A stretch of DNA of 64,000 nucleotides from Thermosynechococcus sp. CL-1 (lineage in GTDB: Bacteria; Cyanobacteriota; Cyanobacteriia; Thermosynechococcales; Thermosynechococcaceae). The notes under the pieces are model-generated. The model had not been told where the DNA came from, did not search any database, and saw only the letters and a program-made list of their open reading frames with translations. A program made the translations under genes and the position numbers. Shown piece after piece: positions 1-64,000 of the stretch; the stretch's first letter is position 1, and every line of letters begins with the position of its first letter. The stretch is from NCBI RefSeq assembly GCF_008386235.1, contig NZ_CP040671.1, positions 1,490,001 to 1,554,000 of the forward strand, in the 5' to 3' direction.

Positions 1-1
1 A

Positions 2-1060
2 CCAGAAACCATCAGCGCCTATATTAACCAGCGATTGCGGTGGGGACAAGGTACCCTGCAAATACTGTTCCTCAAGGACAACTTTTTTACCATTCCTAAC
101 CTCAACTTCCTGCAGCGTTTTTACCATAGCCTTGGCGTGCTCTATTGGCTGCTGTCGATCCCCCGCGTTATTTTTTTGCTGGCGCCCTTGGCCTTTTTGC
201 TCTTTGGGCTGGCGCCGCTGCGCGCCACAATTAACGAGGTAGTGTACTTTTACTGTCCCTACTATTTGGGCAATATCATGGCCTTTTCTTGGCTCACCGA
301 AGGCCGCCGCTCCGCCTTTTGGTCCGATGTTTATGAAACCATCATTGCCTTTCCCATGGCCATCACAGTGATCCGCACCCTGATCAGTCCTAGGGGCAAA
401 ACCTTCAAAGTCACGCCCAAGGGGATTGTGGATCCCCATCGCATCAATGTTAATTGGCCAGTCATTCGTCCCTTGTTAATCATTGCCGCTCTGATGATGT
501 TTGGTCTCATTCGGCGGAGTTCGCCTTTGCAAGAGACCCTGGTCAATCCCGATAGTTTGGCCATTAACATGGTCTGGTCTAGCTACAACTTTCTCTTGAT
601 TTTGGTCTGTGCTCTGGTGGCCATTGATGTGCCGCAGCGACGACATCCGCGGTTCCTGCGTTCTGAACCCTGTGAACTCATCGTTGGGGACAACTGCTAT
701 GGCGGACAAACGGTTGACCTGTCTGAGGAGGGGGCACGAATACGCCTCAATAGGTTGCCGGCGGCGTTGTTAGATGCCCCCCGAGGGGAACTGCACTTTC
801 TGGCGCCGAGCCCTTTGGTCTACTTGCGCTTACCGATCCAACTGCGGTGGTCAAGAATGGTTGCGTTAGGAAAAAACGCCACGGCTTTAGAGATTGGTGT
901 GCAGTTTCTTCCCTTTTCTTTGCCAAAGCAACGTCGCTTTATTCGTTATCTTTACTGTCAACCCGGCCAATGGGATGAAGTTCGTGTACCTGAGATTAAA
1001 ACCGCTTGGGCAATGATTCAAAGTGTCCTTCGCCTGCATCCCCTCGCCGAGAGCCGCTAA
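2..1060 (+). CDS. Cellulose synthase catalytic subunit with PilZ domain, C-terminal part (5' end outside window)
   Basis: Processive family-2 glycosyltransferase that would polymerise UDP-glucose into beta-glucan at the inner membrane. The reading frame is open from base 2, so the gene is cut by the window edge; the internal TTG at 35 is not its start. The first visible residues include QRLRWGQG, which fits the QxxRW motif closing the catalytic domain. About four hydrophobic membrane segments follow, then a PilZ domain with RRHPRF near 640 and DLSEEGARI near 718, matching the RxxxR and D/NxSxxG motifs that bind cyclic di-GMP. Activation by c-di-GMP is therefore expected from family knowledge. 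The stop shares the four bases CTAA with the stop of the convergent gene. Thermosynechococcus cellulose synthases of this architecture are known to act in aggregation; that role is inferred here. Confidence 0.9.
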   Translation, partial: PETISAYINQRLRWGQGTLQILFLKDNFFTIPNLNFLQRFYHSLGVLYWLLSIPRVIFLLAPLAFLLFGLAPLRATINEVVYFYCPYYLGNIMAFSWLTEGRRSAFWSDVYETIIAFPMAITVIRTLISPRGKTFKVTPKGIVDPHRINVNWPVIRPLLIIAALMMFGLIRRSSPLQETLVNPDSLAINMVWSSYNFLLILVCALVAIDVPQRRHPRFLRSEPCELIVGDNCYGGQTVDLSEEGARIRLNRLPAALLDAPRGELHFLAPSPLVYLRLPIQLRWSRMVALGKNATALEIGVQFLPFSLPKQRRFIRYLYCQPGQWDEVRVPEIKTAWAMIQSVLRLHPLAESR

Positions 1061-2310
1061 CCATTGAGAAGGGTGAGGAGATTTTGAATCGCCATACTGG
1101 TAGCGCGAATAGCTGCATGGATATTGGCGTTTTTTGGCTCCACTTGTAGCAGATAGGCCAAGCTGGATTGGAGATAGGTTAAGGCCATCTGAATGTTGGG
1201 ATCAATGTGCTGGTAGGTTTGGGGCGGGTAGGGCTGACCATAACTGGGATGGGCATAGCCAACGGAGTGCTCGTAGTTGGCCGCTGGATACCCTTGGGAA
1301 TAGTCATAGTTGGGGTGGGGATAGCCCACAGAATGCTCGTAGTTGGCCGCTGGATACCCTTGGGAATAATCATAGTTGGGGTGAGAATAGCCGACGGCGT
1401 GCTCGTAGTTGGCCGCTGGATACCCTTGGGAATAATCATAGTTGGGGTGAGAATAGCCGACGGCGTGCTCGTAGTTGGCCGCTGGATACCCTTGGGTGGC
1501 TTCAACCGGTTGCGCAGGCTCAGGGGGCGTTGAAACTGTTGCTGCAACCGCAGGTACTGGTGGCGCTGACGGCAAAATGACGGCGTGATCTTCTTCCTTC
1601 TCCGGTTCGCCAGCAGGGGAGTCAATTGGCGTTGATGGGGTGCTACTGGCCTTGGCAGCCATAATTTCCGTAGCATCGAGGATTTGGGTGGGGGCGCTGT
1701 CAATGTCTCCCATGCGTTCTCCCCGTTTGTAGGCACTGATCTGACTGGGACTCTCGGCGGTGTCTTTTTCCTCTTTTTTCAACCACACCAAAAAGTCAGA
1801 GGCACTGTAGGTGGCTTCCCCGCCCAAGGTACGAATGGCAACAAAGCCATTGGCCGCATTGACGCTTTGAATGGGATACCACGTACCCCGATAGAGAATC
1901 ATCGCATCCATCCCAAGGGAGTTACCCCCTGTCAGAGCGCCGCGTCGCTTACCCCGTGCCCAGCGGTCTTTCCACAGCACTCCCGCTTCGGTGTACTGGA
2001 TCACATAGCCTTCGGGAACGGTGCGATGTTCGTAACGTAAAAATCCGGGGGTTTGAGCCACACCGACTTGGAAGATACCATAATCCACCATTACCTCTTG
2101 AATTAGAGGCCGATAGGGCGATGCATCCCGTACTTCAATGGCAAGGGTAGGGGCATCTGTTTTCACCCGTGCAACGATGCCATCTTTGTAGGAAATCAAC
2201 TGAACTTCATCAAAGGTTGTTTCTACGCGCAGGTGCCGATTCGAGAGCATTCGCGAATTTTTCTGAATTAAGTCTTTAATAAATTGGTCTATTAATTCGC
2301 GATCGCCCAT
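1057..2310 (-). CDS. Conserved cyanobacterial hypothetical protein with C-terminal 22-residue tandem repeats
   Basis: 417 residues. The N-terminal 180 residues look like a folded cyanobacterial domain that I recognise only as conserved, starting MGDRELIDQFIKDLIQ. A variable acidic and proline-rich linker follows (about 190-275). Then comes a low-complexity array, about residues 270-360, built from a 22-residue unit carrying GYPAANYEH, VGY, HPNYDYSQ. The last 50 residues form a helical segment (DPNIQMALTYLQSSLAYLLQ) that looks structured. No signal peptide or membrane segment is visible. The ATG at 2310 gives the natural start. Function unknown; the Tyr/Asn/Pro-rich repeats resemble adhesive or phase-separating sequences, but that is only an analogy. 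Confidence 0.85.
   Translation of the reverse strand: MGDRELIDQFIKDLIQKNSRMLSNRHLRVETTFDEVQLISYKDGIVARVKTDAPTLAIEVRDASPYRPLIQEVMVDYGIFQVGVAQTPGFLRYEHRTVPEGYVIQYTEAGVLWKDRWARGKRRGALTGGNSLGMDAMILYRGTWYPIQSVNAANGFVAIRTLGGEATYSASDFLVWLKKEEKDTAESPSQISAYKRGERMGDIDSAPTQILDATEIMAAKASSTPSTPIDSPAGEPEKEEDHAVILPSAPPVPAVAATVSTPPEPAQPVEATQGYPAANYEHAVGYSHPNYDYSQGYPAANYEHAVGYSHPNYDYSQGYPAANYEHSVGYPHPNYDYSQGYPAANYEHSVGYAHPSYGQPYPPQTYQHIDPNIQMALTYLQSSLAYLLQVEPKNANIHAAIRATSMAIQNLLTLLNG
1238..1497 (-). repeat. 66-bp tandem repeat array inside a coding sequence
   Basis: Three full units begin at 1268, 1334 and 1400 on the plus strand, exactly 66 bp apart, with a partial unit from 1466 and a degenerate partial unit before 1268. 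The period is a multiple of three, so the array adds 22 amino acids per unit and keeps several frames open on the other strand. The two units from 1334 and 1400 are nearly identical at base level, which indicates recent expansion. Confidence 0.95.
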
Positions 2311-2532
2311 AGTTTTTGCTTTGAATCACGGCAAGAAGACTACCAGCCACTGGGCCTACGGGACGTGCACCTTTCCTTTCATTATATTCCCTGTGAATTT
2401 CTTTCTATCAAGGGCATCGCTGAATGGAGCTTTGCGACGCTAGACCCGTTCTTGCATAGTGGCCACAGGTTGGTTGAGGAACACTATTGGCGTCAGTGTA
2501 GGACAAAAAGCTTGCTGCCAACAACCGTGAAT

Positions 2533-3117
2533 CTACGGATGAAAGGTTTGCAAATACTCCCGCAGCCGCTGTAATGCCTGACCCCGATGACTGACCTGTT
2601 GCTTTTCAGTGGGACTCATCTCGGCAAAGGTACGCTGCTGACTGGGCACCCAAAAGATAGGATCGTAGCCAAACCCCCCTTGACCGCGGGCCGCCGTTAA
2701 AATCTCGCCTGCACACCGTCCTTCGGTCGTAACGGCAATCGTGCCATCGGGACGCGCGAGGGCAATGACACAAATAAATTCAGCGGCGCGATCGCTGACA
2801 CCGGCCATTTCCCGTAATAGACGCTCAATACGCTCAGCATCTGTCGCACCGTAGCGAGCCGAGTAGATCCCCGGTGCCCCCTCAAGGGCATGAACGGCTA
2901 GCCCCGAGTCGTCGGCGATCGCCCACTTTCCCAGCTCCTGAGCGGCAGTGATGGCCTTCAAACAGGCGTTGCCCACAAAGGAATCCGCAGTTTCAGCAAT
3001 CTCAATCGTGGCTGGCAGGGGCAGCAACTCCCCAATCCATGGCTGTAACCAGCCTTGAAACTCTCTGACTTTACCGGCATTGTGACTGGCTAAGACCGCT
3101 TGGGCGAGAATGGGCAT
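2533..3117 (-). CDS. rdgB: XTP/dITP diphosphatase (RdgB/HAM1 family)
   Basis: Cytosolic house-cleaning pyrophosphatase that hydrolyses non-canonical purine nucleoside triphosphates (ITP, dITP, XTP) to the monophosphate. The 194-residue length is normal for the family. Visible motifs are SHNAGK (11-16, triphosphate binding), DDSGLAV (69-75, catalytic and metal region), APGIYSARYG (81-90), GFGYDPIF and SHRGQAL towards the C terminus. It starts three bases after the stop of the upstream retropepsin-like gene on the same strand, so the two are probably one transcript. The 222 bp between its stop and the preceding gene contain nothing I can identify. Confidence 0.96.
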   Translation of the reverse strand: MPILAQAVLASHNAGKVREFQGWLQPWIGELLPLPATIEIAETADSFVGNACLKAITAAQELGKWAIADDSGLAVHALEGAPGIYSARYGATDAERIERLLREMAGVSDRAAEFICVIALARPDGTIAVTTEGRCAGEILTAARGQGGFGYDPIFWVPSQQRTFAEMSPTEKQQVSHRGQALQRLREYLQTFHP

Positions 3118-3120
3118 TTC

Positions 3121-3774
3121 CTAAGGACGACGCTGCAACTGAATATGATCTTGCCGCAAACTGACATCAAAGTGCTGCAGAAAATCCTGCCCCAATAGGC
3201 CAATGGTCATTTCAGGCCCAGCGACAGCAACGGGCACTTGCTTCCGATGAAAACCGCCGACGCTGATGGATTGGACATAGACCACTGGCAGCACCACTTG
3301 ACCATTCGCGGTATGAAACAGGCGATTATCCACCACTTGAGCGGGGGTAATGCCTAAAGCGCGTGCCATCGATCGCGTAATCACTGTCATACTGGCGCCT
3401 GAATCCACTAGCATCTCAAACCGTAACCGTTGATTAAACATCACTGGGATAACGGGAATTCCTCCCTGCCGCCGCAGAATCGGTACGATGCCACTGGGCT
3501 GGGTGATCACTGTTGCCATGGGCGGAGCAGGGGTTCGGGGAAGTTGTTGCAGCCGCACCAATTCTTGACGATAGCTAGTAAGGGCTGGCGCCTGTTGGGG
3601 ATGGGCACGAATGACCTGATCGAGAATTTGCACCGCTGTTGCCCAGTCTTGGTTGGCGATCGCCCGATAAAAACTTTCTGGCAGTGCCACCGCAGGCACC
3701 CCCTTGGCCGGGGCAATCAGGAGCATCATCCCTGCCAGCGTTGCCAGTGCCCAATATCCGTGTTGTTGGGTCAT
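3121..3774 (-). CDS. Exported retropepsin-like aspartic protease
   Basis: 217 residues with a hydrophobic N-terminal segment (about 8-28) that looks like a signal peptide or anchor. A short helical, TPR-like stretch (about 32-76) comes next, and then a single retropepsin fold: catalytic motif DSGAS at 124-128, a flap-like HTANGQ (154-159) and GLLGQDFLQHFDV near 192-204. Retropepsins work as homodimers because each subunit gives one aspartate. Substrate unknown. It lies immediately upstream of rdgB on the same strand and is divergent from the Uma2 gene at 3837. Confidence 0.85.
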   Translation of the reverse strand: MTQQHGYWALATLAGMMLLIAPAKGVPAVALPESFYRAIANQDWATAVQILDQVIRAHPQQAPALTSYRQELVRLQQLPRTPAPPMATVITQPSGIVPILRRQGGIPVIPVMFNQRLRFEMLVDSGASMTVITRSMARALGITPAQVVDNRLFHTANGQVVLPVVYVQSISVGGFHRKQVPVAVAGPEMTIGLLGQDFLQHFDVSLRQDHIQLQRRP

Positions 3775-3836
3775 AATTTTCTTCGTACCCTAGGATCAAT
3801 AGTAGCGAGATAAGCGTTGGCTATTCTAGGCTGCCA

Positions 3837-4418
3837 ATGAGCACGCAACCTTCGCCACAACTGAGTCCTGAAGACTATCTGCAACGGGAAACCCAAAGTG
3901 GGGTCAAGCACGAATACATCAACGGTCAGATCTACGCAATGGCAGGGGCAAGCGATGCCCATGTCACCTTAGCCTTAAATTTGGCAACTCTGCTACGACC
4001 AACGGTGCGCCAACGGGGCTGTCGTCTCTACATTTCAGATATGAAAGTGCGTCTGGAGCAGCGAAATTGCTTTTACTATGCGGATCTTTTTGTTACCTGC
4101 GATCCACGGGATCGGCAAACCTCTCTCTATAAATCTTTCCCTTGCTTGGTGATTGAGGTGCTCTCTCCTTCAACAGAGGCCTTTGATCGCGGCGATAAGT
4201 TCCTTGACTATCAAAGCCTTGAGACGCTAGAGGAATACGTGCTGGTCAATACTCGTCAGCAGCGGCTAGAGACCTTTCGTCGCAGTACCTCGGGCTTATG
4301 GGTTTGGCAGGGCTATTCCCCGCCACAAAATTCGGTTGAACTCAAGAGCATCGCTTGGCAAGGCCACTTGTCTGATATCTATCAAGACGTGACCCTTGAG
4401 GAGGAGTTGAGGAGTTGA
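3837..4418 (+). CDS. Uma2 family (DUF820) PD-(D/E)XK endonuclease-fold protein
   Basis: 193 residues. The N-terminal pattern LSPEDYLQRETQSGVKHEYINGQIYAMAG is typical of cyanobacterial Uma2/DUF820 proteins. The PD-(D/E)XK core is visible as YYADLFVTCD, then CLVIEVLSPST, then DKFLDYQ. These proteins are highly expanded in cyanobacteria, and no firm function is established for most of them. Its stop lies next to the stop of the convergent NIL-ferredoxin gene. It is only distantly similar to the two Uma2 genes at 16537 and 17240. Confidence 0.9.
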   Translation: MSTQPSPQLSPEDYLQRETQSGVKHEYINGQIYAMAGASDAHVTLALNLATLLRPTVRQRGCRLYISDMKVRLEQRNCFYYADLFVTCDPRDRQTSLYKSFPCLVIEVLSPSTEAFDRGDKFLDYQSLETLEEYVLVNTRQQRLETFRRSTSGLWVWQGYSPPQNSVELKSIAWQGHLSDIYQDVTLEEELRS

Positions 4419-4419
4419 A

Positions 4420-4824
4420 TTAAAAGTTGGTGTGAATCGCCTCCATCGGGCACGCGGTCACACATTGCTCACAGACAATGCAACGGGAGCGGCTAAATTG
4501 GAGTTGAAACGTCTCTGGATGGAGCGTCAGCGCCTGAGTGGGGCATACCCCCGTACAGAGGCCACAGTGGACACAGGCCTGCTCATCAATCACAATTTCA
4601 CGGCTGGCAAGGGAAACCTCAATATTCTGTTGTCGTAACCATTCTAGGGCGGCCTCCATTTGATCAATGTCCCCAGCCAACTCTAGAACCAGTTTGCCCA
4701 CTTGGTTAGGTGCCACTTGGGCGCGGATGATATTGGCAGCAATGTTAAAGTCCTTGGCTAGGCGATAGGTGACGGGCATTTGAATCGTCCGTCGAGGGAA
4801 TGTCAATGTGACTCGCTTTTTCAC
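4420..4824 (-). CDS. NIL domain plus 2x[4Fe-4S] ferredoxin
   Basis: The N-terminal part (about 1-75) is a NIL domain, the small-molecule-binding module also seen in methionine transporters. The C-terminal part carries two CxxCxxCxxxCP motifs (Cys 84, 87, 90, 94 and Cys 115, 118, 121, 125), so two 4Fe-4S clusters are expected. I chose the GTG at 4824 because it gives MKKRVTLTFP, where cyanobacterial relatives begin. An in-frame start at 4872 would add 16 poorly conserved residues. The physiological electron partner is not known. The 225 bp upstream are AT-rich and noncoding as far as I can see. Confidence 0.88.
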   Translation of the reverse strand: MKKRVTLTFPRRTIQMPVTYRLAKDFNIAANIIRAQVAPNQVGKLVLELAGDIDQMEAALEWLRQQNIEVSLASREIVIDEQACVHCGLCTGVCPTQALTLHPETFQLQFSRSRCIVCEQCVTACPMEAIHTNF

Positions 4825-5049
4825 TGGTTGAAGCTTTGCATCGCAGTACAGCCCTTTCCACAAGTATCGCACACTCGCAACGCTGTGAAAGTTAGCGCAC
4901 AGCCCTTTTCATAGGAATTGAAAATGAAAAACCATTAAATTTTGTTTACTAGTCTATAAACCTAAAAGCCATCTCCAAAGTGAAATTGTTACCCTGCTAG
5001 ATAGGATGAGATAGAGAATTTTTATCAAAATTTAATAAATTATTAAAAA

Positions 5050-5451
5050 ATGAACATTGCAAAGAAAAGCGAATCTCAAATCAAGCTAGAAGGTTCATCC
5101 GTTGCTGATGAAATAGCTCTTTTATGGACGCTTGCTGGCTTGATAATCATTTTCTTAAAATTATACTTTTCTCCCACCCTTTCAGTACAGTTGAGTTGTC
5201 AGCGCACTGAAACGAAAGATATGACCGCCACTGCCCAGTGCTTAGTTAAAGAATATTGGTTTTGGGGATTGTATAAACGAAATGAAATGTTAGTTGAATA
5301 TGTCTCAAGGAGTAACATTGAAATCAAAGAGGAAATAGTTCGACAGCCGAATCCTTTATTACGCAAATTCCTAAGTTTCTACCGGTCAAAATTGAGCACC
5401 AACAGTTGTCTCATCGACCAGAGGAAGACTAGGATTGGGAATCGGTGCTGA
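5050..5451 (+). CDS. AT-rich orphan protein with one membrane segment
   Basis: 133 residues with a hydrophobic stretch at about 24-42 (IALLWTLAGLIIIFLKLYF), followed by a Cys-containing soluble part. No family recognised. Codon use and base composition are much more AT-rich than in the flanking genes, and the 180 bp before it are equally AT-rich, so the segment may be horizontally acquired or decaying. The last 23 bases overlap the 3' end of the convergent capA-like gene. No strong ribosome binding site is visible before the ATG. It could be an over-called ORF, although a 134-codon chance frame in AT-rich DNA is unlikely. Confidence 0.5.
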   Translation: MNIAKKSESQIKLEGSSVADEIALLWTLAGLIIIFLKLYFSPTLSVQLSCQRTETKDMTATAQCLVKEYWFWGLYKRNEMLVEYVSRSNIEIKEEIVRQPNPLLRKFLSFYRSKLSTNSCLIDQRKTRIGNRC

Positions 5452-6952
5452 CAATTTCACCGAGGCGTTCAATCTGCAAGGGAGTGTTGGGAAAGTCGGC
5501 TTGGGTTAAACGGCGAATCAGTTGCACACTGGCAAAGTTTTGATCAATGTGGGGAATCCCCTTGGCATTGAGGCGTACAGGAATGACTTTACCTTGAAGG
5601 AAGCGGCCAGAACCATCGAGTTCAACATCGAGGATTAAGGACTTGCCAAGGGTGCCGTGACTGCTCAGGGTCTGATAGCCGACAAAGTTCCCTAGGGAAT
5701 AGGCAATGAGGCGGCCTTTATACAATTCGAGGGCACGGGGGACATGGGGACCATGACCTAAGATTAAATCGGCACCGTTATCAATCATGGTGCGGGCAAA
5801 CTGAACCACATTGCCGCGGTCTTCGCCATAAAAGTACTCGGTGCGATCGCGGGTGTGAATTTGATCGCTGCCTTCGGCGCCACCATGGAAACTAACAACC
5901 ACAATATCAGCGTTTTGCTTGGCCTTCTGGACAAGAGCAGCACCGGCCTTGAGGTCTTGAATGCGATTTTGGCCGTAGTAGGTGGCAAAGCCAATAAATG
6001 CGGTTTTCAGGCCATTGACTTCGAGGTAGGTAATTTGATTGAGATCACCAATGGCGGTCATGCCAGCGGCGTTGATGTGGCGAATCGTATCGCGAAATCC
6101 CTGCTCATTAAAGTCGTAGCTGTGGTTGTTGGCAATGTTGAGGACATTGAAACCAGCTTGGCGCAACACCTGTGCATAACTGGGCGGTGAGCGAAAGGCA
6201 AAACTGCGACCACTACTGGTGTTTTTGAAGGGATGGGGATGATCGGTGAGGGTACTTTCATAATTGCCAAAGAGGAGATCTGCCCCCTGAAGATAGGGTT
6301 TCACTTGGGCAAAGAGCTTTTGTGGATCCGCAGGCAAGCGGTTACTCGGAAAATTGGTGCCAAGGACAATATCGCCAACGGCCTTAATCCGCAAACGGCG
6401 ATCGCTCGGGGCGGGTGGGGGGGGCACAAGGGGAACGTCGGGTTCAGGGGTTGTAATGGCTGGACTGGGTTCCGCACTCGGCGGGGCATCGACACTGAGT
6501 TGATTTTGCAGGGTAAGGGCAACGGCACCCGTGCCCGCGATCGCCAATAAACTGAGGGCAAAAGCACTGACCGCTTGATGGGATGGCGTGGTGGCAGGTG
6601 TCGTTGGATTTGAGCTTGTCTGCACAGACGGCGCCGCTGGTAAGGTCTCCTGTAAGTCAATGGTCTGTGTCCATTCTGGCCATTCTTCGCCAAGGAGCCG
6701 AGCATGGAGCCGTACACGTAGAACGCCTTGGGGCGCCAATTGCTTGAGGCCTCGGCAAACAAACTGAACGCAGACTTGGGGAGGGAGCGATCGCGCCGCT
6801 TCAAACATAATTTGTAAACAGTCACCCCGTCGCCGAACGAGGGCACGCACTCCCTTGGCCTGAAGCGTGCGGTTCATCAAATGGGCAATGGCCTCTGCTT
6901 GACCCTGCCGTGCCTGCTGCCAAATCAAATCAAGGGAAGCGGTCATGATCAA
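5429..6952 (-). CDS. CapA family protein (metallophosphoesterase-like) with N-terminal extension
   Basis: 507 residues. A predicted cytoplasmic N-terminal region (1-115) is followed by a membrane segment (about 128-147), a Pro-rich linker (157-184) and a CapA/PgsA-type domain from about 186. Motifs in the CapA part are AVGDIVLGTNF, GNYESTLT, NIANNHSYDF, FHGGAEG and GHGPHVPRALE, the metal-binding pattern of this calcineurin-like group. The domain is named after poly-gamma-glutamate capsule synthesis, but in cyanobacteria the substrate is not defined. The topology places the catalytic part outside the plasma membrane. An alternative ATG lies two codons downstream of 6952. Confidence 0.88.
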   Translation of the reverse strand: MIMTASLDLIWQQARQGQAEAIAHLMNRTLQAKGVRALVRRRGDCLQIMFEAARSLPPQVCVQFVCRGLKQLAPQGVLRVRLHARLLGEEWPEWTQTIDLQETLPAAPSVQTSSNPTTPATTPSHQAVSAFALSLLAIAGTGAVALTLQNQLSVDAPPSAEPSPAITTPEPDVPLVPPPPAPSDRRLRIKAVGDIVLGTNFPSNRLPADPQKLFAQVKPYLQGADLLFGNYESTLTDHPHPFKNTSSGRSFAFRSPPSYAQVLRQAGFNVLNIANNHSYDFNEQGFRDTIRHINAAGMTAIGDLNQITYLEVNGLKTAFIGFATYYGQNRIQDLKAGAALVQKAKQNADIVVVSFHGGAEGSDQIHTRDRTEYFYGEDRGNVVQFARTMIDNGADLILGHGPHVPRALELYKGRLIAYSLGNFVGYQTLSSHGTLGKSLILDVELDGSGRFLQGKVIPVRLNAKGIPHIDQNFASVQLIRRLTQADFPNTPLQIERLGEIVSTDSQS

Positions 6953-7042
6953 AGAACCCTCAGGCGATCGCGAGCGAACCTGTGGTTATTCTATGGGAAG
7001 TCACCAATCTTGAAAGTTAGTGTCAGGTCAATTTGACAAACG

Positions 7043-7513
7043 TCACGCAGAAGTTTCTTGGGTATGCAAGGCTCGCAACAGATCATGACGGCTAATAATG
7101 CCGACCAATTCTCCTTGGGCATTCAAGACCGGCAGGCGACTAATGTGGTGATTCACCATGAGGCGAGCCGCTTCAGCAATGGGTGCATCGACGTTAATCG
7201 TGTGGGGGTTGGGGGTCATCACATCTTGCACCTGTTGGCCGAGGGTTTTCTTGAGGTGTTGATGAAAGGATTCTGGAGACTCAAAGTAAATAATGCTGCC
7301 GAGGAACGTAATGTACAACGGTGGCTCGAGAGGCGCTTCGCGCACAATCAGGTCAGCTTCAGACACCAAGCCCACCAATTTGCCCTTATCATCCACCACG
7401 GGGAGGCCGCGCACCTGTTTTTCTTCCATCAGGCGAACTGCCTCAGAAATCGGGGCATCGGTAGGAATGGTAAAGGGGTTGGGGGTCATGTAGTCACGGA
7501 CAAGAGCGGTCAT
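7043..7513 (-). CDS. Tandem CBS-domain protein
   Basis: 156 residues made almost only of two CBS motifs, each opening with a DxMTPNP signature: VRDYMTPNPFTIP near residue 6 and VQDVMTPNPHTIN near residue 92. CBS pairs bind adenine nucleotides and usually act as sensors. The open frame extends upstream to 7735, but that part lies inside aroH and reads as shadow sequence, so I place the start at the ATG at 7513. aroH ends at 7516, two bases upstream, suggesting one transcript. The regulated partner is unknown. Confidence 0.92.
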   Translation of the reverse strand: MTALVRDYMTPNPFTIPTDAPISEAVRLMEEKQVRGLPVVDDKGKLVGLVSEADLIVREAPLEPPLYITFLGSIIYFESPESFHQHLKKTLGQQVQDVMTPNPHTINVDAPIAEAARLMVNHHISRLPVLNAQGELVGIISRHDLLRALHTQETSA

Positions 7514-7515
7514 AG

Positions 7516-7950
7516 TTAACCTAGGGAATGAGAGGACAGATGGAGGGGATGGTAGTCGCCGTGCATTGCCAGATCGGGACGGAGGCTCTGGGCATGGCGC
7601 AGGTAGGCATGGTAAATCGGTTGATCGGGGTTGGGGGTGTTGAAGTAAATCAAGCAGCGGATACAGCGGGGTAAGCCTCCCTCCACATGCATTTGTTGAA
7701 CATCGAGGAGAGGAATGTTGCGCCAATGGGGACATTCCCGGGCGATCGCCGCCGGAAAGATTTGATCGAGGTCACGGGTCACAGAGAAGGTCACACTAAT
7801 CACTTCCGAGAAATCGAGGGCATTGCGCCGCTCAATCTCGCCGAGGAGTTCCAAAACCGCCTCACGGATTGCTGGAATTGAATTTTCAGTGGCGGTAGTT
7901 GCTCCACGAATTGCTCGGACGCGCCAGCCCACAGTGTGCTCCTCCATCAA
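7516..7950 (-). CDS. aroH: Chorismate mutase, AroH type
   Basis: Converts chorismate to prephenate, the branch step to phenylalanine and tyrosine. The protein is about 144 residues, close to the monofunctional trimeric AroH family (around 125). Typical segments are VRAIRGATTATENS at the N terminus with the substrate-binding Arg, SVTFSVTRDLDQIFPA, and HVEGGLPRCIRCLIYFNT carrying the conserved Glu, Cys and Arg of the active site. The start is either of two adjacent ATGs (7950 or 7947). It is upstream of, and almost touching, the CBS-domain gene. Confidence 0.95.
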   Translation of the reverse strand: MMEEHTVGWRVRAIRGATTATENSIPAIREAVLELLGEIERRNALDFSEVISVTFSVTRDLDQIFPAAIARECPHWRNIPLLDVQQMHVEGGLPRCIRCLIYFNTPNPDQPIYHAYLRHAQSLRPDLAMHGDYHPLHLSSHSLG

Positions 7951-7977
7951 GATATCCGCAAGGGTACTGTATCCAGC

Positions 7978-8802
7978 TTAGGGGCGATAGAGCCATAGGG
8001 GAAGTCCATTGGTGGCCATTTCAAATTCCAGCCAGTCGAGACCCGCTTGCCAGGGAAAGGGGAATCGTTCCTGCTGACGCGGAAACAGCCGAGCCAAGGG
8101 GGACTTGGGTTCTTCGATGGTTTGCACCTTGGTTTTGTCGGGGTCAAGTCCGGCCAGTTCCGCTAACCAGCGCCGGGCATCCTCCTCGGTTCCTAGGCGA
8201 TCCACCAGTCCGAGAGCAAGGGCCTGTTCACCCGTAAAGACACGGCCATCGGCAAAACTGCGCACGGTTTCGACATCGAGGTTACGGCCTTCGGCCACGG
8301 TTTGGACAAATTGGTGATAGCTGGTGTCAATGAGGTCTTGGAGAATGCGGATTTCTTCCTCGGTAAGGTCGCGATCGAAAGCAAGAATGTCCTTGTAGGG
8401 GCCAGACTTGATCACTTTGAATGAGACCCCCACCTTGTCGAGGAGCCGTTGCAAATTGTTGCCCCGCAGGATGACGCCAATACTGCCCGTAATGGTGCCG
8501 GGGTTGGCCATGATGTGCTGTGCCCCCATACCGATATAGACCCCGCCAGAGGCAGAGATATTGCCAAAACTGGCAACGATTTTCATTTTCGACTGCAAAC
8601 GCTTGAGAGCCGCATAGATTTCTTGGGAGTCCCCCACGGTCCCGCCGGGACTGTCAATGCGCACCAGTAGTGCCGGATAGCCCCGTTCTTCAATGGTTTT
8701 CAGGGCTTTGAGGACACGACGGCGAGTACCCCCAGCGATCGCCCCCGTAATTTCGAGGCGGGCAATTTGACGATGGTAACCACGGGATAAGGGCCAAGGC
8801 AT
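7978..8802 (-). CDS. sppA: Signal peptide peptidase SppA
   Basis: Short-form SppA, a membrane-associated serine protease that degrades cleaved signal peptides. The ATG at 8802 gives 274 residues; a TTG three codons upstream is also open. The serine nucleophile is Ser85 in NISASGGVYIG and the general-base lysine is Lys137 in IKSGPYKD. The 52-residue spacing equals that between Ser147 and Lys199 of Bacillus SppA. RIDSPGGTVGDS (48-59) forms the oxyanion region. No clear N-terminal membrane anchor is present, unlike the Bacillus enzyme. It follows the SLH lipoprotein gene by 60 bp on the same strand. Confidence 0.94.
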   Translation of the reverse strand: MPWPLSRGYHRQIARLEITGAIAGGTRRRVLKALKTIEERGYPALLVRIDSPGGTVGDSQEIYAALKRLQSKMKIVASFGNISASGGVYIGMGAQHIMANPGTITGSIGVILRGNNLQRLLDKVGVSFKVIKSGPYKDILAFDRDLTEEEIRILQDLIDTSYHQFVQTVAEGRNLDVETVRSFADGRVFTGEQALALGLVDRLGTEEDARRWLAELAGLDPDKTKVQTIEEPKSPLARLFPRQQERFPFPWQAGLDWLEFEMATNGLPLWLYRP

Positions 8803-8862
8803 AGGTAGCAATCAGTTCAGCAAATCGTAACAATTGACTCGGATTTCTAATCTAGCAAGGTT

Positions 8863-10017
8863 CTAGGAGGCAGAGGGCGGTGCTTGCTTCACCATCGCTG
8901 CTGAGAGTCCCTCGGTACCGTTGCCGATATACCACAGGGCTGCTGCGGCTTCGGCGTGGGTGACGGGTTTTTGGGGCTGGAGCAAGAGGGTTTCTCCCCA
9001 AACGCGGCGAATGTTCGAGAGATCCCCCGCGAGATAGTCAGCGGCCACGGCATTGATGGCGGGGGGAGCAATCCGTTGACTGTCCTTGAAGCCCCATGTT
9101 TGCTGAATGCGGTCAATCGTGCTGGGACTGAGCCGCCCCTGTTGATCAAGGGGCACTTTCCACTGCAACAGCGTTTCACGAGTAAGGGGAGCATTGGGGC
9201 GAAAGAGGGTACTAGTATCGCCGGTGAGGGGGCTGGGCAAAAATCCTGCCATCGCCAGTCCCTGAATATAGGGAAAGTCGGGATTATCACGGGGCACATC
9301 TTGGAAAATGGGTGTGTCGTTGCGGCTGCCCAAGCGGATTTGGCGTGCGGGGCGATCGGCATAAAAGCGGTTGTAGGTGGTCACCAACCAACGCACAAAC
9401 TGAGCACGACTGATGGGGGTATTGGGTTGCAGGCGATCGCCCGTGGTGCTGAGAACCCCCAGTTCTGCCAAGTCACGAATGGGCGGCTGTAGGGGGGCAG
9501 GGGCGTCCTCTAGATCAGCGAACGTTTGGGGGGAGGAATGGGTGGGCTGGGGAGACGGTGTGGCTGTGGTGCTATTGGTGGATGTGTAGGCCACGGTGAA
9601 GGTTGTCAGGTTATTTTCTGGCACCGTGTTGATGGTGACGCTCACTTCCAGTTCAGCACTGCGCCCCCTGAGGGTGATCGTATTGTCGGCTACCTGTTGC
9701 TCCACCAGTTGCCAGCCCGACTGCTGAAATTGTTGGCTATAGAATTGCTGGATGGCGATCGCCGGCGCGGGTGCTTGCCAGCGGGTTTCCGTCGTCTGGG
9801 GTGACCCCGCTTGGGGCTGATTGGCTACAAGCATCGCATTAGGAAACCGTAAATTCTCTGGTAGCGTTGTCGTCGGTTCTGGCGTGGGTGCTTTCCCCGC
9901 CCATTGATCAGCATTGGGGTCAGCAGCAAACCAACTTTGTAGCCCACTGCCCTCACAACTGCTGAGAAGCAGGGCACTCAAGAATAAGATCCATCCCAAT
10001 TGGCGCGATCGCTTCAA
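8863..10017 (-). CDS. SLH-domain lipoprotein
   Basis: 384 residues. The N terminus MKRSRQLGWILFLSALLLSSC is a lipoprotein signal with lipobox LLSSC and Cys21 as the lipidated residue. Residues 30-150 form a variable domain that begins with a Thr/Pro-rich stretch. From about 165 come S-layer homology-like repeats (IRDLAELGVLSTTGDRLQPNTPISRAQFVRWL). In cyanobacteria SLH modules bind the peptidoglycan-linked polysaccharide and tie the outer envelope to the wall. The gene lies 13 bp after the SRPBCC gene in a same-strand run speA-SRPBCC-SLH-sppA. Confidence 0.88.
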   Translation of the reverse strand: MKRSRQLGWILFLSALLLSSCEGSGLQSWFAADPNADQWAGKAPTPEPTTTLPENLRFPNAMLVANQPQAGSPQTTETRWQAPAPAIAIQQFYSQQFQQSGWQLVEQQVADNTITLRGRSAELEVSVTINTVPENNLTTFTVAYTSTNSTTATPSPQPTHSSPQTFADLEDAPAPLQPPIRDLAELGVLSTTGDRLQPNTPISRAQFVRWLVTTYNRFYADRPARQIRLGSRNDTPIFQDVPRDNPDFPYIQGLAMAGFLPSPLTGDTSTLFRPNAPLTRETLLQWKVPLDQQGRLSPSTIDRIQQTWGFKDSQRIAPPAINAVAADYLAGDLSNIRRVWGETLLLQPQKPVTHAEAAAALWYIGNGTEGLSAAMVKQAPPSAS

Positions 10018-10030
10018 CGTTCTTCGACCC

Positions 10031-10417
10031 TCAGCTTGCTACCGTTTCACTCAGCACTGATTTCAACCGCCATAGAAGGAAAGTCTGCCCCAACTCTAGG
10101 GGCAGCGGTGTCACCCCCTCAATACAGGACTGTACCCAGCCCTCTCCCCACGACCATTCTTGCCAGCCCTCAATGGCCTGCCGCAGCACCAATACCAGTC
10201 GCTCTGCTGTGAGTAGTTCCACGCGATGTTCCAGTTTTAACCACAGGAATTCACTGCTGAAGGTATCCCCCACTTGCAGGCGATCGCCCGTCGTCTGAAT
10301 CTGTAGGGGCCACAACCACTGCCGTAACTGTGCTGGCTGCGTCAAATACTCCCGCAGTTGGTCTGCGGTGGCCGGCACTTCAATGCGCAAATGGCTTGAT
10401 TGAAATGTTCCCAGCAT
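10031..10417 (-). CDS. SRPBCC (START-like) superfamily protein
   Basis: 128 residues. The pattern SSHLRIEVPATADQLREYLTQPAQLRQWLWPL, followed by alternating beta strands and a C-terminal helix, matches SRPBCC helix-grip proteins, which bind hydrophobic ligands in a central cavity. The ligand cannot be predicted. The gene begins 8 bp after the end of speA on the same strand. Assignment is by fold pattern only. Confidence 0.72.
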   Translation of the reverse strand: MLGTFQSSHLRIEVPATADQLREYLTQPAQLRQWLWPLQIQTTGDRLQVGDTFSSEFLWLKLEHRVELLTAERLVLVLRQAIEGWQEWSWGEGWVQSCIEGVTPLPLELGQTFLLWRLKSVLSETVAS

Positions 10418-10425
10418 GGCTTTCC

Positions 10426-12360
10426 CTAGGAGGACAGGTAGGTGTAGCTGCGCAAACTCCGCTCGTAGTTTTCCAGTAGGTGCTGCGCTTCTGCCAATGT
10501 AATTTGCTGCTCCGCAAGGGCAGCCTCGGCACGACGGCGAATTTTCTCGAGGAGGGCATCCCCTTGGTACTGCACATAACCGAGGACTTCTTGCATTGTA
10601 TCGCCCCGCACCAAATGCTCAATTTCGTAGCCCTTGGGGGTTAGACGGATATGGACGGCATTCGTATCCCCAAAGAGATTGTGGAGGTTGCCCATGATCT
10701 CTTGGTAGGCACCGTTGAGAAAAAGGCCAAGGTAGTAGGGTTCCCCTGGGCGAAAGGGATGGAGTTCCAAGACCGATTTCACATCCCGCAGGTCAATGAA
10801 CTGGTCAATTTTGCCGTCGCTGTCGCAGGTGAGATCCGCAAGGATGCCCCGTTCTGTGGGTTCTTCATCGAGGCGGTGGATTGGCATGATTGGAAACAGT
10901 TGATCGATCGCCCAGCTATCGGGCACCGATTGAAACACCGACAGATTGATGTAGTAAATCGAAGCCATGATTTTCTCAAGATCTTCGAGATCGTCGGGCA
11001 CATATTCCTGCTGGCGAGCAATGCCGAGGATTTTGGCACAACAGGCCCAAAAGAGACTCTCTGCCCGTGCCCGCTCTGGCAAACTCAAGTAGCCAAAGTT
11101 AAAGAGACTGATGGCTTCTCCCTTAAATTGCAGGGCGTCGTTGTAGGCCTCTTGGTAGTTGTTTTCATCAATTGTTTGGTAGGTATCGTAGAGATTGCGA
11201 ATAATCAGGTGCTCCTCTTCCGTGGCCGGTTCGGGGGTAATTTTGGGCACTTCACTGACCCCCAAGACATTGAAAATCAACACCGATTGATGGGAGGCAA
11301 TGGCGCGGCCACTCTCACTAATGAGAATGGGATCGGGAATGCCCCGCTGCCGACAGGCGTCCTTAATGCCGGCCACCACATCACTGGCATAGTTTTGCAT
11401 ACTGTAGTTTTTCGAGGCATGGAAATTGGTTTTCGAGCCGTCGTAATCCACCCCTAAGCCACCGCCCACATCGAGGTATTGCATATTGGCACCGAGGCGC
11501 ACCAGCTCGCCATAAATTTGCCCCGCTTCGCGAATGGCATCCTTAATGACGCTAATGGCAGAGATTTGCGAGCCAATGTGAAAGTGCAACAGTTGCAAGG
11601 AATTGAGCATTCCTACTTCTCGCAGTTGTTCAACCGCTGTTAAAATCTCTGGCACCGTCAGACCAAACTTGGCGCGATCGCCCGCAGAAGTGCCCCAACG
11701 CCCCACCCCTTGGGTACTGAGTTTTGCCCGCACCCCCACAATGGGTTCAATGCCCAAAGCCTGACTGACAGCAATCACTTCCGCGACTTCTTCAGGCTGC
11801 TCAAGGACAATGATCGGGGTGTGGCCGAGGCGACGCGCCAGAATAGCCGTTTCAATGTAGCCGCGATCCTTATAGCCATTGCAGATCAGCAGTGCCCCCG
11901 GTGTATTGAGCATGGCCAAGGCAATCAGCAATTCCGGTTTTGATCCTGCCTCTAGGCCAAACTGATGGGACTGGCCAAAGCGCACGAGGGCTTCAATGAT
12001 GTGGCGTTGTTGATTGCACTTAACGGGAAAGACCCCCTTGTAGGTGCCCTGATAGCCATAGCGGGCAATGGCACGGGCAAAGCAGGCATTGAGTCGCTCA
12101 ATGCGATCCTCAAGGATATCGGAAAACCGCAGTAGCAGGGGGAGGCCAATGTTGCGCTGTTGGAGCGCCTGCACCAATTCATAGAGATCCAATGACCCAC
12201 CGCGATCGCCCTTGGGAGAGACGGTGACATGACCCGCAGCATTAATCCCAAAGTAGGGTTCGCCCCAGCCCTGAATGCGGTAGAGCTGCTCGCTGTCCTC
12301 AATTGTCCAATTGCTGGTTTTCGTAACGGTCAAGGCCATCGTGGGTGACACAGCAGCCAT
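10426..12360 (-). CDS. speA: Biosynthetic arginine decarboxylase
   Basis: Fold-III PLP enzyme that converts arginine to agmatine, the first step of polyamine synthesis in cyanobacteria. The 644-residue length is normal for the SpeA family. The cofactor lysine lies in KGVFPVKCNQQRH (about 108-120). The Gly-rich phosphate-binding loop is YLDVGGGLGVDYDG, and HFHIGSQ is conserved. The start at 12360 gives MAAVSPTMALTV; the later ATG of that stretch is a possible alternative. Long open frames on the opposite strand in this gene, such as 10651-11457, are shadows. Confidence 0.97.
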   Translation of the reverse strand: MAAVSPTMALTVTKTSNWTIEDSEQLYRIQGWGEPYFGINAAGHVTVSPKGDRGGSLDLYELVQALQQRNIGLPLLLRFSDILEDRIERLNACFARAIARYGYQGTYKGVFPVKCNQQRHIIEALVRFGQSHQFGLEAGSKPELLIALAMLNTPGALLICNGYKDRGYIETAILARRLGHTPIIVLEQPEEVAEVIAVSQALGIEPIVGVRAKLSTQGVGRWGTSAGDRAKFGLTVPEILTAVEQLREVGMLNSLQLLHFHIGSQISAISVIKDAIREAGQIYGELVRLGANMQYLDVGGGLGVDYDGSKTNFHASKNYSMQNYASDVVAGIKDACRQRGIPDPILISESGRAIASHQSVLIFNVLGVSEVPKITPEPATEEEHLIIRNLYDTYQTIDENNYQEAYNDALQFKGEAISLFNFGYLSLPERARAESLFWACCAKILGIARQQEYVPDDLEDLEKIMASIYYINLSVFQSVPDSWAIDQLFPIMPIHRLDEEPTERGILADLTCDSDGKIDQFIDLRDVKSVLELHPFRPGEPYYLGLFLNGAYQEIMGNLHNLFGDTNAVHIRLTPKGYEIEHLVRGDTMQEVLGYVQYQGDALLEKIRRRAEAALAEQQITLAEAQHLLENYERSLRSYTYLSS

Positions 12361-12495
12361 AGTGCGCTCCCAAATAAAACCCTGCTGATCCTAACTTGTT
12401 TTTGCCAGTGGCACCAATGCAATTGCCGTCGCCTTTTCGGAAGCGTTCGGCTGGCATGGTAGCATTAGGGATCGCTTCCCCTACCGTTGACCGCC

Positions 12496-13857
12496 ATGGC
12501 CTTTACGAAAATTTTGATTGCCAATCGTGGCGAAATTGCACTGCGGATTCTGCGCACCTGTGAGGAGCTGGGTATTCGCACGGTGGCTGTCTATTCCACT
12601 GTAGATCGCCATGCCCTGCATGTGCAATTGGCCGATGAGGCGGTGTGCATTGGCGAAGCCCCCAGTAGCCGCAGCTATCTCAATATTCCCAACATTATTG
12701 CTGCTGCCCTCACCCGCCATGTCTCGGCGATTCACCCGGGCTATGGCTTTTTGGCGGAAAATGCCCGCTTTGCCGAGATCTGCGCCGACCACAAAATTAC
12801 CTTTATTGGGCCGAGTCCCGCTGCCATGCGTGCTATGGGGGATAAATCCACCGCCAAAGCGACGATGCAACAGGTGGGGGTGCCAACAATTCCCGGCAGT
12901 GATGGACTGGTGCAGGATGAGGAAACCGCGCGGGCGATCGCCCGCAAAATTGGCTATCCCCTGATGATTAAAGCCACGGCTGGGGGGGGTGGCCGGGGGA
13001 TGCGCTTGGTGCGCTCTGCTGAAGATTTAGGACGGGCCCTCAGTGCCGCCCAAGGGGAAGCGGAAGCCGCCTTCGGCAATGCCGGCGTCTATCTGGAGCG
13101 GTTTATTGAAAATCCCCGCCACATTGAGTTCCAGATTCTGGCGGATAGCTATGGCAATGTCATTCACCTTGGGGAGCGTGATTGCTCTGTACAGCGGCGT
13201 CATCAAAAGCTCCTTGAGGAGGCGCCTAGTCCTGCCCTCACCCCCGAACTGCGTGCCAAGATGGGAGCTGCTGCTGTCACTGCCGCCAAAGCCATTAACT
13301 ACGTCGGTGCCGGCACCATTGAATTTCTCCTCGACGGCCAAGACAACTTTTACTTTATGGAAATGAATACTCGCATTCAGGTGGAGCACACCGTCACAGA
13401 AATGATTACGGGGCTGGATCTGATTGCGGAGCAAATTCGCATTGCCCAAGGGGAACCCCTCAGTTTGACCCAAGAGCAGGTTGAGTTGCGCGGACACGCG
13501 ATCGAGTGCCGCATCAATGCCGAGGATCCGGAGCGCAATTTCCGTCCCCATCCCGGTCGTATTAGCGGTTATTTGCCCCCCGGTGGCCCTGGGGTGCGCA
13601 TGGACTCCCATGTTTATACCGACTATGAAATCCCCCCCTACTATGATTCGCTGATCGGTAAATTGGTGGTGTGGGGGAGCGATCGCCCCGCTGCCATTGC
13701 CCGCATGAAGCGTGCCCTAAGAGAATGTGCGATTATGGGGGTGCCGACCACCATTCCCTTTCATCAGCAGGTGATGGACACACCAGAGTTTCGCAGCGGT
13801 ATTGTCTATACCAACTTTGTCGATAAGCTCATGACCACATTGGGCTGGAATGTTTAA
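12496..13857 (+). CDS. accC: Acetyl-CoA carboxylase, biotin carboxylase subunit
   Basis: ATP-grasp enzyme that carboxylates biotin on AccB, the first half reaction of fatty-acid synthesis. Using the ATG at 12496 the product is 453 residues and starts [19 protein letters not shown], the canonical AccC opening. The Gly-rich ATP loop [14 protein letters not shown], the metal-binding segment [18 protein letters not shown] and the catalytic RINAEDP are all present. Its stop overlaps the murG start by one base (TAATG), so the two are translationally coupled. Confidence 0.98.
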
Positions 13858-14927
13858 TGCTGGGGCCAAGGAAACTACTGATTGCAGCGAGTGGTACCGG
13901 CGGGCATCTCTTTCCCGCACTAGCAGTAGCAGAAGAGTTACCTGAATATGACATCCATTGGTTGGGGGTGCGCGATCGCCTTGAACAGAAATTAATTCCG
14001 CCCCAGTACCCCCTGCATACGATCAACTTCGGTGGTGTCCAAGGCAAGACCCCTTGGGCAAGGCTGCGCCCCCTCTGGCAATTTTGGGGAGCTTTTTGGC
14101 AAACGCGCCAGTTATTAAAACAGGGACACTTCCAAGGGGTGTTTACCACCGGTGGCTACATTGCAGCGCCAGCTATTTTAGCGGCTCGCAGTTTGGGGCG
14201 TGTCGCCCTGCTCCATGAATCCAACGCCCTACCGGGCAAAGTCACCCGCTGGCTGGCGCCTTGGTGTACGCTGGTTGCCTTGGGTACCCCCGCGAGTTTA
14301 GCCTACCTCAAATCCAAACGGCTGAACCTACGGGTCACGGGCACGCCGGTGCGTCCCGATATTCTCCATCCCGGCGACTTGGAGTTGCCGATTCCCAAGG
14401 AGGTACCCCTGATTCTAGTGATGGGGGGGAGTCAAGGGGCAGTGGCCATCAATCGCCTTGTACGGGAAACGGTTCACCGCTGGCTCGATGCGGGGGCTTG
14501 GGTGATCCATCTCACGGGCAACAATGATCCCGATGCCCAAAGTGTTCAGCATCCCCACTATCTCGTCTTTCCCTTCTTTGAACCCATGGGACCCCTGCTG
14601 CACCGCGCGGATATCGTCATTAGTCGAGCTGGCGCCAGTGCCTTGGCGGAACTAGCCCTCACAGGAACCCCAGCGCTGTTGATTCCCTATCCCTATGCGG
14701 CTGAAGATCACCAAACGGTGAATGCTGAAGTGCTGGTGAGTGCCGGCGCTGCTGAAATGATCCCGCAGTCGGCATTGACGGGCGATCGCCTCGGACGGAT
14801 CATTTTAGAATGGCTAGGGCAGCCCCAAAAATTACAAGCCATGGCAAAGAATGCCCGCCAATTGGCCATGCCCAACAGCAGTCAGCAGGTCGCTGATCTC
14901 ATTCGTACGCTGATTCCCGCCCCCTAG
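13857..14927 (+). CDS. murG: UDP-GlcNAc:undecaprenyl-PP-MurNAc-pentapeptide GlcNAc transferase
   Basis: GT28 enzyme at the inner membrane that makes lipid II from lipid I in peptidoglycan synthesis. 356 residues. Diagnostic motifs are the N-terminal Gly-rich loop [42 protein letters not shown] and the UDP-GlcNAc-binding [25 protein letters not shown]. The ATG overlaps the accC stop, and the downstream phosphatase gene starts 10 bp after its stop, so it sits in a same-strand run accC-murG-PTPase-purM. Confidence 0.97.
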
Positions 14928-14937
14928 GAAACGCGCT

Positions 14938-15432
14938 ATGCCCATCCGTCTGCTTTTTGTTTGTCTTGGTAATATCTGTCGCTCCCCTGCTGCCGAAGGG
15001 ATCATGCAGGATCTGATCAAAAAGGCCGGCCTAGAGCATGAGATTCAGTGTGATTCCGCCGGCACCAGCAACTTTCACGTTGGCGATCCACCGGATGCCC
15101 GCATGGTGATGACGGCACGGCAACGGGGACTGCCCTTGACCCATCGAGCACGCCAATTTCATGCCGCCGACTTTGAGGAATTTGATCTGATTTTGGCGAT
15201 GGATCGGGAAAACTACTATGATATCTTGCGCCTTGACCCCGAAGGGAAATACCGCGATAAAGTGCGGTTAATGTGTGATTTTTGCCGTCACCACGACGCG
15301 AGGGAAGTGCCCGACCCCTACTACGGTGGTCGTCAGGGGTTTGAGAAGGTGTTGGATCTGCTCACCGATGCCTGTGAAGGCCTCCTAGAGTATCTCAAGG
15401 CTCACTACCCCCAACTACAGGAGCAGCATTGA
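14938..15432 (+). CDS. Low-molecular-weight protein-tyrosine phosphatase
   Basis: 164 residues. The phosphate loop C9-L-G-N-I-C-R15-S matches CX5R of LMW-PTPases, and the general-acid loop is DPYYGG near the C-terminal third. Bacterial enzymes of this kind dephosphorylate BY-kinases and polysaccharide-export proteins, but some act on small phosphorylated substrates; the target here is unknown. The stop TGA overlaps the purM ATG by one base (TGATG), so translation is coupled. Confidence 0.93.
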
Positions 15433-16457
15433 TGGACTACCGCAGTGCCGGTGTAGATGTAGCCGCTGGCCGTGCCTTTGTCGAGCAAATTCGCCCCTTG
15501 GTGCAGCGCACCCAACGACCGGAAGTGGTGGGACGACTGGGAGGCTTTGCTGGGCTATGTCAAATTCCCAAGGGCTATCGTCAGCCCCTTTTGGTGTCGG
15601 GAACTGATGGGGTGGGCACGAAGCTAAAGCTGGCTCAGGCGCTTGATCGCCACGATACGGTTGGCATTGATCTGGTGGCCATGTGTGTCAACGATGTCCT
15701 CACCTGCGGTGCTGAGCCACTCTTTTTCTTGGACTACATTGCCTGTGGTTGTCTGGCGCCAGAGATTATGACCGCTGTGGTGGCGGGTATTGCCCAAGGG
15801 TGTGAAGCGGCGGGTTGTGCCCTCTTGGGGGGGGAGACAGCGGAAATGCCAGGATTCTATGCCGAAGGGGTCTATGACCTTGCGGGGTTCTGTGTTGGTG
15901 TCGTTGAGCAGGATCAGGTGCTGGATGGCACGCAGGTGCAGGTGGGGGATGTGGTGTTGGGTTTAGCCAGTTCTGGCTTGCACAGTAATGGCTTTAGTTT
16001 GGTGCGTAAAATTGTTAGCGATCGCCAGCTCAGTTGGCAGGATACCCCCCTTGGCTCCACCCCCTTTGGCGAGCTGTGCTTAGAACCGACGCGCCTCTAT
16101 GTCCAACCCATTCGTGCTGCTTTGGCGCAAGGGATTCCCATCCACGGCATGGCTCACATCACCGGCGGTGGTCTGCCGGAAAATTTGCCCCGCTGCTTGG
16201 GCGAAGGGCGATCAGCTCAACTCGATCCTCAGGCTTGGCCGATTCCACCACTCTTCCACTGGCTAGGGGAGATGGGGGAAGTCAGCTTGGGCGAACTTTT
16301 CAACACCTTCAATATGGGGATTGGGTACACCGTGGTTTTACCGCCGTCAGCGGTTGCAGCGGCGCAGGCCTGCTTTGCCGAGTGGGGGGTTGAGAGTTGG
16401 CCAATTGGCACTGTTGTTGCGGGCACCGGTGAGGTACTGGGATTACCTGCTGCTTAG
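15432..16457 (+). CDS. purM: Phosphoribosylformylglycinamidine cyclo-ligase
   Basis: AIR synthetase of purine biosynthesis, which closes the imidazole ring from FGAM using ATP. 341 residues from the ATG at 15432; the adjacent upstream TTG is less likely. Typical sequences are [72 protein letters not shown] and [13 protein letters not shown]. It is the last gene of the accC-murG-PTPase-purM run. Confidence 0.97.
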
Positions 16458-16536
16458 TTGATGCGCGTGTACCATTCACCATCTCACTGACGCCTAGAAT
16501 AAAGGTGCTGGGTGCTATCACGGACTTTTGCGAAAA

Positions 16537-17211
16537 ATGACGGCTCCTCTCCTCACCCTTGAAAGTGGCGATCGCCTGACCCGCGAGGAATTTGAAGACC
16601 GCTATGGCCGCTCTCCCCACATTAAAAAAGCGGAACTGATCAATGGAGTCGTGTTTGTGGCCTCACCAATTCGGGTTAGAAACCACGCCCAGCCCCATAG
16701 CAACATTCTTGGCTGGCTCTTTCACTACAGCATTGAATTTAGCGCCTTCATGGTTTGCGATAACGCCACAGTCCGGCTTGATCACCAAAATGAAGTCCAA
16801 CCCGATGTGCTATTGCGCCTTGAGGCATCGGCGGGGGGACAATCGCGCATTAGTGCTGATGACTACATCGAAGGGGCACCGGAGTTAGTGATTGAAATTG
16901 CCACTAGCAGTGCCGCCTACGATCTCCACGACAAGAAAGACCTCTATTGCCGTTTTGGCGTCAAGGAATATCTGGTGTGGGTGGTCTCAGAACAGGCCTT
17001 CTACTGGTATCACCGCGAGCAGGGGAGCTACGTTCAGCAACAGCCCGATCGCGAGGGAGTGCTTCGCAGTCAAGAGTTTACCGGTCTCTGGTTGAATTTG
17101 CCTGCCCTTTTACAAGGGAATATGAAAAGCGTAATGATCACATTACAACAGGGGCTAGCTTCCCCTGAATGCCAACGGTTTGCTGAAGCCTTAAAGCGGC
17201 AATCACAATAA
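16537..17211 (+). CDS. Uma2 family endonuclease-fold protein, copy 1 of a tandem pair
   Basis: 224 residues from the ATG at 16537. PD-(D/E)XK core: NEVQPDVLLRLE, then GAPELVIEIATSS, then DLHDKKDLYCRFGVKEYLVW. The gene is duplicated 709 bp downstream. Both copies share near-identical N-terminal and C-terminal blocks but differ strongly in a central segment (16692-16800 here). It belongs to the same large cyanobacterial family as 3837-4418. A TAGAAT hexamer at 16494-16499 could be its -10 element. Confidence 0.92.
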   Translation: MTAPLLTLESGDRLTREEFEDRYGRSPHIKKAELINGVVFVASPIRVRNHAQPHSNILGWLFHYSIEFSAFMVCDNATVRLDHQNEVQPDVLLRLEASAGGQSRISADDYIEGAPELVIEIATSSAAYDLHDKKDLYCRFGVKEYLVWVVSEQAFYWYHREQGSYVQQQPDREGVLRSQEFTGLWLNLPALLQGNMKSVMITLQQGLASPECQRFAEALKRQSQ

Positions 17212-17860
17212 ATTTAGCGTTGCCCCCGGAGGCTACGGAATGACTCAATTAGTTAATATCATCCCCCTTGAAAGTGGCGATCGCCTAACCCGCGAGGAAT
17301 TTGAATACCGCTATGAGCACTCTCCCCACATTAAAAAAGCGGAACTGATCAATGGAGTCGTGTTTGTGGCCTCCCCAATTAGAGTAAGAAAGCACGCTCA
17401 ACCTCACGGACACATGGTTGTGTGGCTGGGTACCTATGCGACACTGATGCCCAGTTTGATGATGTGTGACAATGCTACTGTACGGCTGGATGACAGCAAT
17501 GAAGTGCAACCTGATGTGCTATTGCGCCTCGAAGAATCGGCGGGGGGACAATCACGCATTAGTGCCGATGACTACATCGAAGGGGCACCGGAGTTAGTGA
17601 TTGAAATTGCCTCTAGCAGTGCCGCCTACGATCTCCACGACAAGAAAGACCTCTATTGCCGTTTTGGCGTCAAGGAATATCTGGTGTGGGTGGTCTCAGA
17701 ACAGGTCTTTTACTGGTATCACCGCGAGCAGGGGAGCTACGTTCAACAACAGCCCGATCGCGAGGGAGTGCTGCGTAGTCAAGAGTTTGCCGGCCTGTGG
17801 CTGAACTTGCCGGCCCTTTTGCAAGGGGATATGAAAAGCGTGATCCTGACATTGCAACAG
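16558..17860 (+). repeat. 709-bp tandem gene duplication (two Uma2 copies)
   Basis: Bases from 16558 and from 17267 align with a constant offset of 709 and no indels that I can detect. Roughly 16558-16690 and 16804-17095 are almost identical to their partners, whereas 16692-16800 versus 17401-17509 is diverged at both base and protein level. Confidence 0.9.
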
Positions 17861-17902
17861 GGGTTGGCAACAAGAAGTGATCACCCCCTCAGTGAAGGAT
17901 AG
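17240..17902 (+). CDS. Uma2 family endonuclease-fold protein, copy 2 of a tandem pair
   Basis: 220 residues, colinear with the preceding gene. The catalytic region NEVQPDVLLRLEE, GAPELVIEIASSS, DKKDLYCRFG is retained, so both copies could be active. The N-terminal ten residues and the C terminus after about 205 differ from copy 1. A GGAGG element lies about 8 bp upstream of the ATG. The downstream HEPN fragment begins 3 bp after its stop, suggesting co-transcription. Confidence 0.92.
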   Translation: MTQLVNIIPLESGDRLTREEFEYRYEHSPHIKKAELINGVVFVASPIRVRKHAQPHGHMVVWLGTYATLMPSLMMCDNATVRLDDSNEVQPDVLLRLEESAGGQSRISADDYIEGAPELVIEIASSSAAYDLHDKKDLYCRFGVKEYLVWVVSEQVFYWYHREQGSYVQQQPDREGVLRSQEFAGLWLNLPALLQGDMKSVILTLQQGLATRSDHPLSEG

Positions 17903-17905
17903 ATC

Positions 17906-18094
17906 ATGGAACACTGGCAGTGGCGACTCAAGAGTTATAAAAAAGCGTTTCAGAGGCTTCAGGAAGAGGTGGAACTGTGCCGTACTCGCCCCTTGAGCAA
18001 TATAGAAAAGCAGGGAGTGATTCAAGGATTTGAGTACACGTTTGAACTGGCGTGGAACCTGCTCAGGGACTATAGCTATTCCAATCAAGAATGA
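17906..18094 (+). pseudogene. Truncated nucleotidyltransferase substrate-binding (HI0074/HEPN-like) protein
   Basis: The 62 residues match the N-terminal half of the HI0074 family: a Trp-Arg opening, KKAFQRLQEE, then the signature EKQGVIQGFEYTFELAWNLLRDY. Intact members are about 130-140 residues, so the C-terminal half with its conserved polar residues is missing. After the TGA no frame restores the family pattern. An AAGGA ribosome binding site is still in place before the ATG, and no nucleotidyltransferase partner is adjacent. A separate 30-codon ATG frame at 18121-18213 is present but unrecognised. Confidence 0.7.
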
Positions 18095-18202
18095 GATATT
18101 ATCCAGCACAATAACTGTGAATGCGTCAGGACACCTTTGTGAAGGTCGGCGTCAAGGCAAAACGTTTGAGAGCAGACGATGACTACCTCGCTCATCTCCT
18201 TG

Positions 18203-19270
18203 CTACTGCCTGAGTATGCGTTTGCCCTGCGAGGATTTCGGATCAGCCTCACTGCTTGCCTGCAAGGCTTTGAGATCCAGCAAACTGACAATCGTCCCCA
18301 TAATGGGAATGGCAAGGAAGATACCGACAATGCCTGCAACCGTTGCCCCCACCAAGAGGGAAAAAAATAAAACCACTGGATTTAGGTTGACGGAGTTGCG
18401 CATCACACGGGGCATGAGGATATTTTCTTCCACCTGTTGCAGCAGAATACAGCTAATCAGCACTTGTACACTCAGGGCAATACTCTTGGGCAGCAGGATC
18501 AAGCAGATGAGGGAAATGCCCATCGTTGAGCCAATCCCTGGAATGAGATCCAAGCCACCGGCGATCGCCCCAAGGGCAAGGGCATAGGGGGCACGTAACA
18601 CCAGCAAGACAAGGAATGTGGCAGTACCAAAGAAGAGAGAGAGAAGCAAACGGCCACTAAAGAAGCCCAAAAAGTTCCGCTCTAAGGCTTGGGGCACGCG
18701 ATCGCGCCACGGATCAGGCAAAAAACTCAGTAGGTACTGCCATAGCCGCTCCCCCTCCAGCAGCATAAAGAAGGTAATCACAGCAACAATAATGCCGCTT
18801 AGGAAGAGGGCAAAGATGGACTGGAGCTTACCAAAGCCAAACTGAATCCCCGCAAGGGCAAAGTTGCGCAATTCTGACTCCAGTTGCTGGAAATTGATGT
18901 CTAGATTCCATCGCGCCAGAAACTGCTGCATCCTCTCAAGGGAGTCAATCCACAGATCAATTTGGCTAGGCAAATTGGTGATCAAGTCCTGCAACTGGCC
19001 AATGATCGCCAACCCAAGGGTAATCCCCAAGCCGATTAGAATTGCCAATGTCCCCAGAAACACAATGGTAACCGCCAAACTATGGGGCAAGTAACGCTTG
19101 AGCCAGCCCACAGGATAGTTGAGTAAAAACGCCAGAATGGCCGAAAAAAGAAAGATCAGTAAGACGTAGGCAAAGTAGTGCAAAAGTTGCACGCCAATCC
19201 AGCCAAGGGCAAAGAGCAGCAGCAGGCGCAGTAGGCGGCGGTTTTCGAGGCGATCGAGCCAATTGAACAT
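18203..19270 (-). CDS. AI-2E family transporter (TqsA/PerM-like)
   Basis: Polytopic inner-membrane protein with about seven to eight membrane segments. The start at 19270 gives MFNWLDRLENRRLLRLLLL; the frame is open to 19312. Family features are the paired N-terminal helices (FALGWIGVQLLHYFAYVLLIFLFSAILAFLLNYPV), a polar central domain (about 100-150), and the conserved segment GGLDLIPGIGSTMG plus VEENILMPRVM near the C terminus. Members include the E. coli AI-2 exporter TqsA, but others transport ions or are uncharacterised, so substrate is open. Confidence 0.9.
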   Translation of the reverse strand: MFNWLDRLENRRLLRLLLLFALGWIGVQLLHYFAYVLLIFLFSAILAFLLNYPVGWLKRYLPHSLAVTIVFLGTLAILIGLGITLGLAIIGQLQDLITNLPSQIDLWIDSLERMQQFLARWNLDINFQQLESELRNFALAGIQFGFGKLQSIFALFLSGIIVAVITFFMLLEGERLWQYLLSFLPDPWRDRVPQALERNFLGFFSGRLLLSLFFGTATFLVLLVLRAPYALALGAIAGGLDLIPGIGSTMGISLICLILLPKSIALSVQVLISCILLQQVEENILMPRVMRNSVNLNPVVLFFSLLVGATVAGIVGIFLAIPIMGTIVSLLDLKALQASSEADPKSSQGKRILRQ

Positions 19271-19406
19271 AGATTGATGTCGGATGCCCTCAACGCCTTG
19301 ACTATAGCTCATAGGCTGCGTTTTGCGGCTCAGTTACATTACTTTACAAAGCGTCTGACCCTTTGGGATCATGGGATGGGGTTTTAATCGTACGGAGTAG
19401 ATCGGC

Positions 19407-20126
19407 GTGGATCAGCACAGTTGGCAAACCAGTTCGCAGTGGATCATGGTGGGGTTATTGCTCTTGTTTGCGATCGCCCACAGTGGATTGGCAAGCCTAC
19501 GTCCTTGGGCAGAAAAGCGCGTCGGTGCCCGCCTTTATCGCATTTTTTTTGCCCTAGTGAGTCTGCCCTTAGCGACAACCTTGATTCTCTACTTTTTGGC
19601 CCATCGCTACGACGGCGTGCAACTGTGGCAACTCCAAGGGGTACCGGGGATGGGGGCGCTCGTGTGGGGGCTATCGGCGATCTCGTTTCTCTTTCTTTAT
19701 CCGGCCACATTTAACTTGCTAGAGATTGCCGCTGTACAAAAGCCAGAAGTGCACCTCTACGAAACGGGCATTATTCGCATTACCCGTCACCCGCAGTTAT
19801 GGGGACAGGTGATCTGGTGTGTGGCGCATACGCTGTGGTTGGGCACGTCCTTTACACTGCTGACCTCCCTTGGGCTGATTGCCCATCACTGCTTTGGGGT
19901 TTGGCATGGCGATCGCCGCTGGTACGCACGGCATGGAGAAGCGTTTACTGCTCTGAAAGCCCGCACCTCAATCATTCCCTTCAAAGCCATTTGGGAAGGT
20001 AGGCAACAACTCGTGTGGCGGGAATTTTGGCGCCCCGCCTATGGGGGAGTAGCGATCTTTGTCGGTTTGCTGTGGTGGCTACATCCTTACTTTTATCAAG
20101 TCACGCCGCAAATTTTGCCCTTTTAG
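19407..20126 (+). CDS. NnrU family membrane protein (15-cis-zeta-carotene isomerase-like)
   Basis: 239 residues with about six hydrophobic segments. The pattern GLLLLFAIAHSGLASLRPWAEKRVGARLYR, then YETGIIRITRHPQLWGQVIWCVAHTLW with conserved His, fits NnrU proteins. In plants the heme-containing relative Z-ISO isomerises 15-cis-zeta-carotene, and cyanobacterial NnrU proteins are candidate counterparts; whether this one is Z-ISO is inferred. The start is a GTG with GGAG about 9 bp upstream (19394-19397). Confidence 0.85.
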   Translation: MDQHSWQTSSQWIMVGLLLLFAIAHSGLASLRPWAEKRVGARLYRIFFALVSLPLATTLILYFLAHRYDGVQLWQLQGVPGMGALVWGLSAISFLFLYPATFNLLEIAAVQKPEVHLYETGIIRITRHPQLWGQVIWCVAHTLWLGTSFTLLTSLGLIAHHCFGVWHGDRRWYARHGEAFTALKARTSIIPFKAIWEGRQQLVWREFWRPAYGGVAIFVGLLWWLHPYFYQVTPQILPF

Positions 20127-20199
20127 CTTCTCCATTGGAAATTCCGCATAATTGAAGATGGAGCTATTTTAAGCAACTTTTTCTCACCCCTTTGCAACA

Positions 20200-22086
20200 G
20201 TGTCCTCCCCATCCTCCCCTCCTTCTCTGACTGCTGAATCTCGCCTCACTCGACTTTTCAATCAATTACAACCGCCCCCGGAAACCGTCGTACTGGTCTT
20301 GGCAGTACTCATTGGCGGCAGTGCAGGGCTGAGTGTGCTGCTGTTTCGTTACCTGATTGAGACAATTCATCACATGGCCCTTGAAGACTTGATGGGGCTG
20401 ATGGGTCGATGGGGCGCTTGGACACTGGCCTGTGTTCCGGCCTTGGGGGGCTTGCTGGTGGGGATCATCCGCCAGTTTGTCCAAGAGTTTAGTCCCAATT
20501 TGGTGTCATTGATGGGTGCCGTAGAAGCGGGCAAGGAAATTCCCTTCATTCGTCCCATGGCCAAAACCCTTGCGGCGGCGATTTCCCTTGGTACAGGTGC
20601 GTCCCTTGGTCCAGAAGGCCCCAGTGTGGAAGTGGGCGCCAACATCGGTATTCTCCTTGGTCAAGCGCTGAAGGTCTCGCGAGAACGGCAAAAGTTGCTC
20701 CTCGGTGCAGGGGCAGCGGCAGGGTTGGCAGCAGGCTTCAATGCCCCGATCGCTGGCGTGTTCTTTGCCCTAGAGGTGGTATTGGGCACCACGTTTGAAA
20801 CAACGGCTGTGAGTGTGGTGCTTTTGGCCGCTGTGATTTCTGCCCTGATTACCCAAATTGGCTTGGGGTCACAACCCGCCTTTGATTTGCCCACCTATGA
20901 GGTGCGCAGTTCCCTTGAGTTGCCCTTGTATTTGGGCTTGGGACTGTTGGCCTACGGTGTCGCCGTTGCCTATACCCACTTGCTCCAGTCGCTCCCCCAA
21001 GTTTTTCAGGGGAAGATACCCCCCCTGCAGTTTTTAGGTCGCATTCCCCTACTGCTGCGTCCCCTTGTGGGTGGGTTATGTGTTGGCCTTGTGGCTTTGC
21101 ATTTACCGCAAGTGCTGGGCATTGGCTATGAAACGGTGGAAGCAATTCTCAGGGACGTGAACCTCTCCCTTGGTTTGTTGTTGGTATTGCTGCTAGCCAA
21201 AATGGTACTGACGGCAGTGAGTCTTGGCAGTGGCTTGGTGGGGGGCATCTTTGCACCAGCCCTATTTCTGGGGGCTTCTCTAGGAGCTGCCTACGGTAAG
21301 GTGTTGCCGATCCTGCTACCCATGTTTGCCAACAGTATTGCTGCTCCTGCCGCCTACGCAACGGTGGGAATGGCCGCCGTCCTTGCCGCTAGCGTCAATG
21401 CCCCCTTAACCGCCATTTTGCTACTCTTTGAAATGACGCGGGACTATCGCATTATTTTGCCTCTGATGGCAGCGGTGGGCTTGAGTGTCTGGCTAGTGAA
21501 TAGTTTGAGTGTTCAAAAACGGGGCGAACTGCCCGCATTGGCACCCAGCGCTCAGACCCAGAAGGAGGAGCAGGAGGAAATTCCCCCCAATCTTTCTGTG
21601 GCGGAAGCCATGCAATCGGAGGTGCTGTTTCTTAGCGAAGCGACGCCTGTGGTTGCAGCTGGCTTACAACTCATCGAAAAAAAAGCCTACTGCGCCTTTG
21701 TGACCGATAGTCAGCAGGACTTGATGGGGTTGGTCACCCTTGGGGATATTAATCGGGTGCTGACCCGTTGGGAAGCAGATCAGGAAACAACCGCCTATCA
21801 AACGCAAACGGTGGGGAGTGTCTGTACGCGAGATCTGTTACTGGCCTATGGGGATGAACCCCTGAAGGACGCCCTCGATCGCATGGCAGCGCGGGATTTA
21901 AGGCAGTTGCCCGTGGTCGATCGCCAGAACCCGCAACGGGTGTTAGGCCTACTCACCAGAGAGAATATCCGCCTTGCCTATTCTCTGGATCAAACGCGAC
22001 GTAAGCTTTTGCCCTATTTAGAGTGGGCGATGCTGTCGCTGCCCCTAGAACCCGCTGCTTCAGATCTGGTGGAGACCTCCCATTAA
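20200..22086 (+). CDS. ClC chloride channel/antiporter with C-terminal CBS pair
   Basis: 628 residues. The ClC core (about 25-435) shows GTGASLGPEGPSVEVGANIG, the equivalent of GREGP with the gating glutamate, and GSGLVGGIFAPALFLGAS, equivalent to the GxFxP segment. A cytoplasmic region from about 465 holds two CBS motifs (AEAMQSEVLFLSEATPV and GSVCTRDLLLAYGDEPL), which normally sense nucleotides. Channel versus H+/Cl- exchange cannot be decided with confidence. The start is a GTG. Its last 27 bases overlap the convergent cobA gene. Confidence 0.93.
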   Translation: MSSPSSPPSLTAESRLTRLFNQLQPPPETVVLVLAVLIGGSAGLSVLLFRYLIETIHHMALEDLMGLMGRWGAWTLACVPALGGLLVGIIRQFVQEFSPNLVSLMGAVEAGKEIPFIRPMAKTLAAAISLGTGASLGPEGPSVEVGANIGILLGQALKVSRERQKLLLGAGAAAGLAAGFNAPIAGVFFALEVVLGTTFETTAVSVVLLAAVISALITQIGLGSQPAFDLPTYEVRSSLELPLYLGLGLLAYGVAVAYTHLLQSLPQVFQGKIPPLQFLGRIPLLLRPLVGGLCVGLVALHLPQVLGIGYETVEAILRDVNLSLGLLLVLLLAKMVLTAVSLGSGLVGGIFAPALFLGASLGAAYGKVLPILLPMFANSIAAPAAYATVGMAAVLAASVNAPLTAILLLFEMTRDYRIILPLMAAVGLSVWLVNSLSVQKRGELPALAPSAQTQKEEQEEIPPNLSVAEAMQSEVLFLSEATPVVAAGLQLIEKKAYCAFVTDSQQDLMGLVTLGDINRVLTRWEADQETTAYQTQTVGSVCTRDLLLAYGDEPLKDALDRMAARDLRQLPVVDRQNPQRVLGLLTRENIRLAYSLDQTRRKLLPYLEWAMLSLPLEPAASDLVETSH

Positions 22087-22827
22087 CTGGGAGCGCAGGT
22101 GAATGACCTCGCCAATGACAATCAGGGCAGGCGTTTGAATCTGTGCCTCGTCATAGGTGGCGATCGCTCGCTCTAGGGTTGTCACCACCACCCGTTGCTG
22201 CGGTGTTGTCCCTGATTCAATAAAGGCCAAGGGCGTCTGGGGCGATCGCCCACCCGCCAAGAGTTGCGGCACAATTTCCCCCAGATGGTGGAGTCCCATG
22301 TAAATCACAATCGTATCCACCGCCGTAGCCAGAGCCGACCAATTTACACGCGGTTGATAGCGACCAGCAGCCTCATGGCCCGTGACAAAAACCACCGAAG
22401 AACTAAAATCCCGATGGGTGAGGGGAATGTGCGCATAGGCAGGTGCAGCCACCCCACTGGTGACCCCCGGCACCACTTCGACAGTAATGCCAGCCTCGAC
22501 AAGGGCAAGACACTCTTCACCCCCTCGGCCAAAGACAAAGGGATCACCCCCCTTGAGGCGCACAATCACCGCATGGCGCTGAGCCAAGTCAATCAACAGG
22601 CGGCAAATCTCCCCTTGGGACAGGGTATGGTTGCCCCGCCGCTTGCCCACATGAATTTTTTCCGCTTCGGGGTTGATCAAGTTAAGAATTGCGGGGCTAA
22701 TCAGCGCATCGTAGAGCACCACATCCGCCCACTCCAGTAGCGTCTTGGCACGCACCGTCAGTAGCCCCACATCGCCGGGGCCTGCGCCCACTAAATATAC
22801 TTTGCCAATTAATTGCGATGAAGTCAT
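22060..22827 (-). CDS. cobA: Uroporphyrinogen-III C-methyltransferase
   Basis: SAM-dependent enzyme that methylates uroporphyrinogen III at C2 and C7 to precorrin-2, feeding siroheme and cobalamin. From the ATG at 22827 the product is 255 residues, the usual length of the single-domain enzyme; an upstream in-frame start at 22884 would add 19 residues that do not look conserved. Signature motifs are VYLVGAGPGDVGLLTVRA at the N terminus and VRLKGGDPFVFGRGGEE, followed by VPGVTSGVAAPAYAHIPLTHR. The 3' end runs 27 bp into the ClC gene. Confidence 0.96.
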   Translation of the reverse strand: MTSSQLIGKVYLVGAGPGDVGLLTVRAKTLLEWADVVLYDALISPAILNLINPEAEKIHVGKRRGNHTLSQGEICRLLIDLAQRHAVIVRLKGGDPFVFGRGGEECLALVEAGITVEVVPGVTSGVAAPAYAHIPLTHRDFSSSVVFVTGHEAAGRYQPRVNWSALATAVDTIVIYMGLHHLGEIVPQLLAGGRSPQTPLAFIESGTTPQQRVVVTTLERAIATYDEAQIQTPALIVIGEVIHLRSQLMGGLHQI

Positions 22828-22880
22828 TCTTAAATCAAACCTTGTATAACGGTTTCTATCTGCCGAAAAGCTAGAGTGGC

Positions 22881-23522
22881 TCACTCAGCAGTCACCAGTT
22901 CTGCCGGTAGCGCTTCCCACCCTTGTCCCTTGCGTACCAGTAGCGGGGGGTCAACGGTGAGATCAAGGATACTCGACATTTGCTGTCCGGGGGGGTCGCC
23001 GGTATCAATCATTAAATCCACCCGTTTGTCAAAGGCATCGAAGAGATCTGCGGTATTCACGTAATACGTCTCGTCGTCAGGCAGTCGTGCTGAGGTGGAA
23101 ATAATCGGATTCCCCAAGGCGGTCAACAGCGCTTGGCTCACAACGTGGTCAGGTACGCGAATCCCCGTGGTTTTGCGTTTGGGATTTTGGACAAGGCGGG
23201 GCACCAGTTTGGTAGCGGGGAGCAAAAAGGTGTAGGGGCCTGGGATCAGGCGACGCATGAGGCGATAAGCGGCATCGCTGACATAGGCATACTGGGCAAT
23301 GTTGGAAAGGGAAGAGCACAAAAAAGTGACGGGTTTATCGTTGGAGAGTTGCTTGAGTTGGCGTACCCGTTGCACCGCTCCTTTGTGGTTCATGTCGCAG
23401 CCAATGGCATAGACGGTATCCGTGGGGTAGAGCATGACTGCCCCTTCCTTGAGAGCCTCAACAATTTGGGCGATCGTGCGGGGCTGGGGGTTAACCGGAT
23501 GAAGCTCAAAAATCGCTGCCAT
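22881..23522 (-). CDS. Sua5/YciO/YrdC family protein (threonylcarbamoyl-AMP synthase-like)
   Basis: 213 residues with the YrdC fold: LYPTDTVYAIGCDM for nucleotide and bicarbonate binding, QLSNDKPVTFLCSS, LIPGPYTFLLPA and TTGIRVPDHVVSQALL. TsaC/Sua5 makes threonylcarbamoyl-AMP for t6A37 of ANN-decoding tRNAs. This shorter type resembles YciO, which is related but functionally less certain, so I name the family only. It precedes cobA on the same strand with about 53 bp between them. Confidence 0.9.
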   Translation of the reverse strand: MAAIFELHPVNPQPRTIAQIVEALKEGAVMLYPTDTVYAIGCDMNHKGAVQRVRQLKQLSNDKPVTFLCSSLSNIAQYAYVSDAAYRLMRRLIPGPYTFLLPATKLVPRLVQNPKRKTTGIRVPDHVVSQALLTALGNPIISTSARLPDDETYYVNTADLFDAFDKRVDLMIDTGDPPGQQMSSILDLTVDPPLLVRKGQGWEALPAELVTAE

Positions 23523-23611
23523 TCAAAGATCCGCAAGGGCACTGCCGCTATAACGTAGTTTTAGTTTAACGGCAATAGCACGGGCGAATGCACCTCGTCT
23601 AGTGTTTTGAG

Positions 23612-24052
23612 CTAAGTGTCCGTTTCGGGGAGCCAACTCTGGGTCAAAACCCTCTCTAGGGGATAAGGGCAGGTTTCAGGAAAAGTGCTCAGCGGTAAAC
23701 CCGTTTGCGCTGCTGCTTGGCGGCGAGCGCGCTCATAGCTTATGGCAAGTTGGCTGGCTGGATAATCCCGCAAGCTCGGACTATCAGCTATAGTCAGCTC
23801 AATTTGAGTGCGGGCATCCGTGATCGCATCCAACCCACTATCAGAGCGGTGCTGGGGTTGATATTGCCACTTTAAGAGGTGTAGCAACAGACGAGTTAAC
23901 TGGCTATTGATGGCGCGCCGTTCACTTTTGCCCAAGTCCTCTACCTCAGCAATGAGATGGGGCAGATCCAACTCTTGCCATCGTCCTTCTCGCAATAATG
24001 CCACTGTTTCTGCAATCCACGCACTGTAATCTTGATCGTACTGCTGCTTCAT
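23612..24052 (-). CDS. DUF29 family protein
   Basis: 146 residues. The opening YDQDYSAWIAETVALLREGRWQELDLPHLIAEVEDLGKSERRAINSQLTRLLLHLLKWQYQP is the diagnostic DUF29 pattern, a helical family extremely expanded in cyanobacteria. No function is established, although the family is often listed near toxin-antitoxin or mobile genes. It stands alone here, with 89 bp to the Sua5-like gene and a divergent thioredoxin-like gene on the other side. Confidence 0.9.
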   Translation of the reverse strand: MKQQYDQDYSAWIAETVALLREGRWQELDLPHLIAEVEDLGKSERRAINSQLTRLLLHLLKWQYQPQHRSDSGLDAITDARTQIELTIADSPSLRDYPASQLAISYERARRQAAAQTGLPLSTFPETCPYPLERVLTQSWLPETDT

Positions 24053-24191
24053 TGTTCCTAGATAAGGCGTGCCAGCATGATTCTTAGATGCAATTTTCAG
24101 AATAGCGGAACTACAAGACGGTACTCGCGGTCTTTAGCTCTAGCACTATGTAGAGTACAGTACACTAGATTGGGTTAGTGGATGGTTCTCA

Positions 24192-24596
24192 ATGAAAAAC
24201 TCCTTGCGCTATCTCCTGTTTGGCTTGGGTGTGGGGTTGGCGATCGCCCTTGTGCCCCGTTTACCTGTTTTGCACTCTCCCGATATGGTCATGGCGCAGG
24301 GAACCAGTCAAACCATTTCCCCCCAAGGGCTGGCGAACCACCTCAAGAAAATCAATGCCAAGATGTACGGTGCCTACTGGTGTCCCGCTTGCATGAAGCA
24401 AAAAGAACTCTTTGGCAGCGCTTTCAAAAGTATCAACTATATTGAGTGCGATGCGCGCGGTACCAATGGCCAGCCAGAACTGTGCAAACAGGCCAATATC
24501 CGTGCCTACCCCACATGGGAAATCAACGGTAAACGCTATGAGGGGGTCTATCCCCTAGAGGGTCTAGCTCAGCTTTCGGGGTATCAGGGGCGCTAA
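24192..24596 (+). CDS. Exported thioredoxin-fold protein related to the LTO1/VKOR oxidoreductase domain
   Basis: 134 residues. A hydrophobic N-terminal segment (about 6-34) resembles a signal peptide or anchor. The mature part carries the redox motif YGAYWCPACMKQKELFG, followed by CDARGTNGQPELCKQANIRAYPTWEING and LEGLAQLSGY. This is the same sequence logic as the C-terminal thioredoxin domain of cyanobacterial and plant VKOR (LTO1), with the extra Cys pair of that domain also present. It probably catalyses disulfide exchange in the lumen or periplasm as a stand-alone partner. No VKOR membrane gene is adjacent. Confidence 0.87.
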   Translation: MKNSLRYLLFGLGVGLAIALVPRLPVLHSPDMVMAQGTSQTISPQGLANHLKKINAKMYGAYWCPACMKQKELFGSAFKSINYIECDARGTNGQPELCKQANIRAYPTWEINGKRYEGVYPLEGLAQLSGYQGR

Positions 24597-24891
24597 TGCT
24601 CTTGAAGCCTAAAAACTCTTTATGAGGAGAGAACTTGGTACCAATTTTTATCGTCGGCTGTCAATTGATTGTCTTGTTGTTTATCATCAAAAAGTAGTAG
24701 GGCGTTTGCGCTAGTCAGCGATCAAAGGTACTTAAGTCATTCTTGTGATTAGGATCACGGGAAAAACGTGCTTTCGATCACCAGTTAACGATATGTTGCC
24801 TTTTATGATGCAGGTATGTTAGAACCTCGCAGTTGTGCCCCTGAATTCCAGCACGGTCGGTAGCGGCGTGGCTTAGGAGCGCATATTCCCC
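24597..24891. other. Intergenic region with CRP-type site
   Basis: 295 bp. Holds the CRP-like palindrome listed separately and a TATGAT hexamer at 24804-24809 that could be a -10 element for the gene at 24892. A 20-codon hydrophobic frame starting with TTG at 24635 is noted in the findings. No RNA gene recognised. Confidence 0.5.
24744..24759. promoter_or_regulatory. CRP/SyCrp1-like binding site
   Basis: The sequence TGTGATTAGGATCACG matches TGTGA-N6-TCACA in nine of ten positions. Its centre is about 64 bp upstream of the start point expected from the TATGAT at 24804, near the class I activator distance. Cyanobacterial SyCrp1 binds this consensus with cAMP; binding here is inferred. Confidence 0.6.
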
Positions 24892-26142
24892 ATGAATACT
24901 TGGATAAAGGCAAACGACTACCAACTGATTTACGACCACTTGCTGGAATGTGTGCAGCACGAGAGTCCGCAGCAAGTCATTGAGCGGTTTCGTGCCCTTT
25001 TTCTCATGGGCTATACCTATCCCGATCGCCAGATTCAAGAGGCGATGGATCGGATTGTGACGGGGGCACGGGTGGCAGATAATTTTCGTCCCTTTATGAA
25101 CCGCTGCTGCCACATTTTGATTAACCGCTGGCAGTCGCGTCCTTTGCTCCAAGGGGCAGTTCCCGAATTTCTGGCTATGCTGCAAACGCCTGTGGCGATG
25201 CCGGCGGGGGGTCTGAGCCGGGCACCGATTGTGCGTAAGCTGCGGCTGCTCCTGAAGGATTATTTAGAGAGTGAAGCCTTTCAGAAGCTCCAGCGCATGG
25301 TGCAATTTCTGCAAGAAGATGCCCAAGACGTTTCACAGATTCAGCAAAATAGCGATCGCCCCCTTGCTACCTTAATTCGCCGCTATCCCTATCTCTATAA
25401 CCACTGCTTGGTGGGCGATGACACGACACCCGAAGACCTGCGCTACATTCAAGACTTTCAGCAAAAGGCCACTCAGCAGTTTGAAATGAACCTGAGTCAA
25501 TACCTCACGAGTGAGTTTCGCCGTGCTCAGGGGCATAACAATATCCCACTGGTGAAAAATCCCACGTTGCTCTCTGCTGAGGAAGTCAGAACCTCGATTC
25601 AACACTTTGTCGGTAAGGTGGATGGCCGCCACACCTATCGCGACTTGGCCAGTCAATTTGGACAGCGGCTGCAACGCCTGAAATCCACCCGCGACTTTCG
25701 GGATGCCTTCTTCCACTACTTGACGGACACCACAGCGGATGTGGGGCGGGGTCGCTTTCGCCAGCGCTTTTACCAGTATTTGGAAACGCTGCCCCTCTTT
25801 CAGCAGCCACAACCTCTGAATGAATTTACGATTGTGCGCACCTGTAGCCAAACCCTCAACTACTTAGTGGTGGATAGCGCCCAAAATCCTAACCATCTGG
25901 TTTTTGTTGACTTGCTCAATACCATCGGCACAGCGGCAACGATTGGCTTATTGCTCAAGGTTGTGCTCCTCAGCAAGAAAGTAAAACCCTACCTTGAAAA
26001 ACGCTTTGCGATCCTGTTTAACCACTATCAGTCCTTTAGTCGCGGCAAGGTACGCTGGCTGGTGAATTGCCTAGAGTATTTTAATATCGCCCATGTCACC
26101 CACTTTGGTAAGTTGGATTTTTCCTTCTTTGCCCGCTGGTAG
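24892..26142 (+). CDS. Conserved cyanobacterial protein of unknown function
   Basis: 416 residues, largely helical and soluble apart from a hydrophobic stretch near 345-360 (IGTAATIGLLLKVVLLSKK). It resembles a family I know only from cyanobacteria and cannot name. The N terminus (MNTWIKANDYQLIYDHLLECVQHESPQQVIERFRALF) reads as a helical repeat-like region, and the C-terminal part ends in aromatic residues. A CRP-type site lies about 130 bp upstream, so cAMP control is possible. The convergent PucC-like gene ends 6 bp after its stop. Confidence 0.85.
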   Translation: MNTWIKANDYQLIYDHLLECVQHESPQQVIERFRALFLMGYTYPDRQIQEAMDRIVTGARVADNFRPFMNRCCHILINRWQSRPLLQGAVPEFLAMLQTPVAMPAGGLSRAPIVRKLRLLLKDYLESEAFQKLQRMVQFLQEDAQDVSQIQQNSDRPLATLIRRYPYLYNHCLVGDDTTPEDLRYIQDFQQKATQQFEMNLSQYLTSEFRRAQGHNNIPLVKNPTLLSAEEVRTSIQHFVGKVDGRHTYRDLASQFGQRLQRLKSTRDFRDAFFHYLTDTTADVGRGRFRQRFYQYLETLPLFQQPQPLNEFTIVRTCSQTLNYLVVDSAQNPNHLVFVDLLNTIGTAATIGLLLKVVLLSKKVKPYLEKRFAILFNHYQSFSRGKVRWLVNCLEYFNIAHVTHFGKLDFSFFARW

Positions 26143-26148
26143 GTGACT

Positions 26149-27552
26149 CTATTCCAAGTCCTCAGCCAAGACCTTGGCGATCGCCACCTGAGATTGTTGG
26201 CGAAATTGACTGACATCCACTCGTTTCAGAAGTAAGACAGCGGCCAGCATTCCCAGCATCGGCAGACAAAAGACAAAGCCATAGGCGAGGATCGGCACGC
26301 CAAACAGTTGACGCCCAATATCAAGGGCCGTTCCGCCGACAACAGTCGCTGATCCCCGGGCAATGGCCTGCGCTAAGCCCCAAGCGCCAATAAATGTCCC
26401 CGCTGTTTCCGCCGCCGTTAAGTCCAGCATGAGACTGAGGGCACCCGTTGTTGTCACCCCAGCGGCAATGCCAAAGAGAAAGAGTTGCAACTGAAAGAGC
26501 CACACCTGCTGCGTGACGCCTGAGATGATCAAGAGCAAGAACATCAAGGCCACCCCCCAACAGCCATAGGTGGTGGTGCGGATCTTGCCGAGGCGGGGCA
26601 CAATCAAAAATCCGGTGAAACTTAGACCCACAAGGGTACCCATGCCCCAGTAGGCATTCAAGCGGGTGGTTTCGGCGATCGTCATGCCAAAAACTTCACC
26701 GCCAAAGGGTTCCAGAATCGGTTCCTGAATAAATAAACTCAGGGTCATCAGGACAAGGAAGAGAAAAAAGCGCCACGTTTGGGAGTTGGCCGTGAGAATT
26801 TTCAGGGCGCGACCAAGGGTAATGTTTTCCGGGTTGTCACAGGCACGACTGCGCACACGGTAGCGGGAATACTTGGCCTCAACCCCCCAGGTGCTGGCGA
26901 TCGCGAGTGCAAAGACCACTGTCAAAACCACCAAAAAGAGGCGATTCACACTTTGTTGCAGCAGTTCAATGGGGGTGTCTAGCTCCAACTGCCGCAGCAG
27001 CACACTACTGAGAATGGCACCGACAACAATGCCCACGGTCAACATGGACCAGACAATGCCCACCAATTTGCCCCGATCTTCCTCTTCGGAGACATCCACG
27101 AGCAGGGCAGCAAAGGGGGTCGAGCTACTACTGACACAAATGCCATAGGCGGCAAAGAGCAATCCCAATAGGCCAATCCACCCTTGGGTGACGAGACTCC
27201 AGCCCGCTTGATCTAAACTCTGCCCCACCTGCCAGATCACTTGAACAATCGCGTAGGTGACCAACGTAAAGGCCAAAGCCCCACCCCAGACATACCCCGT
27301 GCGATGATAGCCGCCAATGGGATGGGCATCGGAGAGCTGGCCAAACCACACGCGCACCGGTGAGACAAATTGATGCATGGCGATCGTCAGCGTCACCAAT
27401 GTGGCCGGCACCGCCAGTTCCTTAATCAGGATGCGGTTGAGCACCCCCAACACCAGAATCGACATCATCCCCAGTGCCATCTGAAACAGACCTAGGCGAA
27501 ACATCACCCACAGGGGCAGCGGCGGGGGTGCAGCGGCAGAACGAGTGGCCAT
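26149..27552 (-). CDS. PucC/BCD family major facilitator (chlorophyll-related carrier)
   Basis: 467 residues with twelve hydrophobic segments. The N-terminal pattern LGMMSILVLGVLNRILIKELAVPATLVTLTIAMHQFVSPVRVWFGQLSDAHPIGGYHRTGYVWGG is characteristic of the bacteriochlorophyll-delivery (BCD/PucC) group, broken here by variable positions. In purple bacteria PucC-like proteins assist antenna assembly, and cyanobacterial members are proposed to handle chlorophyll or photosystem assembly. The overlooked 31-aa membrane peptide lies 55 bp upstream on the same strand and may be co-transcribed. Confidence 0.88.
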   Translation of the reverse strand: MATRSAAAPPPLPLWVMFRLGLFQMALGMMSILVLGVLNRILIKELAVPATLVTLTIAMHQFVSPVRVWFGQLSDAHPIGGYHRTGYVWGGALAFTLVTYAIVQVIWQVGQSLDQAGWSLVTQGWIGLLGLLFAAYGICVSSSSTPFAALLVDVSEEEDRGKLVGIVWSMLTVGIVVGAILSSVLLRQLELDTPIELLQQSVNRLFLVVLTVVFALAIASTWGVEAKYSRYRVRSRACDNPENITLGRALKILTANSQTWRFFLFLVLMTLSLFIQEPILEPFGGEVFGMTIAETTRLNAYWGMGTLVGLSFTGFLIVPRLGKIRTTTYGCWGVALMFLLLIISGVTQQVWLFQLQLFLFGIAAGVTTTGALSLMLDLTAAETAGTFIGAWGLAQAIARGSATVVGGTALDIGRQLFGVPILAYGFVFCLPMLGMLAAVLLLKRVDVSQFRQQSQVAIAKVLAEDLE

Positions 27553-27607
27553 ACCTCACTCAACTCACATCACTGATAGAAGATGATAAATGATTTTCAG
27601 GGCAAAT

Positions 27608-27703
27608 TTAGATTGCCATCAAGAAGGAAATCGTCAATGATACAACTAGGGCAATCAGTGTCAAAAAGAGCGATCGCTTCAAAGATTCCGTATAAGCAGA
27701 CAT
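27608..27703 (-). CDS. 31-residue single-span membrane peptide (small gene)
   Basis: The frame from the ATG at 27703 encodes a polar start (MSAYTESLKRS) and then one hydrophobic helix (about 12-31, LFLTLIALVVSLTISFLMAI) ending at TAA. A GAGGTG ribosome binding site lies about 9 bp upstream; a second ATG at 27712 (MPPM) leaves too little space for it. The size and topology resemble low-molecular-mass photosystem, NDH or cytochrome b6f subunits, but I recognise none of them. It precedes the PucC-like gene on the same strand. Confidence 0.55.
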   Translation of the reverse strand: MSAYTESLKRSLFLTLIALVVSLTISFLMAI

Positions 27704-27861
27704 GGGTGGCATCACCTCATCAGTAGGATGTTTTGTGCTGTGTCCAATCGATGGGAAAAGGGCTGTATTGTGTTAAGTTGTAGTCTTTTATTGTACTGCC
27801 TTTTTCTGGGGGTCAAAACCCGACAGGGCAGGCATCCATTACATCAGGACGTATCACATCA

Positions 27862-29073
27862 ATGGGGATCAACCTACGCTCACCATTATTCATTGTTTTA
27901 CTCACAATTGTCATCGACCGTTTGGGTGAGAGTCTGATTTTCCCCATTTTGCCCTTCCTTGTGGAGCGATTTAACTTTGATGCCTTGAGCTTGACGCTGT
28001 TATTTTCTGCCTTTGCCGCTGCCCAATTCATTGCTGCTCCCCTTTTGGGTGCCCTCTCGGATCACTGGGGACGTCGCCCGGTGTTGCTGATTTGCATTGC
28101 CGGCACGGCTCTGTCCTACATTCTCTTTGCTGTGGCAACGGTGCCTTGGCTGCTCTTTGTCTCGCGGATTATTGATGGCCTCACGGGGGGCGTGGTTTCA
28201 ACGGCTCAGGCCTATATTGCCGACACCTCCGCTCCAGCAGATCGGGCTAAGAACTTTGGTTTAACGGGGGCAGCCTTTGGCATTGGCTTCATTTTTGGGC
28301 CGGCCATTGGCGGCAGTCTAGCAGCCATTGATCTCAAGTTGCCGATTTGGTTTGCCGCTGTTTTGGCACTGGTCAATGTGGTGTTGGCCTACTTCATCTT
28401 GCCGGAGTCATTGCCCGCAGCCCAGCGATCGCCCCTGACCCTAAAGAGCTTTGCCTTGCAGCAACAGTGGTTGGAGCTATTCAATCAACGCACCCTCCAA
28501 GCCTTACTCATGGCCTTCTTTATTTTCAACTTTGCCTTTGCTGGCTTTACCAGCATCTTCGTCCTCTTCTTGAAGCGGCAATTGAGTTGGGGACCTGCCC
28601 AAGCGGGGATCATTTTTGTGATTATTGGCGTGGTGAGTACGATTGTGCAGGCGGGCTTGATTCGCTCATTGATTCCTCGCTTTGGCGAGCAGCGCTTGAG
28701 CTTGGGGGGATTGCTACTGGTGGCCTTGGCCTTGTTGGGGATTGCCGCTGTTCCCAGTCGGGGCAGTTTCAGCGTGCCGCTCCTCTACAGCTGTGTTGTG
28801 GGCTTGGCCTTTGGGGTGGGCATCATGTTGCCCTCCCTGCGAGGGGTGATCTCCAATCGGGTGCGAGATCAAGATCAGGGGAAAATTATTGGCGCTAGCC
28901 AATCGCTCCAAAGTGTGGCGGGGATTGCTGGACCGGCATGGGCAGGGTGGGTCTTCGATCGCTGGGGTGGGGTGGCGCCCGCTTGGCAAAGTAGTGTGAT
29001 GATGGCGATCGCCCTTGGCTTTTTGGCGCTGGGATTGGGCAAGCCCAAGGATGCGACCCCTAGCACTCTCTAA
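27862..29073 (+). CDS. MFS transporter, TetA-like drug:H+ antiporter family
   Basis: 403 residues with twelve membrane segments. Motifs include GESLIFPILPFLVERF in the first helix, the MFS motif A GALSDHWGRRPVLL after helix 2, and the motif C-like GAAFGIGFIFGPAIGG of the DHA1/TetA exporters. The Asp in the loop motif and the Arg pair are conserved, so it should be a proton-coupled exporter; the substrate is not predictable. The start at 27862 is an ATG. It is divergent from the small peptide and PucC-like genes. Confidence 0.9.
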   Translation: MGINLRSPLFIVLLTIVIDRLGESLIFPILPFLVERFNFDALSLTLLFSAFAAAQFIAAPLLGALSDHWGRRPVLLICIAGTALSYILFAVATVPWLLFVSRIIDGLTGGVVSTAQAYIADTSAPADRAKNFGLTGAAFGIGFIFGPAIGGSLAAIDLKLPIWFAAVLALVNVVLAYFILPESLPAAQRSPLTLKSFALQQQWLELFNQRTLQALLMAFFIFNFAFAGFTSIFVLFLKRQLSWGPAQAGIIFVIIGVVSTIVQAGLIRSLIPRFGEQRLSLGGLLLVALALLGIAAVPSRGSFSVPLLYSCVVGLAFGVGIMLPSLRGVISNRVRDQDQGKIIGASQSLQSVAGIAGPAWAGWVFDRWGGVAPAWQSSVMMAIALGFLALGLGKPKDATPSTL

Positions 29074-29151
29074 GCAAAATATGTCAAACTGCTAAGCAAA
29101 GACCATCATTTGCCCATTCTTCCAACCTTTGAACCCTCTCGACGCTCACCT

Positions 29152-29688
29152 ATGATGCGGTTGTCTTTTCCTCAGCCTTCTCGACAGCCCCGTTGGCTCC
29201 CTTCTTGGCGACGATCGCTCCGCTATCACTATTTGCGCTTGATGCGCTCCCACAGTAGCACTGAGAGTATTGCCCGTGGCCTTGGGGCAGGGGTCTTTGC
29301 TGGCATGCTTCCCCTCTTTGGGGGTCAGATGCTCATTGCGGTCAGTGTAGCGCTCCTCGTGCGGGGAAATAAGCCCTTGGCCGCCCTTGCCACTTGGGTG
29401 AGCAATCCCTTTACCTATGTGCCCTTGTATTGGTTTAACTTTCAGGTGGGCTGGTGGCTGATGGGGCAGCCTGCCCTATCTTTTGGCGAGTGGCAATCTT
29501 GGGAAAAGCTCCTCGAACAGGGGGGGCAAATGGCAACGATTCTGATTTTTGGCAGTGTTTGGGTGGGCGTGATTGCCGGACTCCTCACCTACGCCTTGTG
29601 TTTGCGGCTGTTACCCACCCTGCGGCAACGCTTTCGGCGGCGTTCTGCTATGGCTGCTGTAAATTTTCTAAACCGGCCACAACCTTAG
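29152..29688 (+). CDS. DUF2062 membrane protein
   Basis: 178 residues from the ATG at 29152; a TTG 14 codons upstream is also in frame. The core [38 protein letters not shown], then [19 protein letters not shown], is diagnostic for DUF2062, here with two to three hydrophobic helices. Function unknown. The final 41 bases overlap the convergent cyclophilin gene. It follows the MFS gene by about 80 bp in the same direction. Confidence 0.88.
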
Positions 29689-30379
29689 CGGATTGCAGGC
29701 GATCGCCCTGTTGGATCGTGTCCACCACGTCCATACCATCGGTGACATAGCCAAAGACGGCATAATTGCCATCCAGAAAATCCAGTTGATCAAGGGCAAT
29801 ATAAAACTGGGCTGAGGCCGAATCGGGGAGTTGCGATCGCGCCATGGCCACCGCACCGCGCGTATGATTCAGAACGGGTGAGACTTTGCCCGCTTGGCTA
29901 TAGGTGGGGGTGTCACTGCCCTGACCAAGAATTTCTAGGGGAATGTAGCGGGGGCGATTGGTCGCGGGGTCAATGAATGAACCCGTGCCGTAGAGTTGCG
30001 GCGACACACTGGGGTCTTTGCTCTGGGGATCCCCCCCTTGAACCACAAAGGGTCGGGGTTCACGGACGACGCGGTGAAAAATCGTGCCATCATAGACCCC
30101 CCGCTGTACTAAATCCACAAAATTGCCAGCGGTAATCGGGGCAGCATCCCCCTTCACTTGAATCGTAATCGGGCGATCGTTGACTGTCAGTACAACCGTT
30201 GCATCGCCATTGAGTCGAGGTAAATTGGCCATAGGGGTTGGGCTTTGTGCTCCTGGAATTGAACTGGTGTCAGCCACTGAGGAGAGTGACGCGCAACTCA
30301 CCAGCAGAAGCACACCGAGCACCATCACCAACTGTGGCAGAAATCGGGGCAATCTTGTGCCGAACTTCAGGGGTTTCAT
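29648..30379 (-). CDS. Cyclophilin-type peptidyl-prolyl isomerase, lipoprotein
   Basis: The ATG at 30379 gives 243 residues starting with a lipoprotein signal whose lipobox is LLVSC (Cys29); the frame extends upstream to 30490 without conserved sequence. The isomerase domain (from about 63) shows [61 protein letters not shown], including the active-site Arg and the Gln in SAQFYI. It acts on exported proteins in the periplasm or thylakoid lumen. Its 3' end lies 41 bp inside the DUF2062 gene. Confidence 0.93.
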
Positions 30380-30428
30380 TGACCAGCCACTCCAAGCTAA
30401 CCGTTCTATTATGCCGTGCCCTTGCGCC

Positions 30429-31343
30429 TTAATGACTGCGGGGAAGGGGTTGCTGTGTCGGCTGCTGCCGCAGTTGCACCAAGGGTTCATCGGGGTTCAC
30501 CAAGTCAATAAAGACCATTTGGCGGGGATCCAAGTACTGAGGTAACTGCTTGAGGCTGGCTAGGGCACTGAGTTGTTTCTTAAATGTGGGACTATGCCAC
30601 TGCACCACCCCAAGGTGAACCGGCGCGAGGGGGGTTTGGACAATTAGATTCTGTTCATTGCGCCAATCTAAACCCGTAATCGGTAGATCCTGCTGCTGGA
30701 GAATCTGGTGAATTTGCTGCCACTGCTGCTGGCGATCGCCATCCACGGCCAATGTCTGCGGGCGCGGCGCATCCTTAACGGGTACAAAATACCCCTGCAA
30801 CTGGAGTGTGGGCATTGGCTTCACGGCCCTAGCTTGATAGCTACTCAGCGGGGCAACAAATCCGAGACCATCCACCAACCAGCGACTGGCAGGCCCTTGC
30901 AGCTGCCCGGTTGCACTCATTACCCAGCATTGATTACAGGTGGCCACTGCGACAGGCTTGCGTTCTTGGACTTCGACAATCAGTGTCGGCGGAAAGAGTT
31001 GGCGGGCGATCGTCACCCGTTGCAGAGGCAGCGTCGTTTCTAAGGCATGAATGATCTCCTGTGGCCGCAAACGCAGCAGTGACTCCGGATACTCAAGGGG
31101 CAATTGTGCCTGCAACGCTTCCGTTTTCAGCAGTTGATTGCCGCGAATCACCACTTGCTCCGGGCGGCGGATAACCCAGTCCGGCAGCGTCAGTCCCCAA
31201 ACCAGTCCCCCTGTTAAGGTCAAGAGGACACTGGTACGCCAAAGCCCTGTCAGTTGCCGCCAGCGGCGTTTACTTTGCAATTGGCGGCGCCGTTCCCGAA
31301 TGGCATCATGAGCCGTTGTCCCCTGAGGAGTGGGATTTACCAT
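30429..31343 (-). CDS. ftsQ: Cell division protein FtsQ/DivIB family
   Basis: 304 residues from the ATG at 31343, with a GTG two codons upstream as alternative. Architecture: basic cytoplasmic N terminus ([16 protein letters not shown]), one membrane segment (about 36-54), then a POTRA domain starting [24 protein letters not shown] and a beta domain with [18 protein letters not shown]. This fits FtsQ, which links early and late divisome proteins. It is 49 bp upstream of the cyclophilin gene on the same strand. Confidence 0.92.
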
Positions 31344-31470
31344 GGCCACGGCCTCAGTCTTGAGGAAAATTGGAACTTAGGATCCTGCACGGGCTGTCAT
31401 TACTTGGTGATAAGATACGCGATGTTGATTGTCCGCTTGACTGCCTCTATCTTAGTAAAGGGTTCGCACC

Positions 31471-32085
31471 ATGCCCCTGTATACATTTGCTCACTGCTCA
31501 AGATCATCGCTGCTCCTTGGGGTGTTACTACTGGGGGTACTCCCGCGGGCAGTGTTTGCTCAGAATCAATCTTCTAGCCCCAATGTCCAGATTGTGAATC
31601 CCACACCCCCACCCAGCTCCTCAATCTATACCCTTGAGGGGGGCAAGCGCTTGATGGATGAGGCTGCCGCCGCAGTCAATAGCCAAAATTATGCCGTCGC
31701 CGCTCGCAAGCTGCTGGAAGCCCGTACGGTGATGAACCAACTCTCGAACTTTTACCAGTCCCTCAACTCTAGCTTTTTGGGGATTGATACTGCGGCTGCC
31801 GATAGCAACCGTCGCCGTGCCCTAGAAGCAGCACAACTGCGCGATCAAGCGACTTTTCAACTGGCTTTGGTCTATCGCGCCAATAACCAACCTGAGCTTG
31901 CCGTGCCCCTTTTGGTGGAAATTATCCGCAGCCAAAACCCCACCCGTGAACTGGGACAAAAGGCCTATCAGCAATTGCTAGAATTAGGTTTTGTGGATGT
32001 GCCCTTTCCGCGTACGGGGGCGATTCCCTCGGGAACACCTGCCGCTAGTCCAGCTACTTCTGCCAATCCCCAACCCCGTCAGTAA
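31471..32085 (+). CDS. Exported protein with TPR-like helices, unknown function
   Basis: 204 residues with a signal peptide (hydrophobic core LLLGVLLLGVLPRAVFA and cleavage expected after AVFA-Q). A Pro/Ser-rich segment follows, then a helical region (about 55-175) with TPR-like spacing: GGKRLMDEAAAAVNSQNYAVAARKLLEARTVM and QATFQLALVYRANNQPELAVPLLVEII. The tail is Pro/Ala/Ser-rich. I do not recognise the family with certainty; it appears to be a cyanobacterial periplasmic protein. It precedes hisB by 6 bp. Confidence 0.82.
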   Translation: MPLYTFAHCSRSSLLLGVLLLGVLPRAVFAQNQSSSPNVQIVNPTPPPSSSIYTLEGGKRLMDEAAAAVNSQNYAVAARKLLEARTVMNQLSNFYQSLNSSFLGIDTAAADSNRRRALEAAQLRDQATFQLALVYRANNQPELAVPLLVEIIRSQNPTRELGQKAYQQLLELGFVDVPFPRTGAIPSGTPAASPATSANPQPRQ

Positions 32086-32091
32086 CGCTTC

Positions 32092-32724
32092 ATGAATGAC
32101 TCTGTCGTTAGTAATGGCCACGCCCCTCTGTTACGCCAAGCGATGGTCGATCGCCAGACCAAAGAAACTAGCGTTCACGTTGAACTGGTTCTCGATGGCA
32201 ATGGTCGAGCGGACAATCACACGGGGATTCCCTTTCTCGATCACATGCTGGATCAGCTTTGCTCCCACGGCCTTGTGGATTTGCGGGTGCAGGCCACAGG
32301 CGATACCCATATTGACGACCACCACACCAATGAGGATGTGGGCATTACCTTGGGGATGGCACTCGATCAAGCCTTGGGCGATCGCCGGGGGATTCATCGT
32401 TTTGGTCACTTTGTGGCGCCCCTTGATGAAAGTTTGGTGGAAGTTGCCCTAGACTTCTCGGGGCGTCCCCACCTTAGCTATGGGTTGCAGATTCCCACGC
32501 AGCGGGTGGGCACCTATGATACGCAACTAGTGCGGGAGTTTTTCGTTGCTTTGGTGAACCATAGCCGCATGACGCTGCATATTCGCCAATTGGATGGCAT
32601 TAATTCCCACCACATTATTGAAGCGACATTCAAAGCCTTTGCCCGTGCCCTACGCATGGCGATCGCCATTGACCCGCGCCGCAGTCAGCAAATTCCCAGT
32701 TCTAAGGGTGTGATTCAAGCTTAG
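32092..32724 (+). CDS. hisB: Imidazoleglycerol-phosphate dehydratase
   Basis: Seventh step of histidine synthesis, dehydrating IGP to imidazole acetol phosphate with two Mn ions per subunit. 210 residues. The two His-rich metal motifs are [27 protein letters not shown] and, in the second half, [18 protein letters not shown]. The single-function enzyme lacks the phosphatase domain, as in most bacteria. Its TAG shares the bases TTAG with the stop of the convergent DnaJ-pentapeptide gene. Confidence 0.97.
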
Positions 32725-33530
32725 GCGTGGACGTGCCCATCGGGCATAATCGCTCCCGTGAGGCGTGCCCCGGTCAGTTTCACTAGGAGGCGATTGCCTT
32801 GGCTGATCTTTGCTCCCCGTAAATCGGCACCCCGCAGATCAGCTCCACTCAAGTCAGCACCAATGAGATTGGCCTCTTGCAGGTCGGCATAGCTGAGATC
32901 CGCTTGCAGCAAATTGGCGCGAAAGAGATTGGCGTGGCGCAGGTTAGCGCGGTGGAGAATCACCCGATGCAAAAAGGCATCACTGAGATCGGCATAGCTG
33001 AGATTGGCATGGCTGAGGTTGCGCCCCTCAAAGTCCTTTTCACTCAGGTTGGCTCCCTGTAAATTCACCCCCGACATATCCTTGTGGGGAGGCGTCGTGC
33101 GCGGTGGTTCTGGGGGCGGTGGTGCTGCGGTACGTTGGCGTTGATAGGTGCTGTAGGTGTGGTTGTGGTGTTGACTATAGGTGTGCTGCGTGGTTTGCTG
33201 CGGCTCACGGGGCCCATGATAGCTGCGATAGGTGTAGGGATTGGATTGATAGCGTGGGGGTGGCGGCGAGGAACGATAGGTTTGCCGCTGGCTAGCAGTC
33301 CGCTGGGAGGTTTGGCTGCCGTGTCGGGCAATATGCTGCCGCAGTTGATCCCGCGCTTCATTAAATTGCTTAATTTTCTCCTGTGCCTTCTCGATTAGTC
33401 GTGTGTTGTCCTTCGGGATGCGATCGGGATGCCAAATAAACACCAAATCCCGATAAGCTCGGTTCACTTCCTCGAGGGTTGCCCCCGGCTCCAACTCCAG
33501 TACCCGGTAGCAGGTGTCTAAATCGAGCAT
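32721..33530 (-). CDS. DnaJ domain plus pentapeptide-repeat protein
   Basis: From the ATG at 33530 the product is 269 residues. A J domain (about 1-65) carries the HPD motif in [14 protein letters not shown] long Ser/Tyr/Pro/Gln-rich linker (about 70-150) follows, and then a pentapeptide-repeat helix of A(D/N)LSxx type from about 155 ([24 protein letters not shown] and onward, at least 15 repeats). J domains stimulate DnaK-type Hsp70; the pentapeptide solenoid is probably a docking surface. The fusion is known from cyanobacteria but its client is not. Confidence 0.92.
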
Positions 33531-33658
33531 TTTCTGACGGCTTATCATGGATATTGATGATCTTAACCACGGGACTGCTCACCTAGGGTTGCGAAAGAAT
33601 GCGTTAGTATGAACTTATGTAAAGACTTTTCACTTTTCCTAGCGGAGGATGGCGATCG

Positions 33659-35497
33659 GTGAATAAACAATGGCGAAACGCAGGTTTATACGTTCTTCTT
33701 GCAATCGTGGTGCTGGCCTTGGCCACTGCCTTCTTTGATCGCCAACCCACGACCAAACAGACATGGCCCTACAGTGAGTTCATCCAACAGGTCGAAAGTA
33801 AGCAAATCACCAAAGTCAGTATCACCCCTGACCGCTCCCAAGCTCAAGCTATAACCCAAGATGGCACGCGAGTACTCGTCAATCTTCCCAATGACCCTGA
33901 ACTCCTTGACATTCTCACAACTAACAATGTGGACATCGCTGTCTTGCCCCAAAGCAACGATGGCTTCTGGTTCCGCGCCCTGAGCAGCTTGCTTGTTCCC
34001 ATTGGTCTTTTGGTACTGCTCTTTTTCCTACTGCGGCGTGCCCAAGCAGGTCCCGGCAACCAAGCGATGAACTTTGGTAAGTCGCGGGCACGGGTACAGA
34101 TGGAACCCCAAACCCAAGTGACCTTTAATGATGTGGCTGGGATTGATCAGGCCAAGCTGGAACTGGGCGAGGTCGTGGAATTCCTCAAGTACGCCGATCG
34201 CTTTACGGAAGTGGGCGCCAAAATTCCCAAGGGCGTTCTCCTTGTGGGGCCTCCCGGAACGGGTAAAACCCTGCTTGCGCGGGCAGTGGCTGGTGAAGCG
34301 GGCGTTCCCTTCTTCTCGATTTCGGGTTCGGAGTTTGTGGAAATGTTTGTGGGGGTGGGTGCCTCACGGGTGCGCGACCTCTTTGAACAAGCTAAAGCCA
34401 ATGCCCCTTGTATTGTCTTCATTGATGAGATTGATGCCGTTGGTCGCCAGCGCGGTGCCGGTCTGGGCGGTGGCAACGATGAACGGGAGCAAACCCTCAA
34501 CCAATTGCTGACGGAAATGGATGGCTTTGAGGGGAATACGGGCATCATTATTATTGCCGCGACAAATCGTCCGGATGTTTTAGATGCAGCGCTGTTGCGT
34601 CCGGGGCGTTTTGACCGTCAAGTGGTGGTGGATCGTCCTGATTACAAGGGTCGCCTCGATATTCTCAAAGTCCATGCCCGTGGCAAAACCCTCGCTAAGG
34701 ACGTGGATCTCGACAAAATTGCGCGGCGGACGCCGGGCTTTACCGGTGCGGATCTCGCGAACTTGCTCAATGAAGCGGCCATTCTGGCAGCTCGCCGCAA
34801 CCTGACTGAAATCTCGATGGATGAGATTAACGATGCCATCGATCGCGTCCTCGCGGGCCCTGAGAAAAAAGACCGCGTCATGAGCGATCGCCGCAAGAAG
34901 TTAGTCGCCTACCATGAGGCGGGTCATGCCCTTGTCGGTGCCCTGATGCCCGACTACGATCCTGTCCAAAAAGTGAGCATCATTCCCCGCGGGCGGGCAG
35001 GTGGTCTGACTTGGTTTACCCCCAACGAAGATCAGATGGATTCGGGTCTCTATAGCCGTGCCTACCTGCAAAACCAAATGGCTGTTGCCTTGGGGGGTCG
35101 CATCGCGGAAGAAATTGTCTTTGGCGAAGATGAGGTGACAACGGGTGCCTCAAACGACCTGCAACAGGTGGCACGGGTGGCGCGGCAAATGGTGACGCGC
35201 TTTGGCATGAGCGATCGCCTAGGACCTGTGGCCTTGGGACGGCAAACCGGGAATGTCTTCCTTGGCCGCGACATTATGGCAGAACGGGACTTCTCCGAGG
35301 AAACGGCTGCCACCATTGATGACGAAGTGCGCAATCTCGTCGAGCAAGCCTATCGCCGTGCCAAAGAGGTCTTGGTGAACAACCGCCATGTCCTTGACCA
35401 AATTGCCCAAGTGCTGATTGAAAAAGAAACGATCGATGCTGAGGAACTCCAAGGCATCTTGGATCGCAACGATGTGAAGATGGCAACGATTCCCTAG
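33659..35497 (+). CDS. ftsH: ATP-dependent zinc metalloprotease FtsH
   Basis: Membrane AAA+ protease of 612 residues. Two N-terminal membrane segments (about 8-25 and 103-126) flank an exported domain; the cytoplasmic part has Walker A GPPGTGKT (about 197-204), Walker B FIDEID, the second region of homology [20 protein letters not shown], and the zinc site HEAGH (about 418-422). The start is a GTG with GGAGG 10 bp upstream (33644-33648). By length and sequence it resembles the FtsH2/FtsH3 group that degrades damaged D1 in photosystem II repair, but the exact paralogue is inferred. Confidence 0.96.
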
Positions 35498-35552
35498 GCT
35501 TGCCCTTTGCGATCGCCCCAAGGGTCGTGCTAATGTAGTATTCCTTGGGACT

Positions 35553-35623
35553 GCGGGCATGGTTTAATGGTAAAACCCTAGCCTTCCAAGCTAGAGACGC
35601 GGGTTCGATTCCCGCTGCCCGCT
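35553..35623 (+). tRNA. tRNA-Gly (anticodon UCC)
   Basis: 71-nt cloverleaf. Acceptor arms GCGGGCA and TGCCCGC pair fully, with T as discriminator base; the anticodon stem CTAGC/GCTAG encloses the loop CTTCCAA, so the anticodon is TCC; the T arm shows GGGTTCGATTCCC. CCA is not encoded. It lies 55 bp after ftsH in the same direction. No integrase or att-like duplication is seen beside it. Confidence 0.97.
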
Positions 35624-35771
35624 TAACACTCAACTCCTTGAAGAACCTGCATTTTGGCGTATGGCAAAGACTCTGGGATGCTCTTTCAAAGTCTCAAAAT
35701 AGGCTCAAACTGGATTTAGCACCCTATTCTATTGGTGGCCTATGGCTAGGGTAGCGCTTCTGGATTGATGA

Positions 35772-37460
35772 ATGATTCTCACTGAAAATCTCAATGTCCT
35801 CTGGGCGAGCGTCCTCTTTGAAACCCTCTATCGCTTGGGACTGCGGACAGTCGTTCTCTCGCCGGGATCACGTTCTGGACCATTGGCGATCGCGGCTGCT
35901 GCCCATCCCCATCTTGAGGCCCTGCCGATTCTTGACGAACGCTCGGCAGCTTTTTTTGCCCTTGGCTTTGTCCAACAGCAGGGACGACCCGTTGCCCTTG
36001 TCTGCACTTCAGGAACCGCTGCGGCCAATTTCTATCCTGCGATTATCGAAGCGAGTTTAAGTCATTTACCGTTAATTGTGCTGACCGCCGATCGCCCCCC
36101 CGAATTGCGCTTTTGCCAAGCGGGGCAAGCCATTGATCAGGTGCATCTCTATGGTCAGGCGGTACGTCACTATCGCGAACTAAGTCTGCCGGAACTTGCT
36201 TTGCTGCCCTACCTGCGGCAAACCCTCTGCCATAGCTGGCAAACTGCCCTCTGGCCAGATCCGGGGCCAGTCCATTTGAATATTCCCCTGCGGGATCCCC
36301 TTGACCTGCGCCCTGAGGCCAATTTTCATGGGGCACTTCCTGAAAACTTCTTTGATCAGGTGCAGCCCTTTGTGCCGCCTCGGGTTGTCACCGCTCTCCC
36401 TTGGCAAACATGGCAGCAGATGCAGCGGGGGTTAATTATTGCGGGGCCTAGTCATGGGGTGGATTCTCTAGCGGAAGCTGCCGCGATTGATCGCCTGAGT
36501 CGGTTTCTGCAGTGGCCAGTGCTTGCCGATGCCCTCTCCTACGCACGGGGGCTGCCCCACAGTATTACCCATTACGATCTGCTACTGCGAAATGCCCACC
36601 TACGGGAATCCTTGCGTCCTGAAGCAGTGATTCAACTGGGACCGCTGCCCACCAGTAAGACCCTGCGGGAGTGGCTGAGTGCCTGCGATCCGCTGATCTG
36701 GTGCTTTGACCCCACGGGCGATAACAACAATCCTCTCCATGGTCGCTGTCAGACGCTGGCGATCGCCCCCCAAGCGGTGGACTGCCCCCCCGACCCCCTA
36801 CCCCCCAACCCCTACCTCAAGGACTGGCAAGACCAAGACCAACGAATGCATGAGCAACTGCAGCGAACCTTTGAGGCCATTGATTGGTTCTGTGAGGCCA
36901 AGCTGATTTACCATCTGCCGCAGTGGTTGCCATCGCAAACGGCGATTTTTGTGGCCAGTAGTATGCCCGTGCGCGATGTTGAGAGTGTTTGGCGGGCGAG
37001 CGATCGCCACCATCGTTTTTACTTTAATCGAGGCGCCAACGGCATTGATGGCACATTATCTAGTGCCCTTGGGGTTGCCCATCGCGGTCAACCGACCCTC
37101 TTGATCACTGGGGATCTGGCCTGCTTGCACGATACCAATGGTTGGCTGATCACGCCACAGTTTCAGGGGTGTCTCACTGTACTGCTGATCAATAACAACG
37201 GCGGTGGTATTTTTGAGCATCTACCGATTCGGCAGTTTGATCCACCCTTTGAGGCCTTTTTTGCCACCCCCCAAGCGGTCAATTTTGCCCATCTTGCAGC
37301 GGCCTACGGTATTCCCTATCACTGCTTACAGGATTGGGCGGATGTGCAAACCCAACTTTCCCTTGCCCCTTGGCCAAAAATACGGCTTTTGGAATTTAGG
37401 AGCGATCGCCACCAGAACGCCCAATGGCGACAGCAGGTGCTGGCTCACCTTGGGATCTGA
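35772..37460 (+). CDS. menD: 2-succinyl-5-enolpyruvyl-6-hydroxy-3-cyclohexene-1-carboxylate synthase
   Basis: Thiamin-diphosphate enzyme that joins isochorismate and 2-oxoglutarate in the naphthoquinone pathway, giving phylloquinone for photosystem I in cyanobacteria. 562 residues. Motifs are VVLSPGSRSGPLAIAA with the conserved SPGSRS, ERSAAFFALGFVQQQGRPVALVCTSGTAAANFYPAI, TADRPPELR, and the cofactor-binding GDLACLHDTNGWL to NNNGGGIFEHLP. The ATG is at 35772. The stop lies 11 bp before the stop of the convergent coiled-coil gene. Confidence 0.97.
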   Translation: MILTENLNVLWASVLFETLYRLGLRTVVLSPGSRSGPLAIAAAAHPHLEALPILDERSAAFFALGFVQQQGRPVALVCTSGTAAANFYPAIIEASLSHLPLIVLTADRPPELRFCQAGQAIDQVHLYGQAVRHYRELSLPELALLPYLRQTLCHSWQTALWPDPGPVHLNIPLRDPLDLRPEANFHGALPENFFDQVQPFVPPRVVTALPWQTWQQMQRGLIIAGPSHGVDSLAEAAAIDRLSRFLQWPVLADALSYARGLPHSITHYDLLLRNAHLRESLRPEAVIQLGPLPTSKTLREWLSACDPLIWCFDPTGDNNNPLHGRCQTLAIAPQAVDCPPDPLPPNPYLKDWQDQDQRMHEQLQRTFEAIDWFCEAKLIYHLPQWLPSQTAIFVASSMPVRDVESVWRASDRHHRFYFNRGANGIDGTLSSALGVAHRGQPTLLITGDLACLHDTNGWLITPQFQGCLTVLLINNNGGGIFEHLPIRQFDPPFEAFFATPQAVNFAHLAAAYGIPYHCLQDWADVQTQLSLAPWPKIRLLEFRSDRHQNAQWRQQVLAHLGI

Positions 37461-37471
37461 CTTGTGGTATC

Positions 37472-37831
37472 TCAGTGGCTGTGGATGTGGTGGGAGAGCA
37501 ACTGTTCCTCCAGAGCAGCAATCTGGTTGTAGGCCGCCGTGAGTTGTGCCGTGAGCCGTTGAATTTGCACCTCTGGACTCAGGGGGCGATCGCCACTGAG
37601 GTTGCGTGTTTGGCTATAGTCATCATCCACCAGAATATCCTTGTGTTCTGGGGTACTCACCAAAGGACGCGGTTTGGGCAGGGGATTCTGCTCAGTGGAA
37701 GTTACGGGCAGAGGCTTGAGCCGCCCCTCCTCTAGGGCCTTAGAAACCTTTTGGTTGAGTTGTTCAACGATCTGGTAGAGGGCATCAATTTTGTTACTCA
37801 GAACCAGAATCTGCTTATGTAATAAATCCAC
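37472..37831 (-). CDS. Small coiled-coil protein, unknown function
   Basis: 119 residues from a GTG at 37831, with GAGG about 10 bp upstream. Two predicted coiled-coil segments flank a Pro/Thr-rich linker: residues 3-35 (LLHKQILVLSNKIDALYQIVEQLNQKV) and 88-113 (VQIQRLTAQLTAAYNQIAALEEQLL). The C terminus is HHIHSH. I do not recognise a family. Composition is like the neighbours. Confidence 0.7.
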   Translation of the reverse strand: MDLLHKQILVLSNKIDALYQIVEQLNQKVSKALEEGRLKPLPVTSTEQNPLPKPRPLVSTPEHKDILVDDDYSQTRNLSGDRPLSPEVQIQRLTAQLTAAYNQIAALEEQLLSHHIHSH

Positions 37832-38273
37832 AGGTCAAATCCTCTCGTGGTGAAATGCTGTAGTTGTCAACTCAACTGCCTCTGGAGAAAATAGCGGTGC
37901 AAGGCATTGCTAACCCTAGGCACTGGAAATACGCTTGATAAGATAAATTAGGCATTTCTCCAAGCGTAGGGTGCCTAGAGCTAGGAGCATCGAGTGCGGA
38001 GACCAAGCTTGCCGAAAAACAAGGATATTACTATAGATCCAGCCTAGGGAAAGTCACTCGCCAATGGCAACTTTTTCAAAAAGACTTAAGACCAAGTAAA
38101 CTTTTGTAAAAGTATGGATCGTTTTATCAATGCAGAACACCTACCGACAAGTAATATTCCTAAAGAACTTCACACTTGGCTGAGCGAGGGTAGCTAGCTT
38201 TAACTCTCTCACTTGTTGTTTGATATGGGTTGATCAACGTTCTATCAACTGCCCTAGCCTTTGGAGACAGACG
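37832..38273. other. 442-bp intergenic region without recognised gene
   Basis: AT-richer than the flanks. A 27-codon frame from the ATG at 38114 to TAG at 38197 (MDRFINAEHLPTS...) has no recognisable family. The left part has inverted GGTGCCTAG/CTAGGC elements around 37900-37985 that could fold, but nothing identifiable as a known RNA. It separates divergent genes, so it should hold promoters for both. Confidence 0.4.
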
Positions 38274-41036
38274 GTGGAAATTCAGCGACTAACCCTAAAA
38301 AACTTTAAGACCCACCGCGATCGTACGTTTGAGTTTCTGCCCGGTGTGAATGTCATCTGTGGCGAGAATGGTGCGGGCAAAACCAGTATTTTTGAAGCCA
38401 TTGCTTGGGTGCTCTTTGATGCTACGTCGGGGTATGGCAGTGGCTTTAATAAGGTCATTATTCGCAAGGGTGCTAAACGCGCCGAAGCCACAGTTCAGTT
38501 TATCTCGGCAGCAGATGGTCGCTCCTATGTGGTACGGCGCAATACGCAAACGGGGTACGCGATTTATGACCCCCAAGTGGGAGACCTCGGTCTTTCGTTG
38601 CGTGAAGATGTGCAGGTGTGGTTGCAGGAGCACCTCGGTATCCGCAGTGCCTTTCCGCTTCGGGATCTCTTTGAGCAGATCATTGGCATTCCCCAAGGGA
38701 TGATCACGGCGGATTTTCTCAAGCCACCCGCCCAGCGGCGGCAAGTTTTTGAACCGATTTTGCAAGTCAGTGACTATCGCCAAGCCTTTGACAATGCCCT
38801 TGCCCTCGTGAATTTTTCCCAAGAGCAGGTGGTGTCCCTAGAGCGGCAGTTGGCGGTGCAAAAACAGGAACTGGCCACGCGATCGCAATATGAACAACAG
38901 GCAACCGCCTTGGCAGCGGAGCTAGAGCGTGATCGCCAGCAGTGCGAGGAATTACACCAACAATGTCAGGCCTTAGCCACTGAAAAACAGCAATATGAAG
39001 CTGCCGTTGAAACCCTGAACCGTCTTGCGCAAACCTGTCAGCGCCTCGAAGCCCAACTCCATCAGCAGGAGGAACTGTGTCGCGATCGCCAACAGCAGTT
39101 GAGCGTTGCCCGCGCAAGCCAAGCCCAGTGCCAGCAATTGCAAGCCGACTACGATCGCTATCGGCAGCAGGAGAGCCGCTACCAAGAACTCGAGCAGCAA
39201 CTGCGGGGACGAGCTGCCCTTGAGCAGAACATCCGCAAGCTAGAGCAACAGCAACACAAGCTGGCTACCCAATTGGCCAGTATTGAAAGCCAACGTCAAG
39301 CGATCGCCACCATTGCCAGCCAACTCGCGGCCCTTGAACCCCAAATTGCTGCTGCCGACGCCCTCGATGCCGAAATTGCCCCCCTTGAGGCGCGCTACCA
39401 ACAAGCCCAGCAGGCGGATCAAGAACTGCGCCACCTCAAGCAACAAGCGGCAACGTTGCAAGCCCGCCTTGAGGAAATGGCGCAACAGGTGCAAGCCCTA
39501 GAGCAACAGCGTCCCTTAGCCGCCACCTTGAGCGCTAAACAGGCAGAATGGGAGCGACTCCAAGCCCAACTCAGCCACGCCACCGCCGCCCATGCCTTTG
39601 CTGCCACCCTTGATCCCATTCTCAATACGGCTCAAAGCCACGCTACGGCAACCGATCCCCTTGTCACAGCGGCCATGACAAGCCTTACAGCGGCACAGCA
39701 ATTTTCCCTCGTTGCCACCGCCATTCAAGAGGGGCTAGAAGCACTTCAGCAGCTTCAGCAGAATTATCACTGGCTTTTGGATCAACTCACGGCACTGCGA
39801 CAAACCCTCACGGATCCTGCCGCTATTCCCGCCCTCAACCAGACGTTAAAACAGTTAGAAACTGACATTGCCCGTGCTGCCGCAGCAGAACGATCCCTCT
39901 TGCAAGCCCAAGCCCTTGAGGAGGAACGCAGCCGTTTGGCAGCAGAGCTTAAGCAGTTGGGCGATCGCCAGCAAACCGTAGAACCCCTAAGCAAAGAACT
40001 CACTGATTTAGAACGCCGCTTGAACGAGTTACGGAAAGAACGCGCCAACCTTGGCCAACCCCATGCCCAGCGGCAACTGTTACTGGAGCAGCAGGCAGCA
40101 GCCCCCCAACTGGAAGCCGACTACGCACGTTTGGGCAGCGAACAAGCCAGCCTACAAGCTCGCCTCACCCCCCTTTATGAGGAACGCCAACATTACGCCA
40201 CCCTTGAGGAACAGCGGCAACAGCTTAGGGATGAACTAGCTAGCTTGCGTCCCAGCTATGATACCTATCTCCAACACCAGCAGCAGGCCGCCCAAGTAGA
40301 GAGCTATGAAGCTGCCCTGCGAACAGCCACCCAATCCGCCCATGAATTGCAAGCTGCCCTTGCCAAAGCCCAAGCAGAGTACAACGCCCAAGAGCAAGGG
40401 GTCGATTTAGCCGCTCTGGAAGCCGTGCGCGATCGCTACGAGCAGCTACACCGCGAGTATCAACGGCTCCTTGGTGCGATTCCTGAAAAAGAAAAGCAGT
40501 ACCAAACCTGCCTTGCCACCCTCAAGCATCTTGATGAAGTCGCCACCGAAAAGGAAAAGACACTGCAAAAGCTCGTAGCGGCACAAAAACACCACTCTCT
40601 GATTGAGACGGCCCGCGACATTTTCAAAAAGAGCGGTCCCCGGGTTGGTGAAGCCTATTTGCACACCGTTTCCAGCGAAGCCGATCGCCTGCTGCGCGAA
40701 CTTCTCAACCGTCCCGATGTGGCGCTCCAGTGGACGGCAGACTACGAAATTCAAGTGAACGAGGGCGGCTACTGGCGACCCTTCAAAAGCCTCTCTGGCG
40801 GCGAGCAAATGTGTGCTGCCCTTGCGGTGCGCTTAGCCTTGTTGCGGGTACTGGTCAACACCGACATTGCCTTCTTTGATGAACCGACCACCAATATGGA
40901 TCAGGTGCGCCGCCAACAACTGGCCGAGAGCCTGAGCAATCTCAGAAGTTTTCATCAACTTTTTGTGATTAGCCACGATGAAACCTTTGAAGCCCTCACC
41001 GAGCACACGATCCATCTGGAGCGATCGCTCCCTTAG
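38274..41036 (+). CDS. SbcC/Rad50-like SMC-family ATPase
   Basis: 920 residues starting at a GTG at 38274 (MEIQRLTLKNFKTHRD), with GGAG 7 bp upstream. Walker A GENGAGKTS is near 35-43, the ABC signature LSGGEQM near 839-845, and Walker B DIAFFDEPTTNMD near 865-877. The 600 residues between them are two long Gln/Ala/Glu-rich coiled coils. No CxxC zinc-hook motif is present at the apex, so it departs from canonical SbcC/Rad50. No sbcD nuclease gene is adjacent. A role in DNA end processing is a family inference. Confidence 0.88.
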   Translation: MEIQRLTLKNFKTHRDRTFEFLPGVNVICGENGAGKTSIFEAIAWVLFDATSGYGSGFNKVIIRKGAKRAEATVQFISAADGRSYVVRRNTQTGYAIYDPQVGDLGLSLREDVQVWLQEHLGIRSAFPLRDLFEQIIGIPQGMITADFLKPPAQRRQVFEPILQVSDYRQAFDNALALVNFSQEQVVSLERQLAVQKQELATRSQYEQQATALAAELERDRQQCEELHQQCQALATEKQQYEAAVETLNRLAQTCQRLEAQLHQQEELCRDRQQQLSVARASQAQCQQLQADYDRYRQQESRYQELEQQLRGRAALEQNIRKLEQQQHKLATQLASIESQRQAIATIASQLAALEPQIAAADALDAEIAPLEARYQQAQQADQELRHLKQQAATLQARLEEMAQQVQALEQQRPLAATLSAKQAEWERLQAQLSHATAAHAFAATLDPILNTAQSHATATDPLVTAAMTSLTAAQQFSLVATAIQEGLEALQQLQQNYHWLLDQLTALRQTLTDPAAIPALNQTLKQLETDIARAAAAERSLLQAQALEEERSRLAAELKQLGDRQQTVEPLSKELTDLERRLNELRKERANLGQPHAQRQLLLEQQAAAPQLEADYARLGSEQASLQARLTPLYEERQHYATLEEQRQQLRDELASLRPSYDTYLQHQQQAAQVESYEAALRTATQSAHELQAALAKAQAEYNAQEQGVDLAALEAVRDRYEQLHREYQRLLGAIPEKEKQYQTCLATLKHLDEVATEKEKTLQKLVAAQKHHSLIETARDIFKKSGPRVGEAYLHTVSSEADRLLRELLNRPDVALQWTADYEIQVNEGGYWRPFKSLSGGEQMCAALAVRLALLRVLVNTDIAFFDEPTTNMDQVRRQQLAESLSNLRSFHQLFVISHDETFEALTEHTIHLERSLP

Positions 41037-41170
41037 GCGTAGGCCGTGTGGAGTGCCCACCAAATGAGTGCCGCAATAAAGCCAAGAATCAAAACGGCAG
41101 AAATCGCGATCATCGCTGGGCTGTCAGCACCATCAAACTTCATAATGCCGCGATTAAAATCCGTGGCCAT
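41033..41170 (-). CDS. 45-residue single-span membrane protein (small gene)
   Basis: From the ATG at 41170: a polar N terminus (MATDFNRGIMKFDGADSP), then one hydrophobic helix (about 19-39, AMIAISAVLILGFIAALIWW) and a short ALHTAYA tail. GGAG lies about 9 bp upstream. The stop shares the bases TTAG with the stop of the SbcC-like gene. A TATAAAT -10-like element on the minus strand (41271 to 41265) and a perfect CRP palindrome precede it. It resembles small thylakoid membrane proteins but I cannot name it. Confidence 0.72.
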   Translation of the reverse strand: MATDFNRGIMKFDGADSPAMIAISAVLILGFIAALIWWALHTAYA

Positions 41171-41486
41171 AGGAATAAACTCCAAGCACCATTGAATCCA
41201 CAGTAACCAAATTAATTTTAGGCTGTTCTTCTGGCAGCGGGGTTAAGGATAACGATTTATTACAATTTATAGCGCTCTCTAAAAACCCTCTTAAATGTGA
41301 TCAATATCACAGCCATCTCAAGTAAGACAGGCAAAGGTAGAAGTAAGCACACAGCCTAGACCACTTGTTGAAGTGTCACGTTTTGTAACGTTGCTCCTGC
41401 CCTAACTCAAGATGAAGGCGGGGAGTATTCAGATTTGCAGAGGGGATGATTTCTTGAGGGCTGTTGAAACACGGGGGATAGAGATA
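41171..41486. other. 316-bp divergent intergenic region
   Basis: Contains the CRP palindrome (41296-41311) and the minus-strand -10-like element at 41265-41271. An in-frame extension of the FHA gene back to 41412 is not conserved and is treated as noncoding. No RNA gene recognised. Confidence 0.5.
41296..41311. promoter_or_regulatory. CRP/SyCrp1-like binding site, perfect palindrome
   Basis: TGTGATCAATATCACA is an exact TGTGA-N6-TCACA and sits in the extended context TAAATGTGATC. On the minus strand the TATAAAT ending near 41265 places its centre about 44 bp upstream of the expected start of the 45-aa gene, close to the class II distance. On the plus strand it is about 180 bp before the FHA gene. 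Confidence 0.72.
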
Positions 41487-42227
41487 ATGAATAGCCTGCA
41501 ACAGGAACGTCACGTCTTAATTTTGAATACCGTGGGTGGCCGGCGGGCGATCGCCCTTGAGGCAGCGGCCTACTCCCTTGGGCGCGATGAGAGTAATGCC
41601 ATTGTTATTGACTTTGAAACCGTTTCCCGCCAGCACGCTATTCTCCTGCGGGTACCTGTCCCCGGTACCACCAGCTATCGCTATCGTTTGGTGGATGGCA
41701 ATGCCAATGGTAAGCCCAGTACCAACGGCACCTTTGTCAATGGCAAGCGCATCAGTAGCCATGAATTGCAGCACGGCGATGTGATTCTCTTTGGTCGTAA
41801 AGCCAAGGCTTCCTATCTCATGCTCTCGATGGCGGATACCGAGTTCAGCCAATATCTGCAATCCATTGCCTTCCAAAGCATTAAATCCGATCTGCGGGGT
41901 GCCAAGGAAACCCTTGTGGGTATGGAGCTAAGTGGCGAACTGCGGCGAACCCCGAGCCGTGAATTGGTGGCAGCGGCAGCCACGCAGTTACATCCTGAAG
42001 CCGAACCCGCAAAAGAGACCTTGGCCAGTGAGAGCGACAGGGAGCCGCAGGGGAACAACAAAGAAACCGTCCATGAAAAAGAGAGCCAAGGCTCAAAAAC
42101 CAGCCTCGTGGGTCTAGGGGCGATCGCCCTGGTGGTTGTTGCCATTATCGCAGGAGCCGTCTGGCGATCGGGCTTCTCCCCCAGTCAACCGCAGGGTACA
42201 CCACCTGCCACTCAAACCCGCCACTAG
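41487..42227 (+). CDS. FHA-domain protein with C-terminal membrane anchor
   Basis: 246 residues from the ATG at 41487, which follows a purine-rich GGGGGATAGAG stretch. The forkhead-associated domain (about 10-100) has YSLGRDESNAIVIDFETVSRQHAILLR and STNGTFVNGKRISSHELQHGDVILFG, with the conserved GR, S-R-H and NG positions that bind phosphothreonine. A linker follows, and a hydrophobic segment near 212-232 (LVGLGAIALVVVAIIAGAVW) anchors the protein with the FHA part in the cytoplasm. Partner kinase unknown. Confidence 0.9.
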   Translation: MNSLQQERHVLILNTVGGRRAIALEAAAYSLGRDESNAIVIDFETVSRQHAILLRVPVPGTTSYRYRLVDGNANGKPSTNGTFVNGKRISSHELQHGDVILFGRKAKASYLMLSMADTEFSQYLQSIAFQSIKSDLRGAKETLVGMELSGELRRTPSRELVAAAATQLHPEAEPAKETLASESDREPQGNNKETVHEKESQGSKTSLVGLGAIALVVVAIIAGAVWRSGFSPSQPQGTPPATQTRH

Positions 42228-42426
42228 CTCAACCCAGATCCTGCATTGCTTTGATAAATAGTTTCAAAGTATAAACAATTCCGTATAACAGTCGTTCCCC
42301 TGAGTCCCTTTGCTAAAATGAAAGCAATATAGAATGCGTTCTACAACTGCCTGTGGGGTTGCGATCGCTCTGGGTTAAGCGGACAAACAGACAGGCATTT
42401 CAAAAGCAAGTTTTAGGAGAGCTTGA

Positions 42427-42753
42427 ATGACAAAGCGGGATCATAGCAAAGTTTATAATGTCACACTGGTCAATGAAGCAAAAGGCTTGAATAAAACCAT
42501 TCGTGTTCATGCCGACGAGTACATTCTTGATGCTGCCGAAGCCCAAGGTATTGCTTTGCCCTACTCCTGCCGCGCCGGTGCCTGCGTCAACTGTGCTGGT
42601 CGGATCATCAAAGGCACGGTGGATCAGTCGGATCACTCCTTTTTGAAGCCTAAGGAGTTGGATGCTGGATTTGTGCTCCTGTGTGCAGCCTATCCCACGT
42701 CCGATTGTGTGATCTCAACCCACGAAGAAGATAACTTACTGAACTTGACTTAA
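42427..42753 (+). CDS. Plant-type 2Fe-2S ferredoxin
   Basis: 108 residues. The cluster motif is [15 protein letters not shown] with three cysteines, and the fourth lies in [13 protein letters not shown], the CX4CX2CX~30C pattern of plant-type ferredoxins. It is a soluble electron carrier; compared with the main photosynthetic ferredoxin it has an N-terminal extension and VN rather than ST in the motif, so it is probably a minor isoform. A TAGGAGAG ribosome binding site lies 6-7 bp before the ATG, and a hairpin terminator follows. Confidence 0.93.
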
Positions 42754-42809
42754 TCTTTTAGTTAATTTCGTCATTATTATCGCTCAAAAATTAAGTACCC
42801 CGTAGGGGC

Positions 42810-42842
42810 AAGACCACAAGTTTTGCTAGGTGGTCTTTTATT
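42810..42842 (+). terminator. Rho-independent terminator after the ferredoxin gene
   Basis: Stem AAGACCAC (42810-42817) pairs with GTGGTCTT (42830-42837) around a 12-base loop and runs into TTATT. It lies 57 bp beyond the ferredoxin stop and 34 bp before the end of the convergent glmS gene. Confidence 0.75.
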
Positions 42843-42875
42843 AGTTATTGACATTGCCGTCGGTGCAATACAAGG

Positions 42876-44756
42876 TTATTCAACAGTTACTGACTTGGCG
42901 AGGTTGCGGGGTTGATCGACATCTAAGCCACGGCGAGCAGCAATGTGATACGCCAACAGTTGCAGGGGGATCACCGTCAGGATCGGGGAGAGAAGCTCAT
43001 CGACCTCGGGTACAGGTAAAAGGTTATCGAAGGTGTGCTGGGCTTCGGCTTCGTCAAGGGGGGTAACACCAATGAGGCGGGCATCGCGGGCACGGGCTTC
43101 TTGGGCATTGGAGAGGACTTTCTCAAAGACACTGCCAGGCATGGCGATCGTGACCACCGGTACTTTGGCATCGAGCAGGGCGATCGGGCCATGTTTCATC
43201 TCACCCGCAGGATACCCCTCGGCATGAATATAGCTAATTTCCTTGAGTTTGAGGGCACCTTCGAGGGCAATGGGAAAGTTGATGCCCCGTCCCAAAAAGA
43301 TAAAGTCTTGGGTCTCGGAAAAGTCATGGGAGAGAGCTTCAATATAGCGTTCTTGGCTCTCTAAGATTTGCTCCATCTGGGCAGGCAATTGGCGCAAGCC
43401 AGTGACGAGTTCCGCCAAGCGGGAGCGATCGCAAGACTGCCGCTGCCATGCCAACTCCAAGGTCAGCAGATAGAAGGCCATCAACTGGGCAACGAATGTT
43501 TTTGTGGCGGCTACACCAATTTCAATGCCGGCACGGGTATCAATAATGTGGGGCACCAGATGCCCAAGACTACTTTCTGGGCGATTGGTAATCCCCAGCA
43601 AACGAGGTTGGAGAGCACCCTCGAGTCCTTGGCGGCGTTTTAGCTCCATCTCTAGAGCGGCAAGGGTGTCGGCTGTTTCCCCTGACTGGGTGACGCCAAT
43701 GGTGAGGGTATGGGGTAGCAGGGGTGGGGGCGCATAGCGAAACTCTGAGGCATATTGCACACTGGTGGGAATCTGGGCGATTTGCTCAAGAAGATATTTG
43801 CCCACAAGGCCAGCGTGCCAACTGGTGCCACAGGCAACAATTTGAATGTGCTGCAGATTTTCGAGGAGGCTGGGGTCTAGGTGCAACTGCACCGGGCTAC
43901 AGGAACTGTTCTCATCCCAATCGGCTCGCAAATAGTCCTCTAAACAGGTGCGCACCACCCCCGGCTGCTCATAGATTTCCTTGAGCATGTAGTGCTTAAA
44001 GCCCTGCTTTTCCACCATGACGGGGTTCCAGTTGAGGGTGCGAGGGGTTTTGCGTAGGCGATGTCCCGCAAAGTCATAGACTTCAACCCCTGTGGGCGTC
44101 AACCGAGCCAGTTCGCCATTTTCCAGCGGCAATACAGCACGGGTATAGGGAATGATCGCTGGGGTATCGGAGGCGCAGAAGAATTCCCCTTGGCCAAAGC
44201 CAATGACAAGAGGGGCTTGCTGCCGGGCCACGATCAATTCATCGGGATAATCCGCACAAATAACGGCGATCGCAAACGCCCCTTCCAGTTGATGAACCGC
44301 TTGGCGTACTGCTTCTAGGAGGCCATTGGCGGTGGGGGTCTCAGGCAACGCTTCGGCAATCAGGTGGGGAATGACTTCTGTATCGGTCTCGGAGCGGAAA
44401 ATGTGCCCCCGCGCTTGGAGTTGCTCCCGCAGTTCACGGTAGTTTTCAATGATGCCATTTTGCACCACGGCTAGGCGATCGCGACTGTCGCGATGAGGGT
44501 GGGCATTGTGTTCCTCTGGTTTACCGTGGGTCGCCCAACGGGTGTGGCCAATGCCAACATGGGCAATCATGTCCAGCTGTTCGACCTTCTCAGCCAAGTT
44601 GTGGAGTTTGCCCTTGGCGCGCACACAGAGGAGTTCGCCCTCATTGAGTGTGGCAATGCCAGCGGAATCATAGCCTCGATATTCCAGCTTTTGCAGCCCC
44701 TGAAGCAGGACTTGGGCTGCTCGCTGTGGGCCAATATAACCAACAATGCCACACAT
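42876..44756 (-). CDS. glmS: Glutamine-fructose-6-phosphate aminotransferase (isomerizing)
   Basis: First step of UDP-GlcNAc synthesis. 626 residues. The N-terminal glutaminase starts MCGIVGYIG with Cys2 becoming the catalytic N-terminal Cys, and has GIGHTRWATHGKPEEHNAHPH. Two SIS domains follow with VACGTSWHAGLVGKY, GVTQSGETADTLAAL and FLGRGINFPIALEGALKLKEISYIHAEGYPAGEMKHGPIAL. The C terminus LDVDQPRNLAKSVTVE is invariant in the family. It lies 39 bp after a small unknown gene on the same strand. Confidence 0.98.
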   Translation of the reverse strand: MCGIVGYIGPQRAAQVLLQGLQKLEYRGYDSAGIATLNEGELLCVRAKGKLHNLAEKVEQLDMIAHVGIGHTRWATHGKPEEHNAHPHRDSRDRLAVVQNGIIENYRELREQLQARGHIFRSETDTEVIPHLIAEALPETPTANGLLEAVRQAVHQLEGAFAIAVICADYPDELIVARQQAPLVIGFGQGEFFCASDTPAIIPYTRAVLPLENGELARLTPTGVEVYDFAGHRLRKTPRTLNWNPVMVEKQGFKHYMLKEIYEQPGVVRTCLEDYLRADWDENSSCSPVQLHLDPSLLENLQHIQIVACGTSWHAGLVGKYLLEQIAQIPTSVQYASEFRYAPPPLLPHTLTIGVTQSGETADTLAALEMELKRRQGLEGALQPRLLGITNRPESSLGHLVPHIIDTRAGIEIGVAATKTFVAQLMAFYLLTLELAWQRQSCDRSRLAELVTGLRQLPAQMEQILESQERYIEALSHDFSETQDFIFLGRGINFPIALEGALKLKEISYIHAEGYPAGEMKHGPIALLDAKVPVVTIAMPGSVFEKVLSNAQEARARDARLIGVTPLDEAEAQHTFDNLLPVPEVDELLSPILTVIPLQLLAYHIAARRGLDVDQPRNLAKSVTVE

Positions 44757-44795
44757 AATTTATAGACCTCGTAAGCTGAGAGAAACAGGAGTGCT

Positions 44796-45101
44796 CTAAC
44801 GACGGCTAGCAAATTGCGGCAGTTCCACCTGTGACCGTTTGAGGGGGATTCGCGAACGGGAGGCAAAGCGTTCTTTGGTGAATTCGGCTTGCCACGGTTG
44901 AATGCCAATGGGTTGAATCGAACGCGGATGGGAAACTGCTGGCATGGTGATCGCGTCTAAGGGTTTCGAGGCAGTTCTGGAGGGAACCTGAACGCGGTAA
45001 ACTGTCCTGTGCCAAGAGGTTTCAATCTGGCGGCGAGAATTGGCGATCGCGTGCCATTCTTGATCATCCATGTTCCACTCTACTTTGTGCCACTCACTCA
45101 T
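44796..45101 (-). CDS. Small hypothetical protein upstream of glmS
   Basis: 101 residues from the ATG at 45101 (MSEWHKVEWNMDDQEWHAIANSRRQIETSWHR...). Rich in Trp near the N terminus and in basic and Pro residues later; no membrane segment. I do not recognise it. Composition matches the neighbours, and its same-strand position 39 bp before glmS supports a real gene. The frame is open to 45128. Another possibility is a chance ORF. Confidence 0.55.
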   Translation of the reverse strand: MSEWHKVEWNMDDQEWHAIANSRRQIETSWHRTVYRVQVPSRTASKPLDAITMPAVSHPRSIQPIGIQPWQAEFTKERFASRSRIPLKRSQVELPQFASRR

Positions 45102-45448
45102 CACCCAACACCCACACCTTGATGACATCTTGTTATTTGGATTTTTATGAACTAGATTATCGGAATTTTAACAAAAGGCAAGCTTTGGACAAAAATTGTC
45201 ACAGGATGCTAGGGGGACAGCCTGTAACTCCCGTCACCTGCTGTGTTGAGCAATTACGCCAATCCGCTAGGGTCCATGCGCTTTCAGTACAACTCAAGAC
45301 ACTTCACAAACTGGTACGTGCCTAGGCTTTATCTCCTCTCACAGAATTCCTCATCCATACAGTGGGGTCGTTCATTTCCGTATCTTTCACCGGCGAGTGC
45401 CGTAGTGCCACAATACCCTAAACGGCCTATCACTGGAGATGCACAGCC
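45102..45448. other. 347-bp divergent intergenic region
   Basis: Lies between the small gene at 45101 and murE. The first 80 bp are AT-rich and the rest is mixed; I see no recognisable RNA or coding signal, only short chance frames. It should hold promoters for both directions. Confidence 0.4.
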
Positions 45449-46942
45449 ATGAACCTACGGGAACTCCTGACGGCGGCAGCGATTACGCCGAGTTTTGAAC
45501 ATCCTGCCCTCGATCAAGAGGTGAAGTCCCTGAGTACGAATTCTTGGGAGTGTCAGCGTGGCTCTTTGTTTATTGGTATGCCCGGTACGCGGGTGGATGG
45601 GGGCAATTTTTGGCCAAGTGCCTTGGTAGCTGGGGCGATCGCGGCAGTGGTGTCTCCGCAAGCCAAACCCCGTGAGGGAGATGCCTGTGTGATTGTCGTA
45701 CCCGATATCGAACGCGCCTGTGGCCGACTTGCAGCTGCCTTTTATGGTTATCCCAGCCAACATCTCAGCCTCTTGGGGGTCACAGGCACCAATGGCAAAA
45801 CAACGACGACTCACTTGGTGGAGCATCTCCTCAATCATGTGGGCTACCCAACGGCACTTCTAGGCACGCTCTATAGTCGTTGGCCGGGACACTGTGAGAT
45901 TGCCAGTCATACCACGCCCTTTGCGGTGACCCTTCAGGAACAATTGGCGGCAGCAGTCGCAGCGGGCTGTCGGTTTGCGGTCATGGAGGTGAGTTCCCAT
46001 GCCTTAGCGCAGGATCGGGTGTGGGGTTGCCAGTTTGAGGTGGCAGCTTTCACGAATTTGACCCAAGATCATCTGGACTATCACCGCGATCTGGAGGATT
46101 ATTTTGCCGCTAAGGCCAAGCTCTTTACTGCTGACTATCTCAAGGGTCGAGCAATTCTCAATGGCGATGATCCCTTTGGCCAGCGACTGGCTCAACAGTT
46201 GCCGCGCGATCGCTACTGGACCTATGGCCTCAGCGAGAATGCTGATTTTCGGGCTGAGCATCTCACCTATCGTGTCAATGGCGTGACGGGCACGGTTCAT
46301 ACCCCTATCGGTAGCGGCACCCTAGACTCGCCTTTGGTGGGACAGTTTAATGTGGCCAATGTGCTGGCCGCGATCGCCATGGGGGCAGCGGTGGGACTCC
46401 CCCTAGAATCGATGCTGAAGGCCATTCGTGACTTTGCGGGGGTACCGGGGCGGATGGAGCAGGTGCGCATTAGCCCAGACCAAGAGATTACGGTTCTTGT
46501 GGATTATGCCCATACCCCCGATAGCCTTGAGAACTTGTTAAAAGCTGCCCGTCCCTTTATTCCCGGTAAGCTGATCTGTGTCTTTGGCTGTGGCGGCGAT
46601 CGCGATCGTACCAAGCGTCCCCAGATGGGAACCATTGCCGCTCGCCTTGCGGATCAAGTGGTGGTGACATCCGATAACCCGCGCACCGAGGATCCCCGCC
46701 GCATTCTTGATGACATCCTTGCTGGTATCCCACCACAAACGCCGCTGATTGTTGAGGCCGATCGCCGTCAAGCGATTCTGCAAGCCATTCTGAGCGCAGC
46801 GCCGGGTGATGGCGTGATCATTGCCGGCAAAGGCCATGAGGACTACCAAATTCTGGGGACTGAAAAAGTTCACTTCGACGATCGCGAGGAAGCCCGCACT
46901 GCCCTCGAACAGCGATGCAAACAACGACCGGATCAGGGCTAA
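45449..46942 (+). CDS. murE: UDP-N-acetylmuramoyl-tripeptide synthetase
   Basis: Mur ligase that adds the third residue to UDP-MurNAc-L-Ala-D-Glu. 497 residues. ATP loop GVTGTNGKTTTTHLVEH (about 112-120 for the core), the carbamylated-lysine region, and VVTSDNPRTEDPRRI: the DNPR motif is the mark of meso-diaminopimelate-adding enzymes, as expected for a cyanobacterial wall. The ATG is at 45449. The DinG-like gene begins shortly after its stop. Confidence 0.97.
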   Translation: MNLRELLTAAAITPSFEHPALDQEVKSLSTNSWECQRGSLFIGMPGTRVDGGNFWPSALVAGAIAAVVSPQAKPREGDACVIVVPDIERACGRLAAAFYGYPSQHLSLLGVTGTNGKTTTTHLVEHLLNHVGYPTALLGTLYSRWPGHCEIASHTTPFAVTLQEQLAAAVAAGCRFAVMEVSSHALAQDRVWGCQFEVAAFTNLTQDHLDYHRDLEDYFAAKAKLFTADYLKGRAILNGDDPFGQRLAQQLPRDRYWTYGLSENADFRAEHLTYRVNGVTGTVHTPIGSGTLDSPLVGQFNVANVLAAIAMGAAVGLPLESMLKAIRDFAGVPGRMEQVRISPDQEITVLVDYAHTPDSLENLLKAARPFIPGKLICVFGCGGDRDRTKRPQMGTIAARLADQVVVTSDNPRTEDPRRILDDILAGIPPQTPLIVEADRRQAILQAILSAAPGDGVIIAGKGHEDYQILGTEKVHFDDREEARTALEQRCKQRPDQG

Positions 46943-46983
46943 CGTGCCACAATAGGGGATTGTTGTTCCACAGCGAGCAGATT

Positions 46984-48456
46984 GTGATTGAGGCAGAGGT
47001 TCACCGCCAATTACGGGCATTTTTACGCAGCAGTGGCGATCGCCGGTGGCCTCACCATCTCACCTTGGCGCGGCTGGTTGCCCGTGCCCTACGGCTGCAG
47101 CGGGGGTGTTTACTTCAAGTCACTCAGCGGGCAGTGTTGCACCATCGCTATGGCCTGAGTTATCTGCTGCCGCTGCTGTTGTATCCTGAACCTGCCCTGC
47201 TTGTCGTCCCCCAAGAGCGACTGACACGACTACTGCACCAAAAAATTCCTGAACTCCTCACCTTCCTTGCGGTTGCGAAACCGATTCAGCATAGCCAGTA
47301 CCCGCAGCCAGCCTTTGAGGGGGTGCTTGTAATGAGCCTCGAGGACTGGTGTCGCCACACCACCGTCTATCCCAACGTTGTCACGATCATTGATGGCATT
47401 GAAGCCTTGCCCCAAATTGCCCAGCAGCAGATGACCTGCACCATTACCACCAGCGATTGGGAGCATTTGAAACTGGCTCTTCCCGGTGCAGTTGATGCCA
47501 TTCGCCAAGTCTATGCCCAGTTGGTGCAGCATCTCTTGCAACGGCCCCACAACCCCTATGGCGATTACCTGCTGACGCCAACGGAACAACAACCGCTCCT
47601 TGAGCTACTCAATCAATGGCCGCAGGGGTTGCCTCCCCAATGGTCACAACTGCGTGAATACCTCAACCGCAGTGACACGGCAATTTGGGGACGCCGCCAC
47701 CCGACGGTGGGCTACTTTACGCTTCAAGGGCACCCCCTGAATTTGCGTCCCTATTTTCAAGGCATTTGGTCACAAGCTCCCTTTGTTCTGATCGGTAGCG
47801 GTCCGGAGACTGACCCGCCCTTGGCCTATGTGCAACAGGAATTGGGCATTCCTCCCCAAACCACGATTAAATTTGCTGGCGATCGCCACAGTGAAGCGAT
47901 TACGCTCTCAATTGCTGAAGACTTACCTCTCCCTAACACCCCAGAATTTGCCCCAGCCGTCCTGCGGCGTCTCTACGATCTCATTGGCACGATCGGCCAT
48001 CGGCGGGCGGTGATCCTTGTCAGCGATGTGCCCCTACGGGAACAGTTGGCGACCCAATTGGCTGCCCTCTACGGTTCACGGGTACAGGTGGAGACCCCCA
48101 ACCTTGACACGAACACGATTTTAGTGACGGGGGAGACCTTTTGGCTGCGTCATGGGGCGCAGTTGCCCTGCCCAGCGCTATTCGTCTTAACGACGTTGCC
48201 CTTGCCCTCGCCAGAAAAAGCGGTGGTAAGTGCCCGCATTGAATGGCACAAGCAGCAAAAACAGGATTGGTTTCGCCAGTATCTCTTGCCAGAGTGCTTG
48301 ACGGTGCTGGATCGTGCCCTTGCCCCTGTGCGTCAGGATGAAACGCTGGTGGCGATTTTGGATCGGCGGCTCACGGAGCGCAGCTATGGCCGGGAAATTC
48401 TCCAGAGTCTCAGTCCCTACAACCGCGTTAGCGATCGCGCCCAATCACCGCGTTGA
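46984..48456 (+). CDS. DinG/XPD-like protein with degenerate helicase motifs
   Basis: About 490 residues from a GTG at 46984 (MIEAEVHRQLRAFLRSSG); the frame is open from 46915, inside murE, and a TTG at 46960 is another option. The layout is that of the DinG helicases of cyanobacteria (HHLTLARLVARALRL at the N terminus, VAILDRRLTERSYGREIL at the C terminus). But the Walker A position reads RGCLLQVTQRAVLHHR with no GKT, the DEAH box position reads IIDGIEAL, and the QxxGRxIR-like position reads DRALAPVRQ. ATPase activity is therefore unlikely. Last 29 bp overlap larE. Confidence 0.8.
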   Translation: MIEAEVHRQLRAFLRSSGDRRWPHHLTLARLVARALRLQRGCLLQVTQRAVLHHRYGLSYLLPLLLYPEPALLVVPQERLTRLLHQKIPELLTFLAVAKPIQHSQYPQPAFEGVLVMSLEDWCRHTTVYPNVVTIIDGIEALPQIAQQQMTCTITTSDWEHLKLALPGAVDAIRQVYAQLVQHLLQRPHNPYGDYLLTPTEQQPLLELLNQWPQGLPPQWSQLREYLNRSDTAIWGRRHPTVGYFTLQGHPLNLRPYFQGIWSQAPFVLIGSGPETDPPLAYVQQELGIPPQTTIKFAGDRHSEAITLSIAEDLPLPNTPEFAPAVLRRLYDLIGTIGHRRAVILVSDVPLREQLATQLAALYGSRVQVETPNLDTNTILVTGETFWLRHGAQLPCPALFVLTTLPLPSPEKAVVSARIEWHKQQKQDWFRQYLLPECLTVLDRALAPVRQDETLVAILDRRLTERSYGREILQSLSPYNRVSDRAQSPR

Positions 48457-49240
48457 GTTTGCCACTGCGAAAGCCCTCTAGATCCAACGTGACATAGGTA
48501 AAGCCAAGGGACTGAAAGTGGTTTACCAGCTTCTCCAGATCCGTCATCGTCACAAAGTGGGCAATCTGCTCTTGGGGCACCTCAATGCGCGCCGTATCGC
48601 CATGGCTGCGGACGCGGCACAGTTCCCAGCCCTGCTTGCGCAGGTAGTATTCGGCATTGCCCACCCGTTGCAGCTTGGCAAGGGTAATTTCCTCACCGTA
48701 GGGAAAACGCGAACTGAGACAGGGTTGGGCAGGTTTATTCCACCACGGCAGCCCTAGGGATTTGGCAATTTCGCGCACCTCGAGTTTACCAATCCCCACC
48801 TCGGCAAGGGGCGATCGCACCCCCCGCTCTTTGGCCGCAGCAATGCCGGGGCGATAGTCTTGAAGATCATCGGCATTCACGCCATCAAGAATATAGTCAT
48901 AGCCCCACGCCTGAGCCAGTTCCCGCAGGCGATCGTGGAGTTCACTTTTGCAAAAGTAGCAGCGATTGACGGGGTTAGTGGCGTAGTTGGGGTTCTCCAG
49001 TTCATGGGTTTCAATCAGCTCATGGCGAATGCCAATGGTCGCTGCCTGAATACGCGCATCCTCTAGATCCGCTGGAAATAATGAGGGGGACACCGCCGTG
49101 ACCGCCACTGCGCGATCGCCCAAGACATCCTGAGCCACCTTGGCCACGAGCGTACTATCAATACCACCAGAGTAGGCAATCAAGGCTCGATCGAGTTCGC
49201 CAATGAGATCCCGTAAGGCCGCTAGTTTGTCCACGCCCAT
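48428..49240 (-). CDS. larE: ATP-dependent sacrificial sulfur transferase LarE
   Basis: PP-loop ATPase that, in lactate racemase maturation, transfers its own cysteine sulfur to the pyridinium dithiocarboxylate precursor. About 270 residues. The PP-loop is SGGIDST (24-30); the CYFCKSEL segment and the WWNKPAQPCLSSRFPYG segment, whose Cys corresponds to the sacrificial Cys176 of the Lactobacillus enzyme, are present. Start is MGVDKL at 49240 or the preceding ATG. No larB, larC or larA is in the window, so the cofactor role here is unproved. The 3' end overlaps the DinG-like gene by 29 bp. Confidence 0.92.
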   Translation of the reverse strand: MGVDKLAALRDLIGELDRALIAYSGGIDSTLVAKVAQDVLGDRAVAVTAVSPSLFPADLEDARIQAATIGIRHELIETHELENPNYATNPVNRCYFCKSELHDRLRELAQAWGYDYILDGVNADDLQDYRPGIAAAKERGVRSPLAEVGIGKLEVREIAKSLGLPWWNKPAQPCLSSRFPYGEEITLAKLQRVGNAEYYLRKQGWELCRVRSHGDTARIEVPQEQIAHFVTMTDLEKLVNHFQSLGFTYVTLDLEGFRSGKLNAVIGRDR

Positions 49241-49340
49241 CACCGACCGATATTCCGAGAATTCTGCTCCTACAGTTTAGCTTAGGGATAAGAGAAGAAC
49301 GCTCAAGCCCTCATTAACCAAATGCTGCGAGTGCTCCCCC

Positions 49341-49360
49341 CTGCTCTACAATAAAATCAC
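49341..49360 (+). promoter_or_regulatory. Likely psb30 promoter -10 region
   Basis: TACAAT at 49347-49352 lies 42 bp before the psb30 start in a short AT-rich patch. No convincing -35 hexamer is seen, so confidence is limited. Confidence 0.4.
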
Positions 49361-49393
49361 GAACTGATAACCGCTGATTGCTCGGGAGAACCT

Positions 49394-49534
49394 ATGGGAA
49401 TTTTCAATGGCATTATTGAATTTCTTAGCAATATCAACTTTGAGGTGATTGCCCAACTGACCATGATTGCCATGATTGGCATTGCAGGGCCGGCAATTAT
49501 CTTCCTATTGGCTGTGCGTCGCGGCAATTTGTAG
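49394..49534 (+). CDS. psb30: Photosystem II protein Psb30 (Ycf12)
   Basis: 46-residue single-span subunit of photosystem II, bound near cytochrome b559 and PsbZ. The translation opens MGIFNGIIEFLSNINFEV and ends IIFLLAVRRGNL, which I recognise as Ycf12/Psb30. The membrane helix covers about 17-41. It is a short gene standing alone between larE (divergent) and recJ (convergent, stop 21 bp away). GGGAGA lies about 6 bp before the ATG. Confidence 0.95.
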   Translation: MGIFNGIIEFLSNINFEVIAQLTMIAMIGIAGPAIIFLLAVRRGNL

Positions 49535-49554
49535 GCGATTTCTTTATTCAAGAC

Positions 49555-51819
49555 TTAGGAAGTCCCCCACCTTTGCGCTAGCCGTGCCAAATCCTTGGCT
49601 TGCAGCTGATACCAGCGTTGCAATCGTGTCAGTTCGGCGGTAATGCTCAGGGTGGGGGCAAATCCTTCGCAGCCATAGCCCAAATGGCGCAGGATCGCTA
49701 CAAGCGTACAGGGGGCAATCCAATAGGTTTGACTCAAGGCTAAAAGATTCACCGTAGTCTGTTCTTTAAGGTCATTTTGAATTGAAAGGATGAGGGTTGT
49801 CAGCGGAGCGATCGCCGGTCGTTGGCACCCTACATAGACCATTTCTGGTTGGGCAATGGCCAAGAGCCAACGCAAGTGGGTGGCAGAGGGCGGCAGTGAC
49901 CAGAGAATGAGGGTGCGACAGCGATCGCGGGGGCGATCGTAGTGAATGGCTGCTGTGGTTAAGTTCGGGGGAACCTCAGGGCGGCCATAGCCATAGAGCA
50001 AGACATTGTCCCGCAACTGTGGCAGGAGCGTTGTCAAAGGCGGTAGGGGTTGCCAATGGGGAAGCGGGTGACTGGGCGGATTAGGGACGTACCACGCCAG
50101 TGAGAGTTTGACCCCCTTGAGTTCGAGTTCCAACTGGGTTTCGCCATTCCAAGTGTGGGCTGTGAGGTGATAGGCAATATCGACCGTGGTGGGCAACGGA
50201 AAAAATTGTCCCCACCGCCAAGCCTTAGCGGTCATCTGCCGCCCATTCTGCTCTAGGGTGAGTTGCAGATGTTCCCGCTGCTGACCCATGGGTGCTTGTT
50301 CGAGAATCTTGACCCCGCGACTACAGAAAATTGGCTGCGGATTCTCACTGCCAAAGGGTTGCAGTTGCTCCACTTGGGCGTAAAAGTCCCACGTCAGCTG
50401 CTCAAAGGAGACTTCGGCATCAAGGGTAACAAGGGGACGCAGATCCTCTGGTTTGAGACAGGTTTGGGCAAAGGCTCGCAGGCGATCGCGCCAAGTCGCT
50501 AAATGCTCCGCCCGTAGGCTAAACCCCCCGGCTGCCCTATGACCGCCATATTTCAAGAGCAGATCCTTGGTTGCTTCAAGGGCTTCAAAGACATGGAATT
50601 CAGGAATACTGCGAATTGAGCCGCGAATGGTTGTCTCATCTTCATAGGTGCCAATAAACACCGGTACGCCGTAGCGCTCCACAAGCCGCGAGGCAACAAT
50701 GCCAATGACCCCATGGTGCCAGTCGGGCTGGACGATCACTAAGACCCACTCCTGTTGGGGATCAAAGCCCGTCTCTTCAAGGTGGGCGATCGCCTGTCTC
50801 TCAATTTCAGCACAGAGTTCCTGACGGCGGTGGTTCGTTGCCTCGCAGAGGGTGGCCAATTCCAGAGCACGCTGCGGATCTTCTGTGGTCAGCAGGTCAA
50901 TTACCACTTGGGGATCGCCAATGCGGCCAATGGCATTGATGCGCGGCCCCAAGCGAAACCCCACCACCGTCGGCTTGAGAGCAGCATCCTGAGCAGGCAA
51001 ACAACCCGCCACCCGCATCAGCGCTTGCACCCCCACAAGAGAAGAGGTGGGAATTGTTTGCAACCCCTGCTTGACCCAGCGGCGATTCACTCCCGTCAAG
51101 GGCGCCAGATCCGCAATCGTGCCCAAGGTACACAGTTCTCGCAAGGGTCGCACCAGTTCGCGCCAGTTGCCCAGTCGCTGTGCTAGGGACAGAGCAAGGG
51201 TATAGGCCATTCCCACCCCAGCGAGGGTATGGTAGGGGGATGCTGGCGGCACCAGTTTTGGATTGAGAATGGCATGGGCAGGGGGCAGTTGCTCCGGTAC
51301 ATCGTGGTGATCCGTCACGATCACCGTCAGTCCCAGTTCCCGTGCCTTGAGAATGGGCTGGTGGGCAGCAATGCCGTTGTCCACCGTGAGAATCAGTTTC
51401 ACACCGCGCTCGTAGCAGTCTTGAACAATCCGCTCATTGATGCCGTAGCCTTCCTGCATCCGCGAGGGAATCTCATAGTCAATGTCGGCGCCTAGATGGC
51501 GCAGCGCACGCAACAGCAGAGCGGTACTGGTCATGCCATCAGCATCGTAATCGCCACAAATGGTCATTTTGTCACCGCGGGCGATCGCCCGTTGCAACAA
51601 TTCCACCGCTAAATCAAGGTCAGGAAAGACGGTATTGGGAGGCGGTAGCTCTAGGGTTTCGGGTTCAAGAAACGCCCGGACGGCTGTGGGAGTCGTGAGA
51701 CCCCGCCGCAGATAAATTTCCGCCAGTGATGCGGGACAACCCAAGGCCTGCCTCAAGGCGTCACAAGACTCGGGATCAATTGGTGGCAAGAGCCAACGTT
51801 GCTGGGGAAGGGCACCCAT
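49555..51819 (-). CDS. recJ: Single-stranded-DNA-specific exonuclease RecJ
   Basis: DHH-family 5'-3' exonuclease of recombination and mismatch repair. From the ATG at 51819 (MGALPQQRWLLPPIDP) the product is 754 residues; the open frame runs on to 51924 but crosses the Fur-like palindrome, so I reject that start. Catalytic segments are MTICGDYDADGMTSTALLL, LTVDNGIAAH, VIVTDHHDVPEQLPPAHAILNPK and the DHHA1 part GGHRAAGGFSL. A long C-terminal region (about 540-754) is the cyanobacterial extension. Confidence 0.95.
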   Translation of the reverse strand: MGALPQQRWLLPPIDPESCDALRQALGCPASLAEIYLRRGLTTPTAVRAFLEPETLELPPPNTVFPDLDLAVELLQRAIARGDKMTICGDYDADGMTSTALLLRALRHLGADIDYEIPSRMQEGYGINERIVQDCYERGVKLILTVDNGIAAHQPILKARELGLTVIVTDHHDVPEQLPPAHAILNPKLVPPASPYHTLAGVGMAYTLALSLAQRLGNWRELVRPLRELCTLGTIADLAPLTGVNRRWVKQGLQTIPTSSLVGVQALMRVAGCLPAQDAALKPTVVGFRLGPRINAIGRIGDPQVVIDLLTTEDPQRALELATLCEATNHRRQELCAEIERQAIAHLEETGFDPQQEWVLVIVQPDWHHGVIGIVASRLVERYGVPVFIGTYEDETTIRGSIRSIPEFHVFEALEATKDLLLKYGGHRAAGGFSLRAEHLATWRDRLRAFAQTCLKPEDLRPLVTLDAEVSFEQLTWDFYAQVEQLQPFGSENPQPIFCSRGVKILEQAPMGQQREHLQLTLEQNGRQMTAKAWRWGQFFPLPTTVDIAYHLTAHTWNGETQLELELKGVKLSLAWYVPNPPSHPLPHWQPLPPLTTLLPQLRDNVLLYGYGRPEVPPNLTTAAIHYDRPRDRCRTLILWSLPPSATHLRWLLAIAQPEMVYVGCQRPAIAPLTTLILSIQNDLKEQTTVNLLALSQTYWIAPCTLVAILRHLGYGCEGFAPTLSITAELTRLQRWYQLQAKDLARLAQRWGTS

Positions 51820-51880
51820 GATGCGGCGGGGGGAGATAGGCAAAGCGATAACCCCAATGCTAACTTGAGCGTGGCTTCGG

Positions 51881-51921
51881 TTGACAGGCCGAGAAAATAG
51901 AATAATAATCGTTATTATTCT
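51881..51921 (+). promoter_or_regulatory. Promoter of the porin gene overlapped by a Fur-like palindrome
   Basis: A -35 hexamer TTGACA (51881-51886) and a -10 candidate TAATAA (51903-51908) are spaced by 16 bp. The -10 lies inside a perfect inverted repeat, 51899-51921, with 10-base arms AGAATAATAA and TTATTATTCT around TCG. The AT pattern resembles the Fur consensus (GATAAT-type repeats). Binding while iron is replete would block the promoter; this is inferred. Confidence 0.65.
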
Positions 51922-51979
51922 CATTTAGCCTTGGTGAATTCCCGAGGCCGTGTCTTGGTGTGAGGTAAGGAGGTCAGTG

Positions 51980-53569
51980 ATGGAAAAATCCCTAACAACG
52001 GTCATGGTGGGTGCCATTCACCTTGCACTACTCAGTCCAGCCGCTGTTGCTGAACCTCAGATGCGCGCTAGTGACAGCATGGGACAGGTGACCTCTGTCT
52101 CCCAACTGTCTGACGTACGCCCCACCGATTGGGCCTATCAAGCCCTTGCTTCCCTTGTCGAAAAACACGGCTGTATTGCTGGCTATCCCGATGGCACCTT
52201 TCGGGGCAACCGTGCCCTAACACGGTTTGAGATGGCTGCTGCCTTGAATGCCTGCCTCGATGTTGTGAGCGATCGCTTTGCCACCAAGGAAGATTTAGCC
52301 ACTTTGCAACGGCTCTCTGAGGAATTTGCCGCTGAACTAGCGACCCTACGCGGACGGGTGGACAACCTCGAAGCCCGTACTGCTACTCTGGAGGCCACGC
52401 AATTTTCAACAACCACCAAGCTCTCTGTGGATGCCGTGATGGCCTTTCAAGCCGGTGGCAATACTCGCCAAGTCTTTGATCCGGTTTCTGGAGATATATT
52501 TACTGGGGGCAGCTACAATCCGACGGTGATTAGCAAGGTGGAGATTAACCTCAATACCAGTTTTCGCGGTACGGATTTACTGACCACGACCCTCGAAGTG
52601 GGTAACAACGGGTTAGATACGTTTGGGGCAACGGGGATTGGTACCAGTGGTGCTATTGCGGGTGGCTCTGTGGATTATGCTGGGGTTGAATCAACCGTCA
52701 ATCTCTTCCGTTTTTTCTACAGCTTCAAGCCCACAGAGGATTTAACGATTGGTGTTGGGCCGCAATTTTATCCCAGTGATATTGTGGATACCAATAGCTA
52801 CGCCAACGATTCTTTCAGGGATTTTAGTTCCAATTTCTTTATCAACAACCCGCTGATTGTGCCCTACGCCGTCAATGATCCCGGTGGGGCGGGTGTCAGT
52901 ATTGAATGGAATCCGGGAGGCGGATTCTTCACGCTGCGCGGTGTTTATGTGGCCGCTGAAGCGGGAGCACCGACGGGTATCCCTACGGGAGGAGGTCTTT
53001 TTGGCGATCCCTATCAGGGAACCGTGGAACTGGAGTTTGCCCGTGCCTTTGGTGCCAATGAACGGAACAACTTTGCGGTGCGCCTGCAATATACCAATTC
53101 CTCAACCCTGAACATTTCCCAGAATGCCGGCGGTGTCAATGTGGAACTCACCCTCGGTAAGTTTGGCCTCTTTGGCCGCTATGCCTACTCCGATATGAAA
53201 CTCTATGGCGATGGAGCAACGATTAATGGCTTGGGGCCCTTTACTGTGGATCCGGGGGTCTTTGTCCTTCCCGCTGGTGGCCAAGTAAACACCACCGCGC
53301 AAACATGGATGGCGGGTTTGGCCTATCGGGACTTGTTGGCGGAAGGATCATTGCTAGCAGCGGCGGTGGGTCAGCCCTTTATTAACTCGTTGGCATCAGC
53401 ACCCGGGATCAATGATGCTACCCAAACCAACTATGAACTCTTTTTCCGCTATCCCCTCAGTGATAATATCACAATCACGCCTGTGTTTATGGCAATCACC
53501 AATGCCAACAATAGCGCCACCAATAGCCCCATTTTCCAAGGGTTGATCCGCACCACGTTTAGCTTCTAA
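51980..53569 (+). CDS. SLH-domain outer-membrane porin (iron-uptake porin type)
   Basis: 529 residues from the ATG at 51980, which has a strong AAGGAGG ribosome binding site. A signal peptide (about 1-24) precedes an SLH domain (about 44-105, LSDVRPTDWAYQALASLVEKHGCIAGYPDGTFRGNRALTRFEMAAAL), a coiled segment (110-145) and a C-terminal beta-barrel ending in a phenylalanine (TTFSF). The layout is that of the cyanobacterial SomA/OprB-like porins, some of which take up iron. The SLH module ties the barrel to peptidoglycan. The stop shares CTAA with the convergent CobW-type gene. Confidence 0.93.
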   Translation: MEKSLTTVMVGAIHLALLSPAAVAEPQMRASDSMGQVTSVSQLSDVRPTDWAYQALASLVEKHGCIAGYPDGTFRGNRALTRFEMAAALNACLDVVSDRFATKEDLATLQRLSEEFAAELATLRGRVDNLEARTATLEATQFSTTTKLSVDAVMAFQAGGNTRQVFDPVSGDIFTGGSYNPTVISKVEINLNTSFRGTDLLTTTLEVGNNGLDTFGATGIGTSGAIAGGSVDYAGVESTVNLFRFFYSFKPTEDLTIGVGPQFYPSDIVDTNSYANDSFRDFSSNFFINNPLIVPYAVNDPGGAGVSIEWNPGGGFFTLRGVYVAAEAGAPTGIPTGGGLFGDPYQGTVELEFARAFGANERNNFAVRLQYTNSSTLNISQNAGGVNVELTLGKFGLFGRYAYSDMKLYGDGATINGLGPFTVDPGVFVLPAGGQVNTTAQTWMAGLAYRDLLAEGSLLAAAVGQPFINSLASAPGINDATQTNYELFFRYPLSDNITITPVFMAITNANNSATNSPIFQGLIRTTFSF

Positions 53570-54510
53570 ACAAGACAGGCTCTAAAGGCTTGGCGCAGTT
53601 GGCTTTCATCAAGGTTGCGGCCAATAAAGATGAGTTCATTGCGCTGATGGCCAAGGGGGCGATCGAGGGGACGACCATCAAAGAGCATATGCACCCCCTG
53701 AAAAACAAAGGGCTGGGGCTGCTCCGCGAGGTGCAAAATCCCCTTCATGCGGAAAATATCGGGGCCTTGGGTTTGCAGCAACTGGCTCAGCCACGTTTGC
53801 AGCTTAGCGCCATCCAATTTGCCCTCAGCAACAATGGCCACAGAACCCACAGATTCATCGTGTTCATGGTGATCTTCGCCAAGAAAGTCTGGGTCGAGTT
53901 CGAGGGCCCGCTCAAGGTCAAAGCCCCCCACATCGAGGATGTGCTCCATGGGGATGGCGGCCTGCTGGGTGTAATACACTTTGGCCAAGGGGTTCATGGC
54001 ATGAATGCGATCGCGCAACTGGGCGAGGTCTGCTTCGCTTACCAAGTCCGTTTTATTGAGCAAAATCACATCGGCAAAGGCAATTTGCTCTTGGGCTTCG
54101 TCCGCTTGCCAGTGGTAGTGAATGTGCTTGGCATCCACCACGGTAATCACGGCATCTAGGTGAGTTTGGCTGCGGATGTCCTCATCCATGAAGAAGGTTT
54201 GAATGACGGGTGCGGGATCGGCAAGCCCCGTGGTTTCAATAACAAGGTGATCAAACTTGTGCCGCCGCTTCATCAGGTTGCCAATAATGCGAATCAAGTC
54301 GCCGCGCACCGTACAGCAAATGCAGCCATTATTCATCTCGAAAATTTCTTCATCGGTATTGACCACCAGTTGATGATCAATGCCCACTTCGCCAAACTCG
54401 TTGACAATGACAGCGACCTTCTTGCCGTGTTCGTGGGTGAGAATGCGATTGAGGAGTGTGGTTTTACCGGCACCCAAGTAGCCAGTGAGCACTGTAACGG
54501 GAACGGTCAT
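53566..54510 (-). CDS. CobW/COG0523 family metallochaperone GTPase
   Basis: 314 residues. G1 loop GYLGAGKTTLLNR (about 10-22), metal-binding motif GCICCTV (CxCC), Walker B region ETTGLADPAPV, base-recognition NKTD, and a CobW C-terminal domain. A short His/Asp/Glu loop (DHHEHDES, about 212-219) may bind metal. Members deliver zinc, cobalt or other metals, and the CxCC motif is the zinc or cobalt ligand in characterised relatives. Convergent with the Fur-linked porin, suggesting a metal-homeostasis neighbourhood. The target enzyme is unknown. Confidence 0.93.
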   Translation of the reverse strand: MTVPVTVLTGYLGAGKTTLLNRILTHEHGKKVAVIVNEFGEVGIDHQLVVNTDEEIFEMNNGCICCTVRGDLIRIIGNLMKRRHKFDHLVIETTGLADPAPVIQTFFMDEDIRSQTHLDAVITVVDAKHIHYHWQADEAQEQIAFADVILLNKTDLVSEADLAQLRDRIHAMNPLAKVYYTQQAAIPMEHILDVGGFDLERALELDPDFLGEDHHEHDESVGSVAIVAEGKLDGAKLQTWLSQLLQTQGPDIFRMKGILHLAEQPQPFVFQGVHMLFDGRPLDRPLGHQRNELIFIGRNLDESQLRQAFRACLV

Positions 54511-54619
54511 AGGCTGGACAACAGCTAGAGACTCTTTGAGCCTATCAAATATCCGTTACAGTCGTTGTGAAAAGGGCTGTAGGATAAAAAAATGCACAAC
54601 TACGGAAAGTTTCAAGTCT

Positions 54620-55360
54620 ATGCTGCATCCGCGTTTAGCCGCTGCCTTTGAGCAGCGTTCTGTTCTCAAGATTATTAGTGGCCTCAACAATTTTGATCGC
54701 GATCGCGTGCGGGCGGTGGTGACTGCTGCCGATCAGGGGGGTGCCACTTTTGTGGATATTGCTGCCGATCCTGAGCTGGTGCGCCTTGCCAAGGAACTAA
54801 CGATGCTGCCCATCTGTGTGTCTGCGGTGGAGCCATTACAGCTGCTGAATGCCGTTGCCGCTGGTGCCGATCTGGTGGAAATCGGCAACTACGATAGCTT
54901 CTATGCCCAGGGGCGGGTGTTTAGCGCTGAGGAAGTGCTGGTATTGACGCGCCAAACTCGCGAGTTGCTGCCCCAAATCATGCTGTCAGTAACCGTGCCC
55001 CACACGCTGCCTTTGGATCAACAGGTTGCCCTCGCTGAGGCCTTGGTGGCCGCTGGTGCCGACGTGATTCAAACCGAAGGGGGAACCAGTAGCCAACCCC
55101 ACCACAGTGGCACGTTGGGTCTCATTGAAAAAGCAGCCCCGACATTGGCGGCAGCCTACGAAATTTCCCGCGCCGTTGCGGTGCCGGTGCTGTGTGCTTC
55201 GGGGCTTTCGACAGTGACGATTCCCTTGGCGATCGCTGCTGGGGCTGCGGGTGTCGGGGTCGGCTCTGCCGTCAACCAACTCAATAGTGAAGTGGCCATG
55301 GTGGCCAGTGTGCGTGCCCTCGCCGAAGCAGTCAAAGGTGCCATCGCCCTCCACCGCTAA
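54620..55360 (+). CDS. Ycf23/DUF561 TIM-barrel protein
   Basis: 246 residues from the ATG at 54620. The frame is open from 54485, but the extra part overlaps the start of the CobW gene on the other strand and is not conserved. Sequence blocks VLKIISGLNNFDRDRVRAVVTAADQGGATFVDIA, GADLVEIGNYDSFYAQG and AAGAAGVGVGSAVNQL fit the Ycf23 family encoded in some algal plastids and in cyanobacteria. A TIM-barrel fold is expected; the reaction is not known. Confidence 0.9.
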   Translation: MLHPRLAAAFEQRSVLKIISGLNNFDRDRVRAVVTAADQGGATFVDIAADPELVRLAKELTMLPICVSAVEPLQLLNAVAAGADLVEIGNYDSFYAQGRVFSAEEVLVLTRQTRELLPQIMLSVTVPHTLPLDQQVALAEALVAAGADVIQTEGGTSSQPHHSGTLGLIEKAAPTLAAAYEISRAVAVPVLCASGLSTVTIPLAIAAGAAGVGVGSAVNQLNSEVAMVASVRALAEAVKGAIALHR

Positions 55361-55364
55361 GCCT

Positions 55365-56342
55365 GTGGTGAAGCTCTCCCGATTGGCTGTGGCCTGTGCC
55401 AACCGTCTCTTTGAGACTGCCGGCGATCGGGAGCGTTTTTTAGAGGCTCTCACCACCCCCCCGCCCTACCCTGCCACGGTGCTGTGGTGTCGCGAGTCAG
55501 CGTCCCCCTTACCCTTTGAGCCATTGCCGCCACTTTCTTGGCAGCCCCCTTGGGTGAGTCGCTTTGCCCCCGGCAGCCGTACCGGTCAACACCCTCTCCA
55601 TGAGGTCGGGGCTTATTATTGCTTGGATAGCTCATCGGTGTTTGCGGCGGTTCCGCTGCTGACGCTGCCCCAAGAGCCGTCATTGGTGATTGATGTGTGT
55701 GCGGCGCCCGGCGGCAAGAGCCTCTTTGCGTGGCGATCGCTCCAACCCCGCTACCTCATCTGTAATGAAACCATTGGCAAACGGGTGGGGATGCTGATTA
55801 GCAATCTCAAACGCTGTCGAGTGCATCCAGTGGGCGTCACCGCTTGGGATAGTGAGGTGCTGGCTGCTGAGTTCCAAGGCGCTGCTGATGTGGTGATTGT
55901 GGATGCCCCCTGCTCCGGCCAATCCCTGCTGGCCAAGGGACAAAAAGCCGACGGGTGCTTTCATCCTCTGACGATTCGCCACAACCAACGGCGACAAAAG
56001 CGAATTCTGGCGGCAGCAACTGCCCTTGTGCGTCCGGGGGGATGGCTGCTCTATAGCACCTGCACCTTTAGTCAGGATGAAAATGAGGATGTGGCGGCTT
56101 GGCTGATGGCCAAGTTTCCGCAGTGGGTTCCTCAACCTGTGGCGGCACTGGCGGCCTATCAATCCCATCTAGCAGCCTTTCCCTGCTATCGGCTGTGGCC
56201 CCACCAAGGGGAAGGGGCGGGAGCCTTTACAATTCTCTGGCAGCATCAGGGTAAGGGGGAATCAAACCCACTACCCGATTTAGGGGAACGTCGCGCCTTG
56301 GGCGATCGCTGGCGCTGGCAATCGAATTCCCAACCGGCATAG
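55365..56342 (+). CDS. RsmB/NSUN-family RNA (cytosine-5) methyltransferase
   Basis: The GTG at 55365 (or 55368) starts the coding region 4 bp after the ycf23 stop, giving about 325 residues; the open frame extends back to 55251. The SAM pocket is VIDVCAAPGGKSL, and the catalytic cysteines lie in IVDAPCSGQSLL and LLYSTCTFSQDENED, the two-Cys pattern of m5C methyltransferases. GYVL-like RNA-binding PUA segments are not clear. Whether it targets rRNA or tRNA is not resolved. The last 97 bp overlap the convergent flavoprotein-like gene. Confidence 0.92.
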   Translation: MVKLSRLAVACANRLFETAGDRERFLEALTTPPPYPATVLWCRESASPLPFEPLPPLSWQPPWVSRFAPGSRTGQHPLHEVGAYYCLDSSSVFAAVPLLTLPQEPSLVIDVCAAPGGKSLFAWRSLQPRYLICNETIGKRVGMLISNLKRCRVHPVGVTAWDSEVLAAEFQGAADVVIVDAPCSGQSLLAKGQKADGCFHPLTIRHNQRRQKRILAAATALVRPGGWLLYSTCTFSQDENEDVAAWLMAKFPQWVPQPVAALAAYQSHLAAFPCYRLWPHQGEGAGAFTILWQHQGKGESNPLPDLGERRALGDRWRWQSNSQPA

Positions 56343-57373
56343 GTAATGGCAGCAAAGGCATTTTGATCTAAACACCTCCCGAAAATGCGACTACTGGCGA
56401 TCGCTGCGCGTCCCATCAGGGTTACACCTAGAAGCTGCCCTTGGCGATTGATCACCACTTGACCCAAGCTCCGACCCTCGGAACTAAACTGCTGAATCTC
56501 CCACAGTTGAACGGGTTCCCTGAGGCGCTGCTGGGCTTGCCGCGCATTCCAACCGACGCGGGCAATGGGAACAGGTAGGGCAATCCACCACGGTTGACGG
56601 TAGTAATCAAGGGGCATGGGTTTCCGCTGCAAAATCTGGCGGGCGATCGCAAAGGCCTCAAAGTAGGTCAGGGAGGGCAAATGGTACCCCCGCTGCCAAC
56701 CGCCACAGGCATAGACTTGGGGATGACTGGTGCGCCCTTGGGAATTGATCCGCAACCACCCTTGAGCATCTCGCTGCAGGCGGTGCAGGTTCAAAGGAGT
56801 TGGATCGGGGGCTTTGCGCCTTCCTAGGAGGGGAACCCCTAGACCGAGGCCACTCAGGGCAGCATGCAGGCGATCGTTGAACCACGCATCTTCTGTGGCC
56901 ACAAGCGGCAGACCTTGTGCATCGGGATGCAAGGCTTTGCCAGACCAGTGGTGCCAACAGGCCAGCTCAATCCTGCTGAGGGTGTCCATATCCTGAGCAT
57001 CCATTGCCGCAGGCGCATCAAGGAGGAAATAGCCTTGCGCATACAGGCGATCGCCCCCCACCTGAAAATGACAGCGGGGCTGCCAGACAAATTCCCCCGC
57101 CCCTGTGATCACATCGACCCCCACCAATTCCAAGACCCTAAGGGCATAGCGGCGCTGTCCGTGGCTGAGGTGGGCTTGAAAGTGCTGCCACTGCTGAGTG
57201 TCCAATTTTTGGGGGGGAAACTGCGACAGCCACCAGCGTTGCCACTGCCATTGCCAATGCACATCAGCGGCTGGGATTACTAGGCCAATCCGCCCCAAGG
57301 CCGCACACCGATAGGCAATGTCCAATGCCAAAGGACTCGCCGCCACAATCAGCAAATCATACTCAAAGCGCAT
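56246..57373 (-). CDS. Degenerate pyridine-nucleotide-disulfide-oxidoreductase-like protein
   Basis: 375 residues. The layout follows the lipoamide/mercuric reductase group: an N-terminal Rossmann strand-helix (YDLLIVAASPLALDIAYRCAALG), a late segment RTSHPQVYACGGWQRG that corresponds to the FAD GD motif, and a C-terminal dimerisation-like domain (PVPIARVGWNARQAQQRL, GQLLGVTLMGRAA). However, the GxGxxG of the first loop reads A-A-S-P-L-A, the redox CxxxxC is missing, and GD reads GG. FAD binding and catalysis are doubtful. Its 3' end overlaps the methyltransferase gene by 97 bp. Confidence 0.75.
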   Translation of the reverse strand: MRFEYDLLIVAASPLALDIAYRCAALGRIGLVIPAADVHWQWQWQRWWLSQFPPQKLDTQQWQHFQAHLSHGQRRYALRVLELVGVDVITGAGEFVWQPRCHFQVGGDRLYAQGYFLLDAPAAMDAQDMDTLSRIELACWHHWSGKALHPDAQGLPLVATEDAWFNDRLHAALSGLGLGVPLLGRRKAPDPTPLNLHRLQRDAQGWLRINSQGRTSHPQVYACGGWQRGYHLPSLTYFEAFAIARQILQRKPMPLDYYRQPWWIALPVPIARVGWNARQAQQRLREPVQLWEIQQFSSEGRSLGQVVINRQGQLLGVTLMGRAAIASSRIFGRCLDQNAFAAITYAGWEFDCQRQRSPKARRSPKSGSGFDSPLP

Positions 57374-57411
57374 AGGAAATTAAGATAGAAACGACGACAC
57401 TGGCAGCTCCT

Positions 57412-60003
57412 ATGAAGCCCATCCGCACGTTTAACGTTCGTCCTCACCTGCCGCAACGTTTGGAACCCCTGCGGGAACTGGCCTACAACCTCTACTGGAC
57501 GTGGAACACGGAGGCGATCGCCCTCTTTCGCCGCCTCGACCCAGAACTGTGGGAGCAAACAAACCATAACCCTGTCGCCCTTTTGGGACGCATTCGCCAA
57601 GATCGCCTCTTGGATGCGGCGGCCGACAACGGCTTTTTGGCACAGATGGAGCGGGTGATCAGCCAATTTCAAGAATATGCCCAGCCTGTGCAGACGTGGT
57701 ACCAGCAAACGCGCACGGACGCGCCTCCCGGCGAGTGTATTGCCTATTTTTCCCTTGAATTTGGCCTCACGGAGTGCCTGCCAATCTATTCGGGGGGCTT
57801 GGGGGTCTTGGCCGGAGATCACCTCAAATCCGCCAGTGACTTGGGACTGCCCTTGGTGGGGGTGGGGCTGCTCTATCAAAAGGGCTATTTTTCGCAGTAC
57901 CTCAGTGCCGATGGCTGGCAGCAGGAACGCTATCCCAGCAACGATTTTTATACCCTGCCCCTCAAGCTGGTCACTACTGGCCAAGGTCAAGAGCATCGGA
58001 TTCGAGTGGACTACCCCAATCGAGAAGTCCAAGCACGGGTTTGGCAAGTTCAGGTGGGTCGGGTTCCCCTTTATCTTTTAGACACAAACCTGCCAGAAAA
58101 CAGTACCTACGATCAGCAGATCACCGACTACCTCTACGGTGGGGACATGGACATGCGCATCCATCAAGAGATGTTGCTGGGCATTGGTGGCGTGCGTCTG
58201 CTCCACAGCTTGGGGTTGCGACCAACGGTTTATCACATGAATGAGGGGCACTCCGCCTTTTTATCCCTAGAGCGCATTCGCCAACTGATCACCGAAGAGC
58301 AGCTTACCTACGATGAAGCCTTGCAGGTGGTCAAGGCCAGCCAGTTGTTTACCACCCATACCCCCGTGCCTGCGGGGATTGATCTGTTTCCTGCCGATAA
58401 GGTGACGTACTATGTCGGCCACTATGCTGAGGCCTTTAACCTCTCACAGCAGGAGTTTCTCTCCTTGGGTCGTGTCAATCCGGGGGCTTTTCAAGAACCC
58501 TTTAGTATGGCGAACCTAGCCATTCATACCGCTAGTTTTGTCAATGGGGTGAGCGCGCTCCACGGTGAAGTCTCCCGCCAGATGTTCCAAGGTCTGTGGC
58601 CCAATCTGCCGCCGACGGAGGTGCCGATTACCTCGATTACCAATGGCGTCCATGCTCGCAGTCGCGTTTCTGAACCATTGCAATACCTGCTGGATATTTA
58701 CCTTGGGCCGCAGTGGTCTGATGCGCCCTTGGCGGATCCCCTCTGGTCGCGGGTCAGCAGTATTCCCGATGAGGAGTTGTGGCGTATCCATGAGATTTGC
58801 CGCTATCAGTTGGTGATGTTTGTGCGATCGCGCCTACAACGGATGCTTGAAGAGCAGGGCGCCTCTAGTGCTGAATTGACGCAAGCGGCAGAAGTGCTGG
58901 ATCCGACCGCCTTGACCATTGGCTTTGCCCGTCGCTTTGCTACCTATAAACGCGCCACTCTCTTTTTGCGGGATGTGGAACGGCTGCGGCGAATTTTATT
59001 GGGATCCGTACCGGTGAAAACGGGAGCGAAGCAGCGGCGGCCGATTGTCCAGTTTGTGATTGCGGGGAAGGCGCACCCCAAGGACAACCCCGGCAAAGAA
59101 CTGATTCAGGAAATTATTCACTTTACGCGCCAAGAGGGCATGGCCAACCACATTGCCTTTATCCCGGATTACGATATGCACGTGGCAAAAATGATGGTGG
59201 CGGGGTGTGATGTCTGGCTGAATACCCCTTTGCGGCCTCAGGAGGCCTCGGGAACCAGCGGCATGAAGGCGGCTATGAATGGGCTACCGAATTTAAGTAC
59301 ATTGGACGGTTGGTGGGACGAGGCGGACTATGTGAAAACGGGTTGGGCGATTGGCCACGGCGAAACCTATGACGATCGCCACTATCAAGATCAAGTGGAA
59401 GCCAATGCGCTCTATGAACGGTTGGAGCGGGATGTCATTCCCCTCTTTTACGATCGCGATGAAAATGGTGTGCCGCGCGGCTGGGTGCAAAAGATGAAGG
59501 CAGCCCTTGCTCTCAATACGCCTCAGTTTAACACCGCGCGAATGGTGCGTGAGTATGCCCATCGCGGCTATTTCCCTGCTAGCGATCGCTCCTTTATCCT
59601 CAAGGAAAATAACTATGCCGCAGCCAAGGAACTGGCTCGCTGGAAAGCCCACATTTTTGAACATTGGTACTCGATTCAGATTATCGGGGTTGAAACCTCG
59701 GCTGAGCACAACCTCGAGGTTAACGAACTTGTGGAAGTCAAAGCCGTGATTGCCCTCGGTGCCCTATTGCCAAGCGATGTGCAGGTGATTTTGTTCCAAG
59801 GGCGGGTGAATGAGGCCGGCACCCTAGAGGAGGCCTGTCCTACCCTGATGACGTTTGTGGGTACCACCCCTGAAGGCCGTAGCCTTTACACCGCTGAGAT
59901 GAGCTACGACACGAGTGGCCACCAAGGCATTGCCCTCCAACTGCTACCGCGCCACGCCTATTTGAGTCATCCCTATGAAATGGGACTGGTTTTGTGGGCT
60001 TAG
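57412..60003 (+). CDS. glgP: Alpha-glucan phosphorylase (short GlgP type)
   Basis: 863 residues from the ATG at 57412. Releases glucose 1-phosphate from glycogen. The N-terminal TIGR02094-type region (RPHLPQRLEPLRELAYNLYWTWN) is the mark of the shorter phosphorylases, distinct from the plant/E. coli MalP type. The PLP lysine is in EASGTSGMKAAMNGLPNLSTLDGWW, and EGHSAFLSLERIR and FARRFATYKRATL are conserved substrate segments. In cyanobacteria two glucan phosphorylases are common; this form is likely the heat-stable one, but that is inference. Confidence 0.96.
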   Translation: MKPIRTFNVRPHLPQRLEPLRELAYNLYWTWNTEAIALFRRLDPELWEQTNHNPVALLGRIRQDRLLDAAADNGFLAQMERVISQFQEYAQPVQTWYQQTRTDAPPGECIAYFSLEFGLTECLPIYSGGLGVLAGDHLKSASDLGLPLVGVGLLYQKGYFSQYLSADGWQQERYPSNDFYTLPLKLVTTGQGQEHRIRVDYPNREVQARVWQVQVGRVPLYLLDTNLPENSTYDQQITDYLYGGDMDMRIHQEMLLGIGGVRLLHSLGLRPTVYHMNEGHSAFLSLERIRQLITEEQLTYDEALQVVKASQLFTTHTPVPAGIDLFPADKVTYYVGHYAEAFNLSQQEFLSLGRVNPGAFQEPFSMANLAIHTASFVNGVSALHGEVSRQMFQGLWPNLPPTEVPITSITNGVHARSRVSEPLQYLLDIYLGPQWSDAPLADPLWSRVSSIPDEELWRIHEICRYQLVMFVRSRLQRMLEEQGASSAELTQAAEVLDPTALTIGFARRFATYKRATLFLRDVERLRRILLGSVPVKTGAKQRRPIVQFVIAGKAHPKDNPGKELIQEIIHFTRQEGMANHIAFIPDYDMHVAKMMVAGCDVWLNTPLRPQEASGTSGMKAAMNGLPNLSTLDGWWDEADYVKTGWAIGHGETYDDRHYQDQVEANALYERLERDVIPLFYDRDENGVPRGWVQKMKAALALNTPQFNTARMVREYAHRGYFPASDRSFILKENNYAAAKELARWKAHIFEHWYSIQIIGVETSAEHNLEVNELVEVKAVIALGALLPSDVQVILFQGRVNEAGTLEEACPTLMTFVGTTPEGRSLYTAEMSYDTSGHQGIALQLLPRHAYLSHPYEMGLVLWA

Positions 60004-60015
60004 GAGAGAATCAGG

Positions 60016-60321
60016 TTGCGATTAACGGATCAGCAAGTGCAGCAAATTTGCCAGACGGTGGCGGCGCTGGTAGGTACCGAAGCCGAAGTGTGGTTGTTTG
60101 GTTCGCGGGTGAACGATGACCTAAAGGGCGGCGATGTGGATTTATTGATCCGGCTGTCTCACCCCGTTGAGAATCCTGCCCTTGTCAGTGCTCGACTCAG
60201 TGCCAAAATCAGCCGCGCCATGGCAGGTCGTAAAGTGGACATTCTCCTCTGGGCACCCAATCTCCAGCGGCAGCCGATTCACGATTGGGCCCAACAAACG
60301 GGAGTTCGCCTTCAATGTTGA
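60016..60321 (+). CDS. MntA-like minimal nucleotidyltransferase (antitoxin candidate)
   Basis: 101 residues from a TTG at 60016 with an AGGAGA element upstream. The Pol-beta nucleotidyltransferase motif is GSRVNDDLKGGDVDLL, giving GS-X9-DxD, with a third acidic region KVDILLWAP. This fits MntA-type antitoxins, which AMPylate HEPN toxins. Seven bases, ATGTTGA, are shared by its end and the start of the HEPN gene, so translation is coupled. It sits at the boundary between glgP and the metal-efflux remnants. Confidence 0.87.
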   Translation: MRLTDQQVQQICQTVAALVGTEAEVWLFGSRVNDDLKGGDVDLLIRLSHPVENPALVSARLSAKISRAMAGRKVDILLWAPNLQRQPIHDWAQQTGVRLQC

Positions 60322-60797
60322 GTCCTCAACTTCAGGAACGCCTACATCACCTCTGCCAACTGGTGGAGCGAGAAGTGGCACACCTACAGGTGACGGATCA
60401 ACGCCTCTTTCAGGAGCCATTTACGGCACGGCGGGCAGCACAATTGGAGGAGGATATTGACCTAGCGGAGCGGGTGGATGCTTTTTTGGCACGCTTTGGC
60501 CGCCTTCAAGATACCCTAGGGAGCAAGCTATTGCCCGCCTATCTGAGTGCCTTTGGCGAACCAGTGGCGACTTTCTTGGAAAACCTTGACCGTGCTGAAC
60601 GGCTCGGCCTTGTGCCCGATGCAGACGCTTGGTTTACCATGCGGCAACTGCGCAATCAAATGGTTCACGATTACATTCGAGATGCAGCCATCTTAGCCAC
60701 GAGTTTGCAAGCTGCCCACGAGTTTGTTCCTGTCCTGATTGAAACTGCAACTCGGTTTTGCCAACGAATAAAGCACAAATCGTCCGGCAACTCCTAG
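60315..60797 (+). CDS. HepT-like HEPN ribonuclease (toxin candidate)
   Basis: 160 residues from the ATG at 60315. Helical HEPN protein with the catalytic motif RNQMVHDY (Rx4HxY type) in MRQLRNQMVHDYIRD (about 115-129), as in HepT toxins whose RNase activity is quenched by AMPylation of the tyrosine. The overlap with the nucleotidyltransferase gene and the order antitoxin then toxin match MntA/HepT pairs. The protein is longer than the usual 130-140 residues because of an N-terminal helix (about 1-30). Function is inferred from motif and context. Confidence 0.88.
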   Translation: MLSPQLQERLHHLCQLVEREVAHLQVTDQRLFQEPFTARRAAQLEEDIDLAERVDAFLARFGRLQDTLGSKLLPAYLSAFGEPVATFLENLDRAERLGLVPDADAWFTMRQLRNQMVHDYIRDAAILATSLQAAHEFVPVLIETATRFCQRIKHKSSGNS

Positions 60798-60856
60798 CTT
60801 TTCATCTTTATTTCATGTGCCTTTGCCAAAATCAGCCTTAGTAACACACTGTGGTA

Positions 60857-61560
60857 ATGCTGAATCGAATTCTTTGGTGGTCAATTGTCCAACGTTGGTT
60901 GGTGGTGCTCGGGGCGATCGCCCTGACGATTTTCGGTATTTTTCAACTGCGGCAAATGCCCCTTGATGTACTGCCAGAGTTTGCGCCCCCCCAAGTGGAA
61001 ATTCAAACGGAGGCACCGGGCCTAGCACCAGAGGAAGTGGAATCGCTGATTACGCTGCCCATTGAAAGTGTCGTCAATGGTACGGCAGGGGTCGAAACTG
61101 TGCGCTCTGCATCGTCTCTTGGCTTATCTGTTGTCAAGGTAGTTTTTAGTTGGCAAACGAATATCTATCAAGCACGGCAACTGATTACCGAGCGGTTGCA
61201 GGAGGTGCGCGATCGCCTACCACCTAATGCCTCACCCCAAATTTCACCGATTACCTCCCCCATTGCCACGATTTTGATGTATGCCCTCCGATCGCCTCGC
61301 CGCACAACAGGTCTCTTTGCAGGACGTGGTGGCGGGGGTGAGTGGCGCCAATGAAAATGCAGCGGGTGGGGTCATTGTCACTCCCGATCAGGAGTTAATT
61401 GTGCGGGGCATTGGTCGGGCAACATCAGTCGCTGATTTAGCGGTGGCGTTGGTGGCGCACCGCAATGGCCAACCAATTCGCGTGCAGGATGTGGCAACAG
61501 TCACGAAAGGGCCTGCCTTAGCGCGGGGAGATGGCAGTGTTAATGGACAGCGAGCAATTA
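60857..61560 (+). pseudogene. Remnant of a CusA/CzcA heavy-metal RND pump (two frame-shifted pieces)
   Basis: The first piece (60857 to about 61275) encodes the CusA/CzcA N terminus: first membrane helix, MPLDVLPEFAPPQVEIQTEAPGLAPEEVESLI and ISPITSPIATILMYAL. The second piece, in another frame from about 61281, matches the next conserved region: PSDRLAAQQVSLQDVVAGVSGANENAAGGV, IVRGIGR and NGQRAIMLIL. About 60 residues are missing between them, and everything after the second piece, roughly 700 residues, is gone. The intact protein is over 1000 residues. It cannot give a functional pump. Confidence 0.85.
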
Positions 61561-61828
61561 TGCTTATATTGACTTCTATATCCAAGAGGGGGAAGACCAT
61601 ATTCCCGTGGGTACTGCTACCGTTACTGCTGATATTGAAACGCCAACGGGCGATCGGGTCACTCTACCGATGACCTATACCCCTGAGGACAAACACTACA
61701 CCGCACGGCTAGCCAATCCCGTGACAGGAGACTATGGTATTGTTCTCCTTAGACCCATCAATGGTCAACCCATTAACAGTCGTTTTCGCTTTCGTTATGA
61801 ACCCAATCAGGGAGGAAGACAAGAATGA
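61559..61828 (+). pseudogene. C-terminal fragment of an unknown periplasmic protein, fused to the CusA remnant
   Basis: In the frame of 61559 the sequence reads YAYIDFYIQEGEDHIPVGTATVTADIETPTGDRVTLPMTYTPEDKHYTARLANPV... to TGA at 61828. It is a beta-rich extracytoplasmic domain without a start of its own. It begins exactly where the CusA homology stops, so a deletion joined the two. The TGA overlaps the next ATG (ATGATG), which indicates that the original gene was the upstream partner of the His-rich protein in an operon. Confidence 0.7.
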
Positions 61829-62679
61829 TGCTACCACGCTTTATCCAACCCACCCTCTTGGGACTGGCCATGCTCTTGAGTGGGGCGATCGCCACCCTTG
61901 GGATTGCCCAGCAACGGCAAATGCCTATGCTTCATGACCACCATCACCTGCACCACAGTCCCAACCCTGAGCACGCAGACGGCTCTGCTACGACCCATAT
62001 GGAACTGCTGAATGCGCCCGCACCTACGCCTCAACAACCAACCACCTTTACGTTGGCGATTCGCACCCACACTGGTGAAGCAGTGACGCAGTTTGAGCGT
62101 TTTCAAGAGGCGCTAATGCACCTGATCATCGTCAGTGATGATTTTCAAGTGTTTCAGCACCTGCATCCCCGCTATCTGGGTGAAGGTCAGTTTCAAGTCA
62201 CAACCACATTGCCCCAGGGGGGAGGCTACACCCTCATTGCTGATTATAAACCCGCTGGCGCTGACGAAACGGTGGCGATGATCCCGATCGCGGCTGAAGG
62301 AACGCCGCCCGCATCGAGTACGCCAACCGCTCAAACCACCCAAGTGATTGGCACAACGGCAGTCGAACTAAAACTCCCTCAACCCCTCAAGGCTGGATCA
62401 GCGGTGGAAGTGGCCTTTCGCCTACGGGATGCTGCCACCCAGCAACCCCTTAGGGATCTGCGCCCCTACCTTGGCGAAGCAGGGCATCTGGTGATTTTGC
62501 GAGACACGACTCCCCTCGAACCTGCTGATTATCTCCATGCCCATGCCGTGGATCATCAACCTAAGGAGGTGATCCGTTTTATGACCCAGTTTCCTGTGCC
62601 CGGACGTTACAAGCTCTGGGGACAGTTCCAGCGGGGTGAGCAAATTGTTACTGCTCCCTTTTGGGTGACGGTGAATTAG
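61825..62679 (+). CDS. Exported His-rich protein, likely metal-related
   Basis: 284 residues. Signal peptide (about 5-28), then a His-rich stretch HDHHHLHHSPNPEH with eight histidines that could bind copper or another metal. Two beta-sandwich-like domains follow (about 55-160 and 180-284), with conserved-looking HLHPRYLGEGQFQV and HAHAVDHQPKEV, again His-rich. GGAGG lies about 10 bp before the start. The gene is intact and sits between an operon fragment upstream and the response regulator downstream. Function is unknown; a metal sink or sensor accessory is plausible from context. Confidence 0.85.
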   Translation: MMLPRFIQPTLLGLAMLLSGAIATLGIAQQRQMPMLHDHHHLHHSPNPEHADGSATTHMELLNAPAPTPQQPTTFTLAIRTHTGEAVTQFERFQEALMHLIIVSDDFQVFQHLHPRYLGEGQFQVTTTLPQGGGYTLIADYKPAGADETVAMIPIAAEGTPPASSTPTAQTTQVIGTTAVELKLPQPLKAGSAVEVAFRLRDAATQQPLRDLRPYLGEAGHLVILRDTTPLEPADYLHAHAVDHQPKEVIRFMTQFPVPGRYKLWGQFQRGEQIVTAPFWVTVN

Positions 62680-62691
62680 GGGATTGCACGG

Positions 62692-63378
62692 ATGAAGGTG
62701 TTGCTGCTTGAAGATGAACCGGATTTAGGAGCCGCCATTCAGCGGGTGTTGCAACGGGAAGGCTATGTGGTGGACTGGGCGCAGGAGGGGGAACTGGTTT
62801 GGGCCTACGTTGAGCAGTTGCAGGTGGACTACAGTGTTGCGATTTTGGATTGGATGGTCCCTCGGCTGTCGGGGTTGGAGGTTTGTCAGCGACTGCGTAT
62901 CCACCACTACACGGTGCCCATTTTGTTGCTGACGGCACGGGATGGCCTCAGCGATCGCGTTCAGGGATTAGATGCGGGGGCAGATGACTATTTGATTAAG
63001 CCCTTTGCAATGGCTGAGTTGCTGGCGCGGCTGCGGGCTTTACTGCGGCGATCGCCCCAATTCCAACCCCAGCAATTGTGTCAAGGGGCATTAACGTTAG
63101 ACTATGGTACCTTCACCCTGAGAAATAGGGCGGGTACTGAGGTGCAGTTAACCGCTAAGGAATTCCAGACCTTGGAATACCTCATGAAACGCCCCCAGCG
63201 GATTCTCAGTAGCGACCAACTGATGATGCAGCTTTGGGAAGTGGGCAGTGAACCCAGTAGTAATGTAGTGGCAGCACAAATTCGCCTGCTGCGCCGCAAA
63301 CTCGCCCTCCTTGGTCAAGAGCACTGCATTGAAACCGTCCATGGGTTAGGCTATCGCTTTGTTGTCGATCATGGTTGA
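62692..63378 (+). CDS. OmpR/PhoB-family response regulator, RppA/NrsR-like
   Basis: 228 residues. The receiver domain has acidic DE-EDEPDLG at the start, the phosphoacceptor Asp in AILDWMVPR (about residue 54), LLLTARD and the Lys in LIKPF. The winged-helix DNA-binding domain (about 130-225) has LTAKEFQTLEYLMKRPQRILSSDQLM and VHGLGYRF. The closest known group is RppA/NrsR, which in Synechocystis controls a nickel-efflux operon. Its last bases overlap the ATG of the kinase fragment by eight bases, so the sensor gene originally followed directly. Confidence 0.92.
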   Translation: MKVLLLEDEPDLGAAIQRVLQREGYVVDWAQEGELVWAYVEQLQVDYSVAILDWMVPRLSGLEVCQRLRIHHYTVPILLLTARDGLSDRVQGLDAGADDYLIKPFAMAELLARLRALLRRSPQFQPQQLCQGALTLDYGTFTLRNRAGTEVQLTAKEFQTLEYLMKRPQRILSSDQLMMQLWEVGSEPSSNVVAAQIRLLRRKLALLGQEHCIETVHGLGYRFVVDHG

Positions 63379-63452
63379 TCATAAGCTCTTCCGCCACAGC
63401 CGCAGTCGTCTTGCCCTCTGGTATGCCCTCACCATGAGCGCTATTCTCAACG
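63371..63452 (+). pseudogene. 5' fragment of a sensor histidine kinase
   Basis: The frame opens MVDHKLFRHSRSRLALWYALTMSAIL, the membrane-proximal start typical of RppB/NrsS-like kinases paired with this regulator. Homology then stops and the frame runs into sequence that belongs to another gene in a different phase, ending at 63556. All functional kinase domains are missing, so this is a deletion remnant. The start overlaps the regulator stop by 8 bp. Confidence 0.8.
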
Positions 63453-64000
63453 GTTGCTTACCTTACAGAAGCACAGCGAGCACAGGTGGCTGTGGGTCAA
63501 GCTGTAAATATCACTGTTGCAGGACTTCCCAATCGTGTTTTCCGCAGTCGTATTGAACTCATTGATAGTGTCGTTGATCCCGCCACGCAGCGAGTTGCGG
63601 TACGCGCCAGCTTGGCTAATTCCAGCCAAGAACTCAAACCTGGTAGCTTTGCGACTGTCCAAATTTTTGACGATCGCCAAACTCGCAATGCCGTGATGAT
63701 TCCCCAGTCCGCGATCGTTGAGCCAGTCGATCAGCCCCCCCTTGTGTTTGTGCAGAATGGTACTGCCTTTGAAGCTGTCGAAGTGACCCTTGGCCAGCGA
63801 GTTGGCGATCAGGTAGAAGTAATTAGCGGTCTTTATGGGGGCGATCGTATTGTTACCCAAGGTACGATGCAACTCTATGCCCAATCTCTGCGGGGGGATA
63901 CCTCAACCGCTACTTCAGACACAAAACCGGAAACAGACTCTCCACCGTGGATTTGGTTGGGGGCGGCTGTTGGGGCGATCGCTCTATTTGGGGCAGGTCT
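63453..64000 (+). pseudogene. C-terminal part of a CusB/CzcB-like RND periplasmic adaptor (5' part deleted, continues past window)
   Basis: In the frame of 63453 the sequence reads VAYLTEAQRAQVAVGQAVNI to DPATQRVAVRASLANSSQELKPGSFATVQIF, VMIPQSAIVEPVDQPPLVFVQNGTAFEAVEVTLGQRVGDQVEVISGLYGGDRIVTQG. These blocks are typical of HlyD/CusB-type membrane fusion proteins. There is no start codon or signal peptide in this phase: the upstream part has been replaced by the kinase fragment. It ends with a hydrophobic segment near the window edge and is open to the last base. It may be inactive, or, less likely, be translated from an unseen start. Confidence 0.82.

Follow-up and report, generated by a model that had tools for sequence, protein, structure and literature searches.

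A degraded copper-resistance-type cluster around a mosaic gene for a His-rich protein in Thermosynechococcus sp. CL-1

Gene content and junctions of the locus

The window analysed here is a 64,000-nucleotide stretch (1490001-1554000) of the 2,647,823-bp single-contig genome of the hot-spring cyanobacterium Thermosynechococcus sp. CL-1, a long-read assembly, and the locus studied occupies window positions 60857-64000. All of its genes, like those of the left flank, lie on the plus strand, and between HepT and FHA the order is CusA pieces, CopC-position protein, H, regulator, CopS stub and CusB. The resident left flank contains an open reading frame for an MNT-type nucleotidyltransferase (60016-60321; weak similarity to NCBIfam MntA, under the cut-off) and its HepT/HI0074-type partner (60318-60797), within which DNA similarity to congener G002 stops at about 60773. 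A CopR-type direct repeat, TTTCAT-N5-TTTCAT (60800-60816), recognized by consensus and position, precedes residues 1-144 of a truncated CusA RND pump (60857-61288; alignment and family models) and a CusA internal block of approximately residues 199-290 (61293-61571), which is frame-shifted relative to the first piece. These are followed by the C-terminal half of an exported protein, similar to SGL_RS01570 of pSYSX, that takes the CopC position in cop operons (61553-61828), a full-length frame for a His-rich exported protein referred to here as H (61825-62679), and, 12 nt downstream, an intact OmpR-type response regulator, RppA/CopR (62692-63378). The first ~26 residues of a CopS-type kinase (63371-63448) and the C-terminal ~45% of a CusB adaptor (63456-64000) complete the locus; the CusB frame extends 91 bp past the window end, to genome position 1554091, and the right flank is an FHA-ABC transporter gene starting just outside the window at genome position 1554216. 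The pieces, frames and order given in an earlier sequence-only reading are borne out by alignments, Pfam and NCBIfam, as are a kinase stub that it put at 27 residues and its operon-like overlaps, ATGATG at 61825-61830 (CopC-position gene and H) and 8 bp at 63371-63378 (regulator and kinase).

Three junctions had been proposed, near 61276, 61559 and 63453. The first break is real but differently placed, with CusA similarity stopping at 61288 (residue 144) and restarting at 61293 (about residue 199); the other two are refined to 61553-61571 and 63448-63456. Alignment to intact relatives shows that ~0.15 kb, 2.5 kb and 2.3 kb are missing at the three breaks. In place of a full-length heavy-metal RND pump of ~1050 residues there are two CusA pieces, of 144 and ~93 residues, that do not share a frame and score 140 bits against a TIGR00914 cut-off of 701, and the periplasmic adaptor is incomplete, so that efflux by the CL-1 remnant pump would not be possible. 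Relocation of the missing pump parts within CL-1 was considered and rejected, the other RND pumps being 24-25% identical to the CusA piece, and so was an origin of CusB or the second CusA piece from another kind of pump, because both find their best matches in CusBA loci, some of which they share.

Small indel errors can occur in assemblies made from PacBio reads alone, but CL-1 was assembled at ~138x PacBio coverage into one circular contig (PMC7005997), the missing blocks of 0.15-2.5 kb are larger than single-base errors, and both flanks agree with congeners in order; judged from the published coverage and assembly form, the artefact that the sequence-only reading allowed for is highly improbable. 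That reading also took the three internal deletions to be recent, and this is supported: the five broken pieces contain no stop codon in 556 codons, so the breakage is young. In a neutral simulation with indels counted, at an assumed rate of 0.1 per substitution, the chance of 556 stop-free codons is down to about 4%, and so low, at 0.02 changes per site, and with stops alone stop-free frames become unlikely at 0.05-0.08 changes per site. Because CL-1 and T. taiwanensis strain TA-1 (NZ_CP070960.1) share 97.0% ANI (PMC9403480), the breaks may date from the divergence of the two or later, and the cluster may be intact in TA-1. The CusA internal block (28 of 34) and CusB (30 of 40) keep the fewest conserved residues of their sets; long decay was rejected as the reason, since stop-free frames make long neutral decay unlikely, and the divergence of both pieces is probably older than the breakage. 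The motif CGATCGCC lies close to the first junction and HIP1 (GCGATCGC) at the FHA start. HIP1 was considered as a cause of the junctions, but with 95 copies in the window its presence is not evidence.

A CopR-type site and a regulator without its kinase

The CopR-type site TTTCATCTTTATTTCAT ahead of CusA is intact, its first TTCAT (60801) standing 56 bp before the CusA start codon. It agrees in consensus and position with a repeat before a CopR-regulated operon, with a spacing of N6 as against N4-5 in the published putative site, TTCATN4-5TTCAT (PMC4182526). In 1.9 Mb of related loci (L048-L135, L166-L185 and L196) there are 178 sites with N6 spacing versus 6-24 for other spacings, and the working spacing is therefore probably six. 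An N6 site lies within 350 bp upstream of 23 of 105 CusA starts, and the identical 16-mer occurs in locus L070, 57 bp ahead of CusA; the whole CL-1 genome contains six N6 sites on both strands. Because this site stands intact ahead of CusA, the operon promoter probably survives in CL-1. The sequence-only reading had mentioned neither this site nor the mosaic nature of H and the unusual place of CusB described below.

Two side observations concern such repeats. Given the N6 enrichment, the published N4-5 spacing may need revision. A divergent pair of CopR-type repeats, two of the six N6 sites, also lies before mntC in CL-1 (G000:C1:381931-381994, in L226), where a similar site has been reported for Synechocystis (PMC4182526); these may be ManR sites or reflect cross-talk, and from the resemblance a ManR-like regulator could use the site at 60800-60816.

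The regulator scores 345 bits against the NCBIfam RppA model NF041734 (cut-off 250), in agreement with its earlier description as intact and RppA/NrsR-like, and PF00072 and PF00486 are matched over nearly its full length. Of 84 near-invariant columns it retains 80, a count that falls in the range seen for intact homologs. In the tree it has a long branch and clusters with the regulator of pSYSX (83/89 support). Its cognate sensor kinase is reduced to the N-terminal stub, and no CopS ortholog was found elsewhere in the CL-1 genome, where the best kinases are at 32-38% to CopS, which led us to reject a move of the kinase to another position. With CopS lost, the regulator would have little or no proper phosphorylation, and would work unphosphorylated, get phosphate from another kinase, or do nothing.

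The mosaic His-rich gene and the same site in congeners

H had been described as an intact His-rich protein, and its frame is indeed open and full-length, yet the gene arose by recombination between two alleles. DNA identity between CL-1 and G002 is 55% in the first 56 codons and 88% in the rest, compared with 88% and 85% in the same two segments between G002 and G178, a member of another cyanobacterial family. A permutation test places a breakpoint at ~62000 (p=0.0002), and a control triple without CL-1 gives p=0.19. H is a mosaic, with a divergent first ~56 codons and a remainder of the congener H type. The last 684 nt roughly track the species tree, and the 3′ part is under purifying selection, with a dN/dS of 0.20 to G002 and 9.2 replacement versus 20.8 silent changes on the CL-1 side.

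In the structural model of H, a low-confidence His-rich N terminus is followed by two beta-sandwich regions modelled with confidence. Because Met98, His99, His112, His114, His221, His238 and His240 are invariant in 40 H homologs, the alignment suggests that H binds metal. H scores 22.6 bits against Pfam PF13115 (YtkA-like; gathering score 25.9) and its homolog in G012 scores 32.3 bits, while a fold search returned generic beta-sandwich matches alone, with low TM-scores. Ubiquitin matches, the sole ones in a sequence search of solved structures, were set aside as chance. In G178, H and ~60 bp upstream (L166 11099-12050) are 85% identical to G002 in unrelated surroundings, indicating that H moves between genomes, and the likeness of these two copies is likely to reflect lateral transfer. 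In the draft assembly of G005, H is frameshifted close to the 3′ end (L025 6432-6456), which is either a sequencing error or a real loss.

The comparison set comprised ten other Thermosynechococcus species representatives, none of which was found to have the efflux genes or a close CusA relative (about 22-26% identity). Five have an empty site, three have H only, and two are without the arrangement. At the empty sites (G003, G004, G006, G007 and G010) HepT, a remnant in G010, lies 24-49 bp from the FHA start, and the junction sequence is nearly the same in G004, G006, G007 and G010 and similar in G003; G004 is the sister of CL-1 in the FHA tree. H stands alone before FHA in G002, G005 and G009, with HepT on its other side in G002 and none seen on the G005 and G009 contigs, and in G001 and G008 there is no HepT at FHA. 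The 5′ part of H and its upstream region are common to G002, G009 and G178, and differ in CL-1. No high-identity donor of the cluster was found, the best matches being at about 74% for CusA and ~63% for the regulator.

The glycogen phosphorylase gene upstream (57412-60003) is full length in CL-1, is represented by partial matches with different end points beside HepT in G003, G007 and G010, and lies ~30 kb from HepT in G002; these differences mark the region as a hotspot for deletions and rearrangements.

The living product of the locus is most likely H, as in congeners that keep H alone. The sequence-only reading had suggested that H and the regulator may have been retained for another job; for H, retention is borne out by the dN/dS and the replacement-to-silent ratio (about 9:21, CL-1 side), and for the regulator it is neither upheld nor contradicted. 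A selected reduced circuit, in which a kinase-free regulator and H are kept as useful – e.g. for metal buffering – would be consistent with an intact site, H and regulator, with the range in which the near-invariant columns of the regulator fall, and with purifying selection on H. However, H is also kept in congeners that lack the regulator, so that selection on H is accounted for by H itself. After such recent breakage the regulator would be expected to be intact even if it were not selected, and its branch is long; we consider such a circuit unlikely.

Origin of the cluster

The best explanation, to which we give a probability of about 0.6, is that the locus is a wrecked CopR-controlled copper-efflux cluster that was imported around a resident H and then cut by three young deletions. 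The ancestor at the HepT/FHA-ABC site would most likely have had H alone, and the ancestral cluster would have run CopR site, CusA, CopC-position protein, H, CopR, CopS and CusB. Foreign cluster DNA recombining with the resident gene would have produced the mosaic H, and the deletions would then have removed half of the adaptor together with the greater part of the pump, the CopC-position protein and the kinase. CopR may now bind the putative site before CusA and drive transcription of H and of the regulator gene itself, with H binding metal in the periplasm. We infer acquisition around H, followed by cutting, because H is mosaic and the congener sites are empty or H-only, and the route may have been natural transformation, which is known in the genus (PMC6567925). 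Against acquisition, H overlaps the CopC-position gene and lies only 12 nt from the regulator, as it would in a single native operon, so a resident-H patch in mid-operon fits less simply, and H is patchy in the genus, which makes the history complex.

These same junctions at both sides of H are what a vertical remnant would have. In that history an ancestor shared by part of the genus had the cluster at this site, other lineages lost all of it or retained nothing except H, and loss is slowest in CL-1; that H adjoins this FHA gene in G002, G005 and G009 as well, and that its last 684 nt roughly agree with the species tree, would also fit. Yet the clean empty site is almost identical in sequence in the sister species G004 and four further ones, which independent deletions would not recreate, and CL-1 does not have the 5′ segment and upstream stretch of H common to G002, G009 and G178. 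We regard such a history as rather unlikely. A purely vertical and dying locus, as the sequence-only reading had allowed, is not favoured, with all ten congeners lacking efflux genes at the site and H mosaic. Further, it is quite unlikely that a resident metal-binding gene, once stand-alone, was rewired in CL-1 into a CopR-autoregulated unit that works without a kinase, through import of a copper operon around it and deletion of the pump.

The terminal position of CusB bears on a further possibility. Writing gene chains with A for CusA, B for CusB, e for the CopC-position protein, H, R for regulator and K for kinase, the commonest are BAeRK and its parts, and RKBAe and RKBAeH also occur; the CL-1 order, AeHRKB, is absent among the ~100 tallied chains holding CusA. 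Circular permutation relates it to BAeHRK (L168) and RKBAeH (L061), and a tandem duplication of a CusB-CusA-CopC-H-CopR-CopS operon with subsequent loss of the outer parts – combinable with either history – would account for CusB being last. On the other hand, CusA is often the first gene after its own CopR-type site, AeRK chains without an upstream CusB exist, so that the left end looks native, and no gene has a second copy left. Duplication is doubtful, and a native CusA-first operon with CusB after the kinase is just as possible.

On the acquisition reading, the locus is an unusually datable case in which an operon was gained through recombination at a resident gene and lost again soon afterwards, and one site in one genus shows the empty, H-only and gutted states. 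It opens two questions to test: does a response regulator persist once its kinase is lost, and can the promoter of a resistance operon capture a stand-alone metal-binding gene?

Relationship to known copper systems

The locus represents a known type of copper resistance cluster in degraded form, and not a new system. Copper was probably the metal of the ancestral cluster, because the gene families, neighbourhood and regulator match cyanobacterial copper resistance as represented by the copMRS and copBAC operons of Synechocystis PCC 6803 pSYSX (PMC4335983), where the row is a DUF305 protein, RppA, RppB, adaptor, CusA and a hypothetical protein. CL-1 shares with pSYSX an RppA/CopR-type regulator (62% identical), the CopS, CusB, CusA and CopC-position protein families, and a CopR-type site. 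Unlike in pSYSX, the pump, adaptor, kinase and CopC-position protein of CL-1 are fragments, CusB is last, and CopM (DUF305) is absent, with a weakly YtkA-like His-rich protein in the cluster. The CusB-CusA-CopC-H-CopR-CopS clusters of other cyanobacteria (L168, L088 and L092) have the same families with H ahead of the regulator, but their frames are not cut up as in CL-1, and CusB, where in the chain, is first. With the stand-alone H loci of G002, G005, G009 and G178, CL-1 shares the last 684 nt of H, and with the first three also the FHA-ABC neighbour, whereas those loci have no efflux genes, no CopR-type site and a different first ~56 codons.
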